Shown here: positions 1-36,866 of the stretch, piece after piece
How positions within the stretch are numbered: position 1 is the first letter of the stretch
Layout of the letters: each line of letters starts with the position of its first letter
Virus record (IMG/VR): IMGVR_UViG_3300037333_000202
Coordinates: 1 to 36,866 of that record
From: a virus
Reading direction: 5' to 3' (one strand)
Length of the DNA stretch: 36,866 nucleotides
The notes under the pieces: generated by a model
The model's database searches: none
The model's input: only the letters and a program-made list of their open reading frames with translations
What the model was told of the DNA's origin: nothing
Program-made: the position numbers and the translations under genes

Positions 1-41
1 TTCTAAAAAAGAATCAGCCTTATTAGAACCTTAAAGATTTT

Positions 42-69
42 TTGATCTTTTATTAAATTTTTGTATAAT
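42..69 (+). promoter_or_regulatory. Host promoter of the split thioesterase gene
   Basis: TTGATC (42-47), a 16-base spacer and TATAAT (64-69) form a good sigma70-type promoter 29 bases before the ATG at 98. It belongs to the chromosome. After integration it drives only the 12-codon stub and then reads into the phage left end, against the leftward late genes. Confidence 0.65.
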
Positions 70-97
70 CCAAACCAACTAAAAACTAGGACAAAAA

Positions 98-136
98 ATG
101 CAAATAAGAATTTATTATGAAGATACAATTTTATAG
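98..136 (+). pseudogene. 5' stub of host YbgC-like thioesterase, cut by prophage integration
   Basis: ATG at 98 encodes MQIRIYYEDT, then two phage-derived codons and TAG at 134. The same RIYYEDT sequence opens the thioesterase at 36728, where it continues [11 protein letters not shown]. The stub is thus the native start of that gene, separated from its body by the prophage. In the uninterrupted attB allele the protein should read [14 protein letters not shown]. The stub itself is too short to have a function. Confidence 0.85.
110..127. other. attL core, 18-bp direct repeat
   Basis: ATTTATTATGAAGATACA here is identical to 36740-36757. One mismatch (A here, G there) precedes it, and outside it the two sites diverge. 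The core lies inside codons 5-10 of the thioesterase gene. It marks the left host-phage junction. Confidence 0.9.
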
Positions 137-212
137 ATTTTAACTATAAAAACCCACAAAACAAGTGTTTTGAAAATGTATTTTATACCTAACAGATGGT
201 GTTTAATATAAA

Positions 213-232
213 ATAGACAATTTTATAGACAA
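213..232. promoter_or_regulatory. Putative integrase arm-type sites, left arm
   Basis: ATAGACAA occurs at 213-220 and 225-232, 12 bp apart in direct orientation. The same pair with the same 12-bp spacing and orientation occurs at 36662-36681, about 60 bases from the right core. Matching paired direct repeats near both cores are what arm-type integrase sites look like. The role is inferred. Confidence 0.6.
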
Positions 233-237
233 TATAC

Positions 238-258
238 AGAGCTACAAATAGTAGCTCT
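238..258. terminator. Hairpin at the end of the leftward late genes
   Basis: AGAGCTAC (238-245) and GTAGCTCT (251-258) form a perfect 8-bp stem with a 5-base loop, just after the last leftward tail gene. No good T-run follows on the minus strand, while CATTTTAG follows on the plus strand. It may act as a weak terminator in either direction. Confidence 0.45.
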
Positions 259-271
259 CATTTTAGTATCA

Positions 272-1198
272 CTAACCCTCAAACCTCAACCCAGTAACAA
301 ACCCACTCTCGTTAAGCGTGTGGGTTACTGTAGTAATAACAAACTCCAACTCTTCATATCGACTATCTCCAGTTAACTTCAATTTATTCCCTGCAACAAT
401 ATCCATACCATAAATACTCAAGCTTCCCACTGTTTTAAAACGATTCTCCATCTTGAGTCTGCTCTCCAGAACTCTTCTTGCCTCAGCTTCACTTTCAAAA
501 TGTTCATCTATCTGTAGTACAGGTGTTCCAGCTCCAGCTGTAACTACTATATTTTTATTCTCTTTACTGCTCCAGAAAGAGGTTTTTGCACTTTTATAAA
601 TGGTTCGATTTGTAAAAGAAACCTTTGGACCCTCTCCATAGCACTCACCAACATCTATGCTGTGAGTGTTGGTTTGCTCTCTATCTAAAAATATAAGTAC
701 ATCTTTTTTTATCTTAAAAATAGCATTTCGCTCTTTTGCAATACGTGTTAAAAAGTGTATATCACTCTCTTTGTGTTGATGTAGATACATTACTTCATCA
801 GCCACATTACATTTCACTTCCAAATCCTGTTTTATAGCTATTCTCTCTACAATCGTTTTGATGCTCTGATTTTTATGAATAACATTTTTTTTCTCTTTTA
901 ATGTTCCATTGAAGTTTGCAGAACTTGCTTCGATAGTACTAGAAAAAGCCCCTGTCTCTACTTTTTGTACCGTAAATTTTCCAACTGACCAAACATTGCT
1001 ACTAGCATAACCAAGCCACAGCTCCACTTTGTCTTCGAAGCTTACAATATTCCAGTATCCAGCTACAGTTATACGTAAAGAGTCGGCTTGGTCTCCATCA
1101 TTGTCAGTATAGCTCATGCTCATACTATTCGCATGAATCTTATTTGTTACATCAGCACCATTTACAATAAGTACAAAAATTGGGTCAATTCCTACCAT
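272..1198 (-). CDS. D: Phage late control/tail hub protein, P2 gpD-like
   Basis: This is a 308-residue protein of the P2 gpD (gp27-like hub) family, which forms the central hub of the contractile-tail baseplate above the spike. Family features seen are an N-terminal beta-rich domain (IFVLIVNGADVT, residues 7-18), a middle domain with the HQHKESDIHFLTRIAKERNA motif near 139-159 and a C-terminal stretch ending in a late TxVTHTLNESGFVTGLRFEG segment typical of the family. Length is close to the roughly 330-390 usual for gpD. It overlaps the gpX gene by 7 bases and is the last gene of the leftward late cluster, the same end position as in P2 (T-U-X-D order). Confidence 0.9.
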   Translation of the reverse strand: MVGIDPIFVLIVNGADVTNKIHANSMSMSYTDNDGDQADSLRITVAGYWNIVSFEDKVELWLGYASSNVWSVGKFTVQKVETGAFSSTIEASSANFNGTLKEKKNVIHKNQSIKTIVERIAIKQDLEVKCNVADEVMYLHQHKESDIHFLTRIAKERNAIFKIKKDVLIFLDREQTNTHSIDVGECYGEGPKVSFTNRTIYKSAKTSFWSSKENKNIVVTAGAGTPVLQIDEHFESEAEARRVLESRLKMENRFKTVGSLSIYGMDIVAGNKLKLTGDSRYEELEFVITTVTHTLNESGFVTGLRFEG

Positions 1199-1422
1199 AG
1201 CGTACTCGCTTCTATCTCTCTAGGTTTACTCTGTACTACCTCTACTACAAAAGGTAACTTTATCTCTGTTCCTTGAGATAAAAACATCGCATCTCCAAGA
1301 GTATCAATGTTCATCTCAAGAACTTTCTCTAAAAGCTCAACATTTCCATAATATTCAAATACTATTTCATCTAATCTTCTGTTTTTCTGTATAACTTTGT
1401 AGGTTTCATACTCATCTTCCAT
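1192..1422 (-). CDS. X: Tail protein X (gpX-like, LysM-type fold)
   Basis: The 76-residue protein matches P2 gpX in size and pattern: YKVIQKNRRLDEIVFEYYGN at residues 8-27 followed by LEMN...L..GTEIKLP resembles the short LysM-like repeat of this family. gpX is a small baseplate/tail component. It sits between gpU and gpD as in P2 and overlaps gpD by 7 bases. Confidence 0.88.
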   Translation of the reverse strand: MEDEYETYKVIQKNRRLDEIVFEYYGNVELLEKVLEMNIDTLGDAMFLSQGTEIKLPFVVEVVQSKPREIEASTLW

Positions 1423-1440
1423 ACAAACCCCTCTATATTA

Positions 1441-1511
1441 ACGCCATAGAGACGTTTTTGAAGTTATTGCCATACTCTAACACCATAAACACGCTTATTT
1501 TAATTGCCATA
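1441..1511 (-). repeat. Degenerate repeats of the gpU gene 3' end
   Basis: Read on the minus strand, the end of gpU (TATGGCAATTAA) is followed by TATGGTGTTAG, TATGGCAATAA and TATGGCGTTAA within 77 bases. These look like three decayed copies of the stop region. Spacing is irregular. No gene is evident in the gap. Confidence 0.5.
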
Positions 1512-1883
1512 GAACTCCTCCAACTGCATTGTAAACTTTTTACGCACTTCCGAGCCGTTATCCAGAAAAATATCTTTATCAATCGAGATTGACTGTATAG
1601 TGACCATGTAAACACGTGCAAAGTTTAATGTTACAAAAGTAACAGGTATCTTCTGGTCAGCTATCTCTATCAAGGGATCAAGTGCATAAACTTTTTTTAA
1701 AATTAATGTGCCACTAATCTCAAGTTTGTGTTCTGTTTTTCCTTTTTTCATATAGATAGGACTATTGTTTAGTCTATTTTTTTTACTCCAGCCAAAAGTA
1801 AATACATCTTTTAGTTGCTGATAACTTACATCATTCATCTCAAATAGAAACTCATTGTATACTGTGCCAATCATCGCTAACAT
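1500..1883 (-). CDS. U: Tail protein U (P2 gpU-like)
   Basis: The 127-residue protein resembles the gpU family: a start MIGTVYNEFLFEMN, a basic GWSKKNRLNNSPIYMKKG segment (residues 50-67), and a C-terminal IDKDIFLDNGSEVRKKFTMQLEEFY stretch equivalent to the family's FxxGxxxxxxFxxxLxxY ending. gpU is a small structural protein needed for tail assembly. ATG at 1883 is one base inside the stop of the tape-measure gene, so the two are translationally coupled. An alternative start is Met4. Confidence 0.88.
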   Translation of the reverse strand: MLAMIGTVYNEFLFEMNDVSYQQLKDVFTFGWSKKNRLNNSPIYMKKGKTEHKLEISGTLILKKVYALDPLIEIADQKIPVTFVTLNFARVYMVTIQSISIDKDIFLDNGSEVRKKFTMQLEEFYGN

Positions 1884-4663
1884 TAATCGTATAACCTTTT
1901 ACTTATTTGGTCTTGCTGTGCTTTGTATAGAGCCTCTTTTACTCTAGCTTCAACCTCTGCCATAAACTGCTCTTTGTCCATGTTGTTATGAATATGAGTT
2001 TCACCAGAGAAATTAACCGTAACTGTTTGATTAATGGTTGCTGGTGTATTTGTAGTGGTAGAAAAACTCTCTCTAACAATATTCTCTTTGGAAATATTCT
2101 CTATTATTCTTTCAGAGTTTATCTTAGCAACAGCTCCACCTCTATTCATATTTACACTTTTAATTGTTGGTTGAGCAACAGCTAAAGAACCACTTAATGC
2201 TACACCAGCTCCTGCAAGAGCTAACTGCTTTCGCACTTTAAAAGTTGTATTGTTAACAGCCTTTAAAAGAGGTTTATCATTGATACTACTTGCTACGGTC
2301 TCCATAAGCTTTATTTTATGAATATCTGTCAATGCTCCACGTTTTGCAGGCGAAAATGGGAAGAAGTCCCTGATACTTTTTGTAATATCTCCCACTTTTT
2401 TAGTCAGTTTTCCCCATGTTGCTGTCATGCCATCAACAACAGAACTAATGATTTTACTTCCTGCATCTTTTAACGAGAAATTGGAGAAAAAATTAGAAAG
2501 TTTGTTCCATTTTTCCATTACAAAATCAAGGGGATTCCAACTCAAAGCACTTTTTAAACCGTTCCAGCCAATAGAAAAAAGATTTTTAATACCATTCCCT
2601 ATACCTGTAAAAAAACCTAAAATAGGTTGCCAATTATTTGTAATTATGCCAATAGGCGACCAATTAAACAGCATTTTAATCCCATTCCAAGATATAGAAA
2701 GTCCACTCTTTATGCTACTCCATGTAGAACTAAAGATACCTTTTACACTCTCCCATTTACTGCTAAACCAAGAGCTAATACCCTCCCAATTCGCATAGAT
2801 TAACGCTGCACCTCCAGCAATTACTCCGATAGCTATTCCTATAGGATTACTCATAAATGACAAAGATAAAACTCTTATTCCGTTACTTGCTAGTCCTGCT
2901 GCAATACCTAATGCACCAAGAGCAACACCTCCAGCAAGTAAAGCTGTAGTCCCTACCACAACATACTTAGTTAGTTTAGGATATTTATCACTCATCTCCC
3001 CTAGCCAGGTACTAAACCCTGCTAATTTATCAGCAACAACTTTAATAGCAGGAGTAAAAATCTTAGAAAACTTTATGGAAATTCCTTCAATTGCTGAACT
3101 AAATCTTTTTAATGCTCCAGCTGTAGTATTATTTTGAATATCTGCCATTTTCTGAGAAAATCCTGTTGACTTTTCCAGCGTTGTTACATACTTTTTTAAT
3201 GTTCCATCAGCCTTATCAGTTAATGCAATCGCTGCACTTACTGCCTCTGTCCCAAATAGTTTTTTCATATAATCGGACTTGACAGTATTTCCCATTCCCT
3301 TTGTTTTGTTATTAAGCTGTTTTAAAACATTAATCATTCCTAAGAAATTACCCTTTGAATCTTTTAGTTTTAATCCTAACTTTTCAACTACTTTAGCAGC
3401 TTCTTTTGGTGGTGATGCCATTCTTAGATACATGCTCCTAAGAGCTGTCCCAGCTTCACTCCCTTTAATTCCTATATCTCCTAATTTACCTGTAAGAGCC
3501 GTAACAGTTTGAATACTATCCCCAAGAGATTGAGCAGGAGTCGCTGCGTACTTCATCGTCTCCCCGATGCTCTGCACATCTACATTAGCTGTAGTAATTG
3601 CTTTTGCCATCACATCGGCTACCATTCCCATTTTTTCTGCTTTTATTTTGAAACCACTTAAAACATTTGATGCAATATCTGAAGTAGTAGCCAAATCAAC
3701 AGCTCCTGCACTTGCTAAATTTAAAACACCTGGCATGGCTTTAATCGTTTGATTGGTCTTAAATCCAGCCATGCTCAAGTATTGCATACCCTCTGCAACC
3801 TGACTAGACGAAAAAGTAGTAGTTGATCCGAGCTTTAAGGCTGTAGACTCCAAAGCTTTAAATTCTGTATCCGTTGCCATTGTAATCGCTTTTACTCTTG
3901 CCATAGAGCTTTCAAACTCTATTCCTGTTTTAATAGGCATCGCAACCGTTGCTACACGTGCTACATTTGTAACGGCACTCTGTTTAAAGTGGTCTCTACG
4001 CTCTACGGTTTGTTGAATCTTTAGTTTTGTAGCATTTATCTTTTCAATAGTTCGACCAATTTTACCTATTGTTTTGTTTGTCTTCTCTGCTTCTGTTCTA
4101 GCATTTTTAAGCTCATCGTCCAAAGTAATCTTTTTAGAGTTTAATGCTCCAATAAGATTTTTGGTTCGAGTTAGTTTTTCATTTACTCTCTTGTTCGCCT
4201 CTTTAGTTTTAGCTAACTCTTCATCGAGTCCGATTTTTGTAGAAGAGAGTGAGATGATTTTTTTACGTGTACTCTCAAGCGATTTATTCAGTTTTTTGAG
4301 TTGCTTTTCGTCTGTAGTAGTTTTAATTTCAAGTTCAAGCTTTCTCTCTTTTCTCTCAAGTGTTTTTAAATCAGACTTTACTTTACTAAGAGCTATATTG
4401 ATTGAATTTACTTTTTTTGTGTCGAGTTGTAAAGAGAGTTTTGTTTTTCTCTTTTGTAGATTTTCAAGTTTAGTCGAAAGTTCTGTTAACTCTTTTCCTA
4501 CTTTTAAAACATTTTTATCATTAGCAATAAGGTCTATCTTTTTAGCACTAAGCTTCTCTATAGTCTTACTAACAGAGCTAGTTTTCGAAGATAGAGAAGA
4601 AAGTTTACTGACTGCATCACTAACTTTGGCACCAATGCTTATGTTTAAACCTATTTTTTTCAT
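1883..4663 (-). CDS. T: Tail tape measure protein (P2 gpT-like)
   Basis: The 926-residue protein sets tail length and occupies the tube lumen. Residues 1-225 are charged coiled coil. Residues about 235-420 are the TP901-type tape-measure core (ESSMARVKAITMATDTEFKALESTALKLGSTTTFSSSQVAEGMQYLSMAGF). Residues about 560-650 hold hydrophobic segments (KYVVVGTTALLAGGVALGALGIA; IGIAIGVIAGGAALIY), followed by tryptophan-rich repeats (SWNGIKMLFNWSPIGIITNNW; GWNGLKSALSWNPLDFVMEKW). The C-terminus has the NFSGETHIHNNMDKEQFMAEVEARVKEAL motif frequent in P2/Mu tape measures. Position between E/E' and U is canonical. Confidence 0.95.
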   Translation of the reverse strand: MKKIGLNISIGAKVSDAVSKLSSLSSKTSSVSKTIEKLSAKKIDLIANDKNVLKVGKELTELSTKLENLQKRKTKLSLQLDTKKVNSINIALSKVKSDLKTLERKERKLELEIKTTTDEKQLKKLNKSLESTRKKIISLSSTKIGLDEELAKTKEANKRVNEKLTRTKNLIGALNSKKITLDDELKNARTEAEKTNKTIGKIGRTIEKINATKLKIQQTVERRDHFKQSAVTNVARVATVAMPIKTGIEFESSMARVKAITMATDTEFKALESTALKLGSTTTFSSSQVAEGMQYLSMAGFKTNQTIKAMPGVLNLASAGAVDLATTSDIASNVLSGFKIKAEKMGMVADVMAKAITTANVDVQSIGETMKYAATPAQSLGDSIQTVTALTGKLGDIGIKGSEAGTALRSMYLRMASPPKEAAKVVEKLGLKLKDSKGNFLGMINVLKQLNNKTKGMGNTVKSDYMKKLFGTEAVSAAIALTDKADGTLKKYVTTLEKSTGFSQKMADIQNNTTAGALKRFSSAIEGISIKFSKIFTPAIKVVADKLAGFSTWLGEMSDKYPKLTKYVVVGTTALLAGGVALGALGIAAGLASNGIRVLSLSFMSNPIGIAIGVIAGGAALIYANWEGISSWFSSKWESVKGIFSSTWSSIKSGLSISWNGIKMLFNWSPIGIITNNWQPILGFFTGIGNGIKNLFSIGWNGLKSALSWNPLDFVMEKWNKLSNFFSNFSLKDAGSKIISSVVDGMTATWGKLTKKVGDITKSIRDFFPFSPAKRGALTDIHKIKLMETVASSINDKPLLKAVNNTTFKVRKQLALAGAGVALSGSLAVAQPTIKSVNMNRGGAVAKINSERIIENISKENIVRESFSTTTNTPATINQTVTVNFSGETHIHNNMDKEQFMAEVEARVKEALYKAQQDQISKRLYD

Positions 4664-4666
4664 ACT

Positions 4667-4792
4667 CTATCCTTCTCTTTTATTTAAATCTATTGCTATC
4701 TCATAGAAATGCTCTATCTCATTTAGTTCCATCTCCAATAAATCTGAAAATGAAAAATGAATAAAATGCCCCACAAGAGCCATCTTATTCAT
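4667..4792 (-). CDS. E': gpE'-like tail assembly chaperone extension
   Basis: This 41-residue frame reads MNKMALVGHFIHFSFSDLLEMELNEIEHFYEIAIDLNKREG. Its H-F-F-x3-L-x2-M-x-L-x-E core matches the P2 gpE' family (FHWPPSE..PMSLTEL). The frame is open upstream into the end of gpE and lies -1 relative to it, so in P2-like phages it is made mainly as a gpE-E' fusion. If the slip occurs at TTT (4816-4820 region), the fusion would be about 167 residues. ATG at 4792 has no strong ribosome site, which favours the fusion. Confidence 0.8.
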   Translation of the reverse strand: MNKMALVGHFIHFSFSDLLEMELNEIEHFYEIAIDLNKREG

Positions 4793-4809
4793 GAGCAATT
4801 TCCATGAGA

Positions 4810-5169
4810 CTACATAAAAACGTCTATGGTCTCTACTATATGCTTTAGATGCTTTTGCCAGTCCATTTCATCGAACTCGTCATCAGAAACATCATTTAGA
4901 TCACTACATAATAGCCGTGCGAGTTGATATGTAGCTCCTATACCTACAGCACTACCAATCTGACGAATATCCCTCCCCGTTGGTCTCCTGAATGTTAAGC
5001 TCTCAAACTCTTCACCGTCTACTTTTAAAGGCTCTGTAAAAAAGATAGTCTCTTCTGACTTCTCATTTTTTTCAGCTACCTCTTTGTAATGATTAAGTTT
5101 CTCCAGCTCTGCTTTAAGTGCTGCATTCTCTTCTTGTAACTTTTTATTTTGATTTTCTAATTTTTCCAT
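4810..5169 (-). CDS. E: Tail assembly chaperone gpE-like
   Basis: The 119-residue protein has an N-terminal coiled coil (residues 1-38) not usual in the family, then the gpE chaperone domain: VDGEEFESLTFRRPTGRDI (50-68) resembles the L..P..dG..v..L.lR.Pt..dl pattern of the family. It lies between the tube gene and the tape-measure gene, where P2-like phages place E/E'. It should bind the tape measure during tail assembly. The last codons, GTT TTT ATG TAG, contain the proposed -1 slip site. Confidence 0.85.
   Translation of the reverse strand: MEKLENQNKKLQEENAALKAELEKLNHYKEVAEKNEKSEETIFFTEPLKVDGEEFESLTFRRPTGRDIRQIGSAVGIGATYQLARLLCSDLNDVSDDEFDEMDWQKHLKHIVETIDVFM
4813..4821 (-). promoter_or_regulatory. 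Putative -1 frameshift site joining gpE to gpE'
   Basis: On the minus strand the gpE frame ends GTT TTT ATG TAG. Slipping back one base after TTT gives TAT GTA GTC TCA TGG AAA TTG CTC ATG, which runs without a stop into the gpE' frame. The five T bases allow tRNA-Phe to re-pair TTT to TTT. It is not a full X XXY YYZ heptamer, so efficiency is uncertain. Confidence 0.6.
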
Positions 5170-5172
5170 TTT

Positions 5173-5685
5173 TTACCCCACAAATTCTCTGGCTTCTGCC
5201 ATAATATCATTCTTGCCATCAGGCTTACAGATGCCACCAATCTTATCGATTTCACAAACACAAATACCATTTATATACTTCTTGTAGAAAGTAATAGACT
5301 TCATCTTTACTTTGTTCTCATATTTCTCACCACGTTTAATCGTACCCTCACTTAAGCCACTATATTGACCATTAGCCACAATTTTTACTTTTTTGAGCTG
5401 ACCTAGTTCACCATTGTTTTTAGCAGTTTTTAAAACCACTTTACCATTGTTCATCTTTCCCATCTCATCATAAACTGATGCGTCATCAGCAAACATAGTG
5501 AACTCTAGCTCCATATTCTCTACAGCTCCATAGAATAGCTCGAACTTCCCCACTGGTGAAGACTCACTCTCTACACCAACCATCTCAATCGCTGGAGGAG
5601 TTACCTCATTTGCAACTCCTTTTTGACCCATGCCACCAACATAGACATTGAAGTCTTGAAAAATTTCTTCATTTCGTCTTGACAT
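5173..5685 (-). CDS. FII: Contractile tail tube protein (P2 gpFII-like)
   Basis: The 170-residue protein has the size and pattern of gpFII, the inner tube subunit: FNVYVGGMGQKGVANEVTPPAIEMVGVESESSPVGKFELFYG near the start is the family's N-terminal signature, and the C-terminal half has the alternating hydrophobic pattern KSITFYKKYINGICVCEIDKIGGIC. The gene directly follows the sheath gene with a 3-base gap and precedes gpE, as in P2. Confidence 0.92.
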   Translation of the reverse strand: MSRRNEEIFQDFNVYVGGMGQKGVANEVTPPAIEMVGVESESSPVGKFELFYGAVENMELEFTMFADDASVYDEMGKMNNGKVVLKTAKNNGELGQLKKVKIVANGQYSGLSEGTIKRGEKYENKVKMKSITFYKKYINGICVCEIDKIGGICKPDGKNDIMAEAREFVG

Positions 5686-5688
5686 TTT

Positions 5689-6810
5689 TTACCCTTTTAA
5701 CATTTTTACAATTACAGAAGAGTAATCGTTTACTTTATTGAAGTGGAAGTTCACTCGTCGCACTTTTGGAGCTTCTTGGAAGTCAAGCTTAAATCTAAAG
5801 TCACCTGCACTAATCATCGCATCGGTCATCTCATCAACCAGGAACTCTATCTCTCCACCAAGTAGTAGCTTATCTTTTATGAGTCTATTTTTAAACTCAT
5901 CAGCAGAGTCCTGAATGACATCCAACGCAGGATAATCTTTATCAATTTGACTAGAGAGGTCTCTTCTCATGGTCTCTGCCATATTGTCAATAAGCCGTAC
6001 AAGCAAACCATTACGCTCCCACAAGTCATCTGCACAAGTATGGTCGCTAAACCAAAACTTCAGTCCATTATCTTCAATAATTGGAGCTACTTGAATCTCG
6101 TTAAAAGGGTCTGTCTCATCAAGCCCAGCATGATAGTCAGTCTCATGTTTAACCGAATCCATAGGTAATGGTCGATTTGAAAGAGACTTGTACCAACCAT
6201 TTACAGCCGAACCATCAAGCCAAGCTCTAAAGAAAGTAGCAACTGTTCCACCATCGTACCACTCATTGGTGTTGGTATCGATGTTGAATGTTCCTAGTGC
6301 AGAACGAATCAACGTCAATCTGCTAGAGCTATGCTCTTTTCTTGATGTTTGAGCTGCAATCAAATCTGTAGCATCAACATCGACATAACATCGAGCAATT
6401 TTTGCTTCACATACATCAATCATTGAGCTAACAATGTTTCTGTCTGTTCCAAAATCAGGAACAGTTAAAAGGTCAAACTTAAGCTTAGACTTTTTAAGTA
6501 GATTAACACCATCTATAATGTTCCCTTTTTGAACATCAGCATCATCACTAGGCTCAACACAGCTTACTACTATAGGGACTGTTGTTTCAAACTTGTTTTC
6601 CCATAGGTCTAGGTATCGTTCCCAATTCCCTCCCCCTGTTGTTACATTCTCTTTGAAAAAAGCTAACGCATCTTTGGGTGAGTCAAAGTAGTTTAGCCCT
6701 GGACTCATAGCTACAAGTAGCACAATAGCTACAGGAAAAGTGGATTTTATCTCTAAATTTCGTGGGGCATCTGAACCCCTTGTGGTTTGAAAACCTCTTG
6801 TATTACTCAT
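5689..6810 (-). CDS. FI: Contractile tail sheath protein (P2 gpFI-like)
   Basis: The 373-residue protein fits the P2/Mu-type sheath family in length and order. Supporting segments are SPKDALAFFKEN (43-54), a Rossmann-like middle part (KFDLLTVPDFGTDRNIVSSMIDVCEAKIARCYVDVDA), and the C-terminal NLLxxLID-type stretch (ERNGLLVRLIDNMAETMRRDL) with a late FxFKLDFQEAPKVRRVNFHFNKVND strand region. It makes the outer contractile layer of the tail. Its presence shows a myovirus-type tail. Confidence 0.93.
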   Translation of the reverse strand: MSNTRGFQTTRGSDAPRNLEIKSTFPVAIVLLVAMSPGLNYFDSPKDALAFFKENVTTGGGNWERYLDLWENKFETTVPIVVSCVEPSDDADVQKGNIIDGVNLLKKSKLKFDLLTVPDFGTDRNIVSSMIDVCEAKIARCYVDVDATDLIAAQTSRKEHSSSRLTLIRSALGTFNIDTNTNEWYDGGTVATFFRAWLDGSAVNGWYKSLSNRPLPMDSVKHETDYHAGLDETDPFNEIQVAPIIEDNGLKFWFSDHTCADDLWERNGLLVRLIDNMAETMRRDLSSQIDKDYPALDVIQDSADEFKNRLIKDKLLLGGEIEFLVDEMTDAMISAGDFRFKLDFQEAPKVRRVNFHFNKVNDYSSVIVKMLKG

Positions 6811-6822
6811 TTTCTTATCCTT

Positions 6823-7182
6823 TTAAATATTTGGGAATTTATCATATGTAGGCTCACGACCTTCTTCTAAAGCTTTTGTCCCTTCCGTGATTACTCCATA
6901 AGACCAACCTGTTCTAACACCTATTTTAAAAAGTTTTTCATAACTCTCTCTATGCTCTTCTTTCATCTCTTCTACTGCTTCATGTAAACTCTTTGAATCG
7001 TTCAGTATCATTGTGCTTTGATTAACAATATTCTTATCTATCTCTTCTAGCGATACTCCTTCTGCAGAAAGCATTGTCTTGTGAAAAGTTGTCCACTTCT
7101 CATCCTCTCCTTGCTTCATCGGTGGATAGAACTTATGAATATACGTTCTAATAGGATTTATCTCAACTGTTTTCTCTTCCAT
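6823..7182 (-). CDS. Unknown protein next to the tail fibre gene; possible fibre chaperone
   Basis: The 119-residue soluble protein was not recognised. It has IHKFYPPMKQGEDEKWTTFHKTML (15-38) and an acidic helix EEMKEEHRESYEKLFKIG. P2-like phages place the fibre assembly chaperone gpG here, between fibre gene H and sheath gene FI, so a fibre-associated chaperone is the contextual guess. No sequence motif proves it. It is 9 bases downstream of the fibre gene. Confidence 0.7.
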   Translation of the reverse strand: MEEKTVEINPIRTYIHKFYPPMKQGEDEKWTTFHKTMLSAEGVSLEEIDKNIVNQSTMILNDSKSLHEAVEEMKEEHRESYEKLFKIGVRTGWSYGVITEGTKALEEGREPTYDKFPNI

Positions 7183-7191
7183 TTATACTCC

Positions 7192-8235
7192 TTATGCTAT
7201 TCTGTGACCAGAAAATGAAAAAGAAACCATTACTCCATCTGAATCTGTTGCATTGTTCCATACTAAAAATTCAACACACACTTTTTCTCCAGCTTTTAAA
7301 TAATGATTTACCGAGTCACTAGCCTGATCTCTCCTCCACTTCGCTTGAAGGTTGTCTGGTCCAACAGATCCGACTTGCCCTAGCCACATCTCTCCAATTT
7401 TATCAGCACCTGCTCCTGAACCATCAGGGGTAACATCTTGATCGTAGCGATTTATAGCAAATATCATATCTTCATGCCACTTCATGTCTGTATAATCAAT
7501 ACTGCTTCCATCTTCATTTTTTACTAAAGTATTAACAAAGACTTTTGAAGAAAAGTTATAAAAACCATCTATAGGAGCAGTAAAAATCCCTGTGTTTGAA
7601 TCATATGCAGATCCTTCATTAACCTCAACTCTATCTGCCTTTAGTATTGTGTGTAGTTTTACTTCCTGAACGCCATTCCAAACAAAATGATTTGCACTAA
7701 ATATGATTCTCATCTTCTCTCTCCACTCTTGAAGCTCTGAAATATCAACTTTAGTCTCTTCTATTTCACTGTTTACGTTTGCAAACTCTGCTTCATAGTT
7801 TAGCTGTAAGTCTAACCCTTGATCTATGATGTTAATTGCATCCAAATTAACATCGACTACTTTTAAAGTATAGGAGAAGATAGGTTTTGACCAAATTGAC
7901 TTGTATGCCAAAGTTTTATCGGGAGAAGACCAAACAGCAAAGAGCGTTCCATCTTCTAGAAAAAACCCTATCTCGTTTATATAGAACTCTTCTGTTTTAT
8001 CATCAAAAATAGTATTTAATGTAAACTGATAATTCTCTTTATCTACTTGAGAGCTAAGAATCTCTACTCTTAACTTTTCATCTTCTAGTAAAGCTCTATC
8101 TGCTGTTGGTGTGTAGCGACCTGTACCAATAGCGATATATTTTATATTTACTTTCAACTGAGCATTGTCAGCTTCAAATACTGCTTGTTTTCCTATATCC
8201 GTTATAACGGGTATGATTCTATCGCTTACAGACAT
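7192..8235 (-). CDS. Tail fibre protein: P2 gpH-type N-terminus with C1q/TNF-like tip
   Basis: Residues 1-150 match the tail-collar-fibre N-terminal domain (SDRIIPVITDIGKQAVFEAD; KYIAIGTGRYTPTADRALLEDEKLR; FYINEIGFFLEDGTLFAVWSSPD), which anchors fibres to baseplate gpI/gpJ. A short helical neck (155-172) follows. Residues about 175-347 look like a C1q/TNF-type jelly roll: SAYDSNTGIFTAPIDGFYNFSSKVFV is the typical entry, and the end HYLKAGEKVCVEFLVWNNA...VSFSFSGHRIA is the typical exit. Such a tip would bind host surface. There is no invertible cassette or variable repeat beside it. The start overlaps the gpI stop by 10 bases. Confidence 0.88.
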   Translation of the reverse strand: MSVSDRIIPVITDIGKQAVFEADNAQLKVNIKYIAIGTGRYTPTADRALLEDEKLRVEILSSQVDKENYQFTLNTIFDDKTEEFYINEIGFFLEDGTLFAVWSSPDKTLAYKSIWSKPIFSYTLKVVDVNLDAINIIDQGLDLQLNYEAEFANVNSEIEETKVDISELQEWREKMRIIFSANHFVWNGVQEVKLHTILKADRVEVNEGSAYDSNTGIFTAPIDGFYNFSSKVFVNTLVKNEDGSSIDYTDMKWHEDMIFAINRYDQDVTPDGSGAGADKIGEMWLGQVGSVGPDNLQAKWRRDQASDSVNHYLKAGEKVCVEFLVWNNATDSDGVMVSFSFSGHRIA

Positions 8236-8954
8236 ATTACCTCCTGCATTTCAATTTTAGTTACTATTGACATCTCATTATTTACCTCCTTATCTGTATT
8301 TGCCTCTAGCTTATATATTCCTATATCTTGTGTATTTATTAAATGCACCATGGCTACTTCATCTTTTATTGCTACCTCAAGGTCTCTACTTTTGCAATAC
8401 TCTACTCCCATCTCTGTTACATCAGCCACAGATATAAAAGACTTCTCGTTTTGAAAATTTGCCTTTAAATACAGTTCAAAGTGACTACGCTCATTTTTAA
8501 ACTTACTTATAAATTCAACAAGTCTTTTTTGCGTCAGCTCATCTAGAACAATAGTAGACTCTTTTAATAGAAGAGCTTCAATACTTGCAATTACTCTAAA
8601 GCCATAGGGTTCAATTCTTTGCATCTCAAAAGGGTAATCTAACTCTTCAAACCACTGGACAACTTCACCCTCAACATCAATTATCTTCAAAGCTTTTTCT
8701 ACAGCCCATTTTGTACCTATGTGTTTATGTAGTTCTTGGGAATTCAAAATTAATTCTCTCTTCTCTTCAAAAGAAAGATTCGCATCCCAAAAAGGCACTT
8801 GCCATACTTGTGCAAGGTATGGTAAAAGCATTACATCGCATGTTCTAGGGTCAACATCTAGTAGATACGCTGTATCTTTAATATTTTTTCGAGTACTAAT
8901 GTCAAAATTTTTATGCTCAATGGCTTCGCTCCATGGCAACAATGTTTTACTCAT
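8226..8954 (-). CDS. I: Baseplate/tail protein gpI-like
   Basis: The 242-residue protein matches P2 gpI: TLLPWSEAIEHKNFDISTRK near the start, DPRTCDVMLLPYLAQVWQVPFWDANLSFEEKRELI (35-69) and HKHIGTKWAVEKALKII (77-93) are the family signature. gpI links the baseplate to the fibres. The C-terminal 80 residues (after about 165) extend beyond the usual domain. It overlaps gpJ by 8 bases and the fibre gene by 10, a tight translational chain. Confidence 0.93.
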   Translation of the reverse strand: MSKTLLPWSEAIEHKNFDISTRKNIKDTAYLLDVDPRTCDVMLLPYLAQVWQVPFWDANLSFEEKRELILNSQELHKHIGTKWAVEKALKIIDVEGEVVQWFEELDYPFEMQRIEPYGFRVIASIEALLLKESTIVLDELTQKRLVEFISKFKNERSHFELYLKANFQNEKSFISVADVTEMGVEYCKSRDLEVAIKDEVAMVHLINTQDIGIYKLEANTDKEVNNEMSIVTKIEMQEVICL

Positions 8955-9861
8955 CTCTACTCCATTCTGCTCTTAGGTTATAGCTATCAAGCAGTAATAT
9001 TTCATCTTTTGAAGCAATAAGCTTTTCATCTGGAGAAATTAGTTCTACTTCACTTACACCATTGGCATGTAGTATATTGTAAATTTTACTCAATGGAACA
9101 TCTCGACCGATAGCATGGTCATCCTTTAACTTCTCAAGCTCTGCTTTTATCTCAGATAAAAAAATCTCCTGCTCAATATATTTATCAAAATAGATAACTG
9201 CATCAATAATGTAACTCTTCTCAATGGCTCCTTTGATAACAAGATTGTCTGTCATCGGTGCTATATTTTCATTTCGCATTGTTTCATTCAAAGCACTCTC
9301 TATTTCTTCATTAAAAGGATACGCTACTAAATAGACCGTTGCATAACTAGCAAAAAAATCATATAGCAAACTTTCTATCTCTTCTTTACTCTTTCCAACA
9401 AAATCCTCAGAGACTTCTGTAATGGCTTTATGTTTTCTATATACTTCAACACAGTTAATATCTTCATGAGCTGTTTGAGCATGAAACAGATATGCCCATC
9501 TACTCCCCGTAGTAGAAGCCTGTTGCAAAGAGTAGAGTGAACGGATTAAAAAATCTTCGTCACTCTCATTTTCTAGCCTTGTTGTTCCGTAGTTCGTTAA
9601 GCAAACATGGTCAAGGTCTGCTCCTTTTGCATAAGTAGAAAGAAGAGTTTTAATCTTCTCGTTTATCTTAGTATCACGGTGCATCTCTTCGTAGATATAC
9701 GCTTCTATCAGCAACATCAAATCATCAGATTCTCTTAGCTCGTAAGAAGGCTGCAATGCTTCAATATAACTCTTTAATCGCTCTTTGTAAGCAAGATAGT
9801 CTAACTCTTCAAGCAGAGCAGGTATTGGTAATTCTTTTAAATCTAATGTTCCCTCATACAT
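8947..9861 (-). CDS. J: Baseplate wedge protein gpJ-like
   Basis: The 304-residue protein belongs to the baseplate J family: ELRESDDLMLLIEAYIYEEMHRDTKINEKIKTLLSTYAKGADLDHVC (41-87) is the characteristic N-terminal block, followed by EDFLIRSLYSLQQASTTGSRWAYLFHA (101-127). It is a wedge subunit whose partner gpW-like gene overlaps it by 8 bases upstream and gpI downstream, as in P2 (V-W-J-I). Confidence 0.95.
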   Translation of the reverse strand: MYEGTLDLKELPIPALLEELDYLAYKERLKSYIEALQPSYELRESDDLMLLIEAYIYEEMHRDTKINEKIKTLLSTYAKGADLDHVCLTNYGTTRLENESDEDFLIRSLYSLQQASTTGSRWAYLFHAQTAHEDINCVEVYRKHKAITEVSEDFVGKSKEEIESLLYDFFASYATVYLVAYPFNEEIESALNETMRNENIAPMTDNLVIKGAIEKSYIIDAVIYFDKYIEQEIFLSEIKAELEKLKDDHAIGRDVPLSKIYNILHANGVSEVELISPDEKLIASKDEILLLDSYNLRAEWSRDE

Positions 9862-10351
9862 TAAAGCTTACCTCCGTACTATTTTTAAATTTAATTGATA
9901 CATTAACACTTCCCTGATCTGCATCTACATCAAGAAGAGTTATCTCCAATGGGTCAAAGTCTATATCCCACAACTCTAAATTTTCATTAAAAAAGGACTC
10001 ATATAAATACTTTTTTAATTCAATTTTCCATGTAAAATCCATGCTTCTATCGATAAGCTCATGGATTCTGCTACCAAAATGTGGCAACATAACCCTAGAG
10101 CCAAGAGGAGTAAAAACAATCCTATTGAAACGACTTACCGTACTACTATTATTTTTTTTAGCTTCATTTGCAGTAAAGCCTTTCTTTAAAATATTAATGC
10201 TGTTTTGAACATTAGCAAGAATGGAATCTATATAGGCTTCTCTTAATATGTCACTACTTTTTTGCGTATCGGCATAAAGAGAGTCAATATAAGCTCTACT
10301 CTCTTCATGTGAAGCTGAGATAAGTTCTACAATTCCTTCTGCTAATGCCAT
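9854..10351 (-). CDS. W: Baseplate wedge protein gpW/gp25-like with coiled-coil N-terminal extension
   Basis: Residues about 75-165 form the gpW/gp25 lysozyme-like wedge domain (RIVFTPLGSRVMLPHFGSRIHELIDRSMDFTWKIELKKYLYESFFNENLELWDIDFDPLEI). The first 70 residues are an added helical segment with a repeat-like pattern (SRAYIDSLYADTQKSSDILREAYIDSILANVQNS). The usual family length is about 110-130, so the extension is unusual. It resembles the helical protein encoded just upstream and may have come from it. Confidence 0.92.
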   Translation of the reverse strand: MALAEGIVELISASHEESRAYIDSLYADTQKSSDILREAYIDSILANVQNSINILKKGFTANEAKKNNSSTVSRFNRIVFTPLGSRVMLPHFGSRIHELIDRSMDFTWKIELKKYLYESFFNENLELWDIDFDPLEITLLDVDADQGSVNVSIKFKNSTEVSFNV

Positions 10352-10365
10352 GTGTTATTAATGGA

Positions 10366-10959
10366 CTATGCTAGTCCATATACCCCTCTAACTGAGTCTC
10401 TAACAGCAGTTGCTGCACCTGCCATCTCTGTATCTAGACCTTCTGCAAAAGCATATGCACCATTAGCAACAGTTTCAGTTGCTGTCATGCGAAGTTCTAA
10501 ACTTGATACTCTTTCAACCAAAGAAGCAATAGAAGCTTCAAGATTCTCTTTTACTTGAGCAAGAGCGACAACAGTATCTTCTCCAGCCTTTTTAATTGCA
10601 TCAATTCTATCGTTCAAAGCTGTTTCTAGGTTTGCTACAGTAGTTGTAAGCTTTCCAAGATTTGACTCATTTAAACCAATTTTTGCAAAAATACTTGTAA
10701 AGGTATCAGCAAGATTAATCTCTCCATCCTGCTCTGCATCTGCTGCATCAACAGCATCATAAAAAGCTTTCATTGCTGCTTGTAAAGCTGTTACGTCCCC
10801 CTCTTTTAGGTCAATCTCAGCTAAAAGCTCTGTTTTTAAATCTCCAGTCTTCTCAAGAACCAACTTGTCAACATACTCTTTTGTCTCTGTTGCTGTCTCT
10901 CCAAAGAGAGCTGTCATCGCCTGAACAAAGCCTACACCTGATGGGTTATCTACTGCCAT
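10366..10959 (-). CDS. Helical/coiled-coil structural protein of the baseplate region
   Basis: The 197-residue protein was not recognised as a family. It is almost wholly heptad-like and rich in Ala, Thr, Glu and Asp (LTTTVANLETALNDRIDAIKKAGEDTVVALAQVKENLEASIASLVERVSSLELRM), ending in a tail AEGLDTEMAGAATAVRDSVRGVYGLA. It lies between gpV and gpW, where P2 has nothing. A neck, fibre or whisker-like coiled-coil trimer is one reading. ATG at 10959 follows a hairpin (10996-11019). Confidence 0.8.
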   Translation of the reverse strand: MAVDNPSGVGFVQAMTALFGETATETKEYVDKLVLEKTGDLKTELLAEIDLKEGDVTALQAAMKAFYDAVDAADAEQDGEINLADTFTSIFAKIGLNESNLGKLTTTVANLETALNDRIDAIKKAGEDTVVALAQVKENLEASIASLVERVSSLELRMTATETVANGAYAFAEGLDTEMAGAATAVRDSVRGVYGLA

Positions 10960-10995
10960 TTTCTTCCTTTAATGTTTGTATTGGTGGTTTTAGCA

Positions 10996-11019
10996 GGTGC
11001 AAGACCACAAACTTGCACC
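10996..11019. repeat. GGTGCAAG hairpin between gpV and the coiled-coil gene
   Basis: GGTGCAAG (10996-11003) and CTTGCACC (11012-11019) form a perfect 8-bp stem with an 8-base loop, in the 72-base gap. It resembles two other GGGTGC-type palindromes in the window (16926-16940 and 18940-18959). No T-run follows. Confidence 0.6.
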
Positions 11020-11031
11020 CGACAAAAGCAC

Positions 11032-11586
11032 CTACCTTGGATTTGCGATTGTATGATCACTAACACTATGTTTATGATTTGTTAAGTCTCCTTTTTTATC
11101 ACTTATTGTCTCTGCAACTTTTAGAGACCTAGTAGTTTCTACCTCTCCATCTAAAACTATTTTTTTAGACTTTAAAACAATACTATCTGCACTCTCTATC
11201 TCTACAACTTTTACACCAATTACATTTAGAGCTGATGTTTCTGTATTGTAAGTTAGCCTTGCACCATCTTCATACTCGATTATTTCTGTTTTGTTATTTG
11301 CTCCAGCAGGTTCTTTTAACTCTGTCCAAAAAATCCCTCTAAAGATATAACCTTTATTCGCATTTCCAAATGGAAAAACCACCAATACCTGCTCATTTGC
11401 TCGAATCGGTACCCAGTGCTTTTTAAAGCTATTTGCAAAAGAGATTACAGGAAACTCTATACTCTCATCATCTTCGCTCATTTGGACTGTAGCCAAAGCT
11501 TTTCCATCTGCATTCGGAGTTACAACTTTACTTAGGCGTACCAAGTTGTAGAGTTTTCGCTTTAACTCTGCTATGTCAAAGAACAT
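11032..11586 (-). CDS. V: Baseplate spike protein gpV-like
   Basis: The 184-residue protein (from ATG 11586) is the P2 gpV spike family: an OB-fold (KVVTPNADGKALATVQMSEDDESIEFPVISFANSFKKHWVPIRANEQVLVVFPFGNANKGYIFRGI), then beta-helix-like ALNVIGVKVVEIESADSIVLKSKKIVLDGEVET and a C-terminal tip NHKHSVSDHTI whose HxH pattern binds iron in related spikes. I chose the ATG that overlaps the previous stop (TAATG) and has GGAG before it; a start 12 bases upstream is possible. This gene begins the P2-like tail block. Confidence 0.93.
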   Translation of the reverse strand: MFFDIAELKRKLYNLVRLSKVVTPNADGKALATVQMSEDDESIEFPVISFANSFKKHWVPIRANEQVLVVFPFGNANKGYIFRGIFWTELKEPAGANNKTEIIEYEDGARLTYNTETSALNVIGVKVVEIESADSIVLKSKKIVLDGEVETTRSLKVAETISDKKGDLTNHKHSVSDHTIANPR

Positions 11587-11978
11587 TAAACACTCCACTC
11601 ATCAGCTGTATAGTCAATTTCAAACAGCATCACCCCAGCCAAATAAGCATACTCTGTACTTTCTGCATCGAGTTTTGTTTTCCTCAATCTTCCATGTAGA
11701 CACATCTCATCTACAGCATCTCTAAACTTTTCAGACACCTCTTTCATCTTTGCTCTAAGCTCTTTTGCTATATCAGAATTTACTTTCCCACTCAAAATAA
11801 CAGTTACTTCAAACTTTAAAAAGTGTCCAGAGTCATCATCTAAAGAGGCATCAATATCTTTCATAATCAGAGCAGGAAACTCATCGTCATCTAAAGGGCG
11901 ACCGAGCCAATGGAAGTACTTAACGTTGGGTACTTCTTTTAAATACTGCTCTACATAGTCAATTATCTGCTGTCTCAT
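11586..11978 (-). CDS. Putative tail terminator / tail completion protein
   Basis: The 130-residue protein has the alpha/beta pattern of phage tail terminators (lambda gpU / Mu gp37 type): IIDYVEQYLKEVPNVKYF..GRPLDDDEFPALIMKDIDASLDDD..HFLKFEVTVILSGK, then a long amphipathic helix ELRAKMKEVSEKFRDAVDE and a final strand YLAGVMLFEIDYTADEW. It would cap the tail tube and join head to tail. Its place after the head-tail connector genes and before gpV supports this. Family assignment is by pattern only. Confidence 0.7.
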   Translation of the reverse strand: MRQQIIDYVEQYLKEVPNVKYFHWLGRPLDDDEFPALIMKDIDASLDDDSGHFLKFEVTVILSGKVNSDIAKELRAKMKEVSEKFRDAVDEMCLHGRLRKTKLDAESTEYAYLAGVMLFEIDYTADEWSV

Positions 11979-11979
11979 G

Positions 11980-12291
11980 CTAAACTCTCTCTAAAAAAAT
12001 ACGAATCAAATCAATGCTCTCATCATCAATATGGCTCTTTGTGTACTCTTTGCCCTCTATGAGTAATACGGAACGATGCTTAATCATCTCTTCAATCTCT
12101 TGAGTAACTAAAATAGAGGGTTGATGCCCAACTATCTCATTGTCTACTATAAGCTCACTCTTTAGGTCAAATATTGCACTAAAAGTTGTAGGCTTATTAT
12201 CATCAACAAGATGTGTTACTTCTACTGCAAACTCATCTTTATTAAAGAAAAGTTCATCTAAATCAGAAGCAACAATATCTTTAAAATTCAC
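11980..12291 (-). CDS. Head-tail joining protein, lambda gpFII-like position
   Basis: From GTG 12291 the protein is 103 residues (MNFKDIVASDLDELFFNKDEFAVEVTH...). The GTG overlaps the TAG stop of the preceding gene (TAGTG), so I prefer it to the TTG at 12330. The F..DEFA....Y/H...... PTTFSAIFD pattern near residues 18-43 fits the lambda gpFII/Phage_attach family of head-tail connectors. Order capsid - unknown - FII-like matches lambda E-FI-FII. Confidence 0.75.
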   Translation of the reverse strand: MNFKDIVASDLDELFFNKDEFAVEVTHLVDDNKPTTFSAIFDLKSELIVDNEIVGHQPSILVTQEIEEMIKHRSVLLIEGKEYTKSHIDDESIDLIRIFLERV

Positions 12292-12593
12292 TACTTGAAC
12301 TCTTTTTTTAGCAAGTATCCTTTTTTCCAAAGCAAAGCAAAAAGCTGTTTACTATTATTACTCATTTTTTCTAATGTTTCAAAAGAGATAATAGTTCCAT
12401 CGTCTACAGTTACAGAATGAATATCTGAGTCTTTATGCTCTTTTAATGCAGCAAAACCTGCAACACAATCAGCACACACCCTTGTCTTGTCATCATCAAA
12501 CTCTAAAGTAAATTTATCTGCTGTTGGAATTTTTACAACAGCATAATTTACATCTTTCATGAACTCCATAAAATTCATCATTGCTTCATTCAT
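12291..12593 (-). CDS. Small protein in the lambda FI position, unknown
   Basis: The 100-residue soluble protein has no recognised family. Segments seen: KIPTADKFTLEFDDDKTRVCADCVAGFAALKEH with a CxxC pair (37-40) and a lysine-rich end. AAGGAG 7 bases before ATG 12593 supports translation. It occupies the place of lambda FI, between capsid and FII, but FI homology was not visible. Confidence 0.75.
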   Translation of the reverse strand: MNEAMMNFMEFMKDVNYAVVKIPTADKFTLEFDDDKTRVCADCVAGFAALKEHKDSDIHSVTVDDGTIISFETLEKMSNNSKQLFALLWKKGYLLKKEFK

Positions 12594-12613
12594 CTTTTAC
12601 TCCTTATAGAAAT

Positions 12614-13642
12614 TTATATAGCTTTGCAACTCAAAAAAGCATCAGACTGAGACAAACAAACAAGAGGAGCTGTCTTATGTTTAGCAACCATGCTCTCACT
12701 ATTCTCCTCTGTAATTACATAACTCAACTCTTTTTTAGCCTCGATATAAACTAGACCATTTTCAATAACTGGTAATGCTCCATACTCAACGCTAACTTTT
12801 GCTTCACTACAGCCCATAAAGAAATAATCTTTTGGCATAACAGCCTCGGTTGTTGTTCCATCTGAAATATACTCTTCAAACGTACATAGATCCATCCCCT
12901 CCACTTTTCCATATTTCGTTAAACCATCTTTAGTTACGGTTGCATCAGCCTTAATCGTCTCGACAACCATTCTACGATTATCATAGTACTCTTTTACATT
13001 AGGGTTGGCAAAGTAAGCATCAAGCACATCTGCCCCCATGATTATCACATCAGGAGTAAGCCCAGAACTCTCTACAATCAATCGCTTATACTCTCGAATC
13101 AGCTTAATTGGGTCACTGTTAGGATTAGTAAAGACATTGTCACTATCAAGCACAATCTTATGTTTAGAAGGCATTTTAAAATCGATTGTGTAAGTTTTAC
13201 CATTTACTTTGTAAGATATTTTTCCACTCTTTAGTAAATCTCTTGCTTGTAGAAGCTTGGCTCTCTCTGCTCTAGCTTTTAAGACAGCAAAATCTTCACC
13301 GAGCTTTCTTAATGCTCTTTTTCTTTGGCTCTTCTTTTTGTATGGGTTATCCCCAACATCTTTATAGAAAAGCTCCCCTGCTGTAGTAATCATCTTCTCA
13401 CTAATATACGGTGGGGTAAGTGTTGTTTGTTCATATCCTGTATGCTCAACCTGGTTTCCACTTGTACCCCGAGCTGAATAGAGTGCTGAACCACGGTTCC
13501 CTTTTATAATCTCAATAGTTACCTCTTTAGTGTCACTTGGCTGTGCCTCTTTGTTGCCCCAAAACATATCAAATAGTCCCCTTTTTACAGGGTACATCTG
13601 CTCTACAATATGTGTTATCTTTTTTCTTGTAAATACACTCAC
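12614..13642 (-). CDS. E: Major capsid protein, lambda gpE family
   Basis: The 342-residue protein has the size (lambda E is 341) and pattern of the gpE family: N-terminal IVEQMYPVKRGLFDMFWGNKEAQPSDTKEVTIEIIKGNRG, mid-part PPYISEKMITTAGELFYKDVGDNPYKKKSQRKRALRKLGEDFAVLKARAERAKLLQARDLL and C-terminal GMDLCTFEEYISDGTTTEAVMPKDYFFMGCSEAKVSVEYGALP. It builds the icosahedral shell with decoration protein D, encoded just upstream. Confidence 0.93.
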   Translation of the reverse strand: MSVFTRKKITHIVEQMYPVKRGLFDMFWGNKEAQPSDTKEVTIEIIKGNRGSALYSARGTSGNQVEHTGYEQTTLTPPYISEKMITTAGELFYKDVGDNPYKKKSQRKRALRKLGEDFAVLKARAERAKLLQARDLLKSGKISYKVNGKTYTIDFKMPSKHKIVLDSDNVFTNPNSDPIKLIREYKRLIVESSGLTPDVIIMGADVLDAYFANPNVKEYYDNRRMVVETIKADATVTKDGLTKYGKVEGMDLCTFEEYISDGTTTEAVMPKDYFFMGCSEAKVSVEYGALPVIENGLVYIEAKKELSYVITEENSESMVAKHKTAPLVCLSQSDAFLSCKAI

Positions 13643-13652
13643 TCTTCTCTCC

Positions 13653-14012
13653 TTATGCTGTTACACTATTGGTTTTTATCTCGATGCCTTGAGTCCACAT
13701 AACATCTTTAATACTATCTGCTGTATGCTCTGCTCCAAATGTCATGGCATTTGCGTTAAAAACACCACTTTTAAATACAACTGCTCCACTATCAGCACCA
13801 GCCGTATCTATATCTTCACTTAAAACTCTAGTAGGGTTCTCACTTCCATCTTCAGCAGTTGACAAAGAGAGAACATATTTACCATCATCATCTTTCCCTA
13901 AAACTGACCCTCGCTTTAAAACTTGGTCAGCTTTTATGATTACAACTTCTGTTGTAATAGGAAAACTACTATCAGCAATTAAATTATCAGGTTCATAAAT
14001 CTCACTAGCCAT
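13653..14012 (-). CDS. Head decoration protein, lambda gpD family
   Basis: The 119-residue protein matches lambda gpD in length (110) and layout: an N-terminal ordering arm, then ADQVLKRGSVLGKDDDGKYVLSLS (28-51), VLSEDIDTAGADSGAVVFKSGVFNANAMTFG (63-93). gpD trimers stabilise the expanded capsid. It lies between protease/scaffold and capsid as in lambda C-Nu3-D-E. It overlaps the protease gene by 8 bases. Confidence 0.9.
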   Translation of the reverse strand: MASEIYEPDNLIADSSFPITTEVVIIKADQVLKRGSVLGKDDDGKYVLSLSTAEDGSENPTRVLSEDIDTAGADSGAVVFKSGVFNANAMTFGAEHTADSIKDVMWTQGIEIKTNSVTA

Positions 14013-14412
14013 TTGTTCTTACTCCTTCAAGCATAAATTCCATATCCTCTTTATCCTCTTTTTGCTTCTCAAGCTCTTTTTGTTCAGATTGCCCGTCGCT
14101 TGTATTGGCTCCAAGCCCCATCTCTAGCACTTGCTTACCAAGAGCTACGCCATCCTCTTCAATCTCTCCAGCTTTTTTTTGCAGCTGCTCTTTTGCCAAT
14201 TTTCCAAGCTCATCCATTTTTCGATATTGAGCCAGTTCAATCTGCTCTGCTGTGGATTTTCCATCAAATTTTAATTCTGCAAAATCTTTAGCAAACTCTG
14301 CTTTTAAAACAGCATCAATCGCCTTGATTCGCTCTCGTTCTGTTGTCGCCCCCAACTCTTTTACTTCGCTAAACAGTTCAGGATGTTCTTTTTGTAACTC
14401 TTCTAATGTCAT
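14005..14412 (-). CDS. Nested scaffolding protein from an internal start (lambda Nu3-like)
   Basis: Met174 of the protease gene (ATG at 14412) is preceded by AAGGAG with 9 bases between, a strong internal ribosome site. Translation from it gives a 135-residue helical protein MTLEELQKEHPELFSEVKEL... that equals the scaffold domain alone. Lambda makes Nu3 from inside C in the same way. Both products would be released or degraded during maturation. The internal start is seen; its use is inferred. Confidence 0.65.
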   Translation of the reverse strand: MTLEELQKEHPELFSEVKELGATTERERIKAIDAVLKAEFAKDFAELKFDGKSTAEQIELAQYRKMDELGKLAKEQLQKKAGEIEEDGVALGKQVLEMGLGANTSDGQSEQKELEKQKEDKEDMEFMLEGVRTNG

Positions 14413-14931
14413 GCTTTTTTGCTCCTTTTCAAATTTTTCTAACCCCACTTTTGCATTGGGGATTGCAGGAATGTTTACAACAGAGGCTTCATATATCTCC
14501 CATTTTTTTACAATGACTAAATCGTTTTGTTTGTCTCTCTGCTTCACATCATACTTGAGTAAAGAGACACCAACCGAGATAGACTCTAAAAAACCTCTCT
14601 CGATCTTTCCAAATATTTTCATGGCAAACTCATCTTCACTATCAAAAATGGCATCTGCTTTTAGCTTTTTATCTTCTACTCTTAAATTTTCCCATCTCCC
14701 AATAGGTAGAGCTTTACTGTCATGATTATAAAAGACTTTTAAGATCTGCTCTCTATTTAGAATGACGTTGTTTGCTCCATGTAAAAGCTTCATATCGAAC
14801 CATCCACGCCCAACAATAGTCTCATCGGAGAGTATAAACGATACCTTTTTAGCCTCTTTATCTATGGCACTAGCCCCAAGCTCAACACTAAAATTTAGAT
14901 TTTGAGATAGCTCTATGTTTTTTCTACCCAA
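14005..14931 (-). CDS. Prohead protease (HK97/U35 type) fused to scaffold
   Basis: Residues 1-165 form a U35-type prohead protease: His70 in VFYNHDSKALPIGRW and Ser119 in FLESISVGVSL are the expected catalytic residues, and EASVVNIPAIPNAKVG is the family end motif. Residues 174-308 are charged and helical, a scaffold-like domain. The start is TTG at 14931, with AGGAGG 6 bases upstream, inside the portal stop region. Lambda uses an S49-type protease C here, so the protease type differs although the neighbouring capsid, D and portal are lambda-like. Confidence 0.88.
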   Translation of the reverse strand: MGRKNIELSQNLNFSVELGASAIDKEAKKVSFILSDETIVGRGWFDMKLLHGANNVILNREQILKVFYNHDSKALPIGRWENLRVEDKKLKADAIFDSEDEFAMKIFGKIERGFLESISVGVSLLKYDVKQRDKQNDLVIVKKWEIYEASVVNIPAIPNAKVGLEKFEKEQKSMTLEELQKEHPELFSEVKELGATTERERIKAIDAVLKAEFAKDFAELKFDGKSTAEQIELAQYRKMDELGKLAKEQLQKKAGEIEEDGVALGKQVLEMGLGANTSDGQSEQKELEKQKEDKEDMEFMLEGVRTNG

Positions 14932-16465
14932 TTTTTGCCTCCTTTTTATCTTTTGCCCATCGCTTCGAGCCTCGTAACTCTTTAGGTGTAGACTCTAGCA
15001 TTAGCTGATTTTCTCTCTTTTTTCTTCTCATATTTGTAGCATAGTCTGTACCATTGATATTGGCACTCTCAAGCTCTGATGTACTAAAGCCATTCTCTAC
15101 CCTCTTTTCTGCTGCTTCTGTCTCTACTTTTTCATTTATCTGTCCAGCACTAGGTCCACTCCAGGTAGTCCCAAGGTAGGCTTTACGAATAAAGGAATCA
15201 TTCATGAAACCAGGTGCATCTAAACGCCCCATCAATACAGCCTCTTCTATTACAGCTTCATAGAACGGCTGACAAAAGTTTTTAGCTATCAAGGCTCTAT
15301 CATACTTATACATTCGCCAAGCCTCCAGAAATGAAGCCCTAGCAGAGGTATAAGAGGATTGAAAATGTTTAATCATAACCTCATAAGGCATATCAAGACC
15401 AATAGCCACTTGACGTAAAATAGCTGTAGTAAATGGGTCATAGGCAGTGTTCGGTCGGTTTGGATTGGCTAGAGATATATCCTCTCCTTCGTAGAGTCGA
15501 GTGATTCCACCTGTCGTTAAGCTAATATCACCTTCATCCTCTTCAGGAGCTGGTTCATCACTTTTTAAAAAAACTGTAAATAGTCCAGAGATAAGTGCAG
15601 CCGTTAACTCTGCATTTGTATAGTCATCGAGCTGTTTAAGCTTCTCTAGAACAGGAGCCAAAACGGGAACCCCTCTTCTTTGTCCAGGGCGAACTTTTTT
15701 AAAGAGGTGAATAACATTGAGCCGTCCACTCTTTTTCCCATAAGCAGGAACTTTAACCCACTCTCTGGTCATCATGTAGTCAAGCCCATAAGGGTGCTGC
15801 TTCATAATGTGGTACTCAATGGGTTCACCAAGCTCATTAACTCTTATGCCCCCTGCTAACTCATTGCTATCTATTTGGTCATTTTCATTGCATACTCTGT
15901 CAGCTTCCACAAGTGCCAAGGCTGTTTGATAGATTGCCCCTTTTCGTTTCAGCTTTGGCATAAGTGCAAACACATCACCACTTACAAACATAGAAACCAT
16001 TGCTGTAAACTGCATGTCGTAAAAAGTTTGGGTACGAGAGGCATCAGCATTTTTTGATTTAGCTACAAAATTAAACTCTCTCTCTGCTCTCTCTTCCCAT
16101 TCGATAGCTTCCTCTTCACTAATTTTCAAATACTTATAATCGACTTGGCTTTGCACAGTAAGACCAGTTCCAACAGCAGAGATTACTTTTGTATTTATTG
16201 CACCTGTAACTAATCCATCATTACGATAACGGTCACGGCTTCTAAATCGTAAAGTGTCTGTATAGGGTAAATCATCACTATCAGCCGAACCACCACTTGC
16301 ATTCCAGCCTCTAGTAGATTTTCTTTTTTTAGAAGCCCCAACATAACCCAGCTCTTCAAGATGAGCTATACGAGCTTTATGCTGTAGTCTCTCTAGCCCT
16401 TTTTTTGGAGAGAGAAGCATGACTGTTTTATCGAGGAGATTTGGCATCACGCTAATAGGAGACAT
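14924..16465 (-). CDS. B: Portal protein, lambda gpB family
   Basis: About 513 residues from ATG 16465; GTG at 16471 is the alternative. The family is shown by RLQHKARIAHLEELGYVGASKKRKSTRGWNASGGSADSD, LRFRSRDRYRNDGLVTGAINTKVISAVGTGLTVQSQVDY, LVEADRV, VIHLFKKVRPGQRRGVPVLAPVLEKLKQLDDYTNAELTAALISG and MPYEVMIKHFQSSYTSARASFLEAWRMYK. The portal dodecamer is the DNA channel and terminase docking site. It overlaps the gpW-like gene and ends inside the protease start. Confidence 0.95.
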   Translation of the reverse strand: MSPISVMPNLLDKTVMLLSPKKGLERLQHKARIAHLEELGYVGASKKRKSTRGWNASGGSADSDDLPYTDTLRFRSRDRYRNDGLVTGAINTKVISAVGTGLTVQSQVDYKYLKISEEEAIEWEERAEREFNFVAKSKNADASRTQTFYDMQFTAMVSMFVSGDVFALMPKLKRKGAIYQTALALVEADRVCNENDQIDSNELAGGIRVNELGEPIEYHIMKQHPYGLDYMMTREWVKVPAYGKKSGRLNVIHLFKKVRPGQRRGVPVLAPVLEKLKQLDDYTNAELTAALISGLFTVFLKSDEPAPEEDEGDISLTTGGITRLYEGEDISLANPNRPNTAYDPFTTAILRQVAIGLDMPYEVMIKHFQSSYTSARASFLEAWRMYKYDRALIAKNFCQPFYEAVIEEAVLMGRLDAPGFMNDSFIRKAYLGTTWSGPSAGQINEKVETEAAEKRVENGFSTSELESANINGTDYATNMRRKKRENQLMLESTPKELRGSKRWAKDKKEAKIG

Positions 16466-16715
16466 TAGCACCTACCATTTTAAAAGCTGTTCGAGTAGAT
16501 TTTTTTGCACCCTCTATGTAGTCAGAGCCATACTTTGCTATTTTTTTTAGAAGCTCTCTTTCTCTAGCATACAAAGCTGTAAGCCGAGGGTTTTCCTTTT
16601 CTCTGTTGTTAATCTTGTAGGATTGAGCCGTTTCGGTCTTATCAATAGAACGACGTACATTAACAAGTCTCTCACCAAGCGTAAGATTAAGATAGTCATC
16701 ATCTGTTGCTGCCAA
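16452..16715 (-). CDS. Head completion protein gpW-like
   Basis: The 87-residue protein matches the lambda gpW family: YLNLTLGERLVNVRRSIDKTETAQSYKINNREKENPRLTALYARERELLKKIAKYG resembles the helix-loop-helix of gpW (about 68 residues). gpW plugs the portal after packaging. It precedes the portal gene as in lambda (A-W-B). A GGAG-type site precedes ATG 16715. Confidence 0.8.
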   Translation of the reverse strand: MAATDDDYLNLTLGERLVNVRRSIDKTETAQSYKINNREKENPRLTALYARERELLKKIAKYGSDYIEGAKKSTRTAFKMVGANVSY

Positions 16716-16956
16716 AGCTCTTCTCCTAAAAATAATTTAAATATGCTGTATTTTAATATTTTTAAAAGAATAGATTAAGAGAGGTATTTTTTATGTAGAG
16801 TGTTTTTATGTAGATTTTATTAAGAGAGTCTATATTCTATAGAGAGGATAAGGGGGGGGGTTATACTAAGGGTCGAGGAGAACACCCCTTATTGAATAAA
16901 ACCATCTCTAAAGGTGTTAAACTGTGGGGTGCGATTGTTGTCGTACAGAATGCTTA
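16716..16956. other. 241-base gap with a G9 tract and complementary CACCCC/GGGGTG elements
   Basis: No open frame is supported. Nine G at 16852-16860 form a slippage-prone tract in the leader of the gpW gene. CACCCC (16883-16888) can pair with GGGGTG (16926-16931), and AACACC overlaps it and can pair with GGTGTT (16913-16918), so two hairpins compete. GGGGTGCGATTG at 16926 resembles the palindrome at 18940-18959. Confidence 0.5.
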
Positions 16957-17232
16957 TTACCCCTCTCCTCTCAAAAACACCAATATCTCTTCTACATGCT
17001 TAAGTTTTTTTTGAGCATCAAGTAAATCCTCATCCATCTTTGTCCACTCTTGGGCTGTAAAATCTTCATCATGAATCATCTCTGATTTAAGTTCAGATTC
17101 AAGCCATATAAGCTCTCTTTTTTTGCTTTCAAAACTAAATGCAAGGCTCTTTTTTCTTTGGTTTAGCATTACTTGTTCAACTCTTAAATTTTCGTAAGAC
17201 TCTAGTATTTTAAGCATCTTAAACCACCTCAA
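16957..17232 (-). CDS. Small coiled-coil protein of the regulatory cassette, unknown
   Basis: The 91-residue protein is largely one charged coiled coil (ESYENLRVEQVMLNQRKKSLAFSFESKKRELIWLESELKSE ... DLLDAQKKLKHVEEILVFLRG). No family was recognised. It overlaps the antirepressor-like gene by 14 bases and is probably co-translated with it. Met6 is another possible start. Confidence 0.72.
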   Translation of the reverse strand: MRWFKMLKILESYENLRVEQVMLNQRKKSLAFSFESKKRELIWLESELKSEMIHDEDFTAQEWTKMDEDLLDAQKKLKHVEEILVFLRGEG

Positions 17233-17926
17233 CTTTCAAACTTCTAGCATTCTCTTGTGTAGCCATTTCAATAATCTGACACTCACGAATAAACTCGCCA
17301 ATTTTACTATAAATCGTTGGGTTATTCAAGAACTGCGACTGTAGTTCTATGAGTTTATCTTTAATACCCATCATAGCAGAGGTTTTAAACACCTGTACCC
17401 CTGCCATGTGGCTAAAGTGTTCTTTTAGCTCATAGAGTTCATTTGCTCGGTCATTAAGTCTTTTGATTTCTGCCTTATAAGGTTCAAGGTCAACAGCAGG
17501 AGCAGGAAGAGCCAAGGTAGCGTTTTCAGCAATAAGCGTTTGAATGTTCTGCTCTTGGAGTTCAATTTTTTTGATGTGTTGTGAAAGTTGAGATTTTAAA
17601 CCTCTAATAATAGCGTGGGGGTTTTTACCGTCGATAAGATAAGTTGGTGCTTTCGTAATGTAATCCTCTGCCCAATCTCTGAACTGTCTAGCTTTTTTAG
17701 ATTTAACAAAAAAACCCAGTCTAACTACACCTTTTTGAGTCCACATTACTTTTGGTAACTTTTTATTGTTGTATTCAAGAATAAAATGCTTACCCTCTTT
17801 AAAGTCATCTTTATTGTTTGACTTTTGACTTCTAATTGCACTTTCACTAACACCATAGCCAAGAGCAACATCTTTTGTTGAAAGAAGAAAACCGAAGTTT
17901 TCATTTTCTATTACAGCTAACTGCAT
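17219..17926 (-). CDS. Antirepressor-like DNA-binding protein (BRO-N/Rha-like)
   Basis: The 235-residue protein has an N-terminal domain STKDVALGYGVSESAIRSQKSNNKDDFKEGKHFILEYNNKKLPKVMWTQKGVVRLGFFVKSKKARQFRDWAEDYI (residues 16-90). The ending, KARQFRDWAEDYI, is the hallmark pattern of BRO-N and related phage antirepressors. A coiled coil (105-170) and a helical C-terminus follow. AGGAG precedes ATG 17926. It is driven by a TTGACA-17-TATAAT promoter that carries an operator in its spacer (17966-17994). A regulatory role is likely; the target is unknown. Confidence 0.75.
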   Translation of the reverse strand: MQLAVIENENFGFLLSTKDVALGYGVSESAIRSQKSNNKDDFKEGKHFILEYNNKKLPKVMWTQKGVVRLGFFVKSKKARQFRDWAEDYITKAPTYLIDGKNPHAIIRGLKSQLSQHIKKIELQEQNIQTLIAENATLALPAPAVDLEPYKAEIKRLNDRANELYELKEHFSHMAGVQVFKTSAMMGIKDKLIELQSQFLNNPTIYSKIGEFIRECQIIEMATQENARSLKVEVV

Positions 17927-17941
17927 AATTTCTCCTAAAAG

Positions 17942-18015
17942 TTTAGTTTTCTAAATTATTTTTACATTATATTTAAATAGTTAAACTTTGTCAAGAAATT
18001 ATTTAGATTTCTAAA
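17942..18015 (-). promoter_or_regulatory. Three operators in exact 30-bp phase around the antirepressor-like gene promoter
   Basis: TTTAGTTTTCTAAA (17942-17955), TTTAAATAGTTAAA (17972-17985) and TTTAGATTTCTAAA (18002-18015) are 14-bp dyads TTTAR-4-YTAAA whose starts are exactly 30 bp apart. A fourth, TTTGGTTTTCTAAA, lies at 18299-18312 upstream of the HTH gene. The middle one fills the spacer between -10 and -35. The 80-residue HTH protein encoded next door is the obvious candidate binder. Confidence 0.75.
17966..17994 (-). promoter_or_regulatory. Consensus sigma70 promoter of the antirepressor-like gene
   Basis: Read leftward: TTGACA (17994-17989), a 17-base spacer and TATAAT (17971-17966), matching consensus at all 12 positions. 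It is the best promoter seen in the window. Its strength implies that it must be held off by the operators. Confidence 0.85.
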
Positions 18016-18033
18016 CTTTTTTAGATAAAATAT

Positions 18034-18276
18034 TTAAGCGTCCAAATTTTGGACAGTTAACTCGCTTATTATTTTATGGGCTTCTGCAATAGTTTTTAAT
18101 TTATCTTCAGCTCTTTTTGCTTTTAACATATATTCCATACATAGTTGAGCCATTTTAGTTGGTGCTGTTGTACTCCATGTTGATATAGTTCCTGTACTAA
18201 CATCAAACATTGTTGCTAAATCTTTCTGTTTTAGGTTAAATTCTTCTTTTACTACCTCAACTATATTTTCATTCAT
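18034..18276 (-). CDS. Small HTH transcription regulator
   Basis: The 80-residue protein carries a Cro/CI- or CopG-size helix-turn-helix: EEFNLKQKDLATMFDVSTGTISTWSTTAP at residues 11-39 has the Q-x3-A-x3-G/D-V-S-x2-T-I-x2-W spacing of the HTH. A helical C-terminus (KRAEDKLKTIAEAHKIIS) probably dimerises. AAGGA precedes ATG 18276. It is divergent from the membrane-protein gene at 18389 and sits between operators, so it probably regulates itself and the gene downstream. Confidence 0.8.
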   Translation of the reverse strand: MNENIVEVVKEEFNLKQKDLATMFDVSTGTISTWSTTAPTKMAQLCMEYMLKAKRAEDKLKTIAEAHKIISELTVQNLDA

Positions 18277-18298
18277 TGGCTATATTCCTTATTTAAAG

Positions 18299-18312
18299 TT
18301 TGGTTTTCTAAA
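18299..18312 (-). promoter_or_regulatory. Fourth copy of the TTTRG-4-CTAAA operator
   Basis: TTTGGTTTTCTAAA differs by one half-site base from the copy at 17942; the shared sequence extends to AGTTTRGTTTTCTAAATT. It lies just upstream of the HTH gene start. A possible leftward -10 (TATACT) lies a few bases further up. Autoregulation is inferred. Confidence 0.6.
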
Positions 18313-18388
18313 TTTTATAGTATATTTTAGCATATTTAATTATTAAACAGAGTAAAATTATTCATCTTAAAATTAAAAAGGAAAACTC

Positions 18389-18931
18389 ATGCAGAATCTA
18401 TTTGGATTACTCTTCTTTATCTTGCTCATTTTATCTATTGTCGGAATATTTAAACCCTCAATCGTGAAACAAACTAACCGTATAAAAGGTTTTTTATACC
18501 CATTTGCAGGTGCTTTTGTTTCGCTGGCTCTGATTGGACTCTTTGATTCTAGCCATAATAAGCTACAAAAAGAAACCAACTCAACAAATACAGAAATTAA
18601 ATCTGAAGTAAAAAAAGTTATTACTCCAGAGATTGAACAAGTTGAAGCAGAAGTAGAAAAAGAGTGGTATGAAGATGGAACTCTGCATAAAGCGACTGTA
18701 GAAGATTGGATTAATGCCACGACAGAAAATAAATTAGCAACCACGGCTGATTGGTTAATTTCTGTTCCGAAAATAAGAGAAAAATTAGAAGATGGGTCTA
18801 GGTCTGTAGACTCTATTAAACCTTTTGCTGAATCTATTGTTTCTTGTGTGGACACAGCAACTAAAGGTATGCCTAAAAATGGTAAAATAGTAGAAGCAGG
18901 AGCTTTATGTATCTCAGGGGCTATAGACTAG
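18389..18931 (+). CDS. Membrane protein moron, unknown
   Basis: The 180-residue protein is on the strand opposite to its neighbours. It has two N-terminal membrane helices (FGLLFFILLILSIVGIF at 4-20; LYPFAGAFVSLALIGLF at 36-52), then an acidic coiled-coil linker (KETNSTNTEIKSEVKKVITPEIEQVEAEVEKE) and a C-terminal domain with Cys in IVSCVDTATKG and GALCISGAID. AAAAGGA precedes ATG. A lysogeny-expressed cargo gene such as an exclusion or host-altering factor is plausible. No family was recognised. Confidence 0.75.
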   Translation: MQNLFGLLFFILLILSIVGIFKPSIVKQTNRIKGFLYPFAGAFVSLALIGLFDSSHNKLQKETNSTNTEIKSEVKKVITPEIEQVEAEVEKEWYEDGTLHKATVEDWINATTENKLATTADWLISVPKIREKLEDGSRSVDSIKPFAESIVSCVDTATKGMPKNGKIVEAGALCISGAID

Positions 18932-18939
18932 ATGTACAT

Positions 18940-18959
18940 GGTGCGATGGCAATCGCACC
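18940..18959. terminator. Hairpin between convergent genes
   Basis: GGTGCGAT (18940-18947), loop GGCA, ATCGCACC (18952-18959): a perfect 8-bp stem placed exactly between the moron stop (18931) and the terminase stop (18960). It probably ends transcription from both sides, though no U-run follows. The sequence also belongs to the GGGTGC palindrome set. Confidence 0.6.
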
Positions 18960-20792
18960 CTACCCATAAATCCCTTTACTAATAACCCGACCCCTACCAC
19001 TCTTCTTAGGCTTTTTCTTTAACTCTGGTTCACCACGCTTACAAATCTTTTTATACTCATCGGCAAGTATCTCAAGCAATCCAAGCTGATAAACCTTGAG
19101 GTCTAATGCTTCATTTCTAATACCTCTGTACTTCTTGACCCACTTTCCTTTTTTCTTCTCTTCTGCTAAGAGCTGTTTAAAGTACTCATTATCATACTTC
19201 TCATTTTTTGGAAAATGGTAGTACCCTGCTCCTCTCTCTTCGTTTTCTAATCCATCATAGACCAACGTTTTTAGGTCATGAACATTTAAAGAGAAAAACT
19301 GAGTATTATATTTGTTTTTACCAGCTCCTCGATATGAGACGATAGGTGCAGTGTGAGAACTTGAACCCTTTATCATGAAAATTTTCTTTTTCCATCTTGG
19401 CTTACAATACCCAGCAACATATTTACTTCTAGCACCACCGTAGTCAATTACCGTCGCATAAATTCCCATTTCACCTTTTGGGTGAGCATAGGTTTGATTG
19501 GTTAAAATGTTATCTAGTGTATCCCAGGTACTAGAGAGCTTTGGGTCAGAGAAAATCACCCCACGGTCTATACTCCAGTTCTCTTCATCTTTACCCCACC
19601 CCGTAATGTCATACTCTAGTCGGTTGTTCTGTGTATCGACAGAAGCTGTTAAAAATAAAACATCTTGAGGAACTTCTGTTCCATATATTTCTCTTCGCTC
19701 CATGAGTCCTGTTGTGTCTACTTCTACTGGCTTCTCTTCGTATACTTCGCCCAGAACTGTATTTACAAAAGGCTGCTCTTTTAATTTATCTTTCTCTGTC
19801 TCAAGGTACTCTTTTGCAATAGAACCCCAATCACTGTTGGCAGAGTAAGAATAAGCAGACCAAATAAAAAAACTTGCATGACCTCTAAAAGGTTTTTTGG
19901 CTACCCACTGCCCTTTTTCTATCATTGGGCGTTTATGTTTCTCTTCTATTATGGAACCACACTCTGGACAATTAAAACACGCACTACCCTCAACATACTC
20001 TCCATCACTGTCTCGGTCAAAATGGAAATTTTCAAAATCTAATGGGTGATAATGATTACAACTAGGACACGGAACATGGTAGTATCTTTGGTCTCCATTT
20101 TTAAACTCTGCATCTACTCTTGAGGTCTCTTTTAGTTTGGGTGTAGAGCCTACAATGATTTTTCTGTTCCAAAAATCATTGGTTCTTTTTTTACCAAGTG
20201 AGAGTTGATCACCCTCATCCCCTGCTCCTATGTTCCATCCATCAACTTCATCTGCAATAAATACACGTACCGTTCTACGCCTGAAGTTTTTAGGAGAGAA
20301 CGCCCCAACCATTTCAAGGATTCCACCTGGATAGAACTTTTTAGCCGTTTTAGCTTTTTTTAGCCTACCATCAACCCTTGGACGCTCTACAAGTTCTCTA
20401 ACCACATCGTTATCACGAATCATTGGGTCAATCTCATCTTCGGAGATACCAAATGCTTCATCGTCGGTTGGTTGAGCAAATAGTATGGAGCATGGGTCTT
20501 GATGTATGAAGTAACCAATACACGCATTTAACATTTTGTTGTAACCAACACGAGCAGACTTTTTAAATGTTACCTGCTTGGTCTCAGTATCACACATACA
20601 ATCAAGAATTTCTCTTTGATATGGAAGTGTTGTCCACTTACCAGGGGAGGAGGAACTTTCAGGGGATAAGTGGTAATACTCATCAGCCCACTCTGAGCCT
20701 GTTAACTTTGGTTTTGGTTTAGAGAGTCCCCTTATCGCATCATAAAGGGAATAAGATTGACTACTCTCGTATGGAAGTTTTAGAAAACTCAT
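18960..20792 (-). CDS. A: Terminase large subunit, lambda gpA family
   Basis: About 610 residues. The ATPase half has Walker A KSARVGYNK (78-86) and Walker B VFIADEVDGW, the treble-clef-like Cys cluster HVPCPSCNHYHPL...CFNCPECGSII and a C-terminal nuclease half with ATVIDYGGARSKYVAGYC and LDLKVYQLGLLEIL. The gpA/GpA-type family cuts cos DNA and drives packaging. I chose ATG 20792 (MSFLKLPYE); a TTG at 20807 is also in frame. It overlaps the small subunit gene. Confidence 0.95.
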   Translation of the reverse strand: MSFLKLPYESSQSYSLYDAIRGLSKPKPKLTGSEWADEYYHLSPESSSSPGKWTTLPYQREILDCMCDTETKQVTFKKSARVGYNKMLNACIGYFIHQDPCSILFAQPTDDEAFGISEDEIDPMIRDNDVVRELVERPRVDGRLKKAKTAKKFYPGGILEMVGAFSPKNFRRRTVRVFIADEVDGWNIGAGDEGDQLSLGKKRTNDFWNRKIIVGSTPKLKETSRVDAEFKNGDQRYYHVPCPSCNHYHPLDFENFHFDRDSDGEYVEGSACFNCPECGSIIEEKHKRPMIEKGQWVAKKPFRGHASFFIWSAYSYSANSDWGSIAKEYLETEKDKLKEQPFVNTVLGEVYEEKPVEVDTTGLMERREIYGTEVPQDVLFLTASVDTQNNRLEYDITGWGKDEENWSIDRGVIFSDPKLSSTWDTLDNILTNQTYAHPKGEMGIYATVIDYGGARSKYVAGYCKPRWKKKIFMIKGSSSHTAPIVSYRGAGKNKYNTQFFSLNVHDLKTLVYDGLENEERGAGYYHFPKNEKYDNEYFKQLLAEEKKKGKWVKKYRGIRNEALDLKVYQLGLLEILADEYKKICKRGEPELKKKPKKSGRGRVISKGIYG

Positions 20793-21318
20793 AGAACGCG
20801 TTATCAATCATAACATGAAGCTCATCAATCATCTCAGCTGTAGCATCAGGAAACCGTGCTTTGAGTTGATGGGGGATTTCATACATCTTTGTCTTGAAGT
20901 TTGTAATACCAACTTGAATTACTCCTAAAGCTTCGTGCATCGGTATTAACTCTCGTATCTGCTCTTTATATTTAGCCTCTTTAATTTTACCTGCCCAAAA
21001 CGTATCTATAATCGAGACTTTCACCATCGGAGTATCTGCATCTTTTAAAAGTTTATTTAATTGCTCAAGGTTCTCTGGTGTAAAGATATCTTCATCTTCT
21101 TTAATCTCTTCAGGTGTTGAATCCTCAATCTCATTCAATTTTATGTTATAAGCTTTAGCTACTTCATGAAGCTTATAAAACTTTTTTTTAGAGTTTGTTT
21201 TATAGTGAAACTTCACAAGACCACTCTTAACTCTTTTGTAAAATGCTTGTTTTGTAATAGGTTTCTTTGTATATTTATTTAATTTTTCTAAAACCTCAAC
21301 TTGTGTTAAAAGCTCCAT
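20761..21318 (-). CDS. Terminase small subunit-like DNA-binding protein (Nu1 position)
   Basis: The 185-residue protein starts with a winged-helix-like domain: TQVEVLEKLNKYTKKPITKQAFYKRVKSGLVKFHYKTNSKKKFYKLHEVAKAYN (5-58), comparable with gpNu1, which recognises cosB. A central helical part follows, then LPHQLKARFPDATAEMIDELHVMIDNAFYEF-type C-terminal helices that would contact gpA. It is directly upstream of A, and the gap before it carries GTTTACTTTTT repeats like R-sites. Confidence 0.82.
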   Translation of the reverse strand: MELLTQVEVLEKLNKYTKKPITKQAFYKRVKSGLVKFHYKTNSKKKFYKLHEVAKAYNIKLNEIEDSTPEEIKEDEDIFTPENLEQLNKLLKDADTPMVKVSIIDTFWAGKIKEAKYKEQIRELIPMHEALGVIQVGITNFKTKMYEIPHQLKARFPDATAEMIDELHVMIDNAFYEFSKTSIRE

Positions 21319-21345
21319 TTTTACATCTCCCTATTATTTTTCACT

Positions 21346-21451
21346 AAAAAGTAAACCAAATCATAAAAAGTAAACTTTTACTAAAAAAGTAAACTTAACC
21401 TAAACACCACAATTCATAAGCCCATAAAGCTTTTTATTGTAAAAAGTAAAC
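21346..21451 (-). repeat. GTTTACTTTTT direct repeats, candidate terminase (cosB R-type) sites
   Basis: AAAAAGTAAAC on the plus strand lies at 21346-21356, 21365-21375, 21384-21394 and 21441-21451. Intervals are 19, 19 and 57 bp (3 x 19). All are in the same orientation, in the 221-base gap between the small terminase gene and the Z-like gene. In lambda the corresponding place, between cosN and Nu1, holds the R-sites bound by gpNu1. Confidence 0.7.
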
Positions 21452-21480
21452 CAGCAAAAAAAACTCAAAAATTGTCAGAT

Positions 21481-21505
21481 TACGGGAATCAGCTTCTGAC
21501 CCGTA
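21481..21505. other. TACGGG/CCCGTA dyad, candidate cosN
   Basis: TACGGG (21481-21486) and CCCGTA (21500-21505) are perfect inverted arms around 13 bases, with an inner CAG/CTG pair off centre by one base. It is the only GC-rich dyad in an AT-rich gap and lies beyond the repeats as seen from the terminase gene, as cosN does in lambda. It could instead be a hairpin after the Z-like gene. Confidence 0.4.
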
Positions 21506-21539
21506 TAAAAAAATCCCCAAAAGAACCTAAGAAAAAAAA

Positions 21540-22103
21540 CTACTTTTTTTTCAAATAATAGTTCAGATTCCTTTCTAACGTCCTAGGATAACTCTTCTCT
21601 ATTAATCTGAATCCATCTTCAACTATATCTTCTCTAAACATATCTGTAATAGAGAGAGTTGATAGTTTCTTGATAGGCATCCTACTCTCTCCTTTACGCT
21701 TAAAGAGTCCACCATGTACATAGAAAGCACCCTTTAGCTCTTTAGCTTTACCTCTTTTTACTTTTACCCTTACAACTTTTCTAGTTGCTCGATAACTTCT
21801 ACCTCTTCGCTTTATCCTTACTCTCTTTGTCTTTACTGAGGAGATAAACTTTGCTAAGTCTAATCGAGGAGAGGAGATAGTTATGCTAAAACTATTCTCC
21901 TCTCCTCCAGCTTTTCTAATCTTTACAACGCTTTTAATCTCAGAACTTTTAATGTTGTATTCAGCCCGAACATTTTTAGCAACATGTGTATTGAATCTTC
22001 TTCCCTCATCATTTGCTGTTCTATTTACAACCTTGTTAAAAGTTTTTTTATCTAAAAGTTTTAATAAGTCTTCTACTCCTTCTAGATCTGCATTAAAGGT
22101 CAT
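21540..22103 (-). CDS. Minor tail protein Z-like
   Basis: The 187-residue basic protein matches the minor tail Z pattern: LLDKKTFNKVVNRTANDEGRRFNTHVAKNVRAEYNIKSSEIKSVVKI (17-63), then a long basic stretch KTKRVRIKRRGRSYRATRKVVRVKVKRGKAKELKGAFYV and a C-terminal SITDMF. Z acts at the tail terminus in lambda. Here the gene is separated from the other connector genes and lies upstream of the terminase. Its start almost touches the recombinase stop (22105), so the two are coupled. Confidence 0.72.
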   Translation of the reverse strand: MTFNADLEGVEDLLKLLDKKTFNKVVNRTANDEGRRFNTHVAKNVRAEYNIKSSEIKSVVKIRKAGGEENSFSITISSPRLDLAKFISSVKTKRVRIKRRGRSYRATRKVVRVKVKRGKAKELKGAFYVHGGLFKRKGESRMPIKKLSTLSITDMFREDIVEDGFRLIEKSYPRTLERNLNYYLKKK

Positions 22104-22104
22104 G

Positions 22105-23175
22105 CTACTTACTCTCTTTGTATAATTTTTTCACAAACTCCTCTCCAGCATCAGGCATGAGGTGAGCATATCGCAAAGTCATCTTAATGTCAGCATGGTT
22201 CATAAGCTTTTGCATCTTGTCAAGAGGAGTGTTGTTAAGTGCTAAGTGAGAAGCATAAGTATGCCGAAGAGTGTGCATTCTTACTCTTCGCTTATCTTTC
22301 GGGCTTAATCCTTTATTGAACAATCTATCAAGTACTTTTTTAAACGCATTATAAAAAGTATGATAAGAAGTTCCTCCACATAAAATATCTTCATCAAAAT
22401 CTATAAAAGCATCATATATTTTTTTATTTATAGGGTTTGTATAGAAAGAACCTCTTTTAATGTCCTCTATATTTATATTCATATTTTTAAAGTCTATATC
22501 TCTTTTTTGTATCCGTAGAATGCTTGAAGCTCTTGCACCTACCCCGAGAGCAAGTATGACAAAATTGTAAAAATATTTATTATCTTTAACCGTTTTTTCT
22601 AACAAAGCAATCTCTTCCATGCTTAGAAATCTAGTTCTTGTATTATCAACTTTCAATTTTTTTAAATCCTTAAATGGAGAATATTCGATAATTCCCTTTT
22701 TTACTCCAAAATTAACTATTGCAGTCAAGATTCCAACAATATCATTGTTGTACGCATCACTTAACTTTTTATCTTTTAACTTTTTTTGTAGCTTTGTAAC
22801 GTCTATGTCTTTTAGACTCATCACGATTCTCTTATCGAGATACGAAAGATGCTTATTGTACTTTTGCTCTGTTTTCTTCCAGGAGCGATTATGAAGCTCT
22901 GCCCAATCAAAATACTCTGCTGCCAATTCTCCAACTTGAACCATGTCGCTATGAACACCTGTACCGTACTTTGCTTTATCAATCAATTTTGCTCTTTGCT
23001 CAAAAGCTCTTTTTTCTGTCCAACCATTTGATTTTTTTCCAATAGGTTTTAGAAATTTTTTACCAGCAACTTTATAGGAGACATAAAAAGTTATCTCTTT
23101 GTTCTCACCATGATATAGCTTTACTTTCGCACCATACTTTTTAGAGTTTGTCCACTTGGGTTTTTTTACCCCCAC
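22105..23175 (-). CDS. Tyrosine recombinase inside the late cluster
   Basis: The 356-residue protein has all catalytic residues of the family: Arg215 (GVGARASSIL), Lys240, His301-x-x-Arg304-His305 (HTLRHTYASH), His327 (MNHADI) and Tyr336 (LRYAHL). Residues 75-175 form the SAM-like core-binding domain. GTG at 23175 is the start, with AGGGG 6 bases upstream. It is far from either attachment site and lies between lysis and packaging genes. Alternatives to a second integrase are a resolvase of multimers or an inversion enzyme; no inverted cassette is evident. Confidence 0.9.
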   Translation of the reverse strand: MGVKKPKWTNSKKYGAKVKLYHGENKEITFYVSYKVAGKKFLKPIGKKSNGWTEKRAFEQRAKLIDKAKYGTGVHSDMVQVGELAAEYFDWAELHNRSWKKTEQKYNKHLSYLDKRIVMSLKDIDVTKLQKKLKDKKLSDAYNNDIVGILTAIVNFGVKKGIIEYSPFKDLKKLKVDNTRTRFLSMEEIALLEKTVKDNKYFYNFVILALGVGARASSILRIQKRDIDFKNMNINIEDIKRGSFYTNPINKKIYDAFIDFDEDILCGGTSYHTFYNAFKKVLDRLFNKGLSPKDKRRVRMHTLRHTYASHLALNNTPLDKMQKLMNHADIKMTLRYAHLMPDAGEEFVKKLYKESK

Positions 23176-23336
23176 TTTTTACCCCTAAGAAAAAACACTA
23201 AAAACAAGCTAAATACCACAATATAGGGCATCACATGGGGTAATATAAGAAAACTCTTACTTTTCTTAAATGGTTTTACTAAAAGTCCACACTTTCGGCG
23301 TTTAGAATATGTTTCATTTTTCACTTTTTACCCCTA
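23173..23336. repeat. 15-bp direct repeat flanking the gap before the recombinase gene
   Basis: CACTTTTTACCCCTA occurs at 23173-23187, over the recombinase start codon, and again at 23322-23336, over the end of the DUF1353 gene, 149 bp apart. A third shorter TTTTACCCCTA follows at 23336. The 126 bases between are gene-free. This could be a core site for the recombinase or a small duplication. Confidence 0.6.
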
Positions 23337-23700
23337 TTTTACCCCTACAGCATTTTTTTATTTTTTTCTCTATAGGACGTACAAACTTCGAGTAAATTCT
23401 AACACCACCCCAAAGAATATAAATAGAGATTTTACCAATACCTAATTGCTCTAGTACCTCTTTAAAATACTTGTCTGCCTTCTCATACTCTTCTACTGAA
23501 CATAAATAGTCGTGAATCAAAACAGCAGGTAAATAGTCGCTCCTATTGGGTGGATAGAAGCTCCAAAATGCCCTAGGAATATCTGCTCCATTGGTCACAA
23601 ATCCTACTGGAACCATTACCTCTTTATATCTGAACTCTTTTTGAAGCATATACTTATGCTCTGGAAGTGGAGAGAGAAGCACATTGCTATAAAATTTCAT
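23314..23700 (-). CDS. DUF1353 family protein
   Basis: The family signature GFVTNGADIPRAFWSFYPPNRSDYLPAVLIHDYLC (near residues 34-68 from the chosen start) is clear. DUF1353 proteins are common next to phage endolysins; function is unknown. The His-Asp pair in LIHDYL suggests a metal or catalytic site, but that is inference. I prefer ATG 23700 (MKFYSNVLLSPLPEH) with AGAGG upstream to the ATG at 23763, which would overlap the lysozyme much more. The basic tail ends in the TAGGGGTAAAAAGTG repeat. Confidence 0.85.
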   Translation of the reverse strand: MKFYSNVLLSPLPEHKYMLQKEFRYKEVMVPVGFVTNGADIPRAFWSFYPPNRSDYLPAVLIHDYLCSVEEYEKADKYFKEVLEQLGIGKISIYILWGGVRIYSKFVRPIEKKIKKCCRGKIGVKSEK

Positions 23701-24163
23701 TGCTCTTAGCCTCTCTAATGAGCTTTGCATTTCTTTTTGCTCTGTTTGGTACTTGCCTTGCATAGAGACTATTCATAAGCCCTTTTGAGGCTTTTTTGTA
23801 CCGTCCCTGCTCAATGTAACGCATAGTATTTTTAAACTGTTTTGCTGTGCCTATTCCTACGTTAAATACAAAGTCAATCAAGAAGATTTTAATGTTGTCT
23901 TCTTTTTTTCTCCACCAAGGAAAAGCTCTATCAAGCTGATGTATCACCTTTTGAATGTCATATTTGAACAGTTCATCAAGAGCCACTGCTCTCTTGTTTT
24001 CAAAAAGTAGTTTTAAAACGTGCATTGGTAACGGATTTGCATCAAGATTATGTCCCACTCCAACGGTGTTAAACCCCTGAGTACATTTGTAAATCTCTTC
24101 GCTGTACCCCTCTTCACTTATTAGCTTCTCTTTTACTCTCTCATAGAGAAAATTACTCAACAT
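23687..24163 (-). CDS. Endolysin, T4-type lysozyme (GH24)
   Basis: From ATG 24163 (AAGGAG 7 bases upstream) the protein is 158 residues. The catalytic motif is Glu18-x8-Cys27-x5-Thr33 in EEGYSEEIYKCTQGFNTVGVGHNL, with Cys in the place of T4 lysozyme Asp20; this E-8-D/C-5-T variant is known among phage lysozymes. No signal peptide is present, so a holin should release it. It cleaves peptidoglycan at lysis. The ATG at 24220 is less likely, lacking a ribosome site. Confidence 0.93.
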   Translation of the reverse strand: MLSNFLYERVKEKLISEEGYSEEIYKCTQGFNTVGVGHNLDANPLPMHVLKLLFENKRAVALDELFKYDIQKVIHQLDRAFPWWRKKEDNIKIFLIDFVFNVGIGTAKQFKNTMRYIEQGRYKKASKGLMNSLYARQVPNRAKRNAKLIREAKSNEIL

Positions 24164-24473
24164 TTTTAAACTCCTTGTTAAATTTAATAATCTGTTCGGT
24201 GTAAAACCTTGTAACTTCACGCAAAATACCGTTCTCTTTTCGTAAACGATTCATTAGCCCCTGAATGGTTAAAAGGTCGTCTACAGTAAGAGAGACACGC
24301 TCAGCACCTTTTAAAACTGTAACATCTGGTCGAAAGGTAGGTACTTCACTAAGATTTACATCTATACTCTTTAGTACAGGGTAAATGGTCTTAACGCATG
24401 GTTCGCACTCGTTCTTGCTAGAACAACCAGCCATCCATATCGTTAATAGTATGAACAGTAGCATTCTCTTCAT
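24153..24473 (-). CDS. Outer-membrane spanin-like lipoprotein
   Basis: The 106-residue protein has a lipoprotein signal (MKRMLLFILLTIWMAGC, Cys17 as acylation site) and a helical, charged remainder. It overlaps the end of the putative inner-membrane spanin by 56 bases, the arrangement of Rz/Rz1-type pairs. Such lipoproteins join the inner spanin to disrupt the outer membrane. A strong GGAGGA lies before the ATG. The sequence after the lipobox is not proline-rich as in Rz1, so the call is contextual. Confidence 0.7.
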   Translation of the reverse strand: MKRMLLFILLTIWMAGCSSKNECEPCVKTIYPVLKSIDVNLSEVPTFRPDVTVLKGAERVSLTVDDLLTIQGLMNRLRKENGILREVTRFYTEQIIKFNKEFKNVE

Positions 24474-24765
24474 TTTTTATCTCCTCCAGTTCTCTTCTTA
24501 ATAGCTCTGCTTTACTATCTGTCCAAGACTCAAACGCAGTTGTCTTTTTTTTCATTTTGCATTCTGTTAACGCAACTTGCTCTTTTTTTAAAGCAACACT
24601 CAAGCTCTCTACTCTCTTGCTCTCTTCTCTAAGTGGCTTAAAGTGCCATTCGTCCAGGGCAAACCAAGCTAAACCAACAACAACTAAAAGAGCAACACTC
24701 CATGCAAAAATTTTTCTATACTCAAACAAATACTTTAATAGGGTTGACATAAAAGAGAACTGCAT
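24418..24765 (-). CDS. Inner-membrane spanin-like protein
   Basis: The 115-residue protein has one N-terminal membrane helix (IFAWSVALLVVVGLAWFAL, 19-37) and a periplasmic coiled coil (REESKRVESLSVALKKEQVALTECKMKKK; AELLRRELEEIKNEE), the topology of Rz-type i-spanins. It precedes and overlaps the lipoprotein gene. AAGGGG lies 7 bases before ATG 24765. Met6 is a possible alternative start. Confidence 0.7.
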   Translation of the reverse strand: MQFSFMSTLLKYLFEYRKIFAWSVALLVVVGLAWFALDEWHFKPLREESKRVESLSVALKKEQVALTECKMKKKTTAFESWTDSKAELLRRELEEIKNEENATVHTINDMDGWLF

Positions 24766-24769
24766 AGAT

Positions 24770-25003
24770 CTACCCCTTCCATTTGTCTGTGTCTTTTTTT
24801 CTCATTGCACGATAATAAATAAAAATCAAAGTTAAAGAGACAACATTTAATCCTATATCTCGATACGAAAAAGAATCTAACACCACATAAACAAAACCAG
24901 CACCCAAAATAAGAAAGGTACTAACGCTGCGTTTTATCATTTTATGAAAGAGAGACATTGCAAAGAGAAGAGAGACTATCATTTTTACTAAAAGTAAACT
25001 CAT
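24770..25003 (-). CDS. Small membrane protein, holin candidate
   Basis: From ATG 25003 the protein is 77 residues: MSLLLVKMIVSLLFAMSLF, then STFLILGAGFVYVVLDSF and IGLNVVSLTLIFIYYRAM form three membrane helices with a charged end (RKKDTDKWKG). ATG overlaps the previous stop (TAATG) and GGGAG lies 6 bases before, better than the ATG at 25021. Size and topology suit a holin or antiholin. Confidence 0.72.
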   Translation of the reverse strand: MSLLLVKMIVSLLFAMSLFHKMIKRSVSTFLILGAGFVYVVLDSFSYRDIGLNVVSLTLIFIYYRAMRKKDTDKWKG

Positions 25004-25413
25004 TATTTTCTCCCTATCCATCTACTTAAAAATGCTAAAGCTCCACCCATGCCGACCGAGACAAACTCCATGATAGAAAAAGATATCACGACAGATGCAA
25101 AGATGTTTATGGAAAATGGAAAAGTAAACTTAAGTATCATGAAAGAAAAAACAGCAGGAAAAGCAAATGTACCGAAAATGAAGTGCCGAATCATGCTAGA
25201 CAAAACTTGATGTTTCGTTTGTGGCTCAGTGTTATGGCTATACTGATAATAGAAGGAAAAAACAGAGAGTAAGAATCCTGCAAATCCTAGAATAATGTCA
25301 AAATAACTCACAGTTAAAGCCCCATAAGTCATTGCTGAACCACTTGTAGCTAAAATAACTCCACTTAGTGATACTTTAGCTTCTCCTAACCCCCGTATTG
25401 TCTCTCTAATCAT
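25003..25413 (-). CDS. Membrane protein, holin candidate
   Basis: The 136-residue protein has four predicted membrane helices (SLSGVILATSGSAMTYGAL; YFDIILGFAGFLLSVFSFYY; HFIFGTFAFPAVFSFMILKF; SINIFASVVISFSIMEFVSV) and a short cytosolic N-terminus. It opens the lysis block, coupled by TAATG to the next membrane gene. LydA/superfamily III-like holins have a similar plan. Which of the two is the holin cannot be told. Confidence 0.72.
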   Translation of the reverse strand: MIRETIRGLGEAKVSLSGVILATSGSAMTYGALTVSYFDIILGFAGFLLSVFSFYYQYSHNTEPQTKHQVLSSMIRHFIFGTFAFPAVFSFMILKFTFPFSINIFASVVISFSIMEFVSVGMGGALAFLSRWIGRK

Positions 25414-25527
25414 TTTTTTCCTTAAATAAATAATATTTTTAAGATATAATATTTATTTTTTAGAAAAAAGATAAGAGAGAATTTATAAATATAGATATAA
25501 AATCTACATAAACAGAGGAGAATTATA

Positions 25528-25728
25528 ATGAAAGAAGAGGTTTTACCAGAAATAATAAAAAGAAAAGATACTAAAAGTCTTTACATCTCAGAATACACGC
25601 TTTTTTATCTTATGCAAAAAGCAAAAGAGTTCAATAGTGTTGTTGGGGCTACGCTTGACAAGATTATACTTGCTCAGCCTGACTTTAAAGACACTATAAA
25701 CAGACACCTAGAAGAGAGTAAGCTTTAG
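25528..25728 (+). CDS. Small ribbon-helix-helix-like protein
   Basis: The 66-residue protein has a short strand KSLYIS (16-21) followed by helix EYTLFYLMQKAKEFN and a second helix SVVGATLDKIILAQ, as in ribbon-helix-helix DNA-binding proteins. GAGGAG precedes ATG 25528. A TATAAT at 25445-25450 with TTAAAT 17 bases upstream may be its promoter. Its stop (25728) abuts the end of the convergent G-tract gene (25729) within a perfect hairpin. An array-binding role is speculative. Confidence 0.72.
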   Translation: MKEEVLPEIIKRKDTKSLYISEYTLFYLMQKAKEFNSVVGATLDKIILAQPDFKDTINRHLEESKL

Positions 25729-25742
25729 TTAGCTTACTCTCT
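25713..25742. terminator. Bidirectional hairpin between convergent genes
   Basis: AGAGAGTAAGCT (25713-25724), loop TTAGTT, AGCTTACTCTCT (25731-25742): a perfect 12-bp stem. Both stop codons (TAG 25726-25728 on plus; TAA 25731-25729 on minus) lie in the loop region. It supports the frame-corrected end of the minus-strand gene. Confidence 0.75.
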
Positions 25743-26056
25743 CTATTATATCTCTATACTTCTTTGCAGTATTGAAGCTTACTTTTGCCTCTTTTGCAAC
25801 AGAGTAAACAGTTACTTCCCCCCCCCATAAATCTTAAAATATTAATAGCACTTTCTATCTTTCTCTTTGCATTGTTTTCTCTTGTTTGGGTTGCTTTCTT
25901 GGTCGCTTTTAGCTTTTTTGTTGATGTAGCTTTAAATTTTTCAATCTCTATCTTTTCTATTAAATCAGAAACAACTTTAAAAGTATAACTCCCCTGGTAA
26001 GCAGACTGAATCTTTTTAAGAGCCAAGTACTCATCTTCTGTTATGACTACTCTCAC
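25729..26056 (-). pseudogene. Winged-helix regulator interrupted or phase-varied at a G9 tract
   Basis: GTG at 26056 overlaps the previous stop (TAGTG). Residues 1-76 read normally (MRVVITEDEYLALKKIQ... INILRF). At the G9 tract (25826-25818) the current frame continues as MGGGSNCLLCCKRGKSKLQYCKEV and stops at 25754. With eight G the frame gives MGGEVTVYSVAKEAKVSFNTAKKYRDIIERVS, a good helix-turn-helix, and ends at 25729, exactly against the convergent gene, for 108 residues in total. Seven G would stop at once. Poly-G tracts are known slippage switches in Campylobacterota, so phase variation is as likely as a dead gene or a base-call error. Confidence 0.75.
25818..25826 (-). repeat. G9 homopolymer in coding sequence
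   Basis: Nine C on the plus strand (nine G in the mRNA) between codons for RFM and the alternative C-termini. G8 restores the helix-turn-helix frame, G9 gives a Cys-rich tail and G7 or G10 gives an immediate stop. Confidence 0.9.
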
Positions 26057-26868
26057 TACAGTACCCTACCACTCTTCTTAAAATTCTCAAGCATCAGCTT
26101 CCAAACTCTGTTATTGTACTCGTCTGTACAGTAAGCTCCACCCTCTTTAAAAACAGGGTACCCGAACTGATTGATAACCATGGGGTAAATAACTCCTTGG
26201 TTAGCTATATCTTTCTTTGTAAATCTTATGCTCTTACGATCTTCATCGCTCATCTGCTTTAAAAAGAGTCGCATCTCTTCAATTGTAGTCGGATTTGTTA
26301 CTTTTTTCTCTTTTTGTTTTGTAGGTCTTTTAATGTTCCTTAGCCATTTGTTCATAAACCTCTCTAGTGCAGGTTCCCACTTTGATACCCTCTTCCACTC
26401 GGTCTCTTCTTGCTTAAGCCAAAAATCTTCAGCTATCTCTATGGCTAACTCTTTAGAAATGCTTTTCTCTTCCCCTATCTTTACGGCTGCTGCTTTTACA
26501 TCGTTTTGACTTGGGTCCCCCTTTTTTGAACTTTTTGTGTCTTTCCCAAACTCTTTTTCATCTTTCAATTTTTTAGGAATTTTACGCTGGTTAAGGCTTA
26601 GAGCATACTTGAACTCTTTGCCAATTTTTAGCTGGAACTTCTTATTTTGTCTTATGAAGCCTCTTTTTATTAGACTTGCGACAATCTTCTTCATTCGGTC
26701 ATAAGAGAGCTTGTGATGCGAAGCCAGTTCGGCTCTGGTCACATCAGAGTACTCGCCATCTTCAAGCAGTCTACAAGAAAACTCTATATCTTCGCAAACC
26801 ATCCACTCTACAGGGTTTAAACCTACTGCATCCATTGCATCGTAATCTAAGTTATAGTAACGTTTCAT
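26056..26868 (-). CDS. Winged-helix protein, probable replication initiator or helicase loader
   Basis: The 270-residue protein starts with NPVEWMVCEDIEFSCRLLEDGEYSDVTRAELASHHKLSYDRMKKIVASLIKRGFIRQNKKF (18-78), a helix-turn-helix with wing like those of phage O/DnaD-type replication proteins. A basic disordered linker (93-130) and a helical domain (137-180, WLKQEETEWKRVSKWEPALERFMNKWLRNI) follow; the latter resembles the end domain of DnaT/DnaD-like proteins. Early position behind the Cro-like gene fits a replication role. ATGA overlap with the previous gene shows coupling. Confidence 0.75.
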   Translation of the reverse strand: MKRYYNLDYDAMDAVGLNPVEWMVCEDIEFSCRLLEDGEYSDVTRAELASHHKLSYDRMKKIVASLIKRGFIRQNKKFQLKIGKEFKYALSLNQRKIPKKLKDEKEFGKDTKSSKKGDPSQNDVKAAAVKIGEEKSISKELAIEIAEDFWLKQEETEWKRVSKWEPALERFMNKWLRNIKRPTKQKEKKVTNPTTIEEMRLFLKQMSDEDRKSIRFTKKDIANQGVIYPMVINQFGYPVFKEGGAYCTDEYNNRVWKLMLENFKKSGRVL

Positions 26869-27131
26869 ACTAATCCCCCTAACCCTACTTTTTCAAACAG
26901 CTCTGGCAACATACTCTCATACCAACGAACATTGTTTACGTTATGGTAGCTTGCAATATTGCGACCATACCTGGTATCTAGCAAGTCCCAAAAAGGCTTA
27001 AATAGTTTTGGGTTCTTTTTGCTAGGTCGCCCTCTTTTGTTTAAAATTTTATTTTTATAAAGCAGTTCATTGAACGCTTTTGCACTAAGCCCAGCTTTAG
27101 CTGCTGCTTGAGTTGAAGTAAGTAGTCGCAT
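26865..27131 (-). CDS. DNA-binding protein of the early leftward operon
   Basis: From ATG 27131 (AAGGAG 5 bases before) the protein is 88 residues: MRLLTSTQAAAKAGLSAKAFNELLYKNKILNKRGRPSKKNPKLFKPFW... The stretch TSTQAAAKAGLSAKAFNELLYKNKI has the pattern of the KilAC/excisionase-like winged helix. It is the first gene after the long Cro leader. Its ribosome site abuts one arm of the interleaved repeats (27142-27150), so translation may be controlled there. The ATG three bases upstream is also possible; longer upstream extensions would run through the repeats and are unlikely. Confidence 0.75.
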   Translation of the reverse strand: MRLLTSTQAAAKAGLSAKAFNELLYKNKILNKRGRPSKKNPKLFKPFWDLLDTRYGRNIASYHNVNNVRWYESMLPELFEKVGLGGLV

Positions 27132-27141
27132 CATTTCTCCT

Positions 27142-27213
27142 TGGCATTGGACCATCTTGTAAAAGATAAGAGAAAGCAGCCAATGCCACTTAATCTGCAA
27201 TCTCTTACAAGAT
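27142..27213 (-). promoter_or_regulatory. Interleaved inverted repeats, possible mRNA pseudoknot at a ribosome site
   Basis: In mRNA order (minus): arm A ATCTTGTAAGAGAT (27213-27200), arm B TGGCATTGG (27188-27180), arm A' ATCTTTTACAAGAT (27167-27154), arm B' CCAATGCCA (27150-27142). A pairs A' (13 of 14) and B pairs B' (9 of 9), crossing each other. B' is contiguous with AGGAG. This is pseudoknot topology. It lies in the 5' leader of the gene at 27131. Confidence 0.65.
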
Positions 27214-27270
27214 AGTATTTTGTTCAAAAGAGAAAACACCAGGTATTTAACAGTTTTTAAGTCATGTTTT

Positions 27271-27351
27271 GTTAACATACACTGTTTAAACACGTTTAGT
27301 GTTAACTCTTGGCAAGGGTATGAAAGCTCTTCAAAAACTTCTTCATACCCT
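27271..27351. repeat. Two further inverted repeats in the 346-base leader
   Basis: GTTAACA (27271-27277) with TGTTAAC (27300-27306), and AGGGTATGAA (27315-27324) with TTCATACCCT (27342-27351), perfect 7- and 10-bp arms. They lie between the Cro-like gene and the next gene. With the hairpin at 27412 and the pseudoknot they fill the gene-free stretch 27132-27477. Confidence 0.6.
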
Positions 27352-27411
27352 CTTCTAAAACTTCCCTATTTAAAAGTCTTAAAAGATTTATTTTTAACTA
27401 AAGGACTAGCC

Positions 27412-27475
27412 TTAACACGACCCAAAAGAGCTTGGGAGAGGAAAAAGGGGAAAACACCCTTTTGAGCCGTGTTAA
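27412..27475 (-). terminator. Long hairpin directly after the Cro-like gene
   Basis: TTAACACG (27412-27419) pairs with CGTGTTAA (27468-27475), then a symmetric 3 x 3 internal loop, then CAAAAG (27423-27428) with CTTTTG (27459-27464). It begins 3 bases after the stop of the Cro-like gene. It could be an attenuator or mRNA-processing structure; a T-run does not follow. Confidence 0.6.
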
Positions 27476-27477
27476 AG

Positions 27478-27768
27478 CTACTCCTCCTCTGTAGCTTGTG
27501 ACAACTCATCATCTTTTAAAAAATCAGGATTTTCTTTTAGCCATTCATGAATATTTTTCCATGCTCTACATGGAAAAGCGTATTCCTCTTCAATGGCAAT
27601 AGCTTTTGTTAAGTCGGGTCGAGTTTTATGTTGCCATACTTTGTCAATCGTATTTTTATTACTGTATCCGATATTTTGCAACATTTTTTCAAAGCGTTTA
27701 CCTACTTCTGATTTACGAATTTTTGTTTTTTCTGCTCTTTTCATGTCGTATGGTAATATTTTTACCAT
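27478..27768 (-). CDS. Cro-like regulator
   Basis: The 96-residue basic protein is divergent from the S24 repressor, as Cro is from CI. EVGKRFEKMLQNIGYSNKNTIDKVWQHKTRPDLTKAIAIEEEYAFPCRAWKNI (21-73) fits a Cro/CI-type fold: the end, TKAIAIEEEYAFPCRAW, is like the A-x-RIE-x3-GIPxRxW pattern of small Xre-type repressors. Its ATG is inside operator O1 (27750-27768), so repressor binding should block this gene. Confidence 0.75.
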   Translation of the reverse strand: MVKILPYDMKRAEKTKIRKSEVGKRFEKMLQNIGYSNKNTIDKVWQHKTRPDLTKAIAIEEEYAFPCRAWKNIHEWLKENPDFLKDDELSQATEEE

Positions 27769-27803
27769 TTATCTAAACTTAAAAATAGTAAAAATACAAC
27801 CAT
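27750..27803. promoter_or_regulatory. Left operator module, oR-like (two 19-bp sites)
   Basis: O1 ATGGTAATATTTTTACCAT (27750-27768) is a perfect dyad ATGGTAA-5-TTACCAT. O2 ATAGTAAAAATACAACCAT (27785-27803) is a weaker version. Centres are 35 bp apart with a 16-base spacer. The module recurs inverted at 29928-29981. It lies between repressor and Cro-like genes. Confidence 0.85.
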
Positions 27804-27813
27804 TAGTTCATGT

Positions 27814-27819
27814 TATGAT
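27814..27819 (+). promoter_or_regulatory. Probable -10 of the repressor promoter
   Basis: TATGAT 30 bases before the repressor ATG (27849), immediately beyond O2. A -35 near 27791-27796 would fall inside O2, so repressor bound there could act on its own promoter. The -35 is poor. Confidence 0.5.
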
Positions 27820-27848
27820 TGTTTTAGAAACTGAAAAGGCTATTAGCA

Positions 27849-28577
27849 ATGTTTGACCACAAGAATTTTTCAAAAATATTAAAAAAAAATAAAATCTCAT
27901 CACAAAAATTAAGTGACATCTTAAAAGACCATGGTGTTACACTGGGGAAAGACTCTGTAGATGCGTATAGAAAAGGAAATGTTCAGGCACCAAGATATGA
28001 TATATTAAGTCTGGTCGCATCTCTTTGCAATGCAAATGTTATTGATTTTTTTGAGAATCGTAATGAGATTAAGGCAGATATAGTAAAAAATGAACTAAAA
28101 AACAACCTAGAAGAGTACCTCCCTCTTCTCCCCTCAAAGCTCATTCCCCACACCATCAAACAAATAAAAGTAACCAAGGGGTACCCTTCTGTTGCAGAAC
28201 GAATTGTACAGGAAGACACAATGAACTATGCAACACAAATATTTATTGACAAAAGAATGGTGCTAACAGCTTACCAGGACAAAGAGCTAGAAGCCGTGGT
28301 AATGATAGGCGACTCCATGAGTCCTTATCTGCAAAACGATGACATCGCCATTTGGCACCCCACATCAGAACCTCTAGGTGATGGACGCTATGTCATCAAC
28401 ACCCCACACGGTTTAACGGTAAAAAAACTAAAATTTATGAGCGACGGCTCCATTTTACTTATAAGTGAAAACCCCGACTATAACACAAACGGCACCTACG
28501 ATGAGAAGTTTAGTAAAGATATTGCCGATACATTGGAGATTTACGGTTTAGTAGTGGGAAGAATTTTAAAGAGTTAA
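27849..28577 (+). CDS. Phage repressor with S24 peptidase domain
   Basis: The 242-residue protein has an N-terminal helix-turn-helix (ISSQKLSDILKDHGVTLGKDSVDAYRKGNVQAPRYDILSLVASL, 16-59) and a C-terminal LexA/CI-type S24 domain with Ser156 in MIGDSMSPYLQNDDIAIW and Lys192 in GLTVKKLKF as catalytic pair. It should hold the prophage silent by binding ATGGTAA-type operators and be cleaved or inactivated in the SOS response. No clear Ala-Gly or Cys-Gly cleavage site is visible in the linker, so induction may differ. It is the main lysogeny gene. Confidence 0.92.
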   Translation: MFDHKNFSKILKKNKISSQKLSDILKDHGVTLGKDSVDAYRKGNVQAPRYDILSLVASLCNANVIDFFENRNEIKADIVKNELKNNLEEYLPLLPSKLIPHTIKQIKVTKGYPSVAERIVQEDTMNYATQIFIDKRMVLTAYQDKELEAVVMIGDSMSPYLQNDDIAIWHPTSEPLGDGRYVINTPHGLTVKKLKFMSDGSILLISENPDYNTNGTYDEKFSKDIADTLEIYGLVVGRILKS

Positions 28578-28585
28578 CTTTTTTA

Positions 28586-28619
28586 GGTGGTTCAGTTCGA
28601 TGTAATGAACTGAACCACC
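28586..28619. terminator. Strong hairpin after the repressor gene
   Basis: GGTGGTTCAGTTC (28586-28598), an 8-base loop, and GAACTGAACCACC (28607-28619) form a perfect 13-bp stem, 9 bases after the repressor stop. No U-run follows on either strand. It may stop or protect the repressor mRNA. Confidence 0.7.
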
Positions 28620-29008
28620 ACGGCACAAAGAGCGAAGCTAAACAGCAGTGTTACCAAAGAGTTGGCTAACAAAAGAGGTTTTTTAGGCTCTCTAAGCTCA
28701 AATCAACGGTTTTCCAGAGCCAAAGAGTTACCACTTTTAAAAAACTCCCTCTCTGCCCTAGACCGATGAGCGTCGCAGACAGGTAAAAGCGACCCTAGGA
28801 GTCTTTTACTTTAAGACAAACATTTTTCTGGAAGAAAAATTTTCCTATCAGGAGCCGTTAGGCGATACACATTTAAATAGAAACATTCGTAGCGACAGCG
28901 AAGAATTTTCCTAATGACCTCGCCCCAAAAAACCAGCCAAATTTTTATTTTAAAAAAACTGCTACTCTCTCTCCTCTTTCTTTATTCTCTCTAACTATAG
29001 TAAGTAAA
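28620..29008. other. Gene-free, hairpin-rich stretch of higher GC
   Basis: No open frame with a ribosome site was found. The stretch has several small dyads, for example GTAAAA...GAC/GTC...TTTTAC near 28781-28811, ATTTTTCT/AGAAAAAT near 28829-28846, GGCTCT/AGAGCC near 28690-28725, and CCAAAGAGTT twice (28649, 28722). It could hold an untranslated RNA or be the remains of lost genes. Confidence 0.4.
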
Positions 29009-29104
29009 GGGTTATTTTTAACCCCTGCTGGGGGTTATTTTTAACCCCTGCTGGGGGTTGTTTTTAACCCCCCTACTTTTTACCAATGGGTTGTTTTTAA
29101 CCCC
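29009..29104 (+). repeat. Four GGGTT(A/G)TTTTTAACCCC repeats
   Basis: Copies start at 29009, 29032, 29055 and 29088 (intervals 23, 23, 33). Each unit is itself a dyad. The junctions AACCCCTGCTGGGGGTT form alternative stems followed by ATTTTT or GTTTTT on the plus strand, which look like two or three intrinsic terminators in a row. They could also be iterons. Confidence 0.75.
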
Positions 29105-29215
29105 CTTTTGGTTACACCAGGGAAAGAGAAGTAAAAGAGGTAGTTTTTTTTATTTTAAAGAGTTTTTGTAAGGTTTAGAAGTAAATAAAAAGAGAAGAGA
29201 GTTCTAGCAGATCAT

Positions 29216-29258
29216 ACTGGTTCTCAGGCTAAGTTTTGTTAGCTCCTCGAGAACCAGT
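29216..29258. terminator. Hairpin after the excalibur gene
   Basis: ACTGGTTCTC (29216-29225) and GAGAACCAGT (29249-29258) are perfect arms. Inner GCTAA/TTAGC arms extend the stem with bulges. It lies 10 bases beyond the stop of the leftward gene at 29269. Confidence 0.65.
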
Positions 29259-29268
29259 CTAGTTAAGA

Positions 29269-29511
29269 CTATTTGTTGTATTTTTTACGCCATCTATTGC
29301 AAGAGCTTTTGTCGTAACCACTTCCACCCTCTAGACACTCACATGCTTCACCATCTTTGTCGCCGTCGAGTCGTTTCCACCCTGCCCCTTTAGCTTTAAA
29401 GTACTTTTGTGCTTCACTCTGAGTAGAGAAGTCCTTGCAGTGTTTTGCTTTTGCATGAAGAACCGATAAGCTCAACAGAAAAATAAGTAGAGCTGTTGTT
29501 ATTTTTTTCAT
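29269..29511 (-). CDS. Secreted excalibur-domain protein (moron)
   Basis: From ATG 29511 (AAAGGA upstream) the protein is 80 residues: signal peptide MKKITTALLIFLLSLSVLHA, then the excalibur calcium-binding domain CKDFSTQSEAQKYFKAKGAGWKRLDGDKDGEACECL with the DGDKDGEACE loop. The C-terminus is CNRWRKKYNK. Such domains occur in small exported proteins and nucleases. Standing alone, isolated from phage operons and flanked by a terminator, it looks like cargo expressed from the lysogen. The ATG at 29544 is less likely. Confidence 0.85.
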   Translation of the reverse strand: MKKITTALLIFLLSLSVLHAKAKHCKDFSTQSEAQKYFKAKGAGWKRLDGDKDGEACECLEGGSGYDKSSCNRWRKKYNK

Positions 29512-29610
29512 GATAATCCTTTTTTTCTTAAAACTATACTCCAAAAAAATAAAACATCCCTTTTTTTGTTTACCCTACTCTCTCTATAGGAACCAAAAAA
29601 AAATCATACC

Positions 29611-29820
29611 GTTACTTTTACTTGATTCAAGTTGATTCAAGTGGTTTGAAGTTGGTTCAAGTGAAATACATTGAAACCAAGTGACTTTAAATGAAATAAA
29701 ATGATACCCACTGAAACCAAGTGACTTTAAGTGGGTAGCACTGACTTTAAGTGATACGCACTGAAAAAAAGTAACAAAAAGTGTGTATAAGTGACTTTCA
29801 ATGACTTTTAAGGCTTGAAA
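29611..29820. repeat. 21-unit degenerate decamer array in strict 10-bp phase
   Basis: Units of exactly 10 bp run from GTTACTTTTA (29611) to AGGCTTGAAA (29811) with no insertion or deletion. The consensus is about GTGACTTTAA. The last base is A in all 21 units, the second is T in units 1-20 and the third is G in 16 units, while positions 4-8 vary. The perfect copies GTGACTTTAA are at 29681 and 29721. One face of the helix thus shows (A)NTG every turn. The array adjoins a 16-bp hairpin and the right operator module. Confidence 0.9.
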
Positions 29821-29857
29821 CCCCCATAAAATAGGCATCGACTCTAAAACTTAAACC

Positions 29858-29892
29858 AAGTGACTCTCACTTATTTTAAGTGAGAGTCACTT
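29858..29892 (+). terminator. Perfect 16-bp hairpin with T-run
   Basis: AAGTGACTCTCACTTA (29858-29873), loop TTT, TAAGTGAGAGTCACTT (29877-29892), then TTT. It is a likely intrinsic terminator for rightward transcription, insulating the right operon. The stem contains the AAGTGACT word of the decamer array, but out of phase by one base. Confidence 0.75.
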
Positions 29893-29927
29893 TTTAAAAA
29901 TTGGAGAAAATGAAAAAAATTTAAAAA

Positions 29928-29981
29928 ATGGTAATATATTTACTATTTTTAAGTTTAAATAAATGGTAAATATATTACCAT
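29928..29981. promoter_or_regulatory. Right operator module, oL-like inverted copy
   Basis: ATGGTAATATATTTACTAT (29928-29946) and ATGGTAAATATATTACCAT (29963-29981), 35 bp centre to centre, form the reverse-complement arrangement of the module at 27750-27803; the 16-base spacer matches at 15 of 16 positions. The copy also includes the start codons of a 15-codon reading frame (29963-30010, MVNILPLYQQNEKRF) like the Cro-like start MVKILP. It should put the rightward genes under the repressor. Confidence 0.85.
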
Positions 29982-30176
29982 TGTATCAACAGAACGAAAA
30001 AAGGTTTTAAAAAGAGCTTTTGAGTTTTGTAAGATATTTAACATTTCACTCCGTTTTGCAGTCCAAACGGAAGCGTAAGAAAACAGCTCTATGCGTAGGG
30101 TTGTTATTTGTACTACTTTAATGGAGAGCAGTTAGGGTGGTAATTTCAAAAAAGACATTTACAAGAGGAATATTAA
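29982..30176 (+). other. Leader of the rightward operon
   Basis: There is no gene beyond the 15-codon frame. A hairpin CCGTTT (30051-30056)/AAACGG (30065-30070) with an 8-base loop is the main structure seen. The region leads into the small gene at 30177. Confidence 0.5.
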
Positions 30177-30332
30177 ATGAAAAAGATTAACTTAAAAGCA
30201 AAAGGTTTTTTTAACTTTAATGAATTGCGAATAGCAAACAACATTTCGTTCCGATGGTCACATAAAGTCAATCTCGACACGACTTCGGACACCATTGCAA
30301 CTACTCCGAAGTCGTATCGTCCTATAGATTAG
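30177..30332 (+). CDS. Small leader protein of the rightward operon
   Basis: The 51-residue frame MKKINLKAKGFFNFNELRIANNISFRWSHKVNLDTTSDTIATTPKSYRPID has AGAGGA 8 bases before ATG. No family was recognised. Its last third overlaps two of three mutually complementary segments (30280-30344), so translating ribosomes would affect which hairpin forms, as in an attenuator. It may be a regulatory leader peptide or a small functional protein. Confidence 0.6.
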   Translation: MKKINLKAKGFFNFNELRIANNISFRWSHKVNLDTTSDTIATTPKSYRPID

Positions 30333-30386
30333 GTCGACTTCGGAAACCCTTTGTAAAGTAGATAAAAAATCTATTTTACAAAGGGT
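30280..30386 (+). promoter_or_regulatory. Attenuator-like alternative hairpins
   Basis: CGACTTCGGA (30280-30289), TCCGAAGTCG (30305-30314) and CGACTTCGGA (30335-30344): segment 2 can pair with 1 or with 3, not both. Next comes an 18-bp stem, ACCCTTTGTAAAGTAGAT (30346-30363) with ATCTATTTTACAAAGGGT (30369-30386), one G-U pair and a 5-A loop. It ends 34 bases before the gene at 30421. There is no U-run, so control of translation or processing fits better than intrinsic termination. Confidence 0.65.
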
Positions 30387-30420
30387 GTAAAAACCCTAAA
30401 AAATTACAAGGAGTCCAGAA

Positions 30421-31005
30421 ATGGCAAACGAAAACAAAGACAGAAACAATAGTAGCAATACTACTAAAGAGGTATTAACTACATCGGCAAAGAAAAAGCT
30501 TGTAAAAGCAATTTGTCAAGAGTATCATTCAAAGCTAGATGCAAAAGCACCCAGAGTTAAAAGAGACTTGAACTATTCACAAATTAAAGACGTAATGTTC
30601 CTTAATGATGCAACAAAGGAAATCTTTAAGAAGCTTGCTTTTGATGAAAAGATTGACCCGAGAGATTCTCTTGAAAAATGGAGACCAGAAGTTATTGCAG
30701 AGTTTAAAGGTCATTTCAAATTTGATGCAAGTGAGGAAGATGTTGAAGACATTCAAATAGAGCTTGGTGCTGGTTATGAAAAATGGTTCAAAGAGAACTT
30801 TCCAGAAAGTAAGAAAAAAGTAAGCCCTGCAAACATTAGAGTAAGTGATTTTCTAACATATATGGGAACCATTAAAAAAGATTCTCCTTTACCGAATCTC
30901 GTTAAAGATGGTGTGGTTGACCTTACTGGATGGAAGCTAAAGGACCTTAAGATGGAGGCTTTAAATAATTGTAGAACATTTTTGGGAGAACAAAAAACAG
31001 CCTAG
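30421..31005 (+). CDS. Unknown soluble protein, first of a three-gene set
   Basis: The 194-residue charged protein has no recognised domain. Its parts are a disordered start (MANENKDRNNSSNTTKE), helical KKKLVKAICQEYHSKLDAKAPRVKRDLNYSQI, and WRPEVIAEFKGHFKFDASEEDVEDIQIELGAGYEKWFKENF. AAGGAG precedes ATG 30421. It is followed after 10 bases by the membrane protein gene with AGGAGG. Repressor-controlled position suggests expression in the lytic cycle. A cytosolic partner of the membrane proteins is a guess. Confidence 0.85.
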   Translation: MANENKDRNNSSNTTKEVLTTSAKKKLVKAICQEYHSKLDAKAPRVKRDLNYSQIKDVMFLNDATKEIFKKLAFDEKIDPRDSLEKWRPEVIAEFKGHFKFDASEEDVEDIQIELGAGYEKWFKENFPESKKKVSPANIRVSDFLTYMGTIKKDSPLPNLVKDGVVDLTGWKLKDLKMEALNNCRTFLGEQKTA

Positions 31006-31015
31006 GAGGTAAGTG

Positions 31016-32428
31016 ATGAAAGATGAAAGTCAAAACTCCACGCTTGAAGATGTAAACCTAAGAGTCGAAGAGGGTCTAAAAGAGATAGAGGATTTAATCC
31101 CTGAAGACCCTATATCGGCTGCAACAGGTGCAAAAATAGGTTCTGAGGAGCATACCCAACAAGGGGAGCTTCTCAGCAAAGTAAAAGCAACAAACTCAAC
31201 AAAAAGAGTCAACCGTATATTAACCATTTTAACGTGGGTTGGCTATGTTGGATTATTTATCTCAACCATCGTAAAGTTTACAGGTATTGTATATGACATA
31301 AACTTTCATGTTCCTTTTCTCTCTAAAGTTATTGGCGTAAGTGGTCTTTATAGCTTAGGCTTGTTTATAACTATTATCGTTACTGTAATGACACACGTTA
31401 CATCTGACGGATTAGTAAATAACAAGTGGAAAGCGATTAGTAGACTAATACTCGTTTGGATAGCCATGCTTGGTATATCTGCTTCTTTCTACTTTGATTA
31501 TAGAGCTATAACAAATTATACTACCATGGTAGTTGAGGAGATAAAGCTCGACAAAATAAAAGATGGTACAGATGTTGATGGTGTTGCTGTTAAAACAGTT
31601 GAAGATGGCGTTGCTTTACTAAAAAACTCTATAGAGATGTACACAAAACAGATAAATGCTGGGCAATCTAGGCTTTATGATATCGCTGAGCAAAAAAATG
31701 CGATAAACGAATCTATAGATAGAGTTAAAAAGCAAAAAGAAAAGATAAAGAGTAACAAAACCATTAGAAAGTTAAATCAAAATATCTACACTTCTAGAAA
31801 GCAACTTGAGACTCTAATCGAAGAAGAAAGAGAGATAAATGCGAAACAAAAAGAGCTTATGAGTTCCATTGAGTCAATACAAAACAAAATAGAAGAAAAA
31901 TCAAAAGAGAAGAGTTCTATATTAAATGATGTTGACAGTAAAATGAAAGATAATCAACATGATAGACTTATCTTCTTATTTGTCCTGGTGATATTTATTG
32001 AGGTCACTTCATTCGGTGGTCTTTTGGCTGACTTTTTAGGCAATAAAAATCTTGAAGCTGACTTGAAAGCAAAAATAGACCAGCTAAACAATAATACAAA
32101 TGCTATGGATGTTATTCGAGGTCATTTAAATGCTTCTGAAGTACAACAAGCAAGGAACTTTGATAGAGAACTTACAATGAGGGCTTCCATCTCAGAGGTT
32201 CATGCGTTATCTTCTATCGCAAATATGCATCGACAAGCTGAAAATGTAAAGAGTCTTACTCAAGCAACCCATCGGATTGGAGAAGCAACACAAGAAGTAA
32301 CCAAGATGGCAGTTGAAGGAATTTCTTCTAGCATACAAGCAAACCTCGCAAACAAGCGAGTTAAAGCCCTACAAGAACTGATTGATAATGGAATAGTAAA
32401 CAATGAGATAGAGCTTAAAAATGAATAG
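31016..32428 (+). CDS. Four-helix membrane protein with long coiled coil
   Basis: The protein is 470 residues from ATG 31016, 6 bases after AGGAGG; GTG at 31013 is too close. Membrane helices lie at about 66-90 (ILTILTWVGYVGLFISTIVKF), 103-125 (VIGVSGLYSLGLFITIIVTVM), 140-160 (LILVWIAMLGISASFYF) and 322-345 (LIFLFVLVIFIEVTSFGGLLADFL). Between helix 3 and 4 is a coiled coil of about 100 residues (QINAGQSRLYDIAEQKNAINES...EEEREINAKQKELMSSIESIQNKIEEKSKEK). The C-terminal 110 residues are soluble and helical. No family was recognised. Confidence 0.88.
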   Translation: MKDESQNSTLEDVNLRVEEGLKEIEDLIPEDPISAATGAKIGSEEHTQQGELLSKVKATNSTKRVNRILTILTWVGYVGLFISTIVKFTGIVYDINFHVPFLSKVIGVSGLYSLGLFITIIVTVMTHVTSDGLVNNKWKAISRLILVWIAMLGISASFYFDYRAITNYTTMVVEEIKLDKIKDGTDVDGVAVKTVEDGVALLKNSIEMYTKQINAGQSRLYDIAEQKNAINESIDRVKKQKEKIKSNKTIRKLNQNIYTSRKQLETLIEEEREINAKQKELMSSIESIQNKIEEKSKEKSSILNDVDSKMKDNQHDRLIFLFVLVIFIEVTSFGGLLADFLGNKNLEADLKAKIDQLNNNTNAMDVIRGHLNASEVQQARNFDRELTMRASISEVHALSSIANMHRQAENVKSLTQATHRIGEATQEVTKMAVEGISSSIQANLANKRVKALQELIDNGIVNNEIELKNE

Positions 32429-33098
32429 TCAACAACCTATCCCACTACTTATTTATACAAATCTTCAGCAAGACCCATCTACTATTTTTAAAGATGGACA
32501 GGTGAATTTAAAGAGCTACAATCTAACTCACAATGGATACTCTATTGAAATAGCTGATAGTAATTCTGTAAGTAAATTAATAACTGACATGAGTAACTAT
32601 TACATGAAAGAACTTGATGTTCTAGAAAAAGAGTCCATAAAGATAATCTCTTCATTGCAAAGGCAACTTCAAAATGAAAAGAGCAAATATGAAACACTTA
32701 GTAAAAACTTAGAAAAGGAGCATGAACAAAAATTAGCACAATACCAAAAGGCAATCGAAGAGAATGCAAAGTATAAAGAATGGTATGGAACCCTAGTGTC
32801 TCCCATACTTATTATAAAAGAACTATGGAACGAAGGAACCAAAAAAGAACTAGATCTCCTTGTTCCTCCTAGTTCATGGAAAACTGGAAAAGGACTAGGT
32901 GGAGAAGCAGGAACAACAGCAAAAAGATATTGGCTATCCATGTTTATGGAGTGGAAAATGATAAAGCAGTGGGGAAGAGGTAAATATATGGCAAATATGG
33001 GCATGTATGAAGCCTTGGAACTTTTAAATAAGATGATGAAAAAGCAGGGTCTTATCCCTGATGAGAAGGGATTAGAGAATGAAAAAAGGTCTAGCTAA
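32421..33098 (+). CDS. Unknown coiled-coil protein, third of the set
   Basis: The 225-residue protein overlaps the membrane gene by 8 bases. The N-terminal 60 residues look like a beta-containing domain (IPLLIYTNLQQDPSTIFKDGQVNLKSYNLTHNGYSIEIADSNSV). A coiled coil follows (70-115, EKESIKIISSLQRQLQNEKSKYETLSKNLEKEHEQKLAQYQKAIEEN). The end has KTGKGLGGEAGTTAKRYWLSMFMEWKMIKQWGRGKYMANMG, glycine- and tryptophan-rich. No family was recognised. Overlap implies fixed stoichiometry with the membrane protein. Confidence 0.85.
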   Translation: MNSQQPIPLLIYTNLQQDPSTIFKDGQVNLKSYNLTHNGYSIEIADSNSVSKLITDMSNYYMKELDVLEKESIKIISSLQRQLQNEKSKYETLSKNLEKEHEQKLAQYQKAIEENAKYKEWYGTLVSPILIIKELWNEGTKKELDLLVPPSSWKTGKGLGGEAGTTAKRYWLSMFMEWKMIKQWGRGKYMANMGMYEALELLNKMMKKQGLIPDEKGLENEKRSS

Positions 33099-33189
33099 AC
33101 TCTTAGTTACTATAACAATTCTATCTTCTACTGTAGCTATCGCATGGTGGGTGGTTTTAGAGTTTGTAGTCTATGGAAGTTTGCATTAA
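33079..33189 (+). CDS. Tiny single-span membrane protein
   Basis: The 36 residues MKKGLAKLLVTITILSSTVAIAWWVVLEFVVYGSLH form one hydrophobic helix after a basic start. It overlaps the previous gene by 20 bases; GGGATTAGAG lies before ATG. Confidence 0.6.
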   Translation: MKKGLAKLLVTITILSSTVAIAWWVVLEFVVYGSLH

Positions 33190-33217
33190 GCAATAAATTT
33201 GGAAAGGAGGTGCAGTT

Positions 33218-33316
33218 ATGCAGTTAATCGGATTTATAGACGACAATACAATATGTGGTCTATCTGAAGATGAAGAACGAGAAATAACTGAAGAGTTAGA
33301 GGAAATTTTTAAATAG
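33218..33316 (+). CDS. Tiny acidic protein
   Basis: The 32 residues MQLIGFIDDNTICGLSEDEEREITEELEEIFK follow a very strong AAAGGAGG site 7 bases upstream. There are nine Glu and four Asp. The ribosome site is the main evidence that it is real. Confidence 0.6.
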   Translation: MQLIGFIDDNTICGLSEDEEREITEELEEIFK

Positions 33317-33321
33317 ACAAA

Positions 33322-33356
33322 ACAAAGAGGTCAAACTTCGACCTTTACCTCTTTGT
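33322..33356 (+). terminator. Hairpin closing the first part of the right operon
   Basis: ACAAAGAGGT (33322-33331) and ACCTCTTTGT (33347-33356) are perfect 10-bp arms with an inner GGTC/GACC alternative. It lies right after the 32-residue gene. Only GTT follows, so termination is uncertain. Confidence 0.6.
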
Positions 33357-33435
33357 GTTAATAGCTCGTGATATAAAAGCATTCTGCAATTATATCGCAA
33401 ACAGATAAAAACAAAATATATATTGGAGAATCACA

Positions 33436-33669
33436 ATGAATACATTTAGAAAAATAGCAACATTGCTAGTAATAGGATTAGTTGTTGTAGTAAGTTTGAC
33501 AGCAAAATTAACAGCAGAAACAAAAGAATGGGGAGTTTCAAAGAGTTTTATCTCTATGGGCTTCGAGATAGATAAAAAATGTGGAAACTATTATACCAGT
33601 AGCCCTGACAAATATGAAGTCTGTAGACAAAGAATTGAAAAGAAGTATAACTTTGGAGGGAAAAAATAA
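33436..33669 (+). CDS. Small exported protein
   Basis: The 77-residue protein has a signal peptide-like start (MNTFRKIATLLVIGLVVVVSLTAKLTA) and a mature part with two Cys (KKCGNYY...YEVCRQRIEKKYNFGGKK) that may form a disulfide. GGAG precedes ATG. It shares one base with the next gene. Function is unknown. Confidence 0.75.
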   Translation: MNTFRKIATLLVIGLVVVVSLTAKLTAETKEWGVSKSFISMGFEIDKKCGNYYTSSPDKYEVCRQRIEKKYNFGGKK

Positions 33670-33947
33670 TGAAAAGAATAATTTTATTGTTTGTCCTATT
33701 AGCAACTCTACTTTCAGCAGATACAGACTTGTCTCCTTTAGAGATGAGCTGTAAGAAACTCTATGTCTTATCCGACTCAGAATCGAATGCAGAAGTATTT
33801 AGAAATGAACTTTATGCAAGATGTGATATAGAAACTATTACTAAACTAGATACTCTTAGAAAAGCATATAAAGATGCGACAACAAATGAAAAACGGGAGC
33901 TTGTTAAGAAAATGATTGAGCTTGAAGACCAACTGGAGGTGAAATAA
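33669..33947 (+). CDS. Small exported helical protein
   Basis: The 92-residue protein has signal MKRIILLFVLLATLLSADT, then a helical mature part with two Cys (EMSCKKLYVLSDSES...LYARCDIETITKL) and a coiled end. Like its upstream neighbour it is exported with a Cys pair, so the two may be partners. TAATG-type overlaps join 33436, 33669 and 33947 into one translational chain. Confidence 0.75.
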   Translation: MKRIILLFVLLATLLSADTDLSPLEMSCKKLYVLSDSESNAEVFRNELYARCDIETITKLDTLRKAYKDATTNEKRELVKKMIELEDQLEVK

Positions 33948-34072
33948 TGAAAAAGTTTTTCTACTGGGCAACCCTAACTATTATATCTGTAAGTATTGTT
34001 TCTTTTTTAACAGGGACAACTCCAAGCACACTTATTTTAAACGTAGTTAAGGAGCATAAAAATGTCTATTAA
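33947..34072 (+). CDS. Tiny membrane protein
   Basis: The 41 residues MKKFFYWATLTIISVSIVSFLTGTTPSTLILNVVKEHKNVY have one membrane helix. The ATG overlaps the previous stop (TAATG) and GGAGG lies 8 bases upstream. Confidence 0.65.
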   Translation: MKKFFYWATLTIISVSIVSFLTGTTPSTLILNVVKEHKNVY

Positions 34073-34142
34073 ATTTCTAGTAATACTGCTTAGTGCAGCA
34101 GCTTTAGAATTTGCAGGGTGCTTCCTTGTAGCATGTTCTTAA
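34062..34142 (+). CDS. Tiny hydrophobic peptide, possible lipoprotein
   Basis: The 26 residues MSIKFLVILLSAAALEFAGCFLVACS are hydrophobic, with two Cys. AAGGAG 8 bases before ATG is strong. LEFAGC is close to a lipobox. It overlaps the previous gene and ends 9 bases before a terminator. Confidence 0.55.
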   Translation: MSIKFLVILLSAAALEFAGCFLVACS

Positions 34143-34151
34143 GTTTTAATA

Positions 34152-34174
34152 AAGCCCACTTTTAAAGTGGGCTT
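34152..34174 (+). terminator. Intrinsic-type terminator
   Basis: AAGCCCACTT (34152-34161), loop TTA, AAGTGGGCTT (34165-34174), then GTTTAAAATTT. The perfect GC-centred 10-bp stem ends the exported-protein operon. Confidence 0.8.
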
Positions 34175-34201
34175 GTTTAAAATTTAATTTTAGGAGAAAA
34201 A

Positions 34202-34336
34202 ATGAAATACAGAGTTATATTTAACAATGACCAGAACAATTATGAAGAGTTTACAGATCTTAATGCTGCAAGAAAGTTTGCAGAGATTTATTTATCAGCT
34301 AGGATAGTAGAAGTGAAAGGATTAGAAGATGAGTAA
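34202..34336 (+). CDS. Small unknown protein
   Basis: The 44 residues MKYRVIFNNDQNNYEEFTDLNAARKFAEIYLSARIVEVKGLEDE have a strand-helix-strand pattern. AGGAG precedes ATG 34202. It overlaps the next gene by 8 bases. Confidence 0.65.
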   Translation: MKYRVIFNNDQNNYEEFTDLNAARKFAEIYLSARIVEVKGLEDE

Positions 34337-34688
34337 AGAAAAAAGCAATAGTTTCCGTGTTAAAAACATAGAATTTACAAAAACAAAATATAAAAATGCA
34401 ATTCAGATGTTTAAAGTATTTGAAGATAGAGGGGTAAGAGATATTAATATTAGCCGATTTGGAAAAGAGATAACAAAAAAAACAAATGAAGAAAAAATAC
34501 TCTTTTTCCTTGCTGATATACTGAATGAGTTTTTCATAGAATCATTCAGTAATGATTTTTTGCTTGGGAAGATAAATGGGATTGAGAAAATTTATATCTA
34601 TTCAGATTTTACGGGAAATTATAACCTCCCATATATATTTGCTGAATTAGAGGAAATAGTTAAAAATAGAATCGTACATAAGGAATAA
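34329..34688 (+). CDS. Unknown soluble protein
   Basis: The 119-residue charged protein (FRVKNIEFTKTKYKNAIQMFKVFEDRGVRDINISRFGKEITKKTNEEKILFFLADILNEFFIES...) was not recognised. It overlaps both neighbours (8 bases upstream; TAATG downstream) and lies in the operon leading to the excisionase-like gene and integrase. Confidence 0.78.
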   Translation: MSKEKSNSFRVKNIEFTKTKYKNAIQMFKVFEDRGVRDINISRFGKEITKKTNEEKILFFLADILNEFFIESFSNDFLLGKINGIEKIYIYSDFTGNYNLPYIFAELEEIVKNRIVHKE

Positions 34689-35020
34689 TGATGTCAATAA
34701 ATTCAAAGGTAATAGAAGTAGTAGACACAGCTCTCTTTAAAGAGCAGCTACAAAGGGCAGATGTAGTTTTGCCTTTTGTAACTAAAATTTTAACCAACAA
34801 AAAGAATATCGCAAACTTTTTAGGCGTCCATCCAAATACCATAAGCAATTATATTAAAAACGGTACGTTTAAAGAGGGGGTTCACTATACATACTTACCG
34901 AAGGGAAAGTTAACATTTATTCCTCTTGAGATAATTGATTTTAAAATCAACAAACCAAAAATACAAGTTAAAAAAGAGTATGTGCCTTGTGAAGAGGCGA
35001 AGGAGCTTTTAGGATGCTAA
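34688..35020 (+). CDS. HTH protein, putative excisionase
   Basis: The 110-residue protein (109 from the second ATG at 34691) has NKKNIANFLGVHPNTISNYIKNGTFKEGVHYTYLPKGKLTFIPLEIIDFKI (37-87), a MerR/AlpA-like winged helix typical of recombination directionality factors and small regulators. A later VKKEYVPCEEAKELLGC tail overlaps the next gene. Its position two genes before the right-end integrase supports an excisionase role; this is inference. Confidence 0.72.
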   Translation: MMSINSKVIEVVDTALFKEQLQRADVVLPFVTKILTNKKNIANFLGVHPNTISNYIKNGTFKEGVHYTYLPKGKLTFIPLEIIDFKINKPKIQVKKEYVPCEEAKELLGC

Positions 35021-35262
35021 CAATAATATATCCAGCATCTCTTGCTGGAAGACAAAGGAGTGGAGTTGATCATGGAACAATAGTTCATGCTAAGTCAGAC
35101 AAGTTAAATTTTTCTAGTGCCGTATGTGGAGTTTCTCCATCTGGAAAGAGTAATGGATGGGAAGGTTCCCATGAACCTATAACTTGTCATAAGTGCTTAG
35201 CAAAACTCAAGAACTTTAAATATAAAATTGAGTTTGATGACTCTATGGACGTAAATTTTTAA
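35014..35262 (+). CDS. Small unknown protein with Cys pairs
   Basis: The 82-residue protein has a central VCGVSPSGKSNGWEGSHEPITCHKCLAKLKNF segment with Cys-His and CxxC elements that could bind zinc. No family was recognised. The start overlaps the HTH gene by 7 bases. Confidence 0.7.
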   Translation: MLTIIYPASLAGRQRSGVDHGTIVHAKSDKLNFSSAVCGVSPSGKSNGWEGSHEPITCHKCLAKLKNFKYKIEFDDSMDVNF

Positions 35263-35287
35263 AACTTTAATAGAGGGCATTTTAAAA

Positions 35288-36463
35288 ATGCCTTTGGTTA
35301 AAGCTTTAAAAGGGAAAAGCATTATGAAAAATAAACCAATATATTATGAAAATGGTGGAATAAAATTTACTATATATATTCAAAACAATAGATATTATTT
35401 AGACTTCTATAAGACAGACGGCACACGCATAAGAAAATCTACTAAAAAAATAGCAACAAAAGAAAACTTACGTTACATCAAGATGCAACTTATACCCGAC
35501 ATACTCATTCTGATGGGAGAAGAACCCACCACAAATTCAGAGAAAAAAGAGTACACGGTTGAGGAGTGGGCATTAATCCATTTCGATTTACAAGAAGGTA
35601 AAAATAGACCTCAAACTATTAAAAGAAAAAAGCAACATTTCTATAAACATATTTACCCAATCTTTGGCAAACGCCTTGTTAGCTCCATTGGTTACTTGGA
35701 TCTACAGCAATGGCAAACAGATATCTTAAAAAAAAACTATAAAATAGAGACCATTAGCACTTATAGAGCTGTATTCTTCGGCATTTTAGAACATGCAGTT
35801 AAAGCAGATATTATTCATAAAAACTATTTTATCTCTGTACCAAGCCCAAAAACATTTACTAATTTACCAAAAGAGCAGCAAAGAGAAAAACTAAATCCTT
35901 TCACAAATAAAGAGATAGAGCTTATGCTCAGTAATGCAGATGGCTATATGCACAACTTTATTAAATTAATGCTCTCTACTGGCATTCGACCAGGAGAGCT
36001 TATTGCACTTGAGTGGGAAAATATTGACTTCAAAAGAAGAGTCATAAAAATAACAAGCACTAGAAACCGAGCCATAGAAAACGACCCAAAAACAAAAAGC
36101 TCCAGCAGAGAAGTAGATATGCTACTAAATGCTAAAGAAGCTCTTGAGTCTCAGCTTGAGCTAACGAGAGAGGAGGAGAAGATTTTTATGAGTATGTTCC
36201 ATAAACCTTTTTATTCGCATGATATTATCGCCAAGCTCTTCAAAGAGCTACTTATTAAAATAGGAATAGAGCCAAGACCTCTTTATAATCTAAGGCATAC
36301 ATTCGCATCACAAGCAATTACCAAAGGGGTAAACATCTTGTGGGTAAGTCGAATGCTGGGACACAAAGATATAAGCGTCACGCTACAAGTCTACACTAAG
36401 TTTATTGTCGAAGACGATGAGCAAAGACTAAAAAATATAGAGAAACTCGATAAGATTTTATAA
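35288..36463 (+). CDS. int: Phage integrase (tyrosine recombinase) at attR
   Basis: The 391-residue protein has an Arm-binding-like N-terminus (ITFYIQNNRYYLDFYKTDGTRIRKST-type strands, 25-52), a core-binding domain (88-185) and a catalytic domain with Arg234 (STGIRPGEL), Lys270, Arg336-His337 (YNLRHTFASQ), His359 (MLGHKD) and Tyr369 (QVYTKF). The first His of HxxR is Tyr333, a variant seen in some integrases. It lies 277 bases from the attR core, so it is the natural enzyme for this insertion. ATG 35324 (MKNKPIYYENG) is a possible alternative start. Confidence 0.93.
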   Translation: MPLVKALKGKSIMKNKPIYYENGGIKFTIYIQNNRYYLDFYKTDGTRIRKSTKKIATKENLRYIKMQLIPDILILMGEEPTTNSEKKEYTVEEWALIHFDLQEGKNRPQTIKRKKQHFYKHIYPIFGKRLVSSIGYLDLQQWQTDILKKNYKIETISTYRAVFFGILEHAVKADIIHKNYFISVPSPKTFTNLPKEQQREKLNPFTNKEIELMLSNADGYMHNFIKLMLSTGIRPGELIALEWENIDFKRRVIKITSTRNRAIENDPKTKSSSREVDMLLNAKEALESQLELTREEEKIFMSMFHKPFYSHDIIAKLFKELLIKIGIEPRPLYNLRHTFASQAITKGVNILWVSRMLGHKDISVTLQVYTKFIVEDDEQRLKNIEKLDKIL

Positions 36464-36476
36464 AAAGGAATAACCA

Positions 36477-36665
36477 ATGATACTAGAGATAGATAACGAC
36501 ATATTAATAAAAGAAGATATAATACCAGAACTTTTTTACCTATTTTTCGAGGAAGAAAAAGAGTGTCTTGAGAGTAAGTTTTTCTCTCAAGATATTAATG
36601 AAAATTTTACACACTTTTGCATAAAAGAATGGAAGGAGTTCGACCATGCGTTTTTTAAAAAATAG
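36477..36665 (+). CDS. Small acidic protein between integrase and attR
   Basis: The 62-residue acidic protein (MILEIDNDILIKEDIIPELFYLFFEEEKECLESKFF...) has AAAGGA 8 bases before ATG and follows the integrase by 13 bases. It was not recognised. Its stop lies in the first arm-type repeat. Confidence 0.68.
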   Translation: MILEIDNDILIKEDIIPELFYLFFEEEKECLESKFFSQDINENFTHFCIKEWKEFDHAFFKK

Positions 36666-36681
36666 ACAAGAAAATAGACAA
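36662..36681. promoter_or_regulatory. Putative integrase arm-type sites, right arm
   Basis: ATAGACAA at 36662-36669 and 36674-36681 copies the pair at 213-232 with the same 12-bp spacing and orientation. A partial hairpin ATAGG...CCTAT (36692-36711) follows. Confidence 0.6.
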
Positions 36682-36727
36682 TTTTTAACAAATAGGTTTT
36701 CAAAAGCCTATTTTATAGGGGTTTGTT

Positions 36728-36866
36728 TTGAAAGTTAGGATTTATTATGAAGATACAGACGCAGGAGGAATTGTTTATCATACCAACTACATAAAATACT
36801 GTGAACGTGCAAGATCTGAGCTTTTCTTTTCTAAAGGATTAAGCCCTACTGATGGTGATCAAAGTG
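36728..36866 (+). CDS. ybgC: YbgC-like acyl-CoA thioesterase, 5' end supplied by the phage (partial)
   Basis: The first 46 residues from TTG 36728 read (M)[45 protein letters not shown], with the [23 protein letters not shown] signature of hot-dog-fold thioesterases; the Asp of TDAGG is catalytic. The gene runs off the window. An in-frame TAG at 36716 leaves TTG as the only usable start, with AGGGG (36717-36721) 6 bases upstream. Codons before the att core come from the phage and replace MQIR by (M)KVR. Members act on acyl-CoA near the Tol-Pal envelope genes. Confidence 0.9.
36740..36757. other. attR core, 18-bp direct repeat
   Basis: ATTTATTATGAAGATACA, identical to 110-127. It lies within the first codons of the thioesterase gene and marks the right prophage end. 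Confidence 0.9.

Follow-up and report, generated by a model that had tools for sequence, protein, structure and literature searches.

The sequence analysed here (the window) comprises the whole of an IMG/VR virus record, 36,866 bases long and with a GC content of about 35%. Among its genes are those for a terminase of the GpA type, a CI/LexA-like repressor and a pair of tyrosine recombinases. These last are encoded at 22105-23175 (-) and 35288-36463 (+), and both have counterparts in record G002 (46,056 bases), which is the closest long relative, with a terminase 82% identical to that of the window and many structural and lysis genes in common. No related terminase was found in genome_contigs, and Rfam and ARAGORN searches gave nothing in the window. 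The host is probably related to Campylobacter, an assignment to the Campylobacterota that is based on a Hydrogenimonas homologue of the gene studied here and on a cro-side gene in common with the Nitratiruptor phage NrS-4.

The gene under study is the last of a minus-strand series of ORFs leading away from the repressor (27478-27768, 26865-27293, 26056-26868 and 25732-26056) which, by position, is the place of the early lytic operon (Table 1). The 270-aa ORF upstream stops where this gene starts, the two codons overlapping (TAGTG). That ORF occupies the position of a probable replication gene in related phages, and no relatives of it were found at a useful level in viral_contigs, phages or plasmids. 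In G002 the gene is replaced by an unrelated 175-aa ORF and the small convergent ORF is kept. Near the repressor, two inverted copies of a 24-bp sequence, identical at 23 of the 24 positions, were observed beside the repressor (27769-27792) and at a distance of 2 kb (29939-29962), and 9877-9893 is a partial copy; these sequences are possibly repressor operators. Additionally, one of the three A9 runs of the window (27881-27889, +) lies about 30 bases into the repressor ORF and is a possible further slippage site in the decision circuit.

Table 1. Features in and around the tract-interrupted gene, with positions in the window.
Feature	Position	Strand	Remarks
Convergent 66-aa ORF	25528..25728	+	Conserved in related phage G002 (L083:4713-4922, 29% identity)
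Perfect inverted repeat, 12 bp, 6-base loop, terminator-like	25713..25742		Contains both convergent stop codons
Tract-interrupted gene, small DNA-binding protein, C-terminal helix-turn-helix (predicted)	25732..26056	-	108 codons, G8 frame
ORF as assembled (G9)	25754..26056	-	100 aa, GTG start; helix-turn-helix swapped for unrelated 20-residue tail
G9 homopolymer (C9 on +)	25818..25826	-	Codons 77-80; turn preceding second helix of the helix-turn-helix (predicted)
270-aa ORF, candidate replication initiator	26056..26868	-	Weak winged-helix/DnaD_N-like similarity
First ORF of same-strand early operon, cro position	27478..27768	-	Similar to NrS-4 gene 23, adjoining NrS-4 repressor
CI/LexA-like repressor (Peptidase_S24)	27849..28577	+	Divergent from early operon

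Read directly from the sequence, a run of nine G on the coding strand throws the 108-codon gene out of frame past residue 76, as the original prediction had stated. The assembled ORF ends in a 20-residue tail, SNCLLCCKRGKSKLQYCKEV, with four cysteines. With one G fewer (the G8 frame) the product has 108 residues and the stop codon falls at 25732-25734, whereas with one G more (10 G) the protein terminates one residue past the tract (downstream frame 0). Thus 76 residues are constant and the codons of the tract are followed by 28, 20 or 1 residues depending on the frame. The G8-frame stop is three bases from that of the convergent ORF. The predicted convergence therefore stands, and the gene ends at 25732 rather than flush with its neighbour at 25729. 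Similarly, the terminator that had been called perfect is a perfect 12-bp repeat, but G-C pairs make up only 5 of the 12 and the scan called it terminator-like on the plus strand only. On each of the two strands it folds far better than shuffled sequences do (z -4.7 and -3.9).

The G8 frame is almost certainly the real frame of the gene, because three independent lines of evidence agree: codon usage, a frame open as far as the convergent stops, and a homologue that matches both halves of the protein. A codon score trained on 26 other ORFs of the window gave +9.23 upstream of the tract; downstream of it the G8 frame scored +4.29, the G9 frame -9.94 and the third frame -6.25. For true-frame windows (n=1439) the median was 5.03 and the first percentile -2.97, the value of +4.29 falling between the 25th percentile and the median. 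The G8 frame is open for 28 codons past the tract, and off-frame windows of that length were open in 664 of 14,440 cases.

The homologue was obtained by a tblastn search with the G8 protein, which gave one match among 72,556 plasmid records, the hypothetical protein WP_286338114.1 (131 aa) of the Hydrogenimonas cancrithermarum plasmid pISO32_2. The alignment, with 40% identity over 77 residues, is gapless across the tract. Each half was also matched alone, the part before the tract with an E value of 1.9e-9 and the G8 part after it with 4.1e-9 (56% identity over 25 residues), and in both cases none of 2000 shuffles did as well. The G9 tail had no match with the plasmid protein (1441 of 2000 shuffles were as good). 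The two proteins have in common the C-terminal helix-turn-helix and the basic helix preceding it, and both genes are near a replication gene, that of the plasmid being about 600 bases upstream of a Rep3-type initiator gene. However, WP_286338114.1 differs in its N-terminus and is always in frame, since its gene has ordinary codons at the tract position and no G/C run above 3. The comparison of tract lengths among homologues proposed as a check therefore met no tract at the site in the nearest of them, and the tract, being absent from the sole homologue, is not a conserved property of the family. This absence does not exclude phase variation, because non-phase-variable homologues of switching genes have been reported (PMC6321876, in the part consulted).

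Other searches for relatives of the gene were negative. None was found in viral_contigs by the N-terminal part, by the two-sequence alignment or by the C-terminal part, nor in genome_contigs, in phages (tblastn, E <= 1) or in the three nearest phage records. An exact search of viral_contigs for 24 bases at the tract end also gave nothing, and no second copy of the locus appeared in any of these collections. Sequence searches of Pfam, PHROGs, NCBIfam and PDB gave only weak, scattered matches.

The 108-residue form was modelled by single-sequence AlphaFold2. One of the five models reached a mean pLDDT of 78.6, with about 90 for residues 61 to 100, the others having means of 45-56. In this model a long helix extends to residue 76 and is followed by helices at 83-90, 94-99 and 101-107, then the end of the chain; there are no strands, and the tract encodes the predicted turn between the long helix and the second helix of the helix-turn-helix. 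Most of the 50 structural matches listed were TetR-type regulators, aligned within residues 48-108; the best of them (Z 7.7, rmsd 2.5 over 56 residues) is below the level that the tool regards as clear. Foldseek gave no match at E <= 0.001, and no TetR family profile was found in Pfam or NCBIfam (both at E <= 1). In the TetR family the three-helix helix-turn-helix is N-terminal, whereas in the phage protein it is C-terminal. Because the modelled part consists of helices without strands and the listed matches are mostly of TetR type, we call the part predicted to be lost a TetR-like three-helix helix-turn-helix rather than a winged helix. The winged helix of the original prediction is not supported by the model, in which three short helices are seen and no beta-hairpin wing follows the recognition helix. 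The predicted 108-residue product with a helix-turn-helix end was borne out by codon usage, open frame, homologue and modelled structure. According to the model, the G9 form would keep the first 76 residues and lose the recognition helix.

Two ways in which the G9 form might gain a function of its own were considered and rejected. The tail is indeed cysteine-rich and unrelated to the G8 end, as had been claimed, but its off-frame codon usage (-9.94) and lack of similarity to the homologue do not allow it to be regarded as a second functional end. A separate restart of the helix-turn-helix was discarded since there is a stop a few codons before the tract in the frame that carries it; inspection by eye found no ATG, GTG or TTG between that stop and the helix-turn-helix.

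The window has more long G runs than chance predicts. Two G/C runs of at least nine are present, whereas Markov models of order 1, 2 and 3 give expectations of 0.017, 0.017 and 0.10, respectively (60 simulations per order), and after these two the longest G or C run in its 36,866 bases is 6. In the fetched loci, two runs of at least eight were counted in 851,429 bases; this count covers 83 of 86 loci, with L085, L086 and L002 (whose record is that of L082-L084) set aside, and the 83 are partly redundant, several being contigs with closely related phages. No G/C run of at least seven was present in the Nitratiruptor phages NrS-2, NrS-3 and NrS-4 or in records G001, G002 and G003.

The second G9 run of the window (16852-16860, +) is intergenic, between 16715 and 16957, and on the plus strand it falls between TAGAGA and TATACT, a promoter-like pair spaced by 16 bases. 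The promoter scan as a whole was not above chance (4 found, 3.1 expected). A plus transcript from this pair would be antisense to an ORF at 17219-17926 with weak similarity to Bro-N/ORF6N. An exact 16-bp repeat, TTTATGTAGATTTTAT, occurs upstream of this run (16805-16820, +) and again at 25497-25512 (-), upstream of a putative holin ORF (25413, -), so labelled by position only. With up to three mismatches it has 7 sites, against 2.3 expected, and it may be a promoter or operator common to the two places.

In bacteria, poly-G contingency loci are known mainly in genes for surface structures. The phage tract has three of the properties by which such loci are recognized: a run of at least 7-8 G/C inside an ORF with G on the coding strand (here at residues 77-80 of 108), longer than chance predicts (2 runs against 0.017-0.10), whose change in length toggles between an intact and a non-intact product while the downstream frame is still coding, as judged by the codon score and the homologue. 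It also has those of C-terminal phase variation, namely a tract late in the ORF, a constant N-terminal part and alternative ends. Eight Helicobacter canadensis genes have been proposed to vary in this way, with only the end of the protein altered by a late tract (PMC2823697, in part). There, as here, a late homopolymeric tract leaves an N-terminal part that is always made and a C-terminus dependent on tract length; however, those genes are bacterial, and the present one is phage-borne with a DNA-binding domain, as predicted, for its variable end. The loci of the Campylobacter phasome resemble it in having coding-strand poly-G, G9 as the commonest length and frame-switching inside the ORF, although they are bacterial genes with tract lengths seen to vary and the phage tract is known from one assembled copy (PMC6321876, in part). 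In length, strand and late position the tract fits known Campylobacter and Helicobacter loci, C-terminal phase variation included. Epsilonproteobacteria are described as lacking several mismatch-repair genes (PMC2147049, in part). The same source, in that part, reports that G:C tracts are missing from Arcobacter butzleri and from some further members of the group, so switching cannot be predicted from the phylum alone. The part consulted of another source describes tracts in bacterial genes and not in prophage genes (PMC4004267). No phage regulator switched by a poly-G tract was found in the titles and abstract openings of the open-licence PMC papers that were searched.

A comparable case was found in another phage, L067, with 33% GC and a terminase (TerL) 40% identical to that of the window. 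In its gene for a C5 cytosine methyltransferase (1709-2702; PF00145, E 3e-28), positions 1790-1799 form a G10 run. The frame from the GTG at 1709 stops soon past the assembled tract, and the remainder of the enzyme is open in another frame (1788-2702), so that a change of one G in the assembled tract would join the two frames, as one G fewer does in the window. Its tract, which presumably encodes the glycines of methyltransferase motif I, is near the N-terminus, unlike that of the window gene, and an OFF state would lose nearly the whole enzyme. On its sequence this methyltransferase is a candidate phase-variable phage gene; a search for its relatives in viral_contigs returned the locus itself only. 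In two phages of the wider group, therefore, a long G run puts a gene off frame by one G. Separately, a 55%-GC phage has a Dam-type adenine methyltransferase gene (PF05869; L077:2114-2572) with an in-frame G11 at 2293-2303.

On the strength of one out-of-frame copy alone, a switch cannot be distinguished from a lesion or an error. The best explanation of the data is nonetheless phase variation, followed in order by a miscount, a one-off lesion and programmed recoding. A miscount in assembly or base calling, by which the tract would be fixed in frame in the true phage and the contig one G too long, is unlikely. It agrees with the intact downstream frame and its normal codons, as expected of a simply whole gene, and with the nature of the record, an IMG/VR consensus without reads. 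However, to judge from the second G9 of the contig and the G10 of the related phage, genomes of this kind do contain genuine long G runs, and a run of 8 G would still be prone to slip by the published threshold (PMC6321876, in part). We placed next, also as unlikely, an inactivating slip that occurred once in a dispensable or departing gene and does not switch back. The absence of the tract from the plasmid homologue and of the gene from G002 indicates that the gene is not essential to the phage lineage, but the 28 downstream codons are undecayed, with no stop, a typical codon score and 56% identity over 25 residues. The synthesis of a long and a short protein from one genome, through slippage of RNA polymerase, for which homopolymers are slippery too, or through ribosomal frameshifting, as used by phage tail chaperone genes, is quite improbable, since the shift needed is +1, with one base skipped, after a -1 shift the protein would stop within one more residue, and the usual sites of transcriptional slippage are runs of A or T (PMC3711429, in part).

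We therefore favour phase variation, the tract probably being a reversible, slipped-strand poly-G contingency site in a small phage gene, as far as can be judged from the sequence. The assembled copy is best read as the OFF phase of a gene whose DNA-binding half is removed or restored by tract length. The real frame is kept across the tract only with lengths such as 8 G; with nine, as in the assembly, 76 residues are retained and the C-terminal helix-turn-helix is replaced by junk, and with ten the protein would end at once. In a host whose mismatch repair is weak, slipped-strand mispairing at replication would frequently alter the length, and the phage population may consist of ON genomes, giving the whole DNA-binding protein, and OFF genomes, giving only its helical N-terminal part. 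Given that the gene follows a likely replication gene in the cro-side operon, a replication accessory is as likely a product as a regulator of the early operon acting in the decision, and both roles are plausible. In either case switching may tune the lytic programme, and the bet-hedging between lysis and lysogeny put forward in the original prediction is a hypothesis drawn from the position of the gene.

More tentatively, and with considerable doubt, temperate phages of Campylobacterota may carry a poly-G phasome of their own, in which reversible slippage would diversify the phage genomes before infection. The slipping sites would be a DNA-binding regulator and perhaps a promoter in the window, and a DNA methyltransferase in L067, and one burst would then contain particles with different regulatory and methylation programmes. 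If the switch in the present gene is confirmed, phages would vary their own regulation or replication by localized hypermutation, which would be a genetic route to mixed outcomes and not one due to expression noise.

Follow-up and report, generated by a model that had tools for sequence, protein, structure and literature searches.

What is the function of a run of 21 contiguous decamers that lies beside the immunity switch of a prophage? The DNA analysed here (the window) is an IMG/VR virus record of 36,866 bp, and the decamers occupy positions 29611 to 29820 of its plus strand. Judged from sequence, the array most likely provides docking sites for a viral protein that would start DNA copying, and the protein that would bind to it is a candidate only.

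Decamer array

The array is confirmed to exist as the earlier note described it. When its units are listed, 21 decamers follow each other back to back over 210 bp with zero indels. In a 200-bp scan over periods 7-15, the periodicity maximum is period 10 at position 29611 (score 0.271), while the top score of 60 dinucleotide shuffles over all of these periods is 0.11. Autocorrelation, which the earlier note had proposed as a check, gives a peak at lag-10, with identities of 0.57 at lag-10, 0.55 at lag-20 and 0.57 at lag-50, and of ~0.2-0.35 at other lags. The consensus is approximately A(G/C/A)TGANTTNA, with TGA on the plus strand. Position 10 is A in all 21 units, position 2 is T in 20 of 21 and position 3 is G in 16 of 21, as had been claimed. 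Positions 4-8, which had been said to vary freely, are variable but not quite free, because position 4 is A in 14 of 21 units and position 6 is A or T only. The remaining columns agree in 7-14 of 21 units. Conservation is thus uneven across the columns, with an A-G-T-G-A core.

The units abut directly and have no unique spacers between them, and the array is therefore not a CRISPR. It is not coding either, in agreement with the earlier note. The plus strand contains 6-9 stops in each frame. On the minus strand one frame stays open for 84 codons, with a codon score of -0.07, as compared with 0.22-0.34 in the accepted neighbouring genes, and permutations of the units yield an open frame in ~2-14% of cases. 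This frame is ruled out as a present-day gene by its gene-unlike codon score and by its frequency in permutations, but it could be the relic of an in-gene array.

Location of the array in a prophage

The window probably represents a complete integrated prophage, because an exact 18-bp direct repeat, ATTTATTATGAAGATACA, is present at both ends (candidate attL, 110..127; candidate attR, 36740..36757) and the sequence past the right copy resembles a host thioesterase-type gene in a frame read by eye. Repeats of the AAAATAGACAA type flank both att repeats. The left 25 kb carries mainly minus-strand structural and lysis genes. A cI-like repressor with an S24 peptidase domain is encoded at 27849..28577 (+) and is flanked by inverted operators, OL (27749..27804) and OR (29926..29982), which are 88% identical to each other. 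The genes at 27478, 26865, 26056 and 25754 lie leftward of OL. A rightward operon of the genes at 30421, 31013 and 32421 (30421..33098, +) lies downstream of OR and is conserved in the closest relative, G001. The array is located between cI and OR, to the right of an Excalibur-domain gene.

This Excalibur-domain gene (29269-29544) is a mobile moron; its counterpart in G001 (L096:12291-12476) is 85% identical and is located elsewhere in that phage, after the terminase gene. Two tyrosine integrases are encoded, one at 22105-23175, which relatives also carry in their late region (identities of 75% and 59%), and the other at 35288-36463, near the right att repeat. The product of 34688..35020 (+) is an HTH_17/excisionase-like protein (HTH_17, E=0.0014; phrog_66 'excisionase and transcriptional regulator', E=0.0013).

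The prophage terminase is less than 60% identical to that of any phage record, and the intergenic region gives no match in blastn against phages. Single-sequence searches of viral contigs and plasmids with the 30421 product detect no relatives, its predicted structure (pLDDT 63) shows no informative fold, and genome contigs scanned for the operon protein and for the terminase yield no confirmed relative. For this group of uncultivated prophages, which has no close relative among named phages, the array offers a concrete candidate origin.

Sequences adjacent to the array

The earlier note had placed the array next to an AT-rich stretch, a perfect hairpin and the right operator, and all three are located here, the operator through its inverted copy. 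The hairpin (29858..29892, 38 bp to the right of the array) has the structure AAGTGACTCTCACTT-ATTTT-AAGTGAGAGTCACTT with a 15-bp stem. It contains four AAGTGA array cores, two per strand, and, on both strands, gives the array matrix its best match beyond the array itself. It may be a terminator between the array and the rightward operon; an Rfam search with it gave only implausible sub-threshold matches. The AT-rich stretch (29889..29988) is among the top 0.1-0.3% least stable DNA of the window. Its lowest-stability 60 bp (29917-29976) is within the least stable 0.1% and lies ~100 bp from the array. This stretch is a candidate unwinding element, but OR is located within it, ~100 bp from the array end, so that its AT-richness is also explained by the operator.

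A DnaA-box-like sequence, TTATNCACA (29782..29790, -), is the sole match in the window and lies inside the array. It was dropped as a sign of an origin, because approximately one such match is expected by chance. The GC skew minimum at 29-30 kb was likewise dropped, because gene orientation explains the skew. Downstream of cI (29009-29130), four terminator-like hairpins are formed on GGGTTATTTTTAACCCC, the first ones at a 23-bp period.

Comparison with the relative G001

G001 (46 kb) shares the terminase, integrase, lysis genes and right operon with the window, with identities of up to 82-85% for structural genes and 50-59% for the right operon. The array is absent from G001, in which the best four-unit score of the array matrix is 9.5, as compared with 36 in the array. 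The early leftward module of G001 also differs, encoding a DnaB-type helicase, assigned by reading of the sequence, and a 300-aa protein. The gene for the latter contains six 11-bp repeats, ACTGCACCCCA, arranged as two triplets in the linker. The 300-aa protein matched no family, and we infer from its position and repeats that it is an initiator.

The corresponding candidate in the window is the early winged-helix protein of 270 aa encoded at 26056..26868 (-), which matches DnaD_N (E=0.0063) and an Lrs14-type wHTH (E=2e-4). From these matches it may tentatively be regarded as a replication initiator that binds to the array. No iterons are found inside its gene, which is 2.7 kb from the array. 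Single-sequence searches of viral contigs, phages and plasmids detect no homologues of this protein, its predicted structure (pLDDT 47) shows no confident fold, and a DnaB_C gene is not found in the window. The simplest account of the difference between the two phages would be a swap, in which an initiator with internal iterons in G001 corresponds to an initiator with a separate array in the window. This account rests on two phages, because no further relatives of the 26056 product are found.

Similar arrays in other viral contigs

Viral contigs were scanned with patterns for TGA-core and ANTGA-core decamers, so that the arrays compared here are selected by motif. Many unrelated degenerate arrays are present among the matches listed. 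All seven of the listed degenerate decamer arrays that lie in a long ORF are in the linker of a replication-initiator-like gene, as called by sequence and layout, whereas neither of the two in-ORF arrays listed in a control scan with the reversed motif is in such a gene; both numbers are small. PHROG supports L176, L197, L195 and L127, the last of which was found separately, as initiators (E 1e-8 to 1e-32) and gives a weak match for L167; L138, L085 and L174 have no PHROG match and are judged by sequence and layout. Replication initiators and helicase loaders top the neighbour families of the TGA set, in which TubZ is included, while terminases top those of the control set, in both cases among the matches listed. 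In two P4-like contigs (L049 and L052), a decamer array lies just beyond the 3' end of a P4-type primase gene, which is the position of crr in P4. Eight genes of named phages match the L195 or L176 initiators; their strongest periodicities are at 11, 21 or 22 bp, and several of these are weak. AT-rich DNA does not lie consistently on one side of the in-gene arrays.

In L137, L153 and L160 a decamer array is located near a phage TubZ-like gene, and this array is of the TCTGATTTAC type in L137 and L153. That of L137 is upstream of a small wHTH/TubR-like gene. These loci are likely phage type III partition loci. Because their arrays share the form of the array studied here, form alone cannot decide the function. 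Decamer tracks locked in spacing but relaxed in sequence are thus found in phages that are unrelated to each other, at modules for replication or segregation.

Comparison with known systems

The closest sequence match is to phage P4, in which the 'ori type 2 repeats' (NC_001609, 9176-9205) are three contiguous decamers, CTTTAAGTGG/CTTTAAATGA (complement), that match the array units. When P4 is scanned with the array matrix, these decamers are the first match (score 24.7; maximum of 200 shuffles, 18.3), and when the window is scanned with the P4 matrix, the array ranks first, so that the two are reciprocal top matches. The P4 repeats are close to an AT-rich stretch, as is the array. They consist of three units, however, as compared with 21 in the window, and the window lacks both the alpha primase/helicase and the type 1 repeats of P4. 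No function of the type 2 repeats was found described in the literature searched. They are located ~150 bp upstream of vis and could be excisionase sites. Because vis is on one side of them and the type 1 origin repeats are on the other, the P4 match cannot separate an origin from an RDF operator.

Lambda-O/DnaD-like phage initiators resemble the system proposed for the window in having an early winged-helix protein and tandem repeats near one helix turn (10, 11 or 21 bp). The lambdoid O origin is the source of this comparison for in-gene iterons (PMC7466680). The array consists of tandem iterons at fixed spacing, but it differs from these origins in that it is outside the initiator gene, lies in the immunity region and has more units. 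Of the winged-helix N terminus, linker and loader-binding C terminus of such initiators, the 26056 product shows weak wHTH and DnaD_N matches only. The array is not classed as a lambda-type in-gene origin, but only as one that would work like it, because it is 2.7 kb from the gene.

Operators of RDFs (Apl, Cox, Xis and Vis) are also direct repeats of one helix turn with relaxed sequence in a switch region. Apl of phage 186 has seven operators, arranged as direct repeats 10-11 bp apart between pR and pL; their consensus is loosely conserved, specificity is low and cooperativity is strong, and other RDFs are similar (PMC7498355). If protomers bind head-to-tail, one to each turn, as is documented in excisionases such as Apl (PMC7498355), a strict period together with a loose sequence is explained. 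The P4 decamers and the excisionase repeats therefore contradict the earlier note, which knew of no described phage element with such a form. The form of the array has precedents; its length and its place are unusual.

Possible role of the array as a replication origin

We give an even chance to the proposal that the array is a set of iterons in the replication origin, recognised by the early winged-helix protein encoded at 26056-26868. Upon induction, the early leftward operon would produce this protein, which would bind to the A-N-TGA core of each decamer with one protomer per helix turn on a single face of the DNA. Specificity for a single site would be weak and cooperativity between neighbours strong, which may be why spacing is better preserved than sequence. 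The nucleoprotein filament so formed would open the AT-rich DNA at 29889-29988 and let in a helicase, probably that of the host because no DnaB-type gene is found, so that replication would start at the array. In a lysogen, the repressor bound to OR could block the opening of the origin, because OR sits inside the AT-rich stretch.

An origin is the best supported of the readings offered by the earlier note, being favoured by the comparative evidence, the putative swap between G001 and the window and the low-stability DNA beside the array, while the assignment of the 26056 product as its initiator is weak. Against it, the array is outside the candidate initiator gene, unlike the in-gene examples. 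Should OR indeed be part of the unwinding element, replication could be shut off directly by the repressor. It is a speculative extension, and an improbable one, that the unwinding element is itself the repressor operator, such that the repressor seals a 21-unit initiator track and one cis-element serves both immunity and replication control, and that decamer tracks of this degenerate, helically phased kind form, in general, a common unnamed class of cis-elements in phage replication modules.

Alternative roles of the array

The array may instead be an RDF operator, on which a small HTH protein of the Xis/Cox/Apl/Vis type, with the 34688-35020 product as the candidate, polymerises head-to-tail and regulates one or more early promoters. 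This is the main rival to an origin, but we regard it as unlikely. The shared repeat spacing and relaxed consensus, the location in the immunity region ~100 bp from OR, the excisionase-like candidate and the P4 decamers upstream of vis agree with it, but known RDF operators have 3-7 sites and matching att sites, while 21 units are present here and a scan with the array matrix reveals no conspicuous tandem units of the array type in the vicinity of the att repeats or of the two integrases, although weak sites may exist there; the repeats at the att flanks are of the AAAATAGACAA type. Moreover, excisionases are absent from the 25 neighbour families listed for similar arrays, in which replication families are present. 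It is less probable still that another early regulator, of a late-activator or KfrA-like kind, uses the array as a multi-site operator and activates or represses the rightward operon. KfrA binds to five unspaced 9-bp repeats (PMC7783346), ~100 bp separates the end of the array from OR and the rightward operon, and an array of TGTGACTTTC decamers in L105 follows a phrog_36 regulator gene and precedes a terminase gene. However, the hairpin that may be a terminator separates the array from the operon, and the array-less G001 conserves the operon together with its three genes. The L105 array itself (777-840), which is upstream of HNH and terminase genes, is possibly the operator of a late activator.

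Decay of a neutral 10-bp minisatellite is an improbable origin of the array, slightly more so than an early-regulator operator. Perfect 10-bp minisatellites do exist in the viral contigs L003, L058 and L079, and duplication of whole units within the array accounts for part of its similarity (TRF period 50). However, conservation of the columns is more uneven than in simulated neutral tandem duplication at matching divergence (P ~0.005-0.015), and no indel has accumulated across 21 diverged units. A centromere-like partition site of the TubR, ParR or RHH type, the last of which the earlier note had considered, is the least probable role and quite doubtful. ParR and TubR assemble into helical complexes with DNA that carries short direct repeats (PMC5016525), ParR of pB171 binds to 10-bp direct repeats (PMC9426499), and TubZ genes adjoin the similar arrays of L137, L153 and L160. 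The window differs from these tubC/parC systems in that it gives no match for a tubulin-like TubZ or a ParA partner, and the array is therefore not assigned to a type III or type I partition locus; a ParM-type search gives matches nowhere, controls included. The prophage is also probably complete and integrates, and the RHH-like 25528 product has a distant relative (29% identical) in G001, which lacks the array. These results weaken the centromere reading.

Other elements of the prophage

At 21346-21404, beside a small-terminase-like gene, a 19-bp repeat, AAAAAGTAAACTTAAACTA, is present in approximately three copies and is possibly a packaging site. The leader of the right operon (30256-30420) contains strong stem-loops, ACGACTTCGGA...TCCGAAGTCGT, and the leader in G001 (L102:13450-13700, -) contains the stem-loops AGCTCTTCGGA...TCCGAAGAGCT. 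Both leaders keep a TTCGGA/TCCGAA core while the flanking pairs are changed, and the stem-loops possibly represent a conserved RNA element.
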